Below are positions 1 through 48,427 of a stretch of DNA of 48,427 nt, piece by piece. The notes beneath the pieces were generated by a model, which searched no databases, was not told the origin of the DNA, and saw only the letters and a program-made list of their open reading frames with translations. Source of the stretch: Bacteroidota bacterium (GTDB taxonomy: Bacteria; Bacteroidota; Bacteroidia; Bacteroidales; B39-G9). Location: contig JADFUR010000075.1 in assembly GCA_015222055.1 (NCBI GenBank), positions 1 through 48,427 on the forward strand, written 5' to 3'. The position numbers and the translations under genes are program-made. Numbering within the stretch: the stretch's first letter is position 1; every line of letters begins with the position of its first letter.

Positions 1-216
1 TCTCATACCCCAATTCCCAAATAAAATCCTGTAAATCTTAAAATCCTGTCTTAAATGTATCATACCCCAATTCCCAAATAAAATCCTGTAAATCTTATAA
101 ATCCTGTCTTAAACATCTCATACCCCAATTCCTAAATATAATCCTGTAAATCTTGTAAATCCCGTCTTAAAATTTAACAAATAAAATCCTGTTAAACTTG
201 TAAATCCTGTCTTAAG
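1..216. repeat. Tandem ~58-bp repeats, AATCCTGTA-word family
   Basis: Three full units start with CATACCCCAATTCC at 4, 61 and 119 (57, 58 and about 60 bp). A fourth, truncated unit runs 179-216. Each unit contains AATCCTGTAAATCTT followed by AATCCTGTCTTAA, so the unit is itself built from a repeated ~9-bp word. The units are contiguous with no unique spacers, which argues against a CRISPR array despite the neighbouring cas6. The last unit overlaps the cas6 stop codon (212-214). The array may extend left of the window. The same AATCCTGTAAATCCTGTC core recurs at 48244 and 48351. Confidence 0.9.
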
Positions 217-994
217 TTTTTATTTCCTTCACCACCTCACAACACCCAAACCCCATACTGTTCTTTTCTCCAAAACCGGCATAATACCCAAGTCGCAACA
301 ATTCTTTTGCTGCTTTTATTTTAAATTTATAAGTGTAACCGCGAATTTTACTTTCTTCTTTTGTATTTGCTTTTATAGTTATTAGTCGTGATTTTGGCTT
401 AGATAAAATGTCGAGAGAGAAATCATTATTATTGAATTCAGCTTGTTTTTTGTAAAAAATATTGTATTTCTCAACTAAGTTTTTCAGGAAAAGCTTTTTA
501 TATATTTCTCCTTTGGGTTGTAGGTATTCAGGATATTTACAATTTTCATTTTTATGGCTTATGCAAATAGGAGATAGGCTTTTAAAAGTCATTTCGTTGC
601 TAAAAGCCGGTTCTTTCATTGTTTCAATTCTATTTACAATAAAATTAACTTGGCTTTTTTGGTCTGCAATAACAAAATGTTGATTTTTAAAAAGTCCTGT
701 TACAAAATATTCAATTGATTTTGCCGGCAAAAAAGAAATCTGCATCTCAATTTCATGACTTAGAATTAACATTCTGTCGCCGTTAATTTTATATTCAGGC
801 ACTTTAAAGTTTGAAAAAGTAAATAATTTGAATTTTTTCGAATCATCAACATATCCGCTGTCGTGGAGCCAACTTGCAAATTTTTTGTCGGCATTAGAAA
901 TTATTTTGTATATGCACGATGATATTTCGTATTGGTAGTTTAAAGGCAGAATATTTTTATTATTGATTGTAGATAAAATTAATTTAAACCTCAT
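212..994 (-). CDS. cas6: CRISPR-associated endoribonuclease Cas6
   Basis: Cas6 cleaves pre-crRNA within the repeat to produce mature crRNAs in type I and III CRISPR-Cas systems. The C-terminus has the glycine-rich RNA-binding loop of the family, GYYAGFGEKNSMGFGCCEV. The N-terminus has the usual first RAMP strand (MRFKLIL) followed by an NYQYEISSCIYKII helix and a FASWLHDSGY segment. I chose the ATG at 994 (260 aa) because the family starts at the MRFKLIL strand; a longer reading frame from 1036 adds 14 residues that do not look like part of the fold. No other cas gene or CRISPR array is visible, so the rest of the locus, if any, lies left of position 1. The WYL regulator at 1133-2050 is on the same strand, 138 bp upstream. 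The stop codon lies inside the tandem repeat at 1-216. Confidence 0.9.
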   Translation of the reverse strand: MRFKLILSTINNKNILPLNYQYEISSCIYKIISNADKKFASWLHDSGYVDDSKKFKLFTFSNFKVPEYKINGDRMLILSHEIEMQISFLPAKSIEYFVTGLFKNQHFVIADQKSQVNFIVNRIETMKEPAFSNEMTFKSLSPICISHKNENCKYPEYLQPKGEIYKKLFLKNLVEKYNIFYKKQAEFNNNDFSLDILSKPKSRLITIKANTKEESKIRGYTYKFKIKAAKELLRLGYYAGFGEKNSMGFGCCEVVKEIKT

Positions 995-1132
995 AATTTG
1001 ACTTTTTCCTTCAAATTTACAAAGTATTAATGACAATTAATGTCAATCGAAATAAATTATTTTATGATTATGATTTTTTTTGCTTAATAAATTGGTTTTT
1101 CAAGCAAATTTTTTATGTAGTTAATAATGCTT

Positions 1133-2050
1133 TTATAGTGTAGTAAGATTTTTTATTTTATCAATAATATAATTTTTTAATGCTTGAGGTTTTATAATTT
1201 CAATTTCGTCAATTAGTCCGAGAGTAAAACGGCCAATTCCTGCAAGATTAGCTACTTCGGAATCATATATGTAAGTGTTATCGTCTATTTTTGTAATATT
1301 TTTTTCACTTAAAGGATATTCTTCAATGAGTAAATTACAAGCACGTAGTGTTAATTGAAGTTTTACAGAAATTTTTTTATAACTTGTTATACGAAAAGCG
1401 TCAATAAAGCCTTTTTTATGTTTGGCTTCATTTTGCCAATAATTGTCAGAAATTATTACTTCTTGAATTCTTGCAGTTTTAAAAATTTTATTTTGTTGTG
1501 CCTCAATGTCATAAGACCATATAGAAATAAAATTACTTGTAAATCCGAATGGTTCAATAAGTCGGTTTCTTATCTCGCCACTATGCGACGATTTGTAATT
1601 TTTTAAAACTACTTGCTTCTTGTTTGATATTGCTGTTGTTAAATTGTGAATAATTTCAGAGTTTTCTTTTTTTATTATTGGAACGGCAACTCTTTTAAAA
1701 TTATATAATGAATAAAGTTTTTTTGCAAGATTTTGTTTTATTAAATTCTCATTTTCAATTGATTGTATTGCCTTGCTGAGAATGTATGATTCTTCTTCAG
1801 AAAAATAAAGAAGCTCACTAATTGATTTATATTCGTTATTATTGTTCTCAATATAATAGTATCTATTTCCGTCTTCGCCGATTTTGTAATCAACAATAAA
1901 ACCAATATTTTTAAAAGTATCTAAATATCTGTAAATGCTTCGTGTTGAAATGCCGACATATTTAGCTAATTCATAAATACTTTTTCCGTATTTACTGTTA
2001 AGTGCCAATAAAATTTTAACAGCTCTTTCAATTTTAGCTTGTTCGCTCAT
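1133..2050 (-). CDS. HTH-WYL domain transcriptional regulator (YafY type)
   Basis: A DNA-binding regulator of 305 aa. Residues 5-65 form an HTH_11/DeoR-like winged helix (ERAVKILLALNSKYGKSIYELAKYVGISTRSIYRYLD). The middle (about 140-215) is a WYL-type ligand-binding domain; the signature reads WSYD rather than the canonical W-Y-L spacing. A C-terminal extension of about 90 residues follows. WYL domains bind nucleic acid or nucleotide ligands and often control CRISPR-Cas or phage-defence genes. Its position just upstream of cas6 on the same strand fits that, but the 138-bp gap and the xdh operon on the other side leave the target open. The direct repeat at 2129-2170 lies about 80-120 bp upstream of its start and could be an operator. 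Confidence 0.8.
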   Translation of the reverse strand: MSEQAKIERAVKILLALNSKYGKSIYELAKYVGISTRSIYRYLDTFKNIGFIVDYKIGEDGNRYYYIENNNNEYKSISELLYFSEEESYILSKAIQSIENENLIKQNLAKKLYSLYNFKRVAVPIIKKENSEIIHNLTTAISNKKQVVLKNYKSSHSGEIRNRLIEPFGFTSNFISIWSYDIEAQQNKIFKTARIQEVIISDNYWQNEAKHKKGFIDAFRITSYKKISVKLQLTLRACNLLIEEYPLSEKNITKIDDNTYIYDSEVANLAGIGRFTLGLIDEIEIIKPQALKNYIIDKIKNLTTL

Positions 2051-2128
2051 TACATTTAGTTTTTGAAAGAAAATTCTGTAATCTTTTCTATTATTGATGA
2101 ATTGTTAAAATACATGTAATACGGCGAA

Positions 2129-2170
2129 TAACAATAAAACCATTTAACAATATAACAATAAAACCATTTA
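2129..2170. repeat. 18-bp direct repeat upstream of WYL regulator
   Basis: TAACAATAAAACCATTTA occurs at 2129-2146 and again, identical, at 2153-2170, with start positions 24 bp apart. It lies between the xdhB stop and the WYL regulator start, about 80-120 bp upstream of that start. Two direct copies about two helical turns apart look like an operator pair, but this is inference; it may also be a simple local duplication. Confidence 0.55.
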
Positions 2171-2226
2171 TCAATACATTTACCCGATTACATAAATATT
2201 CAATGTTTTAGAGTTTTGTGTAAACA

Positions 2227-4530
2227 CTATTTCTTTTTCAACTCTTCAATAGCTAACAAAATATGCTCATTAGTTGCAGGTATATTCAAATTTGGTTCAA
2301 TCTGATGATTACCAATTGATGCAATTGCATCTTTAATAGCAAAAAACACAGAGAAAGCAAGCATAAAAGGAGGTTCACCTACAGCTTTACTTTGTCGTAT
2401 GGTATTTGGGTTTGGAGCATCTTCTAAAAGATTAACTCTAAAATCGTCAGGTATGTCGGTAATGCCGGGTATTTTATAAGTGCCGGGCGAATTATTTAAT
2501 AAATTACCTTTCGCATCCCATTTGCACTCTTCTATTGTGCACCATCCTACACCCTGAACAAATCCGCCTTCAATTTGTCCAATGTCAATATTTGTATTTA
2601 TTGATTTTCCTGCATCATGCAAAATATCTGTTCTCAGCATCTTAACATAACCTGTTAAAGTGTCAAGCAAAATTTCAGAAACCGACATTCCAAAAGCATA
2701 ATAATGAAAGGGGCGACCTTTTTGTTTATCTTTATTATAATAGATGTTTGGAGTCTTGTAATATCCTGTTGCGCTTAGACTGATGCGACTCTTATATACA
2801 ATAGACAAGGCTTTAGCAAAGCTGATTTTTCTTTCAGTATTAATTTTATCAAAAATATAATCGTTGTTAAAAATAATGTTTTCAATTTTTGAAAGAGTTT
2901 GTTCTTTGTCTTTATTAAATTCATCTACAATAACTTGAGCAATTCGTTTCTTCAGCTTGTCAATGGCATTTTTAACAGCCATACCGTTCATGTCAGTTCC
3001 CGATGAAGCTGCTGTTGCCGATGTGTTGGGGATTTTTGCAGTTGTTGTTGCATTAACTTTAATATTAACAATATCGATTCCTAATTCTAAAGCCGCAATT
3101 TGTCTTATTTTAGTGTGTAGTCCTTGTCCCATTTCTGTTCCGCCATGGTTTACAAGAACAGTCCCGTCGGTATAAATATTTACCAAAGCACCTGCCTGGT
3201 TTAAAAATGATGTGTTGAAAGATATACCAAATTTAACAGGAGTAATAGCAATTCCTTTTTTAAAAAATTCGTTTTCCTTATTGAATTTATCTATTTCAAC
3301 TTTTCTTTTTTTATATTCAGACGATTTAATTAATTTATCCCATATACTGTATAAACGATTATTTTCAACTATTTCGCCATAAGGAGTAATGTTTCTGTCG
3401 TCTATTCCATAAAAATTTTTATATCTTATTTCAGAAGCATCTTTTTTAAGATAATATGCAATTTTATCAATAGCAGATTCAATTACAAGCATTCCTTGAG
3501 GACCACCAAATCCACGAAAAGCAGTGTTCGATGCAATATTTGTTTTCCAAGGAGTAGCACTAATTTTTGCATTAGGAATATAATAACTGTTTTCGGCATG
3601 TGTTAGTGCACGAGCAACAATTGGCATAGTCAAATCATAAGAAGCACCTGCGTTTGTATGCATATCAACTTCATAAAAATTTATTATTCCTTCGTTGTTA
3701 AATCCTATTTTGAATTTAGAAATAAAAGGATGTCTTTTGCCTGTCATTATCTGATCTTCTTCACGCGAAAGTCTCAACTTTACAGGTTGTTTTGTTTTCT
3801 TGCTCAATAAAGCAGCATAAATAGCTATAATATTTGCTTGAGATTCTTTACCTCCAAAAGCACCGCCCATTCTTCTTGTTTCAACTTCAACATCCATTTT
3901 TTTAATACCAAGAGCTTCGGCAACAAGAGTTTGAGTCTCTGAAGGATGCTGAGTTGAGCTGTAAACTTTCATATCGTCGCCTTCGCCGGGAACGGCAACA
4001 CTTATTTGTGTTTCTAAATACCATTGCTCCTGAGCACCATTTTTTATTTCGCCTTCAATAATGTGTTGACTTTCTTTTTTAGCTTTTTCGACATCTCCAC
4101 ACTCCATTGTTTGAGTTGGGTTAAGCTTTGATCCTTTTTCCATAGCCTGTTCAATGGTAACTATTGGCTCAAGAGGTTCATATTCTATTTTAATAAGTCT
4201 CTCGGCTTCATAAGCTATCTCTATGCTTTCGGCTGCTATTATGAATATTCCTTGTCCAATAAAACTTACTTCGTCTTCTGCTAAAATCAATTCATCCTGA
4301 ACAATTGGACCTGTAATATTTTTCGCCGGTAAATCTTTATATGATAAAATTTCATGAACGCCTTCTATTTTTTTTGCTTTAGATAAATCAAACGATTTAA
4401 TTGTGGCATGAGCATAAGTACTGTGAACAATTTTACAAATAAGTAATTGATTGTTTATTGATAAATCGTCAATATAAACTGCTTCACCTGATACATGAAA
4501 CACACCGCTCTCGTGATAAACCTTTTTCAT
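2227..4530 (-). CDS. xdhB: Xanthine dehydrogenase, molybdopterin-binding subunit
   Basis: Large catalytic subunit (767 aa) holding the Mo-molybdopterin cofactor, which hydroxylates hypoxanthine/xanthine to urate. The N-terminal aldehyde-oxidase a/b-hammerhead domain is followed by the two Moco-binding domains. Motifs seen: GGAFGGKE at 222-229, whose Glu matches the substrate-orienting Glu of xanthine dehydrogenase; TAFRGFGGPQG at 336-346, whose Arg is typical of true purine-oxidising enzymes and absent from aldehyde oxidases; GTEMGQGLHTK at 464-474; and the catalytic Glu in KAVGEPPFML (E719). It is the last gene of the leftward xdhC-xdhA-xdhB set, but an unusually long 326-bp spacer with repeats separates it from xdhA. 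Length and residues are normal for an active enzyme. Confidence 0.93.
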   Translation of the reverse strand: MKKVYHESGVFHVSGEAVYIDDLSINNQLLICKIVHSTYAHATIKSFDLSKAKKIEGVHEILSYKDLPAKNITGPIVQDELILAEDEVSFIGQGIFIIAAESIEIAYEAERLIKIEYEPLEPIVTIEQAMEKGSKLNPTQTMECGDVEKAKKESQHIIEGEIKNGAQEQWYLETQISVAVPGEGDDMKVYSSTQHPSETQTLVAEALGIKKMDVEVETRRMGGAFGGKESQANIIAIYAALLSKKTKQPVKLRLSREEDQIMTGKRHPFISKFKIGFNNEGIINFYEVDMHTNAGASYDLTMPIVARALTHAENSYYIPNAKISATPWKTNIASNTAFRGFGGPQGMLVIESAIDKIAYYLKKDASEIRYKNFYGIDDRNITPYGEIVENNRLYSIWDKLIKSSEYKKRKVEIDKFNKENEFFKKGIAITPVKFGISFNTSFLNQAGALVNIYTDGTVLVNHGGTEMGQGLHTKIRQIAALELGIDIVNIKVNATTTAKIPNTSATAASSGTDMNGMAVKNAIDKLKKRIAQVIVDEFNKDKEQTLSKIENIIFNNDYIFDKINTERKISFAKALSIVYKSRISLSATGYYKTPNIYYNKDKQKGRPFHYYAFGMSVSEILLDTLTGYVKMLRTDILHDAGKSINTNIDIGQIEGGFVQGVGWCTIEECKWDAKGNLLNNSPGTYKIPGITDIPDDFRVNLLEDAPNPNTIRQSKAVGEPPFMLAFSVFFAIKDAIASIGNHQIEPNLNIPATNEHILLAIEELKKK

Positions 4531-4856
4531 TTCGTTTTATTCTTATAAATATTTAATCTTTTTTTTAATTCCCAATTTCTAATTTATATAATCCACGTAT
4601 TACAGGGAATACACGAATATTAATTTTGCCACTAATTCACTAATATTTTTATTCATTCGTGCATTCGTGGTTATATTTTTCATCTTCATTTTTGAGCATT
4701 AATTTCATACAGAATACATTATATGTTTATTAATACTTACTTAATTTATTTATCATAAATACATGAACATTGTTTTTTGCCACTAATTCACTAATATTTT
4801 TATTCATTCGTGCATTCGTGGCTTTAATTTTTATTTTCATTTTGTCATTAATTTTC
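4531..4856. repeat. Intra-operon spacer with duplicated 47-bp repeat
   Basis: The spacer between xdhA and xdhB holds no credible gene. It contains a perfect 47-bp direct repeat at 4624-4670 and 4775-4821. Each copy is made of doubled short words: CACTAATTCACTAAT, then CATTCGTGCATTCGTGG. Similarity continues less exactly after each copy (AT-rich text ending in TTCATTTT). To my knowledge CATTCGTG words are common in intergenic DNA of environmental bacteria; they have no known function here. Confidence 0.9.
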
Positions 4857-6299
4857 CTAATTAGTATCTAAATAAAATTTCAGCAGTAAATTCCGAGCCA
4901 TAATTTTTCTTCCTTCATCACTCGAACGAGCATCTGATAAAGGATTGAAATCTTCAAAAATAATTGGCATAGCTTGCTCAACTGTTTTACGTTCCCACTT
5001 TTTGCCAATTAAGAAACTTTCGGTTTTCTCAGCTCGTTTTGTTGTTGCAGCCATACCTCCATAAAAAAGTTTTATGTCTTTAATAATTAAATTTTCATCT
5101 AAATTTAGTCTAAAACCAGCGCTTACAGTTGAAATGTCTAATGTTTTACGTTTTGATATTTTGTAAGATTTAATTATTGTGTCTTTATCAATTTTTGGTA
5201 TGTCTACAGATTTTATAAGCTCATTTTTTTCCATTTCGGTTTTATGGTAAGCTGTAATGAAATCCCGCAATGGAATTTTTCGTTCGTTTTTTGTGCTTAC
5301 TAATATTACGCTTGCATCATAAGCCATTAATATTGGAATAGTATCGCCAATTGGTGATGCAGAGCCAATATTTCCGCCAAGTGTACCTTTATTTCTAATT
5401 TGTTTTGAGCCAAATACTGAGAGGAGAGATGACAGTTGAGGAAAGTTGTTTTCAAAAGTAATTTTTATTTCTTCTAAACTAATACCTGCTCCAATTTCAA
5501 TTGAATTATCGTTAACTTTTATCTGTTTTAATTCATTAATTTCAGATATATCAATAATTTCAGCTATAAATTCATGTTTTTTTGTAACACGTAATGCAAC
5601 ATCTGTTCCACCATTTAAAATTATTGCATCTTCATGTTTCTCCTTTAATTTTAATGCTTCATATAGTGTGAAAGGAATATAATATTTTTGAGTGTCATTT
5701 TCAATGGCAATTGTGCTAAATTTGTTAATTGATTTTAGAAGAGAGATAATCTCCGCTTCATTTTTTGTGAACTTATCTATGCCATCGTATGCACATGCTT
5801 GAGTTGCTGCGTCAATTATTGGTCTATATCCGGTGCAACGACAAAGATTACCTGCTAAAGCATCGTCAATCTCTTTTTTGTTGGGATTATTAATGTTTTT
5901 ATATAATGCAAAAAGTGACATAACAACTCCTGATGTGCAAAAACCACATTGACTTGCATCATTTGTAACCATAGCTTTTTGAACAGGATGAAGAACATTT
6001 GAAGTTCCAAGATTTTCAACAGTAATTAATTGTTTACCATGTAGTTGTGGTAAAAAAATCATACATGAATTAAAAGCTTTATATGTAAGTTGATTATAAT
6101 TATTTATTTGAGCAATAGCAACTGTGCAAGCACCACAATCACCTTCGGCACAACCTTCTTTTACTCCTTTGTGCTTTGGTAAACTTCGCAAATATTCTAA
6201 AACAGTTGTGATTGGAGTGTATTTATTGTTATTATTAAAATCAATGTTTACAATCTTGCCATCTAAAATAAAAGACACTATTGAATTGTTACTTGCCAT
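4857..6299 (-). CDS. xdhA: Xanthine dehydrogenase, [2Fe-2S]/FAD subunit
   Basis: Electron-transfer subunit (480 aa) that passes electrons from the Mo centre through two [2Fe-2S] clusters to FAD and then NAD+. Cluster ligands are visible: plant-ferredoxin type C50, C55, C58 and C79 (GCAEGDCGACTV), and the second cluster C118, C121, C153 and C155 (QCGFC and LCRCTGYRP). The FAD-binding domain runs from about 205 to 480, with LNGGTDVALRV and NKGTLGGNIGSASPIGD motifs. The fused Fe-S plus FAD layout matches bacterial XdhA rather than the three-subunit enzymes. It starts 12 bp after the xdhC stop, so the two are co-transcribed. Confidence 0.93.
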   Translation of the reverse strand: MASNNSIVSFILDGKIVNIDFNNNNKYTPITTVLEYLRSLPKHKGVKEGCAEGDCGACTVAIAQINNYNQLTYKAFNSCMIFLPQLHGKQLITVENLGTSNVLHPVQKAMVTNDASQCGFCTSGVVMSLFALYKNINNPNKKEIDDALAGNLCRCTGYRPIIDAATQACAYDGIDKFTKNEAEIISLLKSINKFSTIAIENDTQKYYIPFTLYEALKLKEKHEDAIILNGGTDVALRVTKKHEFIAEIIDISEINELKQIKVNDNSIEIGAGISLEEIKITFENNFPQLSSLLSVFGSKQIRNKGTLGGNIGSASPIGDTIPILMAYDASVILVSTKNERKIPLRDFITAYHKTEMEKNELIKSVDIPKIDKDTIIKSYKISKRKTLDISTVSAGFRLNLDENLIIKDIKLFYGGMAATTKRAEKTESFLIGKKWERKTVEQAMPIIFEDFNPLSDARSSDEGRKIMARNLLLKFYLDTN

Positions 6300-6311
6300 A
6301 TTATGAAATCT

Positions 6312-7076
6312 TTAATTTAATTTTGAACGAACGTCAATTAATTTTGCTAGAATTGAGACTGCAATTTCTTCGGGAGTATTGCATTTAATATCAATACCCA
6401 TAGGCCAATTAATGTTTGACATTTGTTCTTCAGTTAATATTTTTTCGGAAAGGAATATTTTTTTTGATGTTGCAATTTTGGCTTTACTTCCAATCATACC
6501 AAGAAAAGCATAATCCTGTTTTGCACAATATGCAACAACATCACGATCGAAACTGTGTTCTCTCATTATGCTAGCAATGTAAGTGTTATTATCAAATTTA
6601 ATTTCGTCAAAAGCAATATTATAGTTTTTTTGAATAATTTGAAATCCTGAGGTGTCAAAATCATCAAAAATATCTTGTCTGTCATCAACAAGAGTTACTG
6701 AGAAATTAACTTGTCTGGCAAATTTTGCTAATGTTTTTCCAATATGTCCTGCACCAAAAATAATTAATTTTGACGTTCCTGTAATAGGTTCAATAAAAAT
6801 TTCGTTTGAACCTCCACAACCCATCCCTTCTTTTTGAGTAAGAGCATATTTAAGAATTCTAGGTGTTTTGTTTTTTATTATTTCAATTGCGTTATTAATA
6901 ACTTTTTTTTCTAAGCTACCACCGCCAACTGTTCCAAAAATTGAACCATCATCATATACAATCATTTTTGTTCCGGTTTTTCTTGGGGTTGAACCGGTGG
7001 TGTTTATTATTGTGCATAAAGCTGCGGATTCATTCGATTTTTCTATTTCTGAAATTTTTTTATATATGCTTTTCAT
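6312..7076 (-). CDS. xdhC: XdhC family molybdenum-cofactor insertion chaperone
   Basis: XdhC binds the molybdenum cofactor, promotes its sulfuration and hands it to the XdhB subunit. The 254-aa protein has the XdhC/CoxI N-terminal motif (NTTGSTPRKTGTKM, then DGSIFGTVGGGSLE) and a C-terminal Rossmann domain starting LIIFGAGHIGKTLA, followed by VTLVDDR. It is the first gene of the leftward operon xdhC-xdhA-xdhB, 12 bp ahead of xdhA. A TATCTTTG box about 140 bp upstream may be the operon promoter. Confidence 0.9.
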   Translation of the reverse strand: MKSIYKKISEIEKSNESAALCTIINTTGSTPRKTGTKMIVYDDGSIFGTVGGGSLEKKVINNAIEIIKNKTPRILKYALTQKEGMGCGGSNEIFIEPITGTSKLIIFGAGHIGKTLAKFARQVNFSVTLVDDRQDIFDDFDTSGFQIIQKNYNIAFDEIKFDNNTYIASIMREHSFDRDVVAYCAKQDYAFLGMIGSKAKIATSKKIFLSEKILTEEQMSNINWPMGIDIKCNTPEEIAVSILAKLIDVRSKLN

Positions 7077-7213
7077 TTAGAATATAAGTTTAAGTGGGAA
7101 AATAAAAACTTAAAGATATAAAATAATATTTTTTTTTAAAAGGATTAACAATTTAGATTTTTAAAATTATTAATATATTTTTGTCAAAAGAATTGATGTT
7201 TTAAATTAATCTA

Positions 7214-7221
7214 CAAAGATA
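7214..7221 (-). promoter_or_regulatory. Candidate -7 box for the xdh operon
   Basis: On the minus strand this reads TATCTTTG, a perfect match to the Bacteroidota -7 consensus TAnnTTTG, in the gap between the divergent xdhC and EamA genes. No TTG is seen at the expected -33 spacing, and the implied leader of about 130 nt is long, so this is a weak call. Confidence 0.3.
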
Positions 7222-7270
7222 AATTTTCAAGCTTTAATCTTAGTATTTTTTTTTTTATAAAACTAACCCT

Positions 7271-8134
7271 ATGATTTATCTATTATTAAGTATTGCTTCT
7301 TCATCAGTAATTGTTGTTTTGTTTAAATATTTCGAAAAATATAAAGTTGATATATTTTATCCAATAATAATAAATTATTTTGTGGCATCTGCCTTAGGCT
7401 TATTTTTAAACGACTATAAAACAGGTTTCTCAGAGGTTTTTCAGAGCAATTGGATATTTTTAGCAATTATAATTGGAACCTTGTTGATTGCTATGTTTTT
7501 TGTTATTGGCCTATCAATTCAAAAAGCAGGGATTACTGTAACAACAGTATCTAGCAGGATGTCTTTTATTATTCCAATAACTTTTTCAATAATTTATTAT
7601 AATGAGAGTGTAGGTACAATTAAAGCTGTTGGAATTGTATTAGCCATATTAGCAGTTCTTTTTTCAGTAATGAGAAAAGGAAAACTTAAATTAAATCAGA
7701 AATATTTTTATTTGCCATTTATCGCTTTTCTAGGAGGAGGTATTATCGATGCTTTGGTAAAATATTCACAACAGGAGTATTTGAGTTTCGACAATTCTGC
7801 ATTATTTTCAGGAATATTATTTACTTTTTCGGCAGTAATAGGCGTATTTATTAGCTTTTTTAAGAAGACCCCAATTAAGAGCTTTTTTAAACCTAAAATA
7901 TTAATAAGCGGAATATTACTTGGTATTGCAAATTTTGGTTCAATGTTGTTTTTTATTAATGCTTTAGCAAAAAGTAAATTTGAAAGCTCCGTTGTGTTTG
8001 GTTTTAATCATATTGGAATTATTTTAGTTACCGCAGTTTTCGCAATTATTGTTTTTAAAGAGAAATTATCATTGATTAACAAAATTGGTATTCTTTTGGC
8101 ATTTTTAGCGATTCTAATTCTTTCATATGTCTAA
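7271..8134 (+). CDS. EamA/DMT-family transporter
   Basis: Inner-membrane protein of 287 aa made almost entirely of about ten hydrophobic helices in two repeated halves (EamA fold, drug/metabolite transporter superfamily). Features typical of the family are a short first helix, the VTTVSSRMSFIIPITFSIIY segment closing the first half, and the matching SSVVFGFNHIGIILVTAVFA segment with FKEKLS near the end of the second half. The substrate cannot be told from sequence. The next gene (YigZ family) begins 9 bp after its stop, so the two are probably co-transcribed. Confidence 0.85.
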   Translation: MIYLLLSIASSSVIVVLFKYFEKYKVDIFYPIIINYFVASALGLFLNDYKTGFSEVFQSNWIFLAIIIGTLLIAMFFVIGLSIQKAGITVTTVSSRMSFIIPITFSIIYYNESVGTIKAVGIVLAILAVLFSVMRKGKLKLNQKYFYLPFIAFLGGGIIDALVKYSQQEYLSFDNSALFSGILFTFSAVIGVFISFFKKTPIKSFFKPKILISGILLGIANFGSMLFFINALAKSKFESSVVFGFNHIGIILVTAVFAIIVFKEKLSLINKIGILLAFLAILILSYV

Positions 8135-8143
8135 AAATTATTA

Positions 8144-8749
8144 ATGATGTGTGAAGATCTTTTCAAAACAATTTCAGAACCATCCGAAGGATTTTATAAG
8201 GACAAAGGAAGCAAATTTTATGCTTTTGCTTTTCCTGTTTATTCAGAATGCGAAGTAAAGGAAATTCAAAAAGGTCTCAGAAAAAAATATCATGATGCAC
8301 GTCACCATTGCTATGCTTTCAGATTAGGAGCAGAAAAAAAAATATATCGTGCAAGTGACGATGGTGAGCCTGCTAACTCATCTGGGCCTCCAATTCTTGG
8401 GCAAATACAATCAAAAGACCTATCAAATATTTTAATCGTTGTTGTTAGGTATTTTGGTGGCACAAAATTGGGAATTCCTGGATTAATAAAGGCTTATAGA
8501 GCAGCCACCTTAGATGCTATTAATAACGGGAAAATTATTTCTAAAACCGAAAATATTATTTTTAAAATCAAGTTTGAATATCCTGCTATGAATTCTGTAA
8601 TGAGAATTATTAAAGAAGAGGGTTTAGATTTGATAAATCAAAAATCAGAATTGAACTGTGAAATTACTTTAAGCGTTCGTAAAAAAAATGCAAGTTCTAT
8701 AATAGAAAGGTTTAAAAAAATTAATAATTTGAAAGTAGATAGTGATTAA
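8144..8749 (+). CDS. YigZ/IMPACT family protein (UPF0029)
   Basis: Protein of 201 aa with an N-terminal UPF0029/IMPACT domain (SDDGEPANSSGPPIL at 71-85 and VVRYFGGTKLG at 100-110) and a C-terminal DUF1949-type ferredoxin-like domain (about 140-200). E. coli YigZ and eukaryotic IMPACT share this layout. IMPACT modulates the GCN2 kinase; the bacterial role is not settled, though a nucleic-acid or ribosome-related role is suspected from the fold. Two adjacent ATG codons are possible starts (8144 and 8147). It sits 9 bp after the EamA gene. Confidence 0.9.
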   Translation: MMCEDLFKTISEPSEGFYKDKGSKFYAFAFPVYSECEVKEIQKGLRKKYHDARHHCYAFRLGAEKKIYRASDDGEPANSSGPPILGQIQSKDLSNILIVVVRYFGGTKLGIPGLIKAYRAATLDAINNGKIISKTENIIFKIKFEYPAMNSVMRIIKEEGLDLINQKSELNCEITLSVRKKNASSIIERFKKINNLKVDSD

Positions 8750-8756
8750 ATAAACA

Positions 8757-8831
8757 CTTCCAGATCTTACGACGCTGGAAGGATTTGAACGATTATTTTG
8801 AGATAACTTCCAGAGTGCTTAGCGCCGGGAG
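8757..8831. repeat. Two 25-bp hairpin repeats (CTTCCAG...CTGGAAG)
   Basis: Two related 25-bp palindromic units lie 50 bp apart at 8757-8781 and 8807-8831. The first is CTTCCAG, an 11-nt loop, then CTGGAAG (7-bp perfect stem). The second is CTTCCAG ... CCGGGAG, with an imperfect stem. They directly follow the YigZ-family stop and could act as a terminator. The paired, diverged copies look more like a dispersed REP-type element. The rest of the gap to pyrB (8832-9043) holds nothing I recognise. Confidence 0.75.
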
Positions 8832-9043
8832 ATTCTGATTAAACAATGACAATAAATAACATAAAATAAGTGCCAACTAAGTTAAATTTTGTTCAAAGAC
8901 AAATTCTATTACGCAAGATATAACTACCCAAAGTATAATTGTCAATAATTTTTTATAAAAAAAAATAATTAAATATTCAATAGTTTAATTAAGTTATTTA
9001 TATTTACGAGAAAAATAATTATTAACTTTTTATTCATAAATAA

Positions 9044-9952
9044 ATGAAAAACAAGAGTTTAATATCAATAAATGATTACACCCCCGAAGAATTATTGAAA
9101 ATAATTGACATTGCTGGAGAATTTGAAAAAAATCCTGTTCAGGATATTCTTAGAGGAAAGGTAATTGCGACATTGTTTTTTGAACCATCAACAAGAACCC
9201 GATTAAGTTTTGAAAGTGCAGTAAACCGACTTGGTGGACGTATTATTGGGTTTACAGATGCTAGCTCATCAAGTGTGAAAAAAGGAGAATCTTTAAAAGA
9301 TACAATTAGAACAGTAAGTAATTATTCCGACTTAATTGTAATGAGACATCCTCTTGATGGAAGTGCAAGATATGCCAGCGAGGTTGCTACTGTTCCGGTT
9401 GTGAATGCTGGCGATGGTGCTAACCAACACCCAACACAATGTTTGTTAGATCTTTTTTCAATAAAAAAGACACAAGGAACTCTCGAAAATTTAAATATTT
9501 TTTTAGTGGGTGATTTAAAGTATGGGCGAACAGTTCATTCATTATTAATGGCGATGTCGAATTTTAATCCAACTTTTAATTTCATTTCTCCCGAAGAATT
9601 AAGAATTCCAAATGAGTATAAATTGTTTTTAGATAAAAAAGGAATAAAATATTACGAACATTTAGATTTTTCAGATATTATCTCCAAAGCTGATATTGTT
9701 TATATGACTAGAATTCAAAGGGAACGTTTTTCTGATCCAATGGAATATGAAAAAGTGAAAAATTCTTATGTTTTACATAATTATATGCTTAAAGACACGA
9801 AAGACAATTTGAAAATTTTACACCCATTACCACGAGTTAATGAAATTAGTGAAGATGTTGATGAAAATGAAAAAGCATATTATTTTACTCAGGCACTAAA
9901 TGGTGTATTTACAAGACAAGCAATTATATCTTCAATTTTAGGTTTAAAATAA
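9044..9952 (+). CDS. pyrB: Aspartate carbamoyltransferase, catalytic chain
   Basis: Catalyses carbamoyl phosphate + L-aspartate to N-carbamoyl-L-aspartate, the first committed step of pyrimidine synthesis. The 302-aa chain has the carbamoyl-phosphate loop [15 protein letters not shown] (STRTR at 49-53), the [13 protein letters not shown] loop carrying the catalytic Ser/Lys pair shared between subunits, the [10 protein letters not shown] signature, and HPLPRVNEI near the C-terminus. It is followed 25 bp later by pyrI, so the enzyme is the allosteric dodecameric type. Confidence 0.97.
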
Positions 9953-9977
9953 AATTTTTACATTTAAGTTATCCAAA

Positions 9978-10436
9978 ATGACTGACAAACGAATATTAAG
10001 TGTTTCTGCTATTAAAAACGGTACTGTTATTGACCATATTCCAGCAAATAGTTTATTTAAAGTAATAAGCATTCTTGAGCTTGATAAACTTGATACACAA
10101 ATGACTTTTGGTACTAATTTTATTAGTAAAAAATTAGGACAGAAAGCTCTTATTAAGATTTCTAATAAATTTTTTGAAGATGCTGAAATTGACAAAATAG
10201 CCCTAGTTGCTCCCGAAGCTAAATTGAACATTATTGAAGACTATCAGGTAATTGAAAAAAGAGATGTTGAGGTTCCTGATAAAATTGTGGGAATTGTAAA
10301 ATGTATGAACCCAAATTGTGTTACAAACAACGAAAATGTACTTACTAAGTTTGATGTAATTTCAAAAAAAGAAGTAACTCTTAAATGTTGTTATTGTGAA
10401 AAAATTACCGACCAAGATCATTTAAAAATAATTTAA
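9978..10436 (+). CDS. pyrI: Aspartate carbamoyltransferase, regulatory chain
   Basis: Binds CTP/UTP or ATP and transmits feedback control to the PyrB trimers. The 152-aa chain has the nucleotide-binding N-domain (DHIPANSLFKV) and a C-terminal zinc domain with ligands C109, C114, C137 and C140 (CMNPNC and CCYC), as in E. coli PyrI. It follows pyrB in the same operon. The next gene on the right is convergent, with no obvious terminator between them. Confidence 0.96.
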   Translation: MTDKRILSVSAIKNGTVIDHIPANSLFKVISILELDKLDTQMTFGTNFISKKLGQKALIKISNKFFEDAEIDKIALVAPEAKLNIIEDYQVIEKRDVEVPDKIVGIVKCMNPNCVTNNENVLTKFDVISKKEVTLKCCYCEKITDQDHLKII

Positions 10437-10476
10437 ATGCACATGGTCGAAAATTTAATTGAGGTAAAATATAAAT

Positions 10477-11268
10477 TTAATTAATAATTAATTGGTCAAG
10501 ATTAACTGGTGTAACAAAAGAATAAATCAATATTTGTGATATTTTTGCCGAAATTATTATTCCCAATATAAATAACCATATTGATTTTGAACCCTTTAAG
10601 TTACTCGATACTTTAAAGGCGTTATACATTAAAATTATTGTCCAAATAATAACTACAATTGAAATTATTGAGAAAAATATAAATAATGCAATATCATTAT
10701 TTGTGATATTTATTTTTTCTCCTAATTGTAAAAATTTCTACATAAAATATCTTGAAACATTTGTAATTGCAGACGAAAATCCAATTAATGGCATTATTAT
10801 TAAAGGAATACGGGCGAATGCTTGAGTCCCTATTATGCCGATAAAACGAATTGTTGATTTAGAAGATAATAAGCCAATAATGTATAAAATCAGACTTATT
10901 GTGACCAAATTGATAAATGCTTCAGATAAAAACACATAATAGGCAGATGGCCTTCCATAATGAACATTTATTACCCCGTCGAAGTGAGTATTTGTTAAAT
11001 AGCATAAGAAAGAGCTTGCTAATATTACTAATAAACCAATTATTAAGACTTTATTTCCTGCTATGTGAGTGAACGGATTAAATATTGATTTTTTTATTTT
11101 TTTTTTATTAAATTCAAGAATAAAATCTTGTTCCTTCTCGTTAAATAGAGCAAGAATTGGCATTTCATAGGAACCATCAACAGTAGTTCCGAAAGTTTCG
11201 CAATTTAAACTCTTTATTTTAAGCTTAGAATTGCAACTATGACAAGTAGAAGGTAATTTCATTTTCAA
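10477..11268 (-). pseudogene. DUF2089-like/Yip1 membrane protein with in-frame TAG
   Basis: The open frame from 11268 ends at a TAG at 10740-10738 (176 codons). The same frame stays open for another 86 codons to a TAA at 10479-10477. The extra part (GSKSIWLFILGIIISAKISQ and neighbours) completes a Yip1-type membrane domain: the first part supplies about three helices and the read-through part two more. The N-terminus is a DUF2089-like zinc ribbon (CHSC at 9-12, C23), where the expected fourth Cys appears as Phe26 (NCETFGTTV). The full product would be about 263 aa. Upstream of the TAG is SRYFM, and KFLQLGEKI follows it. The simplest reading is a nonsense mutation (for example CAG to TAG) or a sequencing/assembly error. 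The function of Yip1 proteins in bacteria is unknown. Confidence 0.75.
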
Positions 11269-11373
11269 TAATATTAAAATATAGTTTAATATTGTTGATT
11301 TAAAATATTAATGAAAAAATTTCAAATATTAATTTTTTATTAATACTTTTCGAAAAGAAAAATAAAACATACA

Positions 11374-11844
11374 ATGAGAAAAATTTTAAATCCTTTTACA
11401 AAAGATTCCGATTATAAATGTTTCGGATGTTCACCAAAAAATGAGCATGGGTTAAAGTTGGAGTTCTATGAAGATGGTGAATATGTTATTTCATCGTGGG
11501 AACCGGTTGATTATTTACAAGGATACATAAATGTGTTGCATGGAGGAATACAAACGACTCTTCTCGACGAAATTGCTAGTTGGACAGTTAACGTAAAAGC
11601 AAAAACGGCTGGTGTAACATCAAATATTAATATTAGTTTTAAAAAAGTTGTGTATATTAACAAAGGTATAATAAAGCTAAAGTGTAAATTGATAGAAATT
11701 AAAAGGAATATTGCAATTTTAAGTGCTGAATTATATGATTCTGAAGATGTTCTTTGTACAAAAGCGGAAATTCACTATTTTTTATTCAAGCCTGAAATAG
11801 CCAAAGCAAAAAATCTGTATCCCGGATACGAAAATTTTTTTTAG
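11374..11844 (+). CDS. PaaI-like hotdog-fold thioesterase
   Basis: A 156-aa single hotdog domain (4HBT/PaaI superfamily) likely to hydrolyse an acyl-CoA or acyl-ACP thioester. It has the signature VLHGGIQTTLLDEIASW (H56, G57, G58, D65, E66) on the central helix and the NINISFKKVVYINKGIIKLKCKL strand pair that follows. The N-terminal CFGCSPKNEHGLKL segment is common in this subgroup. The substrate is not predictable. It lies 80 bp ahead of the SiaC-like gene on the same strand, and may or may not belong to that transcription unit. Confidence 0.85.
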   Translation: MRKILNPFTKDSDYKCFGCSPKNEHGLKLEFYEDGEYVISSWEPVDYLQGYINVLHGGIQTTLLDEIASWTVNVKAKTAGVTSNINISFKKVVYINKGIIKLKCKLIEIKRNIAILSAELYDSEDVLCTKAEIHYFLFKPEIAKAKNLYPGYENFF

Positions 11845-11924
11845 AATAAAAATGAACTCAAATTTTAATCTTTCTATTAATTTTACTATTTTTATAGTTA
11901 ATAATTGTCTTAAAAATTTTTAGT

Positions 11925-12296
11925 ATGCAAAACATTTCTTTTCAAGGAAATAATAGTACACCAACAATAAATTTCGATTATGATAAAGGGTTGGTAGAAA
12001 TTAGCGGTAGATCAATACCGGAAAATGCTTTAAAATTTTATATTCCTCTAATTCAGTGGGTTAGTGATTATCGAGAAAATCCAAAACCAAAAACTACAAT
12101 AAATTTTACTATTGAATATTTTAATACAAGCTCTTCAAAATCAATTTTACAAATTCTTAAGGTATTAGAACAAATTTATGAAGACGGATATAATATCGTT
12201 TTAAATTGGATTTATAAAGATGATGACATTATGGAAATTGGAGAAGATTATCAGATGCTAATTCATTTACCTTTTAATATGATTAAGTCTGAATAA
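11925..12296 (+). CDS. SiaC-like regulatory phosphoprotein (DUF1987)
   Basis: Small signalling protein of 123 aa matching the DUF1987/SiaC family. In Pseudomonas aeruginosa SiaC is phosphorylated on a threonine by the SiaB kinase, dephosphorylated by the SpoIIE-type phosphatase SiaA, and controls the diguanylate cyclase SiaD. The family motif YFNTSSSK is present, and its threonine falls at residue 68, the position I recall as the phosphosite in P. aeruginosa. A SpoIIE-type phosphatase is encoded two genes downstream (15749-17575). No SiaB (DUF6272) or GGDEF gene is nearby; a hybrid histidine kinase sits in between. The role is therefore inferred: a phosphorylatable switch in a partner-switching pathway with unknown output. 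Confidence 0.85.
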   Translation: MQNISFQGNNSTPTINFDYDKGLVEISGRSIPENALKFYIPLIQWVSDYRENPKPKTTINFTIEYFNTSSSKSILQILKVLEQIYEDGYNIVLNWIYKDDDIMEIGEDYQMLIHLPFNMIKSE

Positions 12297-12391
12297 TTAT
12301 AAACTTGAAAATTATTGACATTAATTTTTTATAACAAGATTGCTAATGATTTTATTGTGAGTTTAATGGCTTAAAAATAAATTGTTTTCGT

Positions 12392-15300
12392 ATGAACGCA
12401 TCAAATGAAGAATTATCAAAGCAAAATTCAGAATTTAAAAAGATAATTCGTAGTTTAGAACAAGATATACAAGTATTAGAATCAGAAAAAGTTACAAATC
12501 TTGAGGACATAGATAAGAGCTTAAAGTTAAGTAATGAAAAATTTAGAATACTAATCAAAGAATTGCCACTGGCAATTTTTATTCTTCAAGACAATAAGTT
12601 TGTTTATGTTAACGAGACCTTTTATAAACTAATCGGTTTTAATGAAAAAGATTTTGATTCAATTTTCTTTTGGGATATTGTTCATCCTGATTTTTTTGAT
12701 AAAGTTAGAGAAATAGTAATCGACAGTCAGAAACAAGAAGTTTTTTCTAATAATTATGAATTTATTATAAGAAATAAAGCTGGGGAAAATGTGTGGATTG
12801 ACTTTTCTGTGTCTTATTTAAAATATGAAGGTAAACCCTCCTCTATATGCACATCTTATGATATAACGAAGCGAAAGCAATTTGAAAAACAAATTTTGGA
12901 ATCTGAAGAATTTTATAATACTACATTAGATTCTTTAAGTGAAAATATTCACGTTGTAGATGAAAATTTGCGAATTATTCATATAAATAAACCATTTCTT
13001 AAGTATTGTAAAACATTTGGTTTAACAACAGATTTTATTAATCGTACTATTAATGATGTTTTTCCTTTTTTACAAAAAAATATTTATGATGAGTATAAGG
13101 AGGTTTTTGAAACAGGCAAACAGATTATTAATGAAACTGAAGAATATTTAAATTCTAAAATTGCTTTTACTGAAACAATAAAAACTCCTGTTTTTAAAGA
13201 TAATAAAGTTGAATATGTTATAACAACTATAAGAGATATTACCCGACGAAAACAAATTAAAAAAGCATTAATAGAAAATGAAGAAAAATACAGAACAATT
13301 TTTGAGAATGCATCAGTTGGTTTGTTATTAATCGACACACAAGGTAATATACTTGATTCAAACACTGCAATGAATAGATTAATCGATTCTCCTTCCATTT
13401 CAGCCACTCGTTCAATTAATATGTTAACCTTTCATATGATTAAAAATGCAGGTATTTCAGAAGTATTAAGGCAAACAATAAAAGAAAAAAAATCAATAAT
13501 TTCTGAATGTGTTTATACTTCAAAATTGGGTAAAAAAGTTTATCTTAATTACTCATTTGCTCCAATTTTTGATATAGATGGGAATTTAACTAAAATACAA
13601 GCAGTAGCACAAGATATTACAATGCGAAAGCAAATTGAACAAGACTTGAAAAAAAGTGAAGAACGATATCGGTCACTTATTCAAAATTCAACAGATTCTG
13701 TGATTATTTTAGATACAGAAGGAAAAATTCTTTTTAAGAACTTTTTGTGTCAGGATATTATTGGTTACAAACCGGAAGATATTAAAAATCATTCAATTTT
13801 TGATTATGTTTATATTGATGATGTTGAGATTTTTAAAAGAGCTTTTAAAAAATCAATAAATAGTAGTGAAGAAATAGTTAAGATTGATTTTCGTGCAAAA
13901 CATAAATACAAAAAATCGGTTTATGTTGAATCCTTAATAAGTAACAGATTAAACAATACAAGCATAAATGGAATTGTTTTAAACACCCGAAATATTACAG
14001 AGCGAAAATTAGCTGAATTAAAAGAACACGAATACCAAGAAAAGCAAAAATTTTTGAGCAAATCAGCATTAGAATTTTTAAGTTTATCAGATAAAGATGA
14101 AATTTTTAGGTTTATTGGAGATGAACTTAACAATATAATTCAAAATGCGATAATTGTTGTTCGTTTTTATAAAGAAGAAAATAACAAATTATATTCTAAA
14201 TATGTATCTGGCATAGATAAGTATGAGAAAAAGATAACAAGAATAACAGGAGAAAAACCAATTAATAATTCAATACATTTTAAAAAAGAATTTAGTAAAT
14301 ATTTTTTTACAGAAAGAATAAAAATTCTAGATAAAGATGAGATAGAGAATTCATTAGAATTTTTTTTGAATACAGCCATTAAACTTTATATTAAACCATA
14401 TGATTTTAATAAAGTATATAATATTGGACTTTTACAAAACGGAAAAATTCTTGGCAATGTAACTATTATCACAAAATATAACAAAGTTATACCAGACATA
14501 GAATTAGTTGAAACGTTTATTTCTCAAGCATCAATTGCTTTGTATAGAATACGCTTAGAAGATGAATTAATTAAAGCAAAAGATCGTGCCGAAGAATCGG
14601 ATAGATTAAAATCAACCTTTCTTGCAAATATGTCGCATGAGATACGCACGCCTATGAATAGTATTCTTGGCTTTAGTGATTTGTTAAAAGATCAAAAAAT
14701 AGAAAGTAAAAAAAGAAATGATTATGTTGAGATAATTAACCGAAATGGAAAATCTTTATTAAATATTATTGATGATATAATTGATATTTCAAAAATCGAA
14801 TCGAATCAAATAAAAATTTATAATTCAGAATATTCCTTAAATTTAATATTACTAGATTTATATTCTTTTTTTAAAGTTGAGTTGTTGAAACAAAAAAAGA
14901 AAAATGTAGATTTAAGACTTAATATGGGGTTTGATGATTTAAGGAGTAAAATAATTATTGATGGAGATAGGCTTAAACAAATATTAAATAATATTATTGG
15001 AAATGCTTTGAAATTTACCCACGAAGGCTATATTGAGTTCGGTTATGAACTAATAAATAACAAAATTATTAAATTCTATGTAAAAGATACTGGCATTGGT
15101 ATTGAAAAAGAAAAAATAGATATTGTATTTTATAGATTTAGACAAATTGAGGAATCGAATACTCGAAAATATGGAGGAACAGGACTTGGTCTTGCAATAT
15201 CTAAGAATCTTGTAGAATTAATGAAAGGCAGAATATGGATAGAATCTGAAATAGGAAAAGGTTCATCTATATTTTTTACTTTACCATATTTGCCAGGAAA

Positions 15301-15718
15301 GAGAAATATATTAAAAAAAGCTTTAGGGAATAGAACATCAAATGAATTTATAAATAAGACAATACTTATAATTGATGATGATAAATTTAATATAAAATAT
15401 TTAGCTGAAGTATTTAAGAAAAAAAAGGCAAATGTTTTATTAGCAATAAATTTAGAAGAAGCTATTGATATATGTGAACGAAATGAAACAATTGATATAG
15501 TTTTATTAGATTTGCAATTCTCAAAAATTGAAGAAACTCAATTATTAAAAAAAATAAAAGTAATAAACAATAAATGTCTAATTATTATTCAATCTGCAAA
15601 TATTCTTACTAAAGATGAAAAGGATAGATATATAATTGATGGGGTAGATTGTTTTATTGCAAAACCAATAAAAAAGGATATATTATTTGATACAATAAAA
15701 AAAAATTGTAGAAAATAA
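12392..15718 (+). CDS. Hybrid sensor histidine kinase, four PAS domains, GAF, REC
   Basis: Cytoplasmic sensor kinase of 1108 aa with no membrane segment. Order: N-terminal coiled coil (1-48); four PAS domains (about 50-168, 170-295, 297-425 and 425-550), each closed by an ITxRKQ-type PAC end; a GAF-like domain (about 560-730); HisKA with SHEIRTP (phospho-acceptor H749); HATPase with N-box N871, DTGIGI, and GGTGLGLAIS; and a C-terminal receiver with IIDDD and phospho-acceptor D1040 (VLLDLQF). All catalytic boxes look intact. It lies between the SiaC-like gene (95 bp upstream) and the SpoIIE phosphatase gene (30 bp downstream), so it probably feeds signals into that module. No DNA-binding output gene is adjacent. 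Confidence 0.93.
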   Translation: MNASNEELSKQNSEFKKIIRSLEQDIQVLESEKVTNLEDIDKSLKLSNEKFRILIKELPLAIFILQDNKFVYVNETFYKLIGFNEKDFDSIFFWDIVHPDFFDKVREIVIDSQKQEVFSNNYEFIIRNKAGENVWIDFSVSYLKYEGKPSSICTSYDITKRKQFEKQILESEEFYNTTLDSLSENIHVVDENLRIIHINKPFLKYCKTFGLTTDFINRTINDVFPFLQKNIYDEYKEVFETGKQIINETEEYLNSKIAFTETIKTPVFKDNKVEYVITTIRDITRRKQIKKALIENEEKYRTIFENASVGLLLIDTQGNILDSNTAMNRLIDSPSISATRSINMLTFHMIKNAGISEVLRQTIKEKKSIISECVYTSKLGKKVYLNYSFAPIFDIDGNLTKIQAVAQDITMRKQIEQDLKKSEERYRSLIQNSTDSVIILDTEGKILFKNFLCQDIIGYKPEDIKNHSIFDYVYIDDVEIFKRAFKKSINSSEEIVKIDFRAKHKYKKSVYVESLISNRLNNTSINGIVLNTRNITERKLAELKEHEYQEKQKFLSKSALEFLSLSDKDEIFRFIGDELNNIIQNAIIVVRFYKEENNKLYSKYVSGIDKYEKKITRITGEKPINNSIHFKKEFSKYFFTERIKILDKDEIENSLEFFLNTAIKLYIKPYDFNKVYNIGLLQNGKILGNVTIITKYNKVIPDIELVETFISQASIALYRIRLEDELIKAKDRAEESDRLKSTFLANMSHEIRTPMNSILGFSDLLKDQKIESKKRNDYVEIINRNGKSLLNIIDDIIDISKIESNQIKIYNSEYSLNLILLDLYSFFKVELLKQKKKNVDLRLNMGFDDLRSKIIIDGDRLKQILNNIIGNALKFTHEGYIEFGYELINNKIIKFYVKDTGIGIEKEKIDIVFYRFRQIEESNTRKYGGTGLGLAISKNLVELMKGRIWIESEIGKGSSIFFTLPYLPGKRNILKKALGNRTSNEFINKTILIIDDDKFNIKYLAEVFKKKKANVLLAINLEEAIDICERNETIDIVLLDLQFSKIEETQLLKKIKVINNKCLIIIQSANILTKDEKDRYIIDGVDCFIAKPIKKDILFDTIKKNCRK

Positions 15719-15748
15719 TGATGCTTTTGAGCTAATTTTTATTTAAAA

Positions 15749-17575
15749 ATGAATATAAAATACTATACAATAAAAAATAAAAATAAATTAATTAATCAGA
15801 TATTGTTGATTCTATTTTTATTATTACCCCAAGTGTTATTTTCTCAACCAAATGAAAATATTAACTATTATTTGCAAAAAGTTGAGATGTTTGAAAGAGA
15901 AGGAAATAATATTGAAACTGCAAAATATTTGAATAAACTTGCGTTTTTATTTTTGGATCAAGAAAATTATGATAAATCATTGGATTATTTTAATCAATCT
16001 TTAATAATAAACATTGATATTGGTAATAAGAATGCAATAAAGTCAATATACACAAATATTGGTATGATTTATTCCGATAAGGAAGAGTATGAATCTTCAA
16101 TTTTGTATTTGCGTAAAAGTTTAAAAATTTGTAGAGATTTAAATAAAAATGATGATGTCGCTTCATGCCTAATTAATTTATCGGTTCCTTTAGTTACAGT
16201 AAAAAGATTTAAAGAATCGAACAAATATATTCTCGAAGCTCTAAGTATTTCAAAACAATATAGCAACATTAAGCTAATGAGGACTTGCTATGGTATGCTA
16301 TCCGAGAATTTTAAAAAAATGGGAGATTCTGAAAAATCATCATATTATTTTAATTTGTATGCTTCGTTTCAAAAAAAAATACAAAACGACCAAATAATTA
16401 AAAATAAAAAAAAGATGCAAGAAGTAAAAATGAATGCATCTAAAATTGTTGCTGATCAAGAAACGAAACTAAAAAATACAGAAAATTCTTTACTCAAGGA
16501 GAAAAAAATAAGTAAAGAAAGGGAAATGACAATTGGACTTTTAAATAAAGAGAGGGAAATAAAGGAACTTAAGATAAAGGAACAAAAAGCCCAGTTAAAA
16601 ACAGAAGCCATGTATAGAATGTTTTTAATTTTTGGTTTTGTTTTTATTGGTATTATTGCATTTGTTGTTTATAGAGGATATAAGCAAAAAAAACTAGCAA
16701 ATTTAGAAATTTCAAGAGCTCTTGAGCACATTAAGTTTCAAAATTTAAATATTACACGTAGCATTAATTATGCTCAACGCATTCAAGATGCATTATTACC
16801 CAGAGTTGAAAAACTTAAAAGAAATTTTCCAGAATCATTCATTTTTTTTAAACCTCGGGATATTGTAAGTGGTGATTTTTATTGGTTCTCAGAAACAAAT
16901 CCTAGTTTTTCTAGACAAAGCTCAATTATTGAAAGAATAAAGCAAAAAGGATCTTTAAATAAGGTGATAACTTCGAATGATTTTATTATTTCAGCCGTTG
17001 ACTGCACTGGACATGGAGTGCCAGGAGCATTAATGTCAATGATTGGGATAAATATATTAAATGAAATTATTAGCAGAGGCATTGTTGAGGCAGACTTAAT
17101 TTTAAATGAATTGCATAAAGAAGTCCGTTATGCTTTAAAACAGAAACATTCAGAAAACAAAGACGGCATGGATATGGCTTTGTGTGTTATAAAAGAGCAA
17201 GAAAAAGTTGTCGATTTTGCCGGGGCAAACAACCCAGTTGTTTATATACAAAACAATAAATTAACAACTATTAAGGGAGATAGAAATGGTATTGGAGGAG
17301 AGCAAAAAGAAACAGAACGCCTTTTTACTAAACACACCATTAAAGTTGATGTACCTACCACATTTTATATTTTTTCTGATGGTTATATTGATCAGTTTGG
17401 AGGTAATGACGGAAGGAAATTATTCCCTAAGTATTTTAGACAAATACTTTTAGATATTCACGAAAAATCAATGCCTGAACAAAAAGAAATTCTTGAGAAA
17501 AAATTTAATGAATGGAAAGGTTCTAATTACCAACAAATTGATGATGTGCTTGTAATGGGTTTTAAGATTAGTTAG
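15749..17575 (+). CDS. TPR-containing SpoIIE/PP2C-type serine/threonine phosphatase
   Basis: Membrane-anchored signalling phosphatase of 608 aa. An N-terminal signal sequence (to about residue 33, ending LFSQ) is followed by periplasmic TPR repeats (about 40-200), a long coiled coil (210-285), one transmembrane helix (about 288-308) and a cytoplasmic SpoIIE/PPM domain (about 335-608). Metal-binding aspartates are seen in RDIVSGDFYW, AVDCTGHGVPGA, FSDGYIDQFGG and QQIDDVLVMGF. INYAQRIQDALLP is the usual linker of Bacteroidota sensors of this type. By analogy with SiaA it should dephosphorylate a protein such as the SiaC homologue at 11925-12296. It lies 30 bp after the hybrid kinase and 74 bp before the OmpL47 protein. 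Confidence 0.92.
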   Translation: MNIKYYTIKNKNKLINQILLILFLLLPQVLFSQPNENINYYLQKVEMFEREGNNIETAKYLNKLAFLFLDQENYDKSLDYFNQSLIINIDIGNKNAIKSIYTNIGMIYSDKEEYESSILYLRKSLKICRDLNKNDDVASCLINLSVPLVTVKRFKESNKYILEALSISKQYSNIKLMRTCYGMLSENFKKMGDSEKSSYYFNLYASFQKKIQNDQIIKNKKKMQEVKMNASKIVADQETKLKNTENSLLKEKKISKEREMTIGLLNKEREIKELKIKEQKAQLKTEAMYRMFLIFGFVFIGIIAFVVYRGYKQKKLANLEISRALEHIKFQNLNITRSINYAQRIQDALLPRVEKLKRNFPESFIFFKPRDIVSGDFYWFSETNPSFSRQSSIIERIKQKGSLNKVITSNDFIISAVDCTGHGVPGALMSMIGINILNEIISRGIVEADLILNELHKEVRYALKQKHSENKDGMDMALCVIKEQEKVVDFAGANNPVVYIQNNKLTTIKGDRNGIGGEQKETERLFTKHTIKVDVPTTFYIFSDGYIDQFGGNDGRKLFPKYFRQILLDIHEKSMPEQKEILEKKFNEWKGSNYQQIDDVLVMGFKIS

Positions 17576-17649
17576 AATTTATATTGTTATCATTACCGAT
17601 TTTTTTTTATTATTAATATCTTTATTGAAAATTTAAAATATATAAAATT

Positions 17650-19671
17650 ATGTTGAAAAAATACACTGGCTTATTTATATTAATTTTTTTATTTTTTACG
17701 GCAAACTCTCAAGAACAAATAAAAGTAGAGAAACGAATCTACATTTCCCCTGAGGGTAGAATGTATATTAATAAATCACTTCCTGTTTATTTAAGAATTG
17801 CAACTTCACCTGAGGAGAATGCAGAATCGTATCTGCTTAAAAGTGAGGTAACAAAAAAATATTCAAATCCAATGTATTTAGACACCGAAGGCTATAATAC
17901 TGTACGCTCACCTTCTGAAGTAGACACTGCTTCAAAACAAATTGTTTATCCTCTACAAGATATTGTTTTTGAAATTTATTCAGATAGCCGTAAACCAAGA
18001 ACTATAGTGAAATTAGACAAAACCAAAAAATATATTCATAATAATGAAGTTTATTTAACTGCTAATGCTAATATTCTATTATCTGCTTCTGATGCAATGT
18101 CTGGAGTTCAATTTACATATTTTTCAATTGATGGTGCAGCTTATTTAAAATATTCTAAACCGCTTATTTGTGAGAAAGAAAAAAAATATTCTTTAAAATA
18201 TTACTCAGTAGATAATGTTGGTAATGTTGAGAAAGCTAAAACTAAAAAATATACTATTGATCTTACTTCCCCTGAAACAAAGTTAGAAGTAAAAGGAGAT
18301 AAATATAATGATATTTTGTCAGCCCGTTCAAAAATACTATTAAGCTCAGTTGATAATATTTCTGGAGTGGCAAATATCCATTATTCAATCGATTCCGGAA
18401 TCAACAGAATTTATAAGTATCCCATATCTGTAAAAAATCTTAAAGAAGGTGAACATAAATTTGAGTATTATGCCGTTGATCATGTTAAAAACAAAGAAAC
18501 TACTAAAACTTTTGAGTTTTATGTTGACAGAGCTGCCCCGATTTTAGTTGAAGAAATTGTTGGAAATAGTTTCTTAAACAATGGAAATGAATATTCTTCA
18601 GGCAGAACGCAATTAAAACTCACTGCTGTTGATAATAAGGCTGATATTAAAGGAATTTACTATTCGCTTAACAATGGGGAATATAAAAAATATGATAAAC
18701 CTGTTTATTTATCTAATGTTTCTGGTTCTTTAGCAATTAAGTCTTATGCTGTTGATAATGTGAATAATAGGAGCGTCGCTTCTGAACAAAGCACAAGAAA
18801 TAAAGCATCATATATTGACTTATCAGGACCAAAGTTAAGTTATTATTTTAAAGGTAAAGTATTTAAAATTAGCGATACAGCTTTTGTAAATAAGAAAACA
18901 AAAATATATTTAAAAGCCCTTGATAAAGAATCTGGATTAAATTTACTTAATTATAAACTTGACACTAGCAATGAAAAACCTTACGATAAACCATTTTTAA
19001 TAAGTGATGATAATTCTCATAGTGTTCAAATAATTGCTTACGATAATGTTAATAATTCTAATACATTGAAATTTAATTTATATGGAGACAATGTTGGTCC
19101 TGAGATATTTCCGCGTTTTAGTATTGTTTCATTAGGAAAGAAAGATTACCAAGGAGAAATGCTTGATTATTATCCCGCTGCAGTAGTCTTGTTTTTGTCT
19201 GCAACAGATAAAAAAGTTCCTATTGAGAATATTTATTATTCAATAAACGGAACCCCTGAAAAGGTTTATACAAGATTTATATCTGGTTTTAAAAAAGGTA
19301 AAAAATATGATATCGAAATGCGAGCTGTTGATTTACTAGGTAATGTTTCAAAAGATAGTGTTAAATTTTCTATTGATAACACAGGTCCCAAAATTTTTAC
19401 TCGTTTTAATACTCGTTCATTTGGAAAAAGAGATTTCAATGGCAAACAAATTGATATATATCCAACTCAAGTAGCCTTATATATCTCAGTTACAAACACA
19501 ACTGTAGCCTACGATAGAATTTATTATTCAATAAACGGCTCTGCAGAAAAAATTTATCAGGGTAAAATATTTGGATTTAAAGGAAATTCCAATGTTGATC
19601 TAAAAATAAGGGCTCTTGATAAGCTAGGTAATCAAACAACAAAAGAGATTCAATTTGCCACTCAAAATTAA
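17650..19671 (+). CDS. Secreted/periplasmic protein with six OmpL47-type repeats
   Basis: A 673-aa exported protein (signal peptide about 1-20, ending ANSQ). After an N-terminal segment of about 110 residues come six Ig-like repeats of 85-95 residues, each with an LSASDxxSGVxxxYYSIDG-like strand and ending YAVDNVGN...DxTGP. This is the OmpL47-type beta-sandwich pattern. The last two repeats (about 490-673) resemble each other most, also at DNA level, suggesting a recent internal duplication. There is no lipobox or T9SS-type C-terminal domain that I can see. It closes the signalling operon just before a strong terminator. It may be a surface-associated sensor partner or an unrelated structural protein; its role is unknown. 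Confidence 0.75.
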   Translation: MLKKYTGLFILIFLFFTANSQEQIKVEKRIYISPEGRMYINKSLPVYLRIATSPEENAESYLLKSEVTKKYSNPMYLDTEGYNTVRSPSEVDTASKQIVYPLQDIVFEIYSDSRKPRTIVKLDKTKKYIHNNEVYLTANANILLSASDAMSGVQFTYFSIDGAAYLKYSKPLICEKEKKYSLKYYSVDNVGNVEKAKTKKYTIDLTSPETKLEVKGDKYNDILSARSKILLSSVDNISGVANIHYSIDSGINRIYKYPISVKNLKEGEHKFEYYAVDHVKNKETTKTFEFYVDRAAPILVEEIVGNSFLNNGNEYSSGRTQLKLTAVDNKADIKGIYYSLNNGEYKKYDKPVYLSNVSGSLAIKSYAVDNVNNRSVASEQSTRNKASYIDLSGPKLSYYFKGKVFKISDTAFVNKKTKIYLKALDKESGLNLLNYKLDTSNEKPYDKPFLISDDNSHSVQIIAYDNVNNSNTLKFNLYGDNVGPEIFPRFSIVSLGKKDYQGEMLDYYPAAVVLFLSATDKKVPIENIYYSINGTPEKVYTRFISGFKKGKKYDIEMRAVDLLGNVSKDSVKFSIDNTGPKIFTRFNTRSFGKRDFNGKQIDIYPTQVALYISVTNTTVAYDRIYYSINGSAEKIYQGKIFGFKGNSNVDLKIRALDKLGNQTTKEIQFATQN

Positions 19672-19680
19672 CAAATTCAT

Positions 19681-19718
19681 TTTGTAGAGGATTTGATATT
19701 AATTCAATCCTCTACAAA
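19681..19718 (+). terminator. Intrinsic terminator after OmpL47 gene
   Basis: A 13-bp perfect stem, TTTGTAGAGGATT at 19681-19693 with its complement at 19706-19718, a 12-nt loop, then an A/T-rich tail. It follows the stop of the OmpL47-repeat gene by 9 bp and ends the block that contains siaC, the kinase and the phosphatase. Confidence 0.85.
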
Positions 19719-19769
19719 AATATTTCATAAACACCTCTTTCAAATTGTAAAGGAAACCAATATCTTATT

Positions 19770-21074
19770 ATGGATAATTTTGTTCAATCGAATAAAAGAA
19801 CTAAAGGGCAAAGTTTCAAAAAAGATATACAGTATTATAAATTTTGCTCATATGGATTTTTAAAAAATCTAAGGTTTTTTGATGCGTTTATTTTATTATT
19901 TTTTTTAGAAACAGGTCTTACTTTTCTACAGATAGGAACAATATACACTATTCGTGAAATTTCTGTTAATATTCTTGAAATTCCTTCAGGTATAATTGCC
20001 GATTCCTTAGGCCGAAGAAGAACAATGATTTTTTCGTTTATCAGTTATATCATTTCTTTTTTAATATTTTATTTTGCTACTAAGTATTTTTTATTTGTTA
20101 TAGCCATTTTATTTTATGCCTTTGGTGATGCATTCCGAACCGGCACTCATAAAGCAATGATTTTTGAATATCTAAAAATTAAACACTGGGAAAATCAAAA
20201 GGTTTATTATTATGGACACACAAGATCTGCTTCACAAATTGGCTCGGCTGTATCTGCATTAATTGCTGCGGCAATTGTTTTTTATACAGGTTCTTATAAA
20301 GTGATTTTTATATATTCGGTAATTCCTTATTGTATTGATTTATTATTAATGATTTCTTATCCTAAAGAATTAGATGGTGAGTTGAAAGAATTTAAAAAAG
20401 AATTAATAAAGAAAAAGTTTAAAAAAGTGTTAAAAACTTTTATTAGCTCAATAAAAGATATTCAAGTTTTAAAAATAACAGCCAATTTGTCTGTTTACAG
20501 CGGTTTTTCCAAAATTTCTAAAGATTATATTCAATCAATATTACAAACATTTGCCCTTTCATTACCATTACTTTTTGCAGTTAGTGACAAACAACAAATT
20601 TCTATTGTTGTAGGTATATCATATTTTGTAATTTATTTTATTACTTCTATAGCTGCACGAAACTCTGGTAATTTTTCAAGCTTTTTTAAGAATTTAAATA
20701 AAATTTTGAATCTAAGTTTGATTTTGGGTTTCTTAATGGGGGGGTTTTGCGGATTTTTTTATAATAGAAAACTATTTGCTTTCTCAATAATATTTTTTGT
20801 AATTATATTAATAATAGAGAACATTAGGAAACCTATTGGAGTTGCTTATTTGAGTGATAAAACAGATGAAGATATACTTACAACCATTTTATCCTTTGAG
20901 TCTCAGATTAAGACCTTAACGGCCGCAATTCTTGCTCCTGTATTGGGATTTTTTGCCGATAAATATGGGGTAGGGAATAGCTTTATTATTGTTTCTGCTA
21001 TTTTAATAATAATAAGTCCTCTTTATTTTTTGAATTTCAAAGAGAAAAATAATTTTTTATCTATAAAACAGTAA
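19770..21074 (+). CDS. Major facilitator superfamily transporter
   Basis: A 434-aa integral membrane protein with about 12 helices. After the second helix it has the MFS motif-A-like loop ADSLGRRRTM, preceded by the EIPSGIIAD segment seen in this subgroup. The central loop (about 200-225) is very lysine-rich, as expected for a cytoplasmic loop. No substrate can be assigned. Its TAA is followed without a gap by the stop codon of the convergent SixA-like gene, so transcripts of the two genes must overlap or terminate inside the neighbour. Confidence 0.85.
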   Translation: MDNFVQSNKRTKGQSFKKDIQYYKFCSYGFLKNLRFFDAFILLFFLETGLTFLQIGTIYTIREISVNILEIPSGIIADSLGRRRTMIFSFISYIISFLIFYFATKYFLFVIAILFYAFGDAFRTGTHKAMIFEYLKIKHWENQKVYYYGHTRSASQIGSAVSALIAAAIVFYTGSYKVIFIYSVIPYCIDLLLMISYPKELDGELKEFKKELIKKKFKKVLKTFISSIKDIQVLKITANLSVYSGFSKISKDYIQSILQTFALSLPLLFAVSDKQQISIVVGISYFVIYFITSIAARNSGNFSSFFKNLNKILNLSLILGFLMGGFCGFFYNRKLFAFSIIFFVIILIIENIRKPIGVAYLSDKTDEDILTTILSFESQIKTLTAAILAPVLGFFADKYGVGNSFIIVSAILIIISPLYFLNFKEKNNFLSIKQ

Positions 21075-21557
21075 TTATAATTGTTCATATAAAAATAATT
21101 TACCTTCTCTAACTTTAACATTATTCCAAGATTCAACATTAAATTCTATACCAATAGTTGTTGACGGTTTAAAATTAACAAAATTACTTATTAATAGATT
21201 ATTGGCAATTGTTGATAAATCAGGATTGTGTGAAACAATCATAATACAATTATAATTAGAATTGATTTTTGAAATAATATTTAATAAATCAATTGTAGTA
21301 AATCCGCTATATAACAAATTGTTTGAACTGATTTTTTCAAAAGGAAAATTTTGTTCTTTTGAGAATATTTCGGCTGTTTGCTTAGCCCTATTGGCTGGAC
21401 TTGAAATAATTAATTCCGGTTTAATATTTTTTTTTACAATTGTTTTTGCAATAGCAGTTGCTGTTTGTTTACCATAATCAGTTAGATTTCTTTCAAAATC
21501 AGTAGATTTATAATCTGTTTCGGCCTGAGCATGACGAACTAAAATAATTTGTTTCAT
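21075..21557 (-). CDS. SixA-like phosphohistidine phosphatase
   Basis: A 160-aa member of the histidine phosphatase superfamily (phosphoglycerate-mutase-like). The catalytic LVRHAQAE motif carries R8-H9, and the second active-site histidine is H110 in VSHNPDL; SSPANRAKQTAE holds the phosphate-binding Arg. E. coli SixA removes phosphate from phospho-His in HPr-like or phosphorelay proteins; the target here is unknown. The length matches SixA. It ends flush with the convergent MFS gene. Confidence 0.88.
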   Translation of the reverse strand: MKQIILVRHAQAETDYKSTDFERNLTDYGKQTATAIAKTIVKKNIKPELIISSPANRAKQTAEIFSKEQNFPFEKISSNNLLYSGFTTIDLLNIISKINSNYNCIMIVSHNPDLSTIANNLLISNFVNFKPSTTIGIEFNVESWNNVKVREGKLFLYEQL

Positions 21558-21766
21558 GGTTTTATTTAATTGTGAATTATGGATATTTAAATTTTTTATG
21601 ATTTTAATAACATTTCTGAATTTTACGTTTCAAATTTCATTATCTAATCATTCCCTTTCCAATTTGCTGGGACAAGTAATATTTTTAAAACCAATCATGT
21701 ATGTTTTATGTTTTTATTATATTTAATTTCTAAAAAGTTGATTAGGGCATTGTTTCCAAATTTATT

Positions 21767-21799
21767 AAAAAAAAAGCTATCAATTGATAGCCCTTTTTT
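21767..21799 (-). terminator. Terminator downstream of rocD
   Basis: The palindrome GCTATCAATTGATAGC (21776-21791) is flanked by A9 on its left and CCTTTTTT on its right, giving a U-run in both directions. It lies about 30 bp beyond the rocD stop on the minus strand. Confidence 0.75.
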
Positions 21800-21821
21800 G
21801 ATTTTTTATTTAAATATCAGA

Positions 21822-23042
21822 CTATTGAAAATCTTCAAAAGTATCTTTAATAATTTCAATAGCTTCTCGCATTTGTTTCTCATTAATTATAAGAGGAGGA
21901 GTGAAGCGAATAATATGATTGTGAGTTGGTTTTGCTAATAAACCATTTTCTTTAAGAGCAAGGCAAACGTCCCAAGCTGATTTTCCATTTTTTGGTTTAA
22001 TAACAATTGCATTAAGCAAACCTTTACCTCTAACTAATTCAATCATTTCAGATTTTATGCTTGACATTTCATATCTGAAAATTTCACCCATTTTCATTGA
22101 GTTTTCACAAAGTTTTTCCTCTTTAATAACTTCAAGGGCAGCAATAGAAACTTTAGCAGCAACAGGGTTTCCTCCATAAGTAGAACCGTGTTCTCCAGGT
22201 AATATGGTTAGCATAATTTCGTCGTCAGCCAAAACTGCAGAAACAGGCAACATTCCGCCAGAAATTGCTTTTCCTAGAATTAATACATCAGGACGAACAT
22301 CTTCATAATCACAAGCTAACATTTTACCAGTACGAGCAAGTCCTGTTTGTACTTCATCAGCCATAAATAATACATTATGTTTTTTACATAAGTCTGCAGC
22401 TGTTTTTAAATAGCCATCTTCAGGTACATAAACACCGGCTTCTGCCTGAATAGGCTCAACTAGCATACCTGCAACATTAGGATCTTGAACTGCTTTTTTA
22501 AGAGCTTCAAGATTATTATATTCAATTTTTTCAAATCCAGGAGTGAAAGGACCATAATCTTTAAATGCATCAGGGTCTGATGATAATGAGATTATTGTTA
22601 TTGTTCTTCCATGAAAATTGCCATTACATACAATAATTTTTGCTTCGTTTTGTGGTATTTTTTTAACTTTATATCCCCATTTTCTACATAGTTTTAATGC
22701 AGTTTCATCTGCTTCTGCCCCAGAGTTCATTGGAAGTACCTTGTCATAACCAAAATATTTGGTTACATATTCTTCCCATTCACCCAAAACATCATTATAA
22801 AAAGCTCTTGATGTTAAGGCTAATTTTTTAGATTGCTCTGTCATCGCTTTTACAATTTTTGGATGACAATGTCCTTGGTTTACCGCTGAGTATGAAGCAA
22901 GAAAATCAAAATATTTTTTCCCGTCTGTGTCCCATACATAAACACCTTCACCTTTTTCTAATACTACTGGTAGTGGATGGTAATTGTGTGCACCAAATTT
23001 ATTTTCTCTGTCCATGTAGTCTTTTGCTGTCATTTTTGTCAT
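21822..23042 (-). CDS. rocD: Ornithine--oxo-acid aminotransferase
   Basis: PLP-dependent class-III aminotransferase converting L-ornithine and 2-oxoglutarate to glutamate-5-semialdehyde and glutamate, linking arginine breakdown with proline metabolism. The 406-aa length is normal. Motifs: [13 protein letters not shown] (107-119) for cofactor phosphate binding, [13 protein letters not shown] with D229, and the Schiff-base lysine K258 in [10 protein letters not shown]. The N-terminal [18 protein letters not shown] is characteristic of ornithine rather than acetylornithine enzymes. An ATG three codons in (23033) is an alternative start. It is a single-gene unit with its own terminator. Confidence 0.93.
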
Positions 23043-23247
23043 ATCAAATAAAGTTTAAAAGATTTTTACTATAATTTTCTTATTACAAAAATGCTAATAA
23101 GTTTTAAATTTTTCAACTAACAATGAACTTATTTTTTAATGCCTTTTTTAACGAAATAAGTCAAATTTCTGATTGTGAGTGTTTTAATATTTAAATTTTA
23201 TTTTTTAAGTTAAAAAAAGAGTTGTTTAACATGTTTTTGATAAATAA

Positions 23248-23279
23248 AAAAGCTGACTATATTATTATAGTCAGCTTTT
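23248..23279 (-). terminator. Strong bidirectional terminator
   Basis: A 14-bp perfect stem (23248-23261 with 23266-23279; core AGCTGACTATA) with the 4-nt loop TTAT and A/T tracts on both sides. It lies 26 bp beyond the stop of the DUF5684-like gene (minus strand). The rest of the 23043-23304 gap shows nothing I recognise. Confidence 0.88.
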
Positions 23280-23304
23280 AATTTGATTAATGCTTGTATG
23301 ATAG

Positions 23305-23679
23305 TTAAAAATCTTTGCTTCCTTGAAATTTAGATTTGTCAAAAGCAATAATAGCCATAAATATGATTGTTAAGAAAAATAAACCAACAGTAAATCCACT
23401 TGTTTTTTCAAACGATTTTGAAAGTCCATCATAAATAAGTACCAGAAATACGATGTTAACTATTGGAATAAATAAAAGAAAAATCCACCACCATGGTTTT
23501 CCGGCAATCCTAATAATTGTAATAGTATTGTAAATAGGTATAAAGCTAATCCATCCTGCCTCACCGCCTTTTTCAAATAAAAACCACAGCGTTATGATTT
23601 TAAAAGCAAGGATTAATACTGATATTGTTATAATAGTGCCTATTCCGAGCGCTAAAATTGAAAACATAATTTCTTCCAT
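23305..23679 (-). CDS. Small DUF5684-like membrane protein
   Basis: A 124-aa protein with about four hydrophobic helices (about 8-32, 60-85 with GKPWWWIFLLFIPIVN, and 95-112). The EKGGEAGWISFIPIYN...GKPWWW pattern is that of the DUF5684 family, which is often found beside or fused to signal peptidase genes. No such neighbour is present here. The function is unknown. The C-terminus (FDKSKFQGSKDF) is soluble. It is transcribed on its own and followed by a strong terminator. Confidence 0.75.
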   Translation of the reverse strand: MEEIMFSILALGIGTIITISVLILAFKIITLWFLFEKGGEAGWISFIPIYNTITIIRIAGKPWWWIFLLFIPIVNIVFLVLIYDGLSKSFEKTSGFTVGLFFLTIIFMAIIAFDKSKFQGSKDF

Positions 23680-23736
23680 ATTATAATATATTAGTTATAT
23701 ACAAATATAAAAATAATATAAGAATATCAAAATTTT

Positions 23737-25773
23737 TTATTTTGAAAGGCGGAGAAGAGCTGTTTCAATTCCCAATAAAATTAGAGCGAAAATTAGGAAC
23801 ATTTTCCACAAAGGTTTGCCATTATTTATTTGGGTGAGATTCTGAGTAAAATATTTATTTTGTGACTTCAAAATAGTTGCGTTTTTTAAATTGTTCTTAT
23901 TTAATAAATTGGCTAATTCATTTTTTGAGTAATAATTTAATTCAGATTCTTCACGGTTGTAATTAAATGATATAACACTGAGTATTTTATTATTGTTTTT
24001 AATAATGTAGTTCGCTGCTTTTTTTATCTTATTATTAATAAAGAGAATAATTTTTGTGTCAATAATTTTTCTTTGTGGTATAAAATCAAAATTAAGCTCA
24101 TTGTTGATAATGTGAAATACATTATTATTACTTGAGTATTTTTTATTTAACTCAATTATTTTGTTTTCACCTATTGTATAAAAAGCATCATAAAATGATT
24201 GGCTAAACAATGCTATATTATAAAAAGTAGGAACAAATAGTGAGTTTTTAGAAATATTGCTGCAATCTTCACTTAAAGGAAGAGAAAAAATATAGATTTT
24301 TCCTTTTTTTATTGGCAAAACGGATAAGATTACTTCTTTGTTGGCTGTTAAAATATTCTCATTTTTAGAGTAAGTCCTTTTAGTAAAAGCAAAATGCTTA
24401 AAAATAAAAGGTAAATCAACATCCTTTTCAATTTTTTCAAACACGTTTTTATATAACTCGTTTTTGTAATTTATATAGTTAATCTTAATTTTTTGGCTGT
24501 CTATCTCTGTTATTTTGTTTGATTTAATTTCAGATAAAAATTTATTATATGTGTTAATATCAGCATCAAAATTTGGCAAAAAGAGAAGTGTGCCACCATC
24601 TTGAGCATAATTAATTAGCTTTTGTGATAATCCTGATGAGATATTTTTTACTGAGTTGATTATAATTAATTGATAATTTGATATTTGTGAAAAATTTAAA
24701 TTATTAACCAGCGAATTGCTAAGTGAAAAAGTATTGTCGTTATTATATAAAGCATTAATAAATTTGTTGTCAGAGTCTTCATTAATGGACAATATTTTCA
24801 CATTGCGATTAATTAAATAACTAAAATAATAAGTATTGTCATAAGTAATAGGATAGTCAGTAATTTCAATTTTTCCTTTGTGAATACCCGAATGTTTATT
24901 TGAATAGGATAGAGGAATAACTTGATTAGAGTTTTTTTCTATACTGAAACTTGATAAAGCTTTTATTGTATCGTTAATGAGAAGTTTTATTGGTATGTTT
25001 TGGTATGATTCATTTGAGTTATTTATTATTTTAACAAATAATTTTTCGGGATTATTTCTTTTGTGACTGGGTGTTTCGAACCAACAAGAATCGATAAATA
25101 AATTATTTACAGATTCGGCATTTTGTGGAACTAACAACACATTTACATTAGTATCATTTTTTATTTGATTAAAATTTGCGAAGTTTTTTTGAAAATCAGA
25201 AATTATAAATACCGTCTTTTTTTGATTTGAAGAATTTAAAAAATCGTTTTGTTTAGAAAGAATCTGACTTAATTTTTTTGTGTTTGAACTGATTTTAATA
25301 TCTGATAAAAATTCAATAAGCTGTTCTTTATTAACAAAGTGCTGGTGTCTTGAATCAAAATCATTTGTTAGTAATAAGAACTCTGTGTTTGGTTTAAAAG
25401 CATCAGCAATTTGACGGGCTTTATTTTTCGAAATATCAAGTAAATTACCGTATCTGTTTTCGGCATTCATGCTAAATGAATTATCAACATAAATGCTTAC
25501 AGCTTGTTTTTTATTGCTTATAAAATTATTGTTAACAGGTATATATGGCTGAGCGAATGCAATTACTAAAGATGCTATTATTAATATTCGACTTATTAAG
25601 ACAAGTATGTGTTTTAGCTGAGACTTTGACTGTGTCTCTTGTTTAATATTTTTTAGAAATTTTACATTACTGAAATATATAGTTTTATATCGCCTGAAAT
25701 TAAATAAGTGAATTATTATTGGAATAACAATTGCTATTAAAGCAAACAGAAATTTAGGATATAGAAAGTGCAT
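23737..25773 (-). CDS. BatA-domain/vWA-like membrane protein
   Basis: A 678-aa membrane protein common in Bacteroidota. The N-terminal BatA domain has two helices with the typical FLYPKFLFALIAIVIPIIIHLFNFRR text, then a vWA-like domain with the modified metal site VDNSFSM in the DxSxS position, a central glutamine-amidotransferase-like region (about 330-400, including YAQDGGTLLFLP), and a C-terminal anchor (LWKMFLIFALILLGIETALL). It belongs to the same broad family as the bat-operon proteins at the right of the window, but is a different, longer type. Its exact role is unknown; an envelope function is likely. It lies upstream of and in line with nothing obvious; the TonB receptor behind it is on the same strand with an 83-bp gap. 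Confidence 0.82.
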   Translation of the reverse strand: MHFLYPKFLFALIAIVIPIIIHLFNFRRYKTIYFSNVKFLKNIKQETQSKSQLKHILVLISRILIIASLVIAFAQPYIPVNNNFISNKKQAVSIYVDNSFSMNAENRYGNLLDISKNKARQIADAFKPNTEFLLLTNDFDSRHQHFVNKEQLIEFLSDIKISSNTKKLSQILSKQNDFLNSSNQKKTVFIISDFQKNFANFNQIKNDTNVNVLLVPQNAESVNNLFIDSCWFETPSHKRNNPEKLFVKIINNSNESYQNIPIKLLINDTIKALSSFSIEKNSNQVIPLSYSNKHSGIHKGKIEITDYPITYDNTYYFSYLINRNVKILSINEDSDNKFINALYNNDNTFSLSNSLVNNLNFSQISNYQLIIINSVKNISSGLSQKLINYAQDGGTLLFLPNFDADINTYNKFLSEIKSNKITEIDSQKIKINYINYKNELYKNVFEKIEKDVDLPFIFKHFAFTKRTYSKNENILTANKEVILSVLPIKKGKIYIFSLPLSEDCSNISKNSLFVPTFYNIALFSQSFYDAFYTIGENKIIELNKKYSSNNNVFHIINNELNFDFIPQRKIIDTKIILFINNKIKKAANYIIKNNNKILSVISFNYNREESELNYYSKNELANLLNKNNLKNATILKSQNKYFTQNLTQINNGKPLWKMFLIFALILLGIETALLRLSK

Positions 25774-25856
25774 TTGTTAGTAAAAAGTTAAAAATTAAAG
25801 CGTCAAAAATTTATCATTTATGTTTCTATTAAATAAAAACCTCCGAATTTACAAAT

Positions 25857-28334
25857 TTAAAACGTCCCATTCAATTTAATATTAATCCTTCTCGAAGTTA
25901 AATTATTAGGTATTCCATATTGTCGGTTTTTAATGTCTGAGACCCAAATTAAAGAAATTGTGTTTTCTATTTGTAACAAATTAAATATCTCGGCACTAAC
26001 CCATAAACTTTTAAAAAAGTGGAAAGGATTTTTGATGGGAATTTTTTCACCTTCTTTGATTAGAACTTTCGAAAATCCAATGTCAACTCTTCTATATGCT
26101 TTTGGCATACGATTAGTTGCCAAATAACGCTCAGACTTAGGCGGGCCAAAAGGTAGCCTCGAACCGTATAATAAATTTAAGTGCATTTTATATGATGGAT
26201 TTCCCGGCAAATAATCTTGAAAAAATAAGCCAACACTAACTAACTGGTCAGATGGTCGAGGAATATATCCCGGTTCAACTCTTGTTGATTCTTCCGAATC
26301 TTTATCTGTTACAAAATAGAAGTCATCATTAAGATCTTCCTGTGTTTGCATTAATGATAAGCTAAGCCAAGAATCAATACCTTTTACAAATTCCCCATTT
26401 ACCTTCATGTCAATTCCCATTGCATAACCTGTGGCATTATTTTTACCCAGATATCTAATTCTTACATTGTCAACATTATAGGGGATTAAATCTGTCATAT
26501 ATTTATAATAAATTTCAGTTGTATATTTAAATGGTCTGTTCCATGCAGTAAAATTATAATCGCTTCCTAAAACAATATGAAAAGATTTTTGTGCTTTTAT
26601 ATCTTTATTAATATTACCCTGTAAATCTCTTAACTCTTTGTAAAAAGGAGGCTGATTGTAATACCCCAAAGCAAAGCGAAACATTACATCATTTTTCCAA
26701 CTTGGTTTTATTGATAATGAACTTCTAGGGCTAACGAGAAATTGGTTGTTAAAATTCCAATAGTTGAAACGAATACCTGCAATGAAATTAAATTCAGTAC
26801 TCCCAATATTAAATTGATGATCGTTTTGAATATAAGAGCTTATTCTGTTTGATGCAATGTTCTGTTTTGAATTCAAAACATAAAACAAATTTACAGTTGA
26901 ATTATTATAAGGTAATGAATATCCCGCAGAATCGTGCATTTCCCATTCATTAATATTATCATCAATTATCTCATATTGAAATTTTGCACCCCAACTTAAC
27001 TTGTTATTGTTTATAACATATTCACCTTTATGGTATAGGTTATAAACTTTTGCTTCGAGGTAGTTACGTGCATGATTTAAAAAAGTGCCAATTCCAATAT
27101 TTGAAACGCTGTCACCCATTGTGCTAGAGCCTATATCTCTGTCGAGCTCATTAATATAGTATTGACTTTGAATGTCGTATGTTTCATTTTCAGATGAGTT
27201 GTATAGGGATGAAATAAATTTCAGTTTTAAATTTTTATTGGGTTTATAAGTTCCAGATACAGCCCCTGTGAAATTAATAAAATTGTCAACTTCTTGTCCA
27301 TCAAAATACATCTTTAACTGATATACTTCGCTTACGGATCCAAATACTGTCTTTTTAGTAGTTGGGATGAATTTATATGTGTTTTGAGAAAAGTTACCCA
27401 GAAAACTCAATTCAAAATTATCAGTAACATCATAGGTCAAGTATGTTTGAAAATCTATAAAATCAGGAGAGTATTCTCCTTCTGTATCAAGACTATTTAA
27501 TATATAACGAGATGTTTTGTAACGAATTCCAGATATATGTGTGAATCTTAAATTTTTTGATGTTCCTTCAACATGAGCAGAAGCTCCAAGGAAACTAGTA
27601 GAAACCGAGCCTCCAAATTTTGTAGGTTTTTTGTATTTTATATCAAGCACCGACGACATTTTATCTCCGTATATGGCGTCAAAACCACCGGCAGAGAATA
27701 ATATTGATGATACTAAATCGGAATTTACAAAACTTAAGCCTTCTTGTTGACCAGAGCGTATTAAGATTGGACGATAGACTTCAATATCATTTACATAAAC
27801 TAAGTTTTCGTCAAAATTACCACCCCTAACAGAATATTGAGAACTCAATTCATTGTTTGACGATACTCCAGGAAGAGATTTAATTATTGCTTCGATATTT
27901 CCTGAAACATCGGGTATTAGATTCATTAGTTTTGGATTTATTCTAACTAAACTTGTTTTTCTGTACTGTTGGTCTGTAATATCAACTTGCTTAATTTTTT
28001 TTAACGAAGGTTTAAGTTCACCATTTAACTCCAAATAAGAAAGAATAATAATGTTTTCATTATTTCTATCGAAATTAAGTTCTTTACTTTCGTAGCCTAT
28101 GCACGAGAAAATTACAACAAACTGTTTTATATTAGGTATATAAAATTCATAATTACCCTTTGTGTCTGTAATGGTTCCAAAAGGATGGTTTTTTATTGAA
28201 ATATTTACTAACTCAATAGGTTTTTTTTCAGTATCAGTTATTTTACCAAAAATTCTTATTTCATCTTGACAAAAAATAGAATTGGTAAAAAATAAAGTAA
28301 ATGTTATTAATACTAAGTAATGCTGTAATTTCAT
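25857..28334 (-). CDS. TonB-dependent outer-membrane receptor
   Basis: An 825-aa outer-membrane beta-barrel receptor. Signal peptide about 1-22 (ending IFCQ), then a carboxypeptidase-regulatory-like domain (25-105, KITDTEKKPIELVNISIKN), a plug domain (about 125-235, with SLPGVSSNNELSSQYSVRGG and VYVNDIEVYRP), and a barrel ending in Phe (KLNGTF), the usual recognition signal for barrel assembly. There is no SusD-like partner next to it, so it is probably not a glycan-uptake SusC. The substrate is not predictable; these proteins import siderophores, cobalamin, peptides or glycans. A TATTTTTG box lies about 20 bp upstream on the minus strand. Confidence 0.9.
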   Translation of the reverse strand: MKLQHYLVLITFTLFFTNSIFCQDEIRIFGKITDTEKKPIELVNISIKNHPFGTITDTKGNYEFYIPNIKQFVVIFSCIGYESKELNFDRNNENIIILSYLELNGELKPSLKKIKQVDITDQQYRKTSLVRINPKLMNLIPDVSGNIEAIIKSLPGVSSNNELSSQYSVRGGNFDENLVYVNDIEVYRPILIRSGQQEGLSFVNSDLVSSILFSAGGFDAIYGDKMSSVLDIKYKKPTKFGGSVSTSFLGASAHVEGTSKNLRFTHISGIRYKTSRYILNSLDTEGEYSPDFIDFQTYLTYDVTDNFELSFLGNFSQNTYKFIPTTKKTVFGSVSEVYQLKMYFDGQEVDNFINFTGAVSGTYKPNKNLKLKFISSLYNSSENETYDIQSQYYINELDRDIGSSTMGDSVSNIGIGTFLNHARNYLEAKVYNLYHKGEYVINNNKLSWGAKFQYEIIDDNINEWEMHDSAGYSLPYNNSTVNLFYVLNSKQNIASNRISSYIQNDHQFNIGSTEFNFIAGIRFNYWNFNNQFLVSPRSSLSIKPSWKNDVMFRFALGYYNQPPFYKELRDLQGNINKDIKAQKSFHIVLGSDYNFTAWNRPFKYTTEIYYKYMTDLIPYNVDNVRIRYLGKNNATGYAMGIDMKVNGEFVKGIDSWLSLSLMQTQEDLNDDFYFVTDKDSEESTRVEPGYIPRPSDQLVSVGLFFQDYLPGNPSYKMHLNLLYGSRLPFGPPKSERYLATNRMPKAYRRVDIGFSKVLIKEGEKIPIKNPFHFFKSLWVSAEIFNLLQIENTISLIWVSDIKNRQYGIPNNLTSRRINIKLNGTF

Positions 28335-28353
28335 AAAATTTTTTAATGGGTTA

Positions 28354-28361
28354 CAAAAATA
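28354..28361 (-). promoter_or_regulatory. Candidate -7 box for TonB receptor gene
   Basis: Reads TATTTTTG on the minus strand, matching TAnnTTTG, 20 bp upstream of the receptor start. No clear TTG at -33. Confidence 0.35.
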
Positions 28362-28399
28362 ATCTATTATTTTAAATAAACTTATTTTAGAGATATAAA

Positions 28400-28430
28400 T
28401 TGTTTTTACAACTGATAAATTTTAAATTTG
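28400..28430 (+). promoter_or_regulatory. Bacteroidota-type promoter for the YjbQ gene
   Basis: TTG at 28400-28402, a 20-nt spacer, then TAAATTTG at 28423-28430. Both boxes and the spacing fit the Bacteroidota sigma-ABfr consensus (TTG, about 19-20 nt, TAnnTTTG). The predicted transcript would start only about 8 nt before the ATG at 28445, giving an almost leaderless mRNA. Confidence 0.5.
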
Positions 28431-28444
28431 TAAAAAATTGAATT

Positions 28445-28855
28445 ATGATAAAGCAAATTGAGATAGAGTTGCCGGAATACCCAAGAGGCTTTCATATAAT
28501 TACACCCATTATTAAAAGTCGTCTTAATGGTCTGCCCGAAAAAGGATTAGTTAATATTTTAATTAAGCATACTTCCGCCGGACTAACAATCAATGAGAAC
28601 GCAGATCCATCAGTAAGAAGTGATTTTGAATCATTTACGAATAAATTAGTTCCAGAGAATGAAAGTTTTTATACACATATACTAGAAGGGGATGATGATA
28701 TGCCGGCACATATTAAATCTTCAATTTTTGGAGCGTCCATTACCATACCAATAACAAATTATAATTTTAATCTTGGTAGATGGCAAGCTGTCTATTTATG
28801 TGAATTTAGAAATCATGGAGGCCCCAGAAAATTATTTGTTACAATTTTTAGCTAA
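28445..28855 (+). CDS. YjbQ family protein (UPF0047)
   Basis: A 136-aa protein with the UPF0047 signature: IKHTSAGLTINENADPSVRSD (from about residue 40), the metal-site histidine in DDMPAHIKSSIFG, and WQAVYLCEFRNHGGPR at the C-terminus. E. coli YjbQ has thiamine-phosphate synthase side activity, but the physiological role of the family is not established. It is complete. It has its own likely promoter and a 214-bp gap to iorA in which I see nothing coding. Confidence 0.9.
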   Translation: MIKQIEIELPEYPRGFHIITPIIKSRLNGLPEKGLVNILIKHTSAGLTINENADPSVRSDFESFTNKLVPENESFYTHILEGDDDMPAHIKSSIFGASITIPITNYNFNLGRWQAVYLCEFRNHGGPRKLFVTIFS

Positions 28856-29069
28856 TATATAACATGTTCTTTTTTTATTTATATAGTAATTTTTTTACTA
28901 TTTTTCGAATTAATATTTTAATTATTAAATTATGTTACAAAAAGCTGTATTTTATTACGTGATTGCTGTTAATGTAGGATATTTGAAACGGTTTGGAGGA
29001 TTATAATTCCACTTAATTTTTTTTTAATATTTTTAATAAACATTATTCATTAATTTATTTTTATATAAG

Positions 29070-30668
29070 ATGCAAAATTTATTATTACTTGGTGCCGAAG
29101 CTGTTGCTCAAGGTGCAATCGATGGTGGAATATCTGGTATTTATGCATATCCAGGTACACCTTCTACTGAAATTATGGAATATATTCAGACTTCTAAAAT
29201 AGCAGAAGAAAGAAATATTCATAGATTATGGTCAAGCAACGAAAAAACTGCAATGGAGGCTGCACTAGGAATGTCTTATGCAGGGAAGCGTGCAATTGTT
29301 TGTATGAAACATGTTGGTTTAAACGTGGCTGCAGATGCTTTTGTTAACTCCGCAATAACAGGTGTTAATGGCGGTTTATTAGTTGTTGTAGCAGACGATC
29401 CATCAATGCATTCTTCACAAAACGAACAAGATTCTCGTTTTTATGGCAAGTTTGCTATGATTCCTGTTCTTGAGCCATCAAACCAACAAGAAGCATACGA
29501 TATGGCTTATAGCGGTTTTGAATTGTCAGAAAAATTTAAAATACCTGTATTGTTTAGAATAACAACTCGTATTTCTCATTCAAGATCTGGTATTGCTACA
29601 AAAAATATTAAAGATGTGCTTGATGGCTCTTTACCTCAAAATCCTCGAAAATTTGTTTTATTGCCTGCAATTGCAAAAATTAATTTCAATAAATTAATTG
29701 AAGAGCAAGATAAATTTGTTGAAGATTCTGAAAATTCAGAATATAATAAATACACTGACGGCAAAGACAAAAGTCTTGGAATTATTACAGGAGGTATAGC
29801 ATATAACTATCTTTTAGAGAATTTTGAAGATCGTAAAATTCCACATCCTGTTTTAAAAATTAATCAATATCCAATTCCTCGAAAATTAGTTGAGAAAATT
29901 AAAAATGAATGTAAAGAGTTGCTTGTAATTGAAGAAGGTGCTCCTTTTATCGAAGAAATGATAAAAAGCTATTTTAATGAAGGAAAACAAGTACATGGGA
30001 AATTAGATGGCTTTTTACCAAGAGTAGGAGAGCTTAATCCTAACTTAGTTGCAGAATCTTTAAAATTAGAAAACGTAATTGGAGAAGAAATTCCAGCTAT
30101 AGTTAAAAATCGTCCACCTGCTTTATGCCCTGGTTGTGGTCATCGTGATATGTACGATGCTCTTAACGAATCTATGAAAGATCAAGGTAAAGGTAAAGTG
30201 TTTGCAGATATTGGTTGTTATACATTAGGAGCATTACCTCCTTTTAATGCAATAAATACTTGTGTTGATATGGGTGCATCCATAACTATGGCTAAAGGTG
30301 CCAACGATGCCGGACTTGTTCCTGCAGTTGCTGTTATCGGTGATTCTACTTTTACTCATTCCGGTATGACTGGATTGCTTGATGCGGTTAATGAAAAATC
30401 TCATATTACTGTTATTATTTCAGATAATTCAACAACAGCAATGACAGGAGGACAGGATTCTCAAGGTACAGGTAAAATTGAGGCAATATGTGAAGGGCTT
30501 GGCGTTGAAAAAGAGCATATTCGTGTTATGATTCCTTTAAAGAAAAATTTTGAGGAAAATGTAAAAATTATTAAAGAAGAATTAGCTTATAATGGAGTTT
30601 CTGTTGTTATACCACGTCGTGAGTGTGTTCAAACACTAGCACGAAGAATGAAAAAAGCTAAAGCGTGA
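29070..30668 (+). CDS. iorA: Indolepyruvate ferredoxin oxidoreductase, alpha subunit
   Basis: Thiamine-diphosphate enzyme oxidatively decarboxylating aryl pyruvates (from Trp, Phe, Tyr) to acyl-CoA with reduction of ferredoxin. The 532-aa chain has the N-terminal pyrimidine-binding domain (YPGTPSTEIME and MKHVGLNVAADAF), a linker domain, and the C-terminal TPP domain with CPGCGHRDMYDAL (C353) and IGDSTFTHSGMTG. It stops after RRECVQTLARRMKKAKA. Archaeal IorA proteins continue with a two-[4Fe-4S] ferredoxin domain that is absent here. I recall the short form as usual in Bacteroidota, so this is probably not a truncation. iorB follows 138 bp downstream. Confidence 0.93.
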   Translation: MQNLLLLGAEAVAQGAIDGGISGIYAYPGTPSTEIMEYIQTSKIAEERNIHRLWSSNEKTAMEAALGMSYAGKRAIVCMKHVGLNVAADAFVNSAITGVNGGLLVVVADDPSMHSSQNEQDSRFYGKFAMIPVLEPSNQQEAYDMAYSGFELSEKFKIPVLFRITTRISHSRSGIATKNIKDVLDGSLPQNPRKFVLLPAIAKINFNKLIEEQDKFVEDSENSEYNKYTDGKDKSLGIITGGIAYNYLLENFEDRKIPHPVLKINQYPIPRKLVEKIKNECKELLVIEEGAPFIEEMIKSYFNEGKQVHGKLDGFLPRVGELNPNLVAESLKLENVIGEEIPAIVKNRPPALCPGCGHRDMYDALNESMKDQGKGKVFADIGCYTLGALPPFNAINTCVDMGASITMAKGANDAGLVPAVAVIGDSTFTHSGMTGLLDAVNEKSHITVIISDNSTTAMTGGQDSQGTGKIEAICEGLGVEKEHIRVMIPLKKNFEENVKIIKEELAYNGVSVVIPRRECVQTLARRMKKAKA

Positions 30669-30806
30669 GTTTAATGGTATAATTTAAAAAAATTCATAAT
30701 GCCAAAGAAATTATTTGAATAAAGAAAATTAGTTTCTGATTTTTACATCATGAGTTTTTTTAAGTGCAACAATGAAAAATCAAATAAATAAAAAAAATAT
30801 AGAAAT

Positions 30807-31394
30807 ATGAAAACAGATATAATATTAGCAGGAGTAGGCGGTCAAGGTATTCTATCAATAGCAACAATAATTGGTATGGCAGCTCTTGAAAACAAACTAT
30901 ATATAAAACAAGCAGAAGTTCACGGAATGAGCCAAAGAGGTGGAGATGTTCAATCAAATTTACGTATTTCAAGTAAAGAAATTGCCTCTGATTTAATTCC
31001 TATGGGGAAAGCCGATTTAATTCTTTCTGTTGAACCAATGGAATCATTAAGATATTTGCCTTATTTGTCAAAAAATGGATATTTAGTAACCAATACTAAT
31101 GCATTTAACAATATTTCTAATTATCCTGATGAAAAAGAATTAATTACAAAAGTAAAATCTTTAGCTCATCATGTAGCTATTGATGCAGACAAAGTAGCGT
31201 CGGAAATTGGTTCTCCTAGATCAATGAATATTGTTATTTTAGGTGCTGCATCTCCGTTTATTGACATCCCATTTGAAAGTCTTGAAAATGGGATTCGTAA
31301 AATTTTTGCCAAAAAAGGTGAGAATATTATAAATCTAAATTTACAAGCCCTAAAGGCTGGAAGAGAATTTGCAGAAAGAGAAGTGCTTAAATAG
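30807..31394 (+). CDS. iorB: Indolepyruvate ferredoxin oxidoreductase, beta subunit
   Basis: The 195-aa gamma-type catalytic domain of 2-oxoacid:ferredoxin oxidoreductases, partner of IorA. It opens with ILAGVGGQGILSIATIIG and continues with AEVHGMSQRGGDVQSNLRIS, both hallmark motifs of the family. It is followed after 21 bp by a strong terminator, so iorA-iorB form a two-gene unit. Confidence 0.94.
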   Translation: MKTDIILAGVGGQGILSIATIIGMAALENKLYIKQAEVHGMSQRGGDVQSNLRISSKEIASDLIPMGKADLILSVEPMESLRYLPYLSKNGYLVTNTNAFNNISNYPDEKELITKVKSLAHHVAIDADKVASEIGSPRSMNIVILGAASPFIDIPFESLENGIRKIFAKKGENIINLNLQALKAGREFAEREVLK

Positions 31395-31411
31395 CATCTA
31401 TTATAATTTAA

Positions 31412-31448
31412 AAAAGCAAGTAATGATTTGTATTACTTGCTTTTTTTT
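31412..31448 (+). terminator. Terminator after iorAB
   Basis: A 9-bp perfect stem, GCAAGTAAT (31416-31424) with ATTACTTGC (31432-31440), extended by A/T pairs and followed by T9. It also lies next to the 3' end of the convergent TPR-PD40 gene. Confidence 0.9.
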
Positions 31449-31467
31449 TGAATTTATAAGTATAAAT

Positions 31468-32754
31468 CTATTTTTTGAATTTTACCATATAAATGTCCAT
31501 GTCTCCAAAGCCCCCATCTCTATCAGATGAGAAAAATGCAACATTGTTGTTTTTATTATATTTATAAAACATATCATTTTTTGTTGAATTTAACGAATCA
31601 ATATTTTCTGCTTTAGTCCACTTACCATTAACAAAAGTTGATTTGAAAATATCGTAACCGCCTTTACTGTTATGACCCTTTGATGAAAAATATAAGGTAT
31701 TGCCATCTTTAGATATTTCAGGACAATCTTCGTTACTTTCTGTATTTATTTCGGTTCCTAATTTTATAGATTTTCCCCATTTTCCATCACATTGCTTTAC
31801 AGACATATAAATGTCAATATTTTTGGTTTTTTTATCAGAGCTGCTAAAAAATATTTTATTCCCATCTCCTGAAATTGAAGCATGTTCTTGTGAATAATTA
31901 GAATTAATATTTTTAGAAAATTTAACAGGCTTTTGCCAAACACCTTTAATAAAATTTGAAACCCATAGTTTGTTTTTTTTGTGAACAATTATTTGTGTTT
32001 CATCATTAGTAATGCTTATTGCAGCTTCGTGCCATAAATTCCCAATTATTATATTGTTGTATTCAGGTATTTCTAAAATCTTTTTTGCAATTGTGCATTC
32101 CTCATTTTTCATCTGAGAAAAATATATTGTCTCTATGTATTGATTAAAGTCAATGTCGAAATCACGTAATGTGTTAAAAATTATAACAGAATCAGAAAAA
32201 ATTTTAAATGCTGAGTATTCAGGATATTCAGAATTAATATTGGGACCTAAATTAATTATTCCATATTCTTTTTTATTCCTCTCATATTCTTTTATTCTTT
32301 CTTTAGCTACTTCGCATTTTTTAATGTATTTTTTCATGCTTATTTTAATAAAACCTTCTTTGGGAGGGAATTTGCTGTATTGCATATATGAGCCAATTGC
32401 ATCTTCATAACGGTGAGATGCATAATAGGCTTGACCAAGATAATTATATAAGTTGGGAATTGCATCATCTTTCATGTATTGAGATGCCGTTTCAAAATAC
32501 TTTATTGCTATTGCTTTTTTATTCAATTCATAAAAAAATAATAAAGCCAATTCATAATTATAGTCAAAGTTGCAGGAATCAATTTTTAATAATTCTAAAT
32601 ACAAGTTTGTTGCAACTTTGTAGTTCCCATTATTGTACTCTCGTTGGGCTTTTTTATATATTTTTTTTTCTTGTTTGTTTTTTTCATCGCTATTATTAAA
32701 ACTAAAAAATAATAATGATAGGAGAATAATAATAAAAAAATATAAATTTTTCAT
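31468..32754 (-). CDS. TPR and PD40 (WD40-like propeller) envelope protein
   Basis: A 428-aa exported protein. Signal peptide 1-19 (LLFFSFNN), without a lipobox Cys; TPR-like helices (about 28-135, including KAQREYNNGNYKVATNLYLELL); then WD40-like PD40 beta-propeller blades (about 165-425) with ISGDGNKIFFSSSD, ISKDGNTLYFSSKG and FFSSDRDGGFGDMDIYMV. The layout resembles the N-terminal part of T9SS-associated PorE-type proteins but lacks their C-terminal OmpA-like domain. A periplasmic scaffolding role is plausible, not shown. It is a single gene, convergent with iorB. Confidence 0.78.
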   Translation of the reverse strand: MKNLYFFIIILLSLLFFSFNNSDEKNKQEKKIYKKAQREYNNGNYKVATNLYLELLKIDSCNFDYNYELALLFFYELNKKAIAIKYFETASQYMKDDAIPNLYNYLGQAYYASHRYEDAIGSYMQYSKFPPKEGFIKISMKKYIKKCEVAKERIKEYERNKKEYGIINLGPNINSEYPEYSAFKIFSDSVIIFNTLRDFDIDFNQYIETIYFSQMKNEECTIAKKILEIPEYNNIIIGNLWHEAAISITNDETQIIVHKKNKLWVSNFIKGVWQKPVKFSKNINSNYSQEHASISGDGNKIFFSSSDKKTKNIDIYMSVKQCDGKWGKSIKLGTEINTESNEDCPEISKDGNTLYFSSKGHNSKGGYDIFKSTFVNGKWTKAENIDSLNSTKNDMFYKYNKNNNVAFFSSDRDGGFGDMDIYMVKFKK

Positions 32755-32902
32755 ATTAAAGAGTTAATAAAAAATATAAATTTAATTTTTTATTTATAAA
32801 GAAACAATATTTTTTTTGTTTCTTTGCAAAAATATAATTTATATAGATTATTGTTATTAACAATTAATTGTTAGTAAAATAAGAAAATAAAATGCAAATA
32901 AT

Positions 32903-32933
32903 TTGATTAATTCAATTAAAATCACGACTTTTG
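32903..32933 (+). promoter_or_regulatory. Likely promoter of the rpmB operon
   Basis: TTG at 32903-32905, a 20-nt spacer, then GACTTTTG at 32926-32933, one mismatch from TAnnTTTG. It lies 37 bp upstream of the rpmB start, at the expected place for the ribosomal-protein operon. Confidence 0.45.
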
Positions 32934-32970
32934 CACACCGAATTTTAAAATAATTGAAAAAGATAAAAAA

Positions 32971-33213
32971 ATGTCAAGAGTTTGTCAAATAACAGGAAAG
33001 AAAGTCATGGTTGGGAATAATGTTTCTCACTCACATGCAAAAACAAGAAGAAAATTCTATCCTAATTTATTTATAAAAAAATTCTATTTACCTGAAGAAG
33101 ATAGGTGGATATCGTTAAAAGTATCTGCTGCAGGAATTAGAACAATAAACAAAAGAGGATTAAACGCTACTTTAAAAGAAGCAAAAGAAAAAGGGTTTAT
33201 TAAAAATTATTAA
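32971..33213 (+). CDS. rpmB: 50S ribosomal protein L28
   Basis: An 80-aa ribosomal protein bL28: [26 protein letters not shown] at the N-terminus and a [15 protein letters not shown] stretch in the second half. It is the first gene of the tight cluster rpmB, rpmG, DUF4295 (gaps of 11 and 8 bp), which ends in a terminator before ftsY. The start follows an A-rich leader with no Shine-Dalgarno, as usual for the phylum. Confidence 0.97.
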
Positions 33214-33224
33214 AATAATCAAAA

Positions 33225-33407
33225 ATGGCTAAAAAAGGTAATAGAGTTCAAGTTATTTTAGAATGTACTGAACACAAAACTAGTGGAATGCCTGGTACTT
33301 CAAGATATATTACTACAAAAAACAAAAAAAATACTCCGGGTAGATTAGAAAAGAAAAAATACAATCCTATTCTAAAAAAGGTAACAGTACACAAAGAAAT
33401 TAAATAA
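33225..33407 (+). CDS. rpmG: 50S ribosomal protein L33
   Basis: A 60-aa ribosomal protein bL33 with the family text [42 protein letters not shown]. Only one cysteine is present, so it is the zinc-free (C-minus) form. It lies between rpmB and the DUF4295 gene in one operon. Confidence 0.96.
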
Positions 33408-33415
33408 TTTAAGTT

Positions 33416-33571
33416 ATGGCTAAAAAAGTTGTTGCAACACTAAAAAGCGGAAAAGGTAATAACTACGCAAAAGTTATTAAAATGGTAAAATCTTCAAAAA
33501 CAGGAGCTTACTCTTTTGTGGAAGAAGTTATTAATAATGAACACGTTAAAGATTTTTTTGCAAAAAAATAA
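33416..33571 (+). CDS. DUF4295 small ribosome-associated protein
   Basis: A 51-aa basic protein (MAKKVVATLKSGKGN ... KDFFAKK), too short for most gene callers' length cut-offs. It is in frame from the ATG 8 bp after rpmG to TAA at 33569-33571. It matches the DUF4295 family, found in Bacteroidota directly after rpmG. I recall that structural work on a Flavobacterium ribosome named a phylum-specific protein bL38; I think it is this family but cannot confirm it here. It closes the rpmB-rpmG operon. Confidence 0.9.
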   Translation: MAKKVVATLKSGKGNNYAKVIKMVKSSKTGAYSFVEEVINNEHVKDFFAKK

Positions 33572-33594
33572 TTATACTATTTATAAATTTTTCG

Positions 33595-33634
33595 AAAAAA
33601 ACATTATAAAATAATTTTTATAATGTTTTTTTTT
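33595..33634 (+). terminator. Terminator after rpmB-rpmG-DUF4295
   Basis: Stem ACATTATAAAA (33601-33611) with TTTTATAATGT (33616-33626), loop TAAT, extended by A6/T6 pairs and a T-run. It separates the ribosomal-protein operon from ftsY. Confidence 0.8.
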
Positions 33635-33699
33635 ATATATAATTAAGAAAAATTTTATTGTATATTATGCAAATTATTTGAAGTTAATTAATTAATAAT

Positions 33700-34653
33700 A
33701 TGGCTAAGTGGTTACACTCAAAAAATAAAAGAAATAAATTAGATGATGGTTTATCTAAAACTAAAGAATCATTTTTAAAAAAGATTTCTCGTGTTGTTGT
33801 TGGAAAATCTAAAGTTGATGACGAAGTATTAGATGAATTAGAAGAAGTTTTAATTTCTTCAGATGTTGGTGTTGAAACAACAGTGAAAATTATTGAAAGA
33901 ATAGAGAATCGTGTAAAAAATAGCAAATATTTAAATGTTTCTGAACTTGATACTCTTTTAAAAGAAGAAATTGAAGCAATGTTGGAAGAGAATCAGAAAC
34001 AAACAGCTCAAGATTATTCTCTCCCTGAAACAAATGATCCATATGTAATAATGGTTGTTGGAGTTAACGGTGTTGGCAAGACTACTACAATTGGCAAGTT
34101 AGCTTATAAATATAAACAACAAGGCAAAAAGGTATATATAGGTGCTGCTGATACGTTTAGAGCCGCAGCAATTGACCAACTCAATGTTTGGGCTAAAAGA
34201 GTTGATGTGCCAATTATTAAACAAAGTATGGGCTCAGACCCTGCTTCTGTTGCTTTTGATACACTATCATCTGCAAAAAAAAATAATGCTGATGTTGTTA
34301 TTATTGATACAGCCGGTAGACTTCATAACAAAGTTAATTTGATGAATGAGTTGTCAAAAATTCAAAAAGTTATGAGAAAAGTTATCCCTAATGCACCCCA
34401 TGATGTTATGCTTATTCTTGATGGTTCAACTGGGCAAAATGCATTCGAGCAAGCAAAACAATTTACAAACACTACCAACGTTACATCTCTCGCACTTACG
34501 AAACTTGATGGTACTGCCAAAGGCGGTGTTGTTCTTGGTATTTCTGACCAATTTAAAATCCCCGTTAAATATATTGGTATTGGAGAGGGGATTGATGATC
34601 TTCAAATTTTTAATAAAAAAGAATTCGTTGAATCTTTATTTCGAAAAATTTAA
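33700..34653 (+). CDS. ftsY: Signal recognition particle receptor FtsY
   Basis: SRP-receptor GTPase that docks ribosome-nascent-chain complexes at the membrane. The 317-aa protein has the N domain (about 20-100) and the G domain with GVNGVGKTTT (121-130), DTFRAAAIDQL, IDTAGRLHN, TKLDGTAKGG and a C-terminal IGIGEGIDDLQIF. It lacks the long acidic A domain of the E. coli protein, which is usual in Bacteroidota. Open frames inside it in other phases are shadows. Confidence 0.96.
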   Translation: MAKWLHSKNKRNKLDDGLSKTKESFLKKISRVVVGKSKVDDEVLDELEEVLISSDVGVETTVKIIERIENRVKNSKYLNVSELDTLLKEEIEAMLEENQKQTAQDYSLPETNDPYVIMVVGVNGVGKTTTIGKLAYKYKQQGKKVYIGAADTFRAAAIDQLNVWAKRVDVPIIKQSMGSDPASVAFDTLSSAKKNNADVVIIDTAGRLHNKVNLMNELSKIQKVMRKVIPNAPHDVMLILDGSTGQNAFEQAKQFTNTTNVTSLALTKLDGTAKGGVVLGISDQFKIPVKYIGIGEGIDDLQIFNKKEFVESLFRKI

Positions 34654-34793
34654 TATTTATTAGAGAATTATTTTCTCTGAGAAATTTTATTAAATACTTA
34701 CTAGCTTAACTTAAAATTCTTACTGCATAGCAAATCACCAAATATATATTATTGTACATTTTAAAGATGTCAATTATTTAATATACATATCAG

Positions 34794-36101
34794 ATGTCAA
34801 AAAAAAATAAAAAAATAAATGTTATTACCTTAGGTTGTTCTAAAAATCTTGTAGATTCTGAGGTTTTGTTAGAGCAACTTATTGCTAACAACCTAACAGT
34901 TGAACACAATTCAAACAACACTGATTTTGATACTGTTATTATTAATACTTGTGGGTTTATTAACGATGCAAAACAAGAATCTATTGATTTAATTTTAGAT
35001 TATGCTAAAGCAAAAAAGCAGGGGATAATTAATAACTTATTTGTAATGGGTTGCTTGTCTGAGAGATACAAAGATGAGCTAAAGAATGAAATACCAGAGG
35101 TTGATGAATATTTTGGTTCAAATAATTTAAAAGACATTCTTAATTCTATAGGTGTTGACTACAAAAAAGAATTAATTGGTGAGAGGCTTTTAACAACACC
35201 AAAGCACTATGCATATTTAAAAATATCTGAAGGTTGCGATAGAACATGCTCATATTGTGCAATACCTTTAATGAGAGGAAAACATAAATCAAAAACAATT
35301 GAAACGGTTGTTGCTGAAGCTGAATTTCTTGTTAAACAGGGAGTTAAAGAATTAATACTAATTGCTCAGGATTTATCTTATTATGGTTTAGATATTTATA
35401 AAAAACACAAATTACCAGAATTACTTACAAAATTATCTGACATTAAAGGTGTTGAATGGATTAGAATTCATTATACTTATCCAGCAAATTTCCCTTACGC
35501 TATTTTGGATGTTATGAGTGAGAAAGATAATGTTTGTAATTATCTCGATATTGCTTTTCAACATATTAGTGATAATATGCTGAATCTTATGAAACGTAAC
35601 ATTACCAAGCAAGAAACTTATGATTTAATTACTCGAATTAGGAATACTGTGCCTAATATTGCTATCAGAACAACTCTTTTGGTCGGTCATCCAGGTGAAA
35701 CTGAACAAGATTTTGAAGAATTAAAGCAATTTGTGAAAAACGTAAGATTTGATAGACTTGGAGTGTTTACTTATTCTCACGAAGAGGACACTTATGCTTA
35801 TAAAAATTATGAGGATAATATTCCCGAAAATGTTAAGCAACAACGTTCCGATGAGATTATGGAAATTCAAAGACAAATTTCGCAAGAATTAAATTCTAAT
35901 AAAATCGGAAAACAATTTAATGTTATTATTGACAGACAAGAAGGAGACTATTATATTGGAAGAACAGAGTTTGATTCTCCTGAAGTTGACGATGAAGTTC
36001 TTATCTCGAAAGAAAACAACAAAATAAAAATTGGGGATTATTACATAGTAGAAATTACTAGTTCAGACGATTACGATTTATATGCAAAATTTGTGCATTA
36101 A
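34794..36101 (+). CDS. rimO: Ribosomal protein S12 methylthiotransferase RimO
   Basis: Radical-SAM enzyme adding a methylthio group to the conserved Asp of ribosomal protein uS12. The 435-aa protein has the N-terminal MTTase cluster cysteines C15, C53 and C87 (LGCSKNLVDSE, NTCGF, GCL), the radical-SAM C148-x3-C152-x2-C155 (CDRTCSYC), and a C-terminal TRAM domain (about 370-432, YYIGRTEFDSPEVDDEVLI). LGCSKNLVDSE distinguishes RimO from MiaB. It follows ftsY by 140 bp. Confidence 0.96.
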   Translation: MSKKNKKINVITLGCSKNLVDSEVLLEQLIANNLTVEHNSNNTDFDTVIINTCGFINDAKQESIDLILDYAKAKKQGIINNLFVMGCLSERYKDELKNEIPEVDEYFGSNNLKDILNSIGVDYKKELIGERLLTTPKHYAYLKISEGCDRTCSYCAIPLMRGKHKSKTIETVVAEAEFLVKQGVKELILIAQDLSYYGLDIYKKHKLPELLTKLSDIKGVEWIRIHYTYPANFPYAILDVMSEKDNVCNYLDIAFQHISDNMLNLMKRNITKQETYDLITRIRNTVPNIAIRTTLLVGHPGETEQDFEELKQFVKNVRFDRLGVFTYSHEEDTYAYKNYEDNIPENVKQQRSDEIMEIQRQISQELNSNKIGKQFNVIIDRQEGDYYIGRTEFDSPEVDDEVLISKENNKIKIGDYYIVEITSSDDYDLYAKFVH

Positions 36102-36181
36102 ATTTTTTCAATCAAAATTCTAAGAATATTATTATAATAAGTATTATTTTTATACTATTATTTAACTTAAAAGTCGAAATT

Positions 36182-37243
36182 ATGATAAAAAAAATTTTTG
36201 TATTGCTATTAATTTCTGCTGTTGTTTTTACAGCATGTAAAAAAGATGAAGACACCAATTTATCTACACAGGATAGTGAGATAGTTCTTACTGATGCCAG
36301 TAATGATATTAATGCAGATTTGACTGAAATGATGAATTCCGAAGGTGCTAAGGCACTTACTGACATTATTAATATCATTAATATAAACGATCCTTTTACA
36401 GGTTCACAAAAATCTGTTAAAATTAGTAAAAGACATTTTCCTTATTTATCAAAATTAATTTACATACCTAAAATTGAAAGAAAATCTGGAGAGTTTGGTG
36501 ATGAGAAATTTGATTTTGCCAGTAAAGTAGGAACTTACACTTGGAATATTGAATCTCGAAATTGGGACGTACAACATGGAACACCAAGCGATAAAATAAT
36601 TATTAATTTTCCTACAGAAGGTAGTAATGTAAATAACACAGTATTAACAATTAATAGTTATACTGAACAAGAGTTTTCTGATGATTCTGACATCTGGTAT
36701 CAGCCAACCAATATAAATGCAAATATTTATGTTGCAAATGAAGAATTAGTGAATCTTGATTTAACTGCTACTTACAATTTAAGTGGTGATCCTACATCAG
36801 TTAACGGTTCTGTATTTTTAAAACCTTTTACATTTTCCATAAGTGTTGAAAAAAGCAATACCACAATTACAGGGAGAGCTACTTTGAAAAAGGATAATGA
36901 TACAATAATAGATGTTAATCTAAAAATTAGCTTTACAGATGCTACTTTAGAGAATGTTACAATAGTTGAAGGTTATATTCAAATTGAACATATTAAACTT
37001 AAAGCAGAAGTGTATGTTGCAGTTTTAGAAAAGTTGCAATCAAATCTTACGGTTGCTCAGTTGAATGAAAATATTAAGCTTTCATTATACACTGATACTG
37101 ATAAGAAAATTGGAAACTTAGAATTTATAGCTACATTAAATGGTGATATTGACTTGCAAATTGTATTTAATGATGGTACAACGAAATTGGCAAGCCAATA
37201 TTTTAAAGCATTAATTGAGAGTTTTAAATCATTAATTGAATAA
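36182..37243 (+). CDS. Probable surface lipoprotein, unknown function
   Basis: A 353-aa protein with a lipoprotein signal: MIKKIFVLLLISAVVFTAC, with the lipidated Cys at 19. The residues just after it (CKKDEDT) fit the K/acidic lipoprotein export signal of Bacteroidota, which sends lipoproteins to the cell surface. The rest is beta-strand rich with repeated hydrophilic/hydrophobic alternation; I recognise no domain. It has its own terminator at 37271-37292 and no functional clue from its neighbours (rimO, ECF sigma factor). Confidence 0.75.
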   Translation: MIKKIFVLLLISAVVFTACKKDEDTNLSTQDSEIVLTDASNDINADLTEMMNSEGAKALTDIINIININDPFTGSQKSVKISKRHFPYLSKLIYIPKIERKSGEFGDEKFDFASKVGTYTWNIESRNWDVQHGTPSDKIIINFPTEGSNVNNTVLTINSYTEQEFSDDSDIWYQPTNINANIYVANEELVNLDLTATYNLSGDPTSVNGSVFLKPFTFSISVEKSNTTITGRATLKKDNDTIIDVNLKISFTDATLENVTIVEGYIQIEHIKLKAEVYVAVLEKLQSNLTVAQLNENIKLSLYTDTDKKIGNLEFIATLNGDIDLQIVFNDGTTKLASQYFKALIESFKSLIE

Positions 37244-37267
37244 TGCTTAATAAATTTTTGAAAAAAT

Positions 37268-37296
37268 AAAAAAGTCGCTTATTAGCGGCTTTTTTA
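37268..37296 (+). terminator. Terminator after lipoprotein gene
   Basis: Stem AAAGTCGCT (37271-37279) with AGCGGCTTT (37284-37292), including one G-T pair, loop TATT, then T-run TTTT. It lies between the convergent lipoprotein and sigma-factor genes. Confidence 0.82.
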
Positions 37297-37357
37297 TTGA
37301 TATTATTAAAACAGTAAAATTCGTAACTTGAAAAAGAATAATTGAGCTATCAAACAA

Positions 37358-37948
37358 TTAATCCAAAGTCAGTGTCAGTTTCTTTTCTTGAATAAGTTTT
37401 CTTAAATTAATAAGAGCATATCTCATTCTGCCAAGAGCTGTGTTAATACTAACATTTGTTTGCTCGGCAATTTCTTTGAAACTAAGTCCTGCATAATGTC
37501 GAAGTATAATCACGTTTTTTTGATCTTCAGGTAATTCTTCAATAAGCAACTTTACTTCTTGTGATATTTGATTTGAAATAATATCTTCTTCAATTGTTCT
37601 ATCAGAAAATTTTTGTGAATTAAAAATATCTATTTCATTATCGTCGTTTGAATAAACTTTTAGGTGTTTTTCTTTTCTGTAATAATCAATAACGAGATTG
37701 TGAGCAATTCTTAATACCCAAGATACAAATTTACCTTCTTCATTATACTTACCCAAACGAAGCGATTTTATTACCTTAATAAATGTATCTTGGAAAATGT
37801 CTTCAGCGAGATGCTGCTTTTTGACAATTAAAAAAATGTAGGTGTAAACTCTTTTTTTGTGTCGATTAATTAAAATTTCTATACTTGATTGATTCCCATC
37901 AATAAATTGTTTAACGAGATCATAATCTGACTGATTATGCTTTTTCAT
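37358..37948 (-). CDS. ECF-family RNA polymerase sigma factor
   Basis: A 196-aa sigma-70 family factor with region 2 (about 10-80: NRHKKRVYTYIFLIVKKQHLAEDIFQDTFIKV, then FVSWVLRIAHNLVIDYYR) and region 4 (about 130-188: LLIEELPEDQKNVIILRHYAGLSFKEIAEQTNVSINTALGRMRYALINLR). No anti-sigma gene is adjacent on either side, and uvrA is divergent. Unlike its neighbours it has a near-perfect Shine-Dalgarno AGGAGGT (37959-37953), 5 nt before ATG, plus a second AGGAGG further up the leader. A TATCTTTG box at 38049-38042 could be its promoter. Confidence 0.93.
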   Translation of the reverse strand: MKKHNQSDYDLVKQFIDGNQSSIEILINRHKKRVYTYIFLIVKKQHLAEDIFQDTFIKVIKSLRLGKYNEEGKFVSWVLRIAHNLVIDYYRKEKHLKVYSNDDNEIDIFNSQKFSDRTIEEDIISNQISQEVKLLIEELPEDQKNVIILRHYAGLSFKEIAEQTNVSINTALGRMRYALINLRKLIQEKKLTLTLD

Positions 37949-37952
37949 AATT

Positions 37953-37959
37953 ACCTCCT
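37953..37959 (-). promoter_or_regulatory. Strong Shine-Dalgarno of the ECF sigma gene
   Basis: The minus strand reads CAGGAGGTAATTATG, with AGGAGG 5-6 nt from the start codon. A second AGGAGGA lies at 38005-37999. Bacteroidota ribosomes normally hide the anti-Shine-Dalgarno, and other genes in this window lack such sites, so this is exceptional. Confidence 0.85.
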
Positions 37960-38041
37960 GTTATTTTGTTAAGAAAGTAGAAATATCCCTATAAACAATC
38001 CTCCTATATTTTAATTAAACAATTTTTTTTTATTTTCTTAA

Positions 38042-38049
38042 CAAAGATA
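38042..38049 (-). promoter_or_regulatory. Candidate -7 box for the ECF sigma gene
   Basis: Minus strand TATCTTTG, matching TAnnTTTG, about 95 bp upstream of the sigma-factor start; no clear TTG at -33. The implied leader contains both AGGAGG sequences. Confidence 0.35.
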
Positions 38050-38103
38050 TTTATTTTATTAAGAATTTAAAATTAATTTTGACAAAACTTTATAATAAAT
38101 ATA

Positions 38104-40908
38104 ATGCAAGAAAAAAATAATAAAGAATATATTGAGATTAAAGGAGCAAGAGTCCACAATCTTAAAAATATTGATATTAAAATACCACGCGATAAATTCG
38201 TTGTAATTACCGGATTGTCTGGCTCTGGAAAGTCCTCACTAGCTTTTGATACAATATATGCCGAAGGTCAACGTCGTTATGTTGAAAGCCTTTCTGCTTA
38301 TGCAAGGCAATTTCTTGGTCGTATTAATAAGCCTGATGTAGATTTTATTAAAGGAATACCTCCTGCAATTGCAATTCAACAACGGGTTAATACTCATAAC
38401 CCAAGATCTACTGTTGGTACTTCGACTGAAATTTATGACTATTTAAAATTATTATATGCAAGAATCGGAAAGACTTATTCGCCTATTTCAAATAATATCG
38501 TAAAAAAACACTCTGTTTCGGATGTGGTAAATTATATATTATCATTTACTGATAATGCAAAAATAGTAATTCTTTCACCAATTAAAAGTAAGCAAAGAAC
38601 AATTGTTGAAACACTTGAAGTTCTAATAAAACAAGGCTTTACCAGAGTCGAAGTAGAAGATTATTTTGTAAAAATTAATGAAATATTAGACGATAATAAA
38701 GTTATTGATGATATTGACAATATTTCTTTGGTAATTGACAGACTTATTGTAAACGACGATAAAGACACGAAAAGCAGGCTTGCAGACTCTGTGCAAACTT
38801 CTTTTTATGAAGGACAAGGAGAGTGCATTGTAAAAGTTTATGAGGATGGGAAAGCTTTTTCTAAAAAGTTTTCAAACAAGTTTGAGCTAGATAATATTAT
38901 TTTTGAGATTCCAACAACTCACATGTTTAGTTTTAACAACCCTATTGGTGCTTGCCCAACTTGTGAAGGATATGGTAGAGTACTTGGTATTGACAGAGAC
39001 TTGGTTATTCCAAATAAAAGTTTATCTGTTTACGACGATGCTGTTGTGTGCTGGAAGGGCGAAAAAATGAAGAAATGGAAGGAGCGCCTTATTGCTAGTG
39101 CAGATAAATTCGATTTTCCAATACATAAACCATATTTTGAATTATCACCGGAAGAAGAAGATTTGTTATGGACAGGGACTAAATATTTTTACGGAATAAA
39201 TACCTTCTTTAAATATCTTGAGAAAAAAATTTATAAGATTCAATATAGAGTTATGCTTTCGCGGTATAGAGGCAAAACAGTTTGTCCCGATTGCAAAGGA
39301 ACTCGTTTAAAAAAAGAAGCTTCTTATGTTAAAATTTCCACTAAATCGATTTTGGATTTAGTGGATATGCCAATTGACAAGTTGTATAATTTTTTTAAAA
39401 ATCTTAAATTAGACGAATACGATAAAAAAACATCTAAACGCTTATTATATGAAATAAACAGTCGCCTTAGCTTTTTACTTGAAGTAGGTTTAGGATATCT
39501 AACTTTAAATAGGCTATCGTCAACTTTATCAGGAGGCGAATCGCAACGTATAAATATTGCAACTTCAATAGGAAGTAGTCTTGTTGGCTCTCTGTATATC
39601 TTAGATGAACCAAGCATCGGCCTTCATCCACGAGATACTAAACGACTAATAAAAGTGTTGAAAGAACTTCAAGAAATTGGGAATACTGTTATTGTTGTTG
39701 AACACGATGAAGAATTAATTAGAGCTGCAGATGAAATTATTGACATCGGACCTTTGGCTGGAAGATTAGGTGGTAAGCTTGTTTATCAGGGTAATCTTGA
39801 GCAACTTATTAATGAGAATGAAAGTTTAACAGCAAAATATTTAACAGGTAAAGAGGGAATTCAAATACCAAGTAAAAGACGTAAATCTAATAATTATATA
39901 GAAGTAATAGGTGCTCGCGAGAATAATTTAAAAGGTATTAATGTTAAGTTCCCTTTAAATTTAATGACGGTAATTACCGGTGTTAGTGGTTCTGGTAAAT
40001 CGTCGGTGGTAAAGCATATTTTATATCCGGCTTTAAAAAAGACTTTAGGTGGTTATGCTGGAAAAACGGGTTTGTATGATAATATCATTGGTGATTTTCA
40101 TTTAATTTCTGATGTTGAGTTTGTTGATCAAAATCCAATTGGGAAATCAACACGTTCGAATCCGGCAACGTATAGTCATGCTTATGATGAAATAAGAAAG
40201 TTATTTGCTAATCAGCAATTGTCAAAATATAACGGCTTTAAATCATCGCATTTTTCTTTTAATGTAGATGGAGGACGATGCGACGAATGTCAAGGAGAAG
40301 GAATTATTAAGATTGAGATGCAATTTATGGCTGATGTGCAACTCGTATGCGAAACTTGTAAAGGGAAAAGATTTAAAGACGAAATTTTAGAAGTAAAATA
40401 TCAAGAGAAAAATATTTATGATGTGTTGGAAATGACTGTAAATGAGGCTCTTGAATTTTTTTCGATTAAACAAGAAAATATTGAAAAGAAAATTGTAGAT
40501 AAACTTCAACCTTTGGCTGATGTTGGCTTAGGATATGTTAAATTAGGGCAGTCGTCAAGCACATTGAGTGGTGGCGAAAGTCAACGAATTAAGTTGGCTT
40601 CTTTTCTTGCTAAAGAAAAAATAGGCAAACCGAGTGTTTTTATTTTTGATGAGCCAACTACGGGTTTACACTTCCACGATATTAAAACACTATTAAAAGC
40701 TTTTAATGCATTAATTAACAAAGGACACACTGTAATAATTATTGAACATAATTTAGATGTAATTAAATCAGCCGATTGGATTATTGATTTAGGTCCCGAT
40801 GGTGGCGAAAAAGGAGGAAATATAATTTTTGAAGGAACACCAGAAAATCTTGTTAAATGTAAAAAGTCATTTACAGGAAAGTTCCTGAAAGAAAAAATGA
40901 ATACATAA
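38104..40908 (+). CDS. uvrA: Excinuclease ABC subunit A
   Basis: Damage-recognition ATPase of nucleotide excision repair, which loads UvrB. The 934-aa protein has two ABC modules: Walker [10 protein letters not shown] (37-45) and GVSGSGKSS (from 626), signature LSGGESQRI in both halves, and DEPSIGLHP / DEPTTGLHF Walker B regions. Zinc-binding cysteine pairs are CPTC, CPDC, CDEC and CETC. It is complete and of normal length. It is divergent from the ECF sigma gene and convergent with truA. Confidence 0.97.
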
Positions 40909-40935
40909 ATTTATATATTATTTGAAATCAAAAGC

Positions 40936-40977
40936 AATATTAAAGATTTAAATAATTTGATTTAAATCTTTAATATT
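40936..40977. terminator. Bidirectional terminator between uvrA and truA
   Basis: An 18-bp perfect stem (40936-40953 with 40960-40977) and 6-nt loop. It starts 28 bp after the uvrA stop and overlaps the last codons and stop of the convergent truA (ends 40970). It is AT-only except for one G-C pair near the middle, so stability comes from length. Confidence 0.7.
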
Positions 40978-41704
40978 CAATTTTTTCTAGAAAAAGACCT
41001 TTCGCAGGAACAGATTTTCCGGCATTCGATCGATTTTTGCTTTCAATTATTTGTGTAAATTCATTTATTGAAATTCTATTTTGTCCAACTTCAATTAATG
41101 TTCCTACAATAGCTCTTACCATATTGCGTAAAAAACGATCGGCAGATATTGTAAATATTATCATGTCATTTTTTCCGATGCATTCTGCCAAAATTATTTT
41201 GCAATTATTCGTTTTTGTGTCGGTGTGTAGTTTGCTAAAGCAAGAAAAATCCTTATAGCTAAAAAGTATTTTGCAGGCTTGATTTATTTTATTTATGTCT
41301 AATTCAAAAGGAAAGTAGTAAGAAAAATCTTTCTTAAAAGGATCTTTGTTTCTACAAATATAGTATTTGTAAGTTCTTGATAATGCGTCAAAGCGGGTAT
41401 GAGAAGTCTCAGATACTTTAAAAATTTTTTTTATTGCAATATCGTTTGATAAAAATTTATTTAATCTGTGAACAATATTATTATTATCAATGTTGAGATT
41501 GGAGGAATCAAAGTGAGCAACAAAGAAACGAGCATGAACGCCGGCATCTGTTCTCCCTGCTCCAACGGTTTCAATATTTTCACGCAAAAGGGTTGATAAC
41601 GCTTTGTTTAAATCTTCTTGTATGCTTATAGCATTAGGTTGTATTTGCCAACCATGATAGTTTGTACCTTTATAGGATAGCTCTATGAAATATCGTTGTC
41701 TCAA
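40970..41704 (-). CDS. truA: tRNA pseudouridine(38-40) synthase
   Basis: Converts uridine to pseudouridine at positions 38-40 of the tRNA anticodon stem-loop. The 244-aa protein has the catalytic aspartate D53 in GAGRTDAGVHA, the N-terminal YKGTNYHGWQIQP, and FLRNMVRAIVGTLIEVG near the C-terminus. It is a single gene; its 3' end lies within the terminator stem shared with uvrA. Confidence 0.96.
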   Translation of the reverse strand: MRQRYFIELSYKGTNYHGWQIQPNAISIQEDLNKALSTLLRENIETVGAGRTDAGVHARFFVAHFDSSNLNIDNNNIVHRLNKFLSNDIAIKKIFKVSETSHTRFDALSRTYKYYICRNKDPFKKDFSYYFPFELDINKINQACKILFSYKDFSCFSKLHTDTKTNNCKIILAECIGKNDMIIFTISADRFLRNMVRAIVGTLIEVGQNRISINEFTQIIESKNRSNAGKSVPAKGLFLEKIEY

Positions 41705-41955
41705 TTAATTATATTTTTTCTCAAAATTACAAAAAAATAATAAAATTTTTATATTTTCGGTAATTCAATTTTTGTACACAAGAAAAAGTGAGATATAATG
41801 AAATGAAAAAGATTTATATTGCCAATATTATTTATTTTAAGAAAATTTATATAAAATTTTAATATATTATAATAATAAATGTTAATTCTGTAGCGTTATT
41901 GAGATTTATGGTACAAATTTTGGAGAAGAAATACTAAATTTTAAAATCTAATAAA

Positions 41956-42951
41956 ATGAATGAAACAGTAAATATTAAAGAGTTAAATGAAAGAATTCAA
42001 AAGGAGAGTAGCTTTGTCGATATGATTAATATTGAGATGAATAAAGTTATTGTTGGACAAAAGCATTTAACCGAAAGTTTATTAATAGGCTTGCTTTCTG
42101 ATGGTCATATTTTATTAGAAGGTGTTCCCGGTTTAGCAAAAACATTGGCTATTAGTACTCTTTCAGATATTATTGACGCTAAATTCAGCAGAATTCAATT
42201 TACTCCTGACTTATTGCCTGCCGATTTAATTGGGACAATGATATATAGTCAGAAAAAAGAAGAATTTACTGTTAAAAAAGGTCCAATTTTTACAAATTTT
42301 GTATTAGCCGATGAAATAAACAGAGCTCCTGCAAAAGTTCAAAGTGCATTATTGGAAGCCATGCAGGAAAAACAAGTTACTATTGGTGATAATACTTTTA
42401 AATTAGAACGACCTTTTTTAGTAATGGCAACGCAAAATCCAATTGAGCAAGAAGGAACCTACCCTTTACCCGAAGCTCAGGTTGACCGTTTCATGCTTAA
42501 GGTTGTTATTGATTATCCTAAAAAAGAAGAAGAGAAAGTTATTATCCGTCAAAACTTAATGGAAACCTTTCCAAAAGCTACTAAAATACTTAAGGCCGAG
42601 GATATAATTAGAGCTCGTAAGGTTGTTCGTGATGTTTATATGGATGAGAAAATTGAAAAATATATTGTCGATATTGTATTTGCAACTCGTTATCCCGATG
42701 ATTATAATTTATCACAATTTAAAGAAATGATTAGTTATGGGGGCTCTCCTCGTGCAAGCATCAATCTTGCTTTAGCTGCTAAAGCCTATGCTTTTATTAA
42801 TCGTCGTGGTTATGTTATACCTGAAGATATTCGTGCTGTTTGTCACGATGTTTTGCGTCACAGAATTGGATTAACCTATCAGGCCGAAGCCGAAAATATT
42901 ACTTCTGAAGAGATTATAAGTCAAGTGTTAAATACTGTTGAAGTTCCTTAA
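41956..42951 (+). CDS. MoxR-family AAA+ ATPase
   Basis: A 331-aa AAA+ chaperone-like ATPase that starts the bat operon. Walker A GVPGLAKT (56-63), Walker B VLADEINRAP, sensor motif ATQNPIEQEGTYPLPEAQVDRF and arginine-finger region. MoxR proteins act with vWA-domain partners in assembling or activating protein complexes; here the partners are the DUF58 protein, BatA and BatB encoded downstream. The gap to the DUF58 gene (532 bp) is far larger than expected for this operon because a four-helix-bundle cassette is inserted. Confidence 0.93.
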   Translation: MNETVNIKELNERIQKESSFVDMINIEMNKVIVGQKHLTESLLIGLLSDGHILLEGVPGLAKTLAISTLSDIIDAKFSRIQFTPDLLPADLIGTMIYSQKKEEFTVKKGPIFTNFVLADEINRAPAKVQSALLEAMQEKQVTIGDNTFKLERPFLVMATQNPIEQEGTYPLPEAQVDRFMLKVVIDYPKKEEEKVIIRQNLMETFPKATKILKAEDIIRARKVVRDVYMDEKIEKYIVDIVFATRYPDDYNLSQFKEMISYGGSPRASINLALAAKAYAFINRRGYVIPEDIRAVCHDVLRHRIGLTYQAEAENITSEEIISQVLNTVEVP

Positions 42952-42961
42952 AGGTTTAAAG

Positions 42962-43047
42962 TGACTAGAGTTAAGAGTGTCTAGAGTGCCTAGAGTGCCT
43001 AGAGTGCCTAGAGTGCCTAGAGTGCCTAGAGTTAAGAGTGCCTAAAG
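42962..43047 (+). repeat. 9-bp tandem array TGCCTAGAG (left arm of cassette 1)
   Basis: TGACTAGAG, TTAAGAG, TGTCTAGAG, then five exact TGCCTAGAG units (42987-43031), TTAAGAG and TGCCTAAAG (43039-43047), ending 9 bp before the start codon of the four-helix-bundle gene. The 7-bp TTAAGAG interruptions recur on both sides of the main run. The same word appears inverted at the other end of the gene (43411-43447). Confidence 0.95.
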
Positions 43048-43056
43048 TTTTTAAAG

Positions 43057-43425
43057 ATGGATAATAAGGAATTTAGTAAACAATTAGAATTAAGAACCAA
43101 GAAATTCGCAATTAGTATTATTAAGCTATCTGCTTCACTGTCAAACACCCCGGAAAGTAAGGTGATAAAGTATCAGATTTCAAAATCAGGAACAAGTGTA
43201 GGCGCAAACTATAGAGAAGCAAATCGTTCAAGGAGTAAAGCAGACTTTGCAAATAAAATTAAAATATGCGAAAGTGAAGCAAGTGAAACAGTTTTTTTAT
43301 TAGAAATAATTACTGATTTAAATTGGGTTGATACTGAAAAAATGAAATTAATATTGACAGAAGCCAATGAAATTCTTGCTATTTTTACTTCAATTGGTAA
43401 GAACCTAAAACTCAAGGCATTTTAG
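43057..43425 (+). CDS. Four-helix-bundle protein (23S rRNA IVS/S23 type)
   Basis: A 122-aa, mostly helical protein of the four-helix-bundle family, named after proteins encoded in intervening sequences of 23S rRNA genes and related to the DGR accessory protein Avd. The family core YQISKSGTSVGANYREANRS (about 44-63) and KADFANKIKICESEASET are present. Its function is unknown; such proteins form pentamers and may bind nucleic acid. It sits between moxR and the DUF58 gene, where compact bat operons have nothing. Its start is preceded by a 9-bp tandem array, and its last codons (KLKAF) lie within an inverted array of the same word. It is intact, unlike the related gene at 46633-47025. Confidence 0.9.
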   Translation: MDNKEFSKQLELRTKKFAISIIKLSASLSNTPESKVIKYQISKSGTSVGANYREANRSRSKADFANKIKICESEASETVFLLEIITDLNWVDTEKMKLILTEANEILAIFTSIGKNLKLKAF

Positions 43426-43447
43426 GCATTTCAAACTTAAGGCACTT
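43411..43447 (-). repeat. Inverted 9-bp array (right arm of cassette 1)
   Basis: On the plus strand: CTCAAGGCA (43411-43419), TTTTAGGCA (43420-43428), a 7-bp TTTCAAA, CTTAAGGCA (43436-43444), CTT. Read on the minus strand these are TGCCTTAAG, TGCCTAAAA and TGCCTTGAG, variants of the left-arm word TGCCTAGAG. The array contains the last five codons and TAG stop of the four-helix-bundle gene. Confidence 0.85.
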
Positions 43448-43483
43448 ATTAATTGCTTTTTTAAATACAAATAAAAATTATGT

Positions 43484-44362
43484 ATGGAAACTTCTGACTT
43501 ATTAAAAAAAGTAAGACATATTGAGATTAAAACTCGCGGATTATCAAAAAATATTTTTGTGGGAGAGTATCATAGTGCGTTTAAAGGTCGTGGTATGACT
43601 TTTAGTGAAGTTCGTGAATATCAATACGGAGATGCTATTCGTGATATTGATTGGAATGTTACTGCACGTTTTAATCACCCTTATGTAAAAGTATTTGAAG
43701 AAGAACGTGAGTTAACAGTTATGCTTTTAATTGATGTTAGTGCTTCAAAAGAATTTGGAACGCAAACACAATTTAAACAAAATATGATGACTGAAATAGC
43801 TGCGGTATTGTCTTTTTCTGCCATCAAAAATAATGATAAGATTGGTGTAATATTTTTTAGCGATAAAATTGAAAAATTTATTCCACCAAAAAAAGGACGA
43901 AAGCATATCTTAAGAATTATTCGCGAACTTATTGATTTTAAACCTGAAAGCAAAGGCACAAATATTACCGAAGCTTTAAAATATTTCACAAATGTTATAA
44001 AGAAACGTTGTACTGCTTTTATCCTTTCCGATTTTATTGATGATGGTATTGACAATAATCTTGAAGATGCTTTTAAAATTGCTAATAAAAAGCACGATAT
44101 TGTTGCTATTAAAATTTTTGATAAAAGAGAAAGTCAATTGCCTGCAATAGGACTTGTTAAAATGAAAGATGCCGAGACCGATAAATATATTTGGGTAGAT
44201 ACTTCTAATAAGCAAGTTAGAAGTAACTATGAAAAAAGTTGGAAAGAGACAGAACTAAAACAACATACAATTTTTAAAAAGTCGGGTGTTGATTATATTT
44301 CTGTAGCTACCAACGAAGATTATATTAAACCTTTAATTGGATTATTTAAAAGAAGAAACTGA
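43484..44362 (+). CDS. DUF58/vWA-fold protein of the bat operon
   Basis: A 292-aa DUF58 protein. The conserved YQYGDAIRDIDWNVTARFNHPYVKVFEEERE block (about 46-76) is followed by a vWA-like metal site DVSAS (84-88). DUF58 genes almost always follow moxR, and the products are thought to be clients or adaptors of the MoxR ATPase. It is separated from moxR by cassette 1; the downstream BatD-like gene starts 1 bp after its TGA. Confidence 0.92.
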   Translation: METSDLLKKVRHIEIKTRGLSKNIFVGEYHSAFKGRGMTFSEVREYQYGDAIRDIDWNVTARFNHPYVKVFEEERELTVMLLIDVSASKEFGTQTQFKQNMMTEIAAVLSFSAIKNNDKIGVIFFSDKIEKFIPPKKGRKHILRIIRELIDFKPESKGTNITEALKYFTNVIKKRCTAFILSDFIDDGIDNNLEDAFKIANKKHDIVAIKIFDKRESQLPAIGLVKMKDAETDKYIWVDTSNKQVRSNYEKSWKETELKQHTIFKKSGVDYISVATNEDYIKPLIGLFKRRN

Positions 44363-44363
44363 T

Positions 44364-45389
44364 ATGATGAATAGAAAAATAGAAAGAATACTATTAGTTT
44401 TTATTTTATTAATATTTGTGAGTTTTAGAGGATTTTCACAATCTATTACTGTTAAAGCAAGTGTTGATACAAATTTGATTTTAATAGGTGACCAAATAAA
44501 ATTGCATTTTGAGCTTACTCAACCCAACAATTTTCAAGTCAATTTCCCAAATTTTAACGATACTATTATTGATAAAATTGAAATACTTGAACGATTAAAT
44601 ATTGATACTGTTATTGTTAATAATAATTTGTTATTATTAAAACAAGACTACCTAATTACTTGTTTCGATAGTGGAATTTATGAAATACCGGAATTTAAGT
44701 TTGCCTTTAAGTCAAATAATGACACTTTAAGCGACACAATTAGCACAAGGTCTTTTTATATTGGTGTTCAAACAATGAAAATTGATACCGCACAAGCTAA
44801 TGCAATTGCCGATATCAAATTACCAATAGAAGCACCAATAACAATAAATGAAGCTTTACCTTATATTTTGTACGCTCTTGCAATTATTGTATTTGTTTTG
44901 TTGGTTATATACTTAATTAGGAAGCGAAAGAAACATGAGCCAATATTAAAGAAAAAAATAAAACCTAAAGAACCTGCTAATGTTATTGCTTTGCGTGATC
45001 TTGATAAGATAAAGCATGAAAAGTATTGGCAAAAAGGAAAAGTAAAATATTTTCATAGTATTGTAACTGATGTTTTGCGAACCTATATTGAAAATAGGTT
45101 TGATATTAATGCAATGGAGAAAACTAGTCAAGAAATAATTTCAGAGTTTACAAATAGTAATTTATTAGAAAAAAAATCTTTTGAAAAATTAAAACAAATT
45201 TTATCTCTAGCTGATTTTGTTAAATTTGCTAAATTAAACCCTTTAATAGATGAAAATGAGGCGAGCTTAAACAATGCTTATGAGTTTGTTAATAAAACTA
45301 AAAAGGTCGTTGAAATTGATAATCCTGAAAAGGATAAGGAAAATGAAAAGACTGAAATAATTAATGATAAAAATAAAAAAGTTGTTTAA
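44364..45389 (+). CDS. BatD-like membrane protein of the bat operon
   Basis: A 341-aa protein with a signal peptide (MMNRKIERILLVFILLIFVS to about residue 26), a periplasmic beta-rich domain of about 130 residues (oxygen-tolerance/BatD-like strand pattern), one transmembrane helix (about 164-186) and a cytoplasmic helical tail with YFHSIVTDVLRTYIENRF. I chose the ATG at 44364 because it is 1 bp after the DUF58 stop and directly precedes the signal peptide; a frame from 44337 would overlap DUF58 by 26 bp. The final K/E/N-rich residues look unstructured. The stop codon lies in a decayed TTTAAAG heptad array. Confidence 0.78.
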   Translation: MMNRKIERILLVFILLIFVSFRGFSQSITVKASVDTNLILIGDQIKLHFELTQPNNFQVNFPNFNDTIIDKIEILERLNIDTVIVNNNLLLLKQDYLITCFDSGIYEIPEFKFAFKSNNDTLSDTISTRSFYIGVQTMKIDTAQANAIADIKLPIEAPITINEALPYILYALAIIVFVLLVIYLIRKRKKHEPILKKKIKPKEPANVIALRDLDKIKHEKYWQKGKVKYFHSIVTDVLRTYIENRFDINAMEKTSQEIISEFTNSNLLEKKSFEKLKQILSLADFVKFAKLNPLIDENEASLNNAYEFVNKTKKVVEIDNPEKDKENEKTEIINDKNKKVV

Positions 45390-45412
45390 AGTTTAAGGTT
45401 GAAAGTTGGTTG
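45385..45412 (+). repeat. Decayed TTTAAAG heptad array at batD stop
   Basis: TTTAAAG (45385-45391), TTTAAGG (45392-45398), TTGAAAG (45399-45405), TTGGTTG. The first unit contains the TAA of the BatD-like gene. The word is the same as in the left arm of cassette 2 (46596-46630), but no gene follows here. Confidence 0.6.
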
Positions 45413-45453
45413 ATTGGTAATTATTTAGTGTCTGTCTTTAAAGTCGCTTATTT

Positions 45454-45532
45454 GTCATTTCTACCGTTAGGGAGAAATCCCGTTTATTTACTATGAGTTA
45501 AATAGATTTCTCGCTATCGCTCGAAATGACAG
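45454..45532. mobile_element. 79-bp MITE-like element with 27-bp inverted ends
   Basis: The left end (45454-45480) starts TGTCATTTC and ends GAGAAATC. The right end (45506-45532) is its inverted copy with 5 mismatches in 27. The core is 25 bp, AT-rich, with no coding potential. It lies in the 199-bp gap between the BatD-like gene and batA. The text ATTTCTCGCTNNCGCTCGAAATGACA is one I know as a dispersed repeat in many Bacteroidota. As RNA it would fold into a long hairpin inside the bat transcript. Confidence 0.8.
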
Positions 45533-45588
45533 TTTGAATGAAATTTGTGATAAATTTATTACAAATATAAAAATATAAAAAAAATAAA

Positions 45589-46581
45589 ATGAGTAATATA
45601 ACATTTGCAAATCCAAATTTTTTCTTTTTGTTTCTGATTCCAGTAGCAATGATTGTTTGGTATATTCTCAAACAAAACACTGCTAATGCTTCAATTCAGA
45701 TTTCGAGCATTAAAGGTTTTGAAGGAACAAAAAAAACATATAAATATTATTTACGACATCTCCCTTTTATTTTGAGGGTTTTGGCTATTTCGTTTTTGAT
45801 TTTAGTTATTGCACGCCCACAAACAACAAATAAATGGCAAAGCTCAACAACAAAAGGTATTGATATTGTTTTAACTCTCGATATCTCGGGCAGTATGTTG
45901 TCTGAGGATTTTAAACCAAATCGTATTGAAGCTGCAAAACAAGATGCAATTGAATTTATTTCTGGCAGAACTGACGATAGGATAGGGCTTGTGATTTTTA
46001 GTGGTGAGAGTTTTACTCAATGTCCGTTAACAACCGACCATGCTGTTTTAATTAATTTATTTAAAAATATTAAAAGTGGCATGATTAAAGATGGAACTGC
46101 CATTGGTTTAGGCTTGGCCAATGCTGTTAATAGATTAAAAGACAGTAAAGCAAAAAGTAAAGTTATTATTTTGCTAACAGATGGTGTTAATAATCAAGGT
46201 GAAATAGCACCTATAACTGCTGCCGAAATTGCTCAAACATATGGAATTAGAGTTTACACAATTGGTGTTGGAACAAGAGGCATGGCTCCTTATCCTTTCA
46301 AAACTCCTTTTGGAACTCAATATCAAAATGTAAAAGTTGAGATTGATGAAGATATTTTAACCCAAATAGCTCAAATGACTGACGGTGAATATTTTAGAGC
46401 GACTGACAATAGGAGGCTAAAACAAGTTTATCAAGAAATTAATAAATTAGAAAAATCAAAGATTGATGTTAAAAAATATAGCAATAAACAAGATGAATAC
46501 CTTATGTTTGCTATTATTGCCGCATTATTATTAATCTTTGATATTTTATTGAAAAATACGATTTTAAGGAATATTCCTTAG
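45589..46581 (+). CDS. batA: BatA, vWA-domain membrane protein
   Basis: A 330-aa inner-membrane protein: two N-terminal helices (about 10-27 and 58-77), a vWA domain with the metal site DISGS (98-102, followed by MLSEDFKPNR), and a C-terminal helix (about 300-322). GLVIFSGESFTQCPLTTDH and LLTDGVNNQGEI are typical. Named from the Bacteroides aerotolerance (bat) operon; works with MoxR, presumably in envelope maintenance. It follows the BatD-like gene after a 199-bp gap holding a MITE-like element. Confidence 0.9.
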   Translation: MSNITFANPNFFFLFLIPVAMIVWYILKQNTANASIQISSIKGFEGTKKTYKYYLRHLPFILRVLAISFLILVIARPQTTNKWQSSTTKGIDIVLTLDISGSMLSEDFKPNRIEAAKQDAIEFISGRTDDRIGLVIFSGESFTQCPLTTDHAVLINLFKNIKSGMIKDGTAIGLGLANAVNRLKDSKAKSKVIILLTDGVNNQGEIAPITAAEIAQTYGIRVYTIGVGTRGMAPYPFKTPFGTQYQNVKVEIDEDILTQIAQMTDGEYFRATDNRRLKQVYQEINKLEKSKIDVKKYSNKQDEYLMFAIIAALLLIFDILLKNTILRNIP

Positions 46582-46595
46582 AAGACAGTTAAGAT

Positions 46596-46630
46596 TTTAA
46601 AGTTCAAAGTTTAAAGTTTAAAGTTTAAAG
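46596..46630 (+). repeat. 7-bp tandem array TTTAAAG (left arm of cassette 2)
   Basis: Five contiguous heptads: TTTAAAG (46596), TTCAAAG (46603), and TTTAAAG at 46610, 46617 and 46624, ending 2 bp before the ATG of the broken four-helix-bundle gene. It starts 15 bp after the batA stop. Confidence 0.95.
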
Positions 46631-46632
46631 TT

Positions 46633-47025
46633 ATGTCAACAATCAAACGATTCGAAGATATTAATGCTTGGCAGAAGTCAAGAGAACTTTGTAAAGAGAT
46701 TAATAAAATTACAAGCTTTAAAGATTTTACAAAAGATTTTGAGTTGAAAAATTAAATAAACGCTTCAAGCGGTTCGGTAATGGATAACATAGCAGAGGGG
46801 TTTGAAAGAAGCGGGAATAAAGAATTTATTTATTTTTTAAGTATAGCAAAAGGTTCAGCAGGAGAAGTTCGGTCTCAATTGTATAGAGCGTTAGATAGAA
46901 ATTATATTGACAATCAAACATTTGATAAAATATTTAATCTTGCTGAAATAACTATTCAATTAATAGCCGGACTAATGAATTATTTAAAAAAATCATCAAT
47001 TAAAGGAACGAAATTTAAACATTAA
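46633..47025 (+). pseudogene. Four-helix-bundle protein gene with in-frame TAA
   Basis: The reading frame from ATG 46633 encodes MSTIKRFEDINAWQKSRELC and onward, is stopped by TAA at codon 41 (46753-46755), and continues in the same frame to TAA at 47023-47025 (130 codons in total). The text after the stop is the family core [20 protein letters not shown] and [19 protein letters not shown]. Family members have a glutamine at the stop position (LKNQIxASSGSV), so a single CAA to TAA change explains it. A shorter product could start at ATG 46780 (81 aa) but would lack the first helix. It lies between batA and batB, with heptad arrays on both sides, and belongs to a different subgroup from the intact gene at 43057. 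Confidence 0.88.
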
Positions 47026-47042
47026 ACATTAAACATTAAACT
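47014..47042 (-). repeat. Inverted 7-bp array (right arm of cassette 2)
   Basis: Plus strand: TTTAAAC (47014), then ATTAAAC at 47021, 47028 and 47035. On the minus strand this is GTTTAAT x3 and GTTTAAA, nearly the same as the left-arm word (GTTTAAA register). It contains the last codons (FKH) and TAA stop of the broken four-helix-bundle gene and ends 8 bp before batB. Confidence 0.9.
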
Positions 47043-47049
47043 TATATCC

Positions 47050-48102
47050 ATGTTTCAATTTGCACATACAAATTATTTATATTTTTTATTACTAATACCT
47101 GTAATGATAATAATTTTTATTGTTTCATTACAAATAAAAAAGAAAGCAGTTAAATCGTTTGGTGATTTAGAAATTATTGCCGATTTAATGCCTAATGTTT
47201 CTGTTAGAAGACCAAAACTGAAATTTATTCTGTTATTATTTGCATTAAGCTTTATTATTATTGGAATTGCCGGACCACAGTTTGGAACCAAACTAAAAAA
47301 AGTTAAACGCGAAGGTATAGAAATGATTTTTGCTCTAGATGTATCGAACAGTATGATGGCTGAAGATATTAAGCCTAATCGTCTTGAGCGATCAAAACAA
47401 GCAATATCTAAATTAATAGATAAATTGCATAACGATAAAATCGGAATGATTGTTTTTGCTGGTGATGCATATACACAGCTTCCAATAACAACCGATTATT
47501 CGGCAGCTAAAATGTTTCTTTCAACAATAAATCCTTCAATTGTGCCTAAGCAAGGTACTGCAATTGGAACGGCTATTAATCTTGCAATGAGCTCGTTTTC
47601 GCCTGATAACAATAAAAGTAAAGCTTTAATTATTATTACTGATGGTGAAAATCATGAAGATAATGCTGTTGAAATGGCAGAAAAAGCAAAAGATGAAGGT
47701 ATTGTTGTTCATACTATTGGAATGGGTTTGTCAAAAGGTGCACCAATTCCTGTTATAGGCAGTTATGGTCAACGTGATTTCCGAACAGACAAAAATGGGA
47801 AAGTTGTTATCACAAAATTAAATGAACCAATGTTGCAGGAAATAGCTTCGGCAGGTAATGGTCTTTATATACGTGCAAATAACTCAAATGCAGGTATAAA
47901 TACATTGTTCAGAAAAATAAACAAAATGGATAAGACAGAAATAGATGCAAAAATTTATTCTGAATATGATGAGCGGTTTCAATATGCTATTGCAGTTGCT
48001 TTATTTCTTTTATTAGTTGATTTTTTGATTTTAGAAAGGAAAAACAAATTTTTTAAAGACGTTAATGTTTTTAAATTGAACGTTCATAAAACTAAAAATT
48101 AA
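47050..48102 (+). CDS. batB: BatB, vWA-domain membrane protein
   Basis: A 350-aa relative of BatA: N-terminal helices (about 8-27 and 57-75), a vWA domain with the metal site DVSNS (97-101, followed by MMAEDIKPNR), VFAGDAYTQLPITTDYSAA, ITDGENHEDN, and a C-terminal helix (about 310-328) before a basic tail. In other Bacteroidota batB is followed by TPR gene batC and then batD/batE; here only repeats are seen before the window ends. Confidence 0.9.
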   Translation: MFQFAHTNYLYFLLLIPVMIIIFIVSLQIKKKAVKSFGDLEIIADLMPNVSVRRPKLKFILLLFALSFIIIGIAGPQFGTKLKKVKREGIEMIFALDVSNSMMAEDIKPNRLERSKQAISKLIDKLHNDKIGMIVFAGDAYTQLPITTDYSAAKMFLSTINPSIVPKQGTAIGTAINLAMSSFSPDNNKSKALIIITDGENHEDNAVEMAEKAKDEGIVVHTIGMGLSKGAPIPVIGSYGQRDFRTDKNGKVVITKLNEPMLQEIASAGNGLYIRANNSNAGINTLFRKINKMDKTEIDAKIYSEYDERFQYAIAVALFLLLVDFLILERKNKFFKDVNVFKLNVHKTKN

Positions 48103-48427
48103 ATTGTTGATACATTGAATAGTGCTAAGCTCTTGGAAGTGTCAGACTAAATCGATAATAATAGAAGAAAATAAATAAGAATTAATGTGGACAAACAAGT
48201 GAATGCTTATATAATGAAATTAGAAATTAAAAATTCGTTTCTAAATCCTGTAAATCCTGTCAAAGAATAATATTGTAATTTGTAGACAAATAAAAAAGCA
48301 AACAACTGAATATTGATGAAATATAAAAGTAAACATATAAAAATTATGTTAATCCTGTAAATCCTGTCAAAGGGAAACAGTGTAATCTGTGGACAAATAA
48401 AAAAGCAAACAAATGAAAAAATACAAA
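48103..48427. repeat. Two 67-bp direct repeats with AATCCTGTAAATCCTGTC core
   Basis: Copies at 48244-48310 and 48351-48417 (107 bp apart) begin AATCCTGTAAATCCTGTCAAAG and end with AATAAAAAAGCAAACAA; the middles differ at several bases. The core is a doubled 9-bp word and is shared with the array at 1-216. No complete gene lies in this stretch. Between the copies, an ATG at 48317 gives only a 14-codon frame (MKYKSKHIKIMLIL) that reads like a clipped signal peptide and stops at the TAA inside the second core. Confidence 0.85.
48413..48427 (+). CDS. Possible start of the next bat-operon gene (partial)
   Basis: ATG followed by AAA AAA TAC AAA at the very edge (MKKYK). The position after batB and the basic start suit a signal peptide of a BatC-like TPR protein, but only five codons are visible, so this is a guess from context. 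Confidence 0.35.

Follow-up and report, generated by a model that had tools for sequence, protein, structure and literature searches.

A four-helix-bundle (S23) gene between inverted word arrays in a bat operon: a probable copy of a widespread mobile cassette

The small gene found between moxR and a DUF58 gene in a bat operon of a Bacteroidota bacterium is probably (at roughly 0.6) one copy of a widespread mobile cassette that resembles the intervening sequences (IVS) of 23S rRNA genes, i.e. an S23 gene enclosed by inverted arrays of its own word and lodged in a co-directional gene pair. The window, that is, the whole stretch of DNA analysed here, comprises 48,427 nucleotides and contains two such cassettes. 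Gene and arms formed one unit of inheritance, the two arms of a cassette matched each other while words differed between cassettes, and close S23 protein relatives at unrelated sites shared their word. Since the matched inverted layout surrounded most of the examined S23 genes in several phyla, a widespread mobile cassette is indicated. This unit was mobile in relatives and the window copy is likely to be mobile too.

The window cassette is preceded by a gene for a MoxR-type AAA ATPase (41956..42951, plus strand; Pfam AAA_3) and followed by the gene for a DUF58 protein (43484..44362, plus strand; Pfam DUF58). Its left arm is a 9-bp array on the plus strand at 42974-43032, composed of 6.6 copies of unit AGAGTGCCT (equivalent to TGCCTAGAG) with 98% matches. 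Degenerate units flank this array from about 42956 to 43056, one of them filling the gap up to the ATG at 43057. The S23 gene (43057..43425, plus strand) is intact and codes for a four-helix-bundle protein of 122 aa, whose scores placed it in PF05635 (E 1.5e-17, 64.2 bits for a cut-off of 33.8) as well as in TIGR02436 (E 4e-23, 81.7 bits for a cut-off of 24), and which matched PDB entry 2rld, composed of five chains (E 2.6e-16). The right arm (43411..43444, minus strand; from the sequence and a genome word search) is made of three inverted words lying over the stop codon: CTCAAGGCA at 43411-43419, TTTTAGGCA at 43420-43428, with the stop codon TAG inside it (43423-43425), and lastly CTTAAGGCA at 43436-43444. 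Both the array before the start codon and the inverted words over the stop had been recognized in a preliminary description of this DNA, as had the pairing of the arms at nine of nine positions counting G-U, which was correct by inspection; the minimum-free-energy fold of 42950-43480 likewise paired both arms (z -2.14, 3 out of 100 shuffles folding equally well).

The word itself was rare. With up to 3 mismatches allowed, the doubled word TGCCTAGAGTGCCTAGAG matched the own genome (3.75 Mb) six times, in every case at the locus described above (five in the left array and one on the minus strand at 43411-43428), and its reversed control pattern had none in the same genome under the same conditions. 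Between different flanks, the word recurred with an 83% identical protein in genome G003 (L055) and with a 78% identical one in G005 (L056). The strength of this locus comes from that rarity and from these relatives, since its inverted-flank score of 12.5 (see below) was in the top 9% relative to mismatched S23 flanks and missed the top 5%. The own genome displayed 12 PF05635 matches, 11 of them above the cut-off.

A second cassette with the same layout, a different word and a matched-arm score of 20.5 occurred in the same operon, between genes for a BatA-type protein (45589..46581, plus strand; Pfam BatA and VWA) and a BatB-type VWA protein (47050..48102, plus strand; Pfam). Its left arm, 5.3 copies of TTTAAAG (46596..46632, plus strand; repeat search), is followed by an S23 gene (46633..47025, plus strand; PF05635, E 3.9e-30) and by the inverted right arm, 3.9 copies of TTAAACA (47015..47041, minus strand). 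Its predicted fold also paired the arms (z -2.6). The gene is probably a pseudogene because of an in-frame TAA (46753-46755). In G001 the arms of this cassette faced each other with no gene between them; G002 kept the gene.

The layout was examined throughout the S23 family by scoring the 230 nt upstream of each gene against the reverse complement of the 230 nt downstream, mismatched flank pairs from other S23 genes providing the null (5000 permutations). Set 1 comprised 80 stretches, 12 of the own genome and 28 plus 40 of relatives, some listed matches being omitted, mostly weak ones or those at contig ends. The profile found 82 S23 stretches in this set (none in L012, L026, L038, L039 and L040), and 73 genes from 14 genomes were scored after removal of duplicates and short flanks. 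Their matched mean was 19.4 versus 10.9 for mismatched pairs (permutation maximum 12.26), with 54 of 73 genes in the top 5% for the inverted orientation and 10 of 73 for the direct one. Set 2 (51 of 54 genes scored, in 50 phylum-wide stretches taken from the top-scoring rows) gave 15.5 versus 9.2 (maximum 10.78; 33/51 in the top 5%). Set 3, which may share species with set 2 and was drawn from named genomes (79 of 80 loci scored, these being the best 80 of 565 confirmed), gave 16.6 versus 9.2 (maximum 10.64; 57/79). Set-3 loci with titles outside Bacteroidetes, mostly metagenome bins and with Ignavibacteriales counted as outside, reached the top 5% in 16 of 18 cases. Altogether, 144 of the 203 PF05635 genes were in the top 5% for inverted match and 59 below it, and the matched mean of each set exceeded all 5000 permutations.

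A score of at least 18 in the inverted orientation was reached by 86 of the 203 S23 genes. In set 1 the corresponding number was 45 of 73, and 34 of these 73 scored at least 20. Direct matches of at least 18 were recorded for 19 of the 203, 12 of which also displayed the inverted one. Of 105 control ORFs located in the window or in set-1 stretches, two reached 18 and one reached 20, the latter being an L039 ORF over a sub-threshold PF05635 match. Seven of the 136 control ORFs from set-3 loci reached the threshold (given as 18 and as 20); of the five best, those in L196, L232 and L198 were S23 genes by sequence, and those in L240 and L231 were not, yet displayed strong inverted flanks. Matched inverted arms were thus a feature of S23 genes as a class that control genes rarely displayed, in support of the proposal that an IVS-like cassette had settled in the operon.

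Genes of the GxxExxY type (PF13366) from the same genomes (27 scored out of 30 loci) displayed direct matches of at least 18 in 15 cases and inverted ones in 9. Inspection of L272-L301 showed GxxExxY flanks to be mostly direct arrays, often long, in contrast to the inverted S23 arrays. GxxExxY genes with direct arrays are perhaps small gene cassettes of another kind.

Most arms were built of heptamers (201 of 306, against 57 with units of 8 nt and 12 with units of 9 nt), so that the 9-mer of the window is a minority length. Arm polarity was nearly fixed: G exceeded C in the left arm of 76 loci and the reverse held in 9 (sets 1 and 2), the figures for set 3 being 53 and 1. The dinucleotide AG was enriched in 171 consensus heptamers (110 versus 79.7 expected, z 6.0). 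The number of units in an array differed between sister species.

A clear relationship was observed between words and proteins. Among pairs without homologous outer flanks, which are not independent of each other, a word was considered shared at a score of at least 18; this applied to 26 of 27 pairs with at least 70% protein identity, 30 of 135 at 60-70%, 95 of 2279 at 50-60% and 39 of 2868 at 30-40%. Co-inheritance by itself would also lead to shared words. At one gap in one genus, G066, G078, G094 and G105 shared the word of their S23 gene, and G140 carried another word with an S23 gene 59% identical to that of its sister genomes. The flanks of this gap were 89-95% identical for the closest three genomes, and G109 had no gene there. 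At a second gap of the same genus the gene was present in G066, G140 and G105 and absent from G078, G094 and G109.

Signs of movement came from G003, where L064 and L065 were 95% identical over about 600 bp, and L075 and L076 97% identical over about 600 bp, in each case between unrelated flanks. The G003 elements ended in inverted repeats with the pattern GGTTYT. An exact target duplication of 8 bp was present at L075, L076 and L064, i.e. at three of the six G003 elements inspected (chance of identical 8-mers, 9 in 200,000); L047 displayed a duplication matching at 7 of 8 positions, and none was seen at L065 and L077. The ends of L076 and L065 were set by analogy since their outermost base departs from the repeat. 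Terminal repeats with duplications were found in G003 only, and none were defined for the window cassette. Along with the word that follows its gene and the unit number that varies between sister species, these sharp-ended copies uphold the earlier suggestion of a mobile unit whose arms are word arrays.

The G003 ends may resemble those of ISL3- or IS66-type elements. An autonomous transposase bearing the same ends was looked for and dismissed, as the exact end sequence occurred only at two S23 elements and matches with 2 mismatches did not rise above the control level (4 of 8 matches carried 2 mismatches; control 8).

Gene-less relatives of the cassettes were also encountered. In L131 (about 944-1030) a foldback without a gene carried TTCAGGAG, a word that also lies beside an S23 gene of G078 and of G105. 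Outside cassettes, 31 foldbacks were recorded in 971 kb, at least two of them being runs of N. Short-word foldbacks without a gene were also noticed in L171 (near 4100) and L190 (near 2300).

The bat operon was compared in 30 loci including the own one, with moxR in view in 29. G002 displayed an orthologue of the window gene, broken by a stop codon and lacking the left array; in G024 a remnant of another S23 gene, read by eye, lay between GTTAACTG-type inverted arms. The other moxR-DUF58 gaps measured 4 to 453 nt, some holding arrays and some other coding text. Homologues without arrays had been named beforehand as evidence against a cassette: most homologues did carry them, with the G002 orthologue as an exception. 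The exact empty site expected in relatives was not encountered, as the gene-less gaps of G001, G078, G094 and G109 provided no clean pre-insertion site; they hold arm-like or other array text, which leaves the exact ends undefined there. The interpretation given in the preliminary description is, on the whole, partly supported. In L117 (1-63; G001:C95) the contig begins inside a GGCTAAAG-like array directly 5' of the DUF58 gene.

The closest known counterpart is the 23S rRNA IVS of Coxiella burnetii, where, in the portions consulted of PMC4990558, the start codon of the S23 gene is preceded by three GACAGAT heptamers in tandem (some strains have fewer) and inverted repeats at the ends pair as a stem of 28 bp. 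RNase III cuts this IVS, the 5' site being at the first heptamer (PMC4990558). According to the same portions, translation of the S23 ORF is doubted and no function is known for the S23 protein (PMC4990558). The window cassette likewise displays an S23 gene within complementary ends (the inverted words and their predicted fold) and short tandem words directly before the start codon; word copy number varies in both systems (between strains in Coxiella) and the ORF decays in both. In contrast, the word of the window has 9 nt instead of 7 and its host is a protein operon between moxR and DUF58, outside any 23S rRNA gene; a search for rRNA families in 20 loci, including L007 and L001, recovered no rRNA, the sole match being a pan motif.

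This resemblance lends some credit to an RNA-processing function, as envisaged in the preliminary description, in which the arms would pair in the transcript and RNase III would cut the stem, releasing the S23 part or splitting the operon mRNA, so that the arms would be kept for RNA pairing. The pairing of the arms in the folds predicted for the two cassettes of the window and the RNase III cut in Coxiella at the first heptamer (PMC4990558, in the portions consulted) are in keeping with such a function, as is orientation: 152 cassettes were co-directional within tandem gene pairs and 6 antisense, with 21 in other arrangements and 24 unplaceable. Yet GxxExxY genes were also mostly co-directional (19 versus 1 antisense), which means that this trait is not special to S23; control ORFs had both neighbours co-directional in 118 of 181 cases. 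Orientation bias as a sign of insertion through RNA was dropped for the same reason. The folds, moreover, had just a moderate advantage over shuffled sequences (z -2.1 and -2.6). Arm differences compatible with a G-U pair on the sense strand of RNA were not in excess in the 140 loci (136 versus 149 in the mirror class), nor in sets 1 and 2 (95 versus 101). Selection on the arms for RNA pairing was set aside, as neither of these G-U tests supported it, and RNA processing as a whole is considered unlikely.

Somewhat less likely still is a regulatory role, according to which the arrays would serve S23 proteins as operators, or as sites in mRNA leaders, for the control of their own and neighbouring host genes, the cassettes being domesticated and not mobile. 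Adjacency of the left arm to the start codon would suit such a role. So would the 43 of 203 cassettes that were linked by homologous flanks and traced to a beta-oxidation operon (the three that were read adjoin fatty-acid oxidation genes), a group towards which the sampling query leaned. Their S23 proteins were strongly constrained, with dN/dS of 0.02-0.05 at the site common to four species (G066, G078, G094 and G105), compared with 0.06-0.35 in 11 other pairs except for 1.63 in the very recent pair L075/L076; some copies therefore look domesticated. Arms in this group matched within cassettes (15.4 versus 10.1 mismatched). Against the regulatory role, a mirrored right arm is superfluous for autoregulation alone, cassettes occur at many unrelated sites and differ between sister species, and stop codons often break them, examples being the second cassette of the window and, in G002, the orthologue of the first one. 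Loci L131, L140, L154, L178 and L228 and those linked to them (43) showed S23 cassettes with differing words recurring in this fatty-acid oxidation operon in many Bacteroidota.

That S23 genes merely lie among the short word arrays in which intergenic DNA is rich is highly improbable and already contradicted: arrays without S23 genes in the moxR-DUF58 gaps of relatives and the 31 foldbacks mentioned above would fit such a by-product, but arms match their own partner and not other cassettes, control ORFs seldom do so, arm polarity is nearly fixed, GxxExxY arrays of the same genomes are mostly direct, and words are associated with proteins across sites.

For the mobile cassette, the following mechanism may be considered. 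At either end of its cassette the S23 protein would bind the word repeated there, so that arms and protein would stay matched, and the enzymes of movement would come from elsewhere because the cassette encodes no other protein. S23-bearing IVS of 23S rRNA genes would then be cassettes that landed in rRNA. A four-helix-bundle fold and a pentameric state are known from Avd, the accessory protein of diversity-generating retroelements, which works with a reverse transcriptase and a repeat pair. A broader proposal, put forward tentatively and held to be doubtful as a whole, is that the S23 family could consist of word-specific array binders, perhaps with one word for each subunit of a pentamer, each subfamily with its own, mostly heptameric words, forming minimal mobile cassettes in many phyla with gene-less derivatives and with the rRNA IVS as members. 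The word array travelling with each protein is a candidate ligand, predictable for other S23 members. Should S23 proteins indeed read these words, the family would offer natural array binders of readable specificity. The operon cassettes also connect the intervening sequences of rRNA genes with a far larger group of insertions in operons.

Other repeats and elements share part of this organization. Like MITEs and other non-autonomous transposons, some G003 S23 cassettes display terminal inverted repeats and 8-bp target duplications; unlike MITEs, S23 cassettes hold an S23 gene and inner word arrays, and the window copy has no defined outer repeats. Tandem heptamers in intergenic DNA are known as STRR in cyanobacteria. 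Direct repeats of the heptamer TAACTGA, present in Beggiatoaceae, Cyanobacteria and some Bacteroidetes, are likewise intergenic and often located just 5' of start codons, but they repeat one word directly, and the portions of PMC4679880 consulted mention neither an S23 gene nor an inverted pair. A search of the open-licence literature revealed no general description of S23 genes flanked by inverted word arrays.

Further repeats were noticed in the window. Upstream of batA, a stretch at 45453-45531 with TGTCATTTC ... GAAATGACA ends is absent from the same gap in G001 and G002 and looks like a small repeat insertion. Both contig ends (1-205 and 48242-48367) consist of AAATCCTGT-like word arrays, at which the assembly may break and which resemble those beside some GxxExxY genes.
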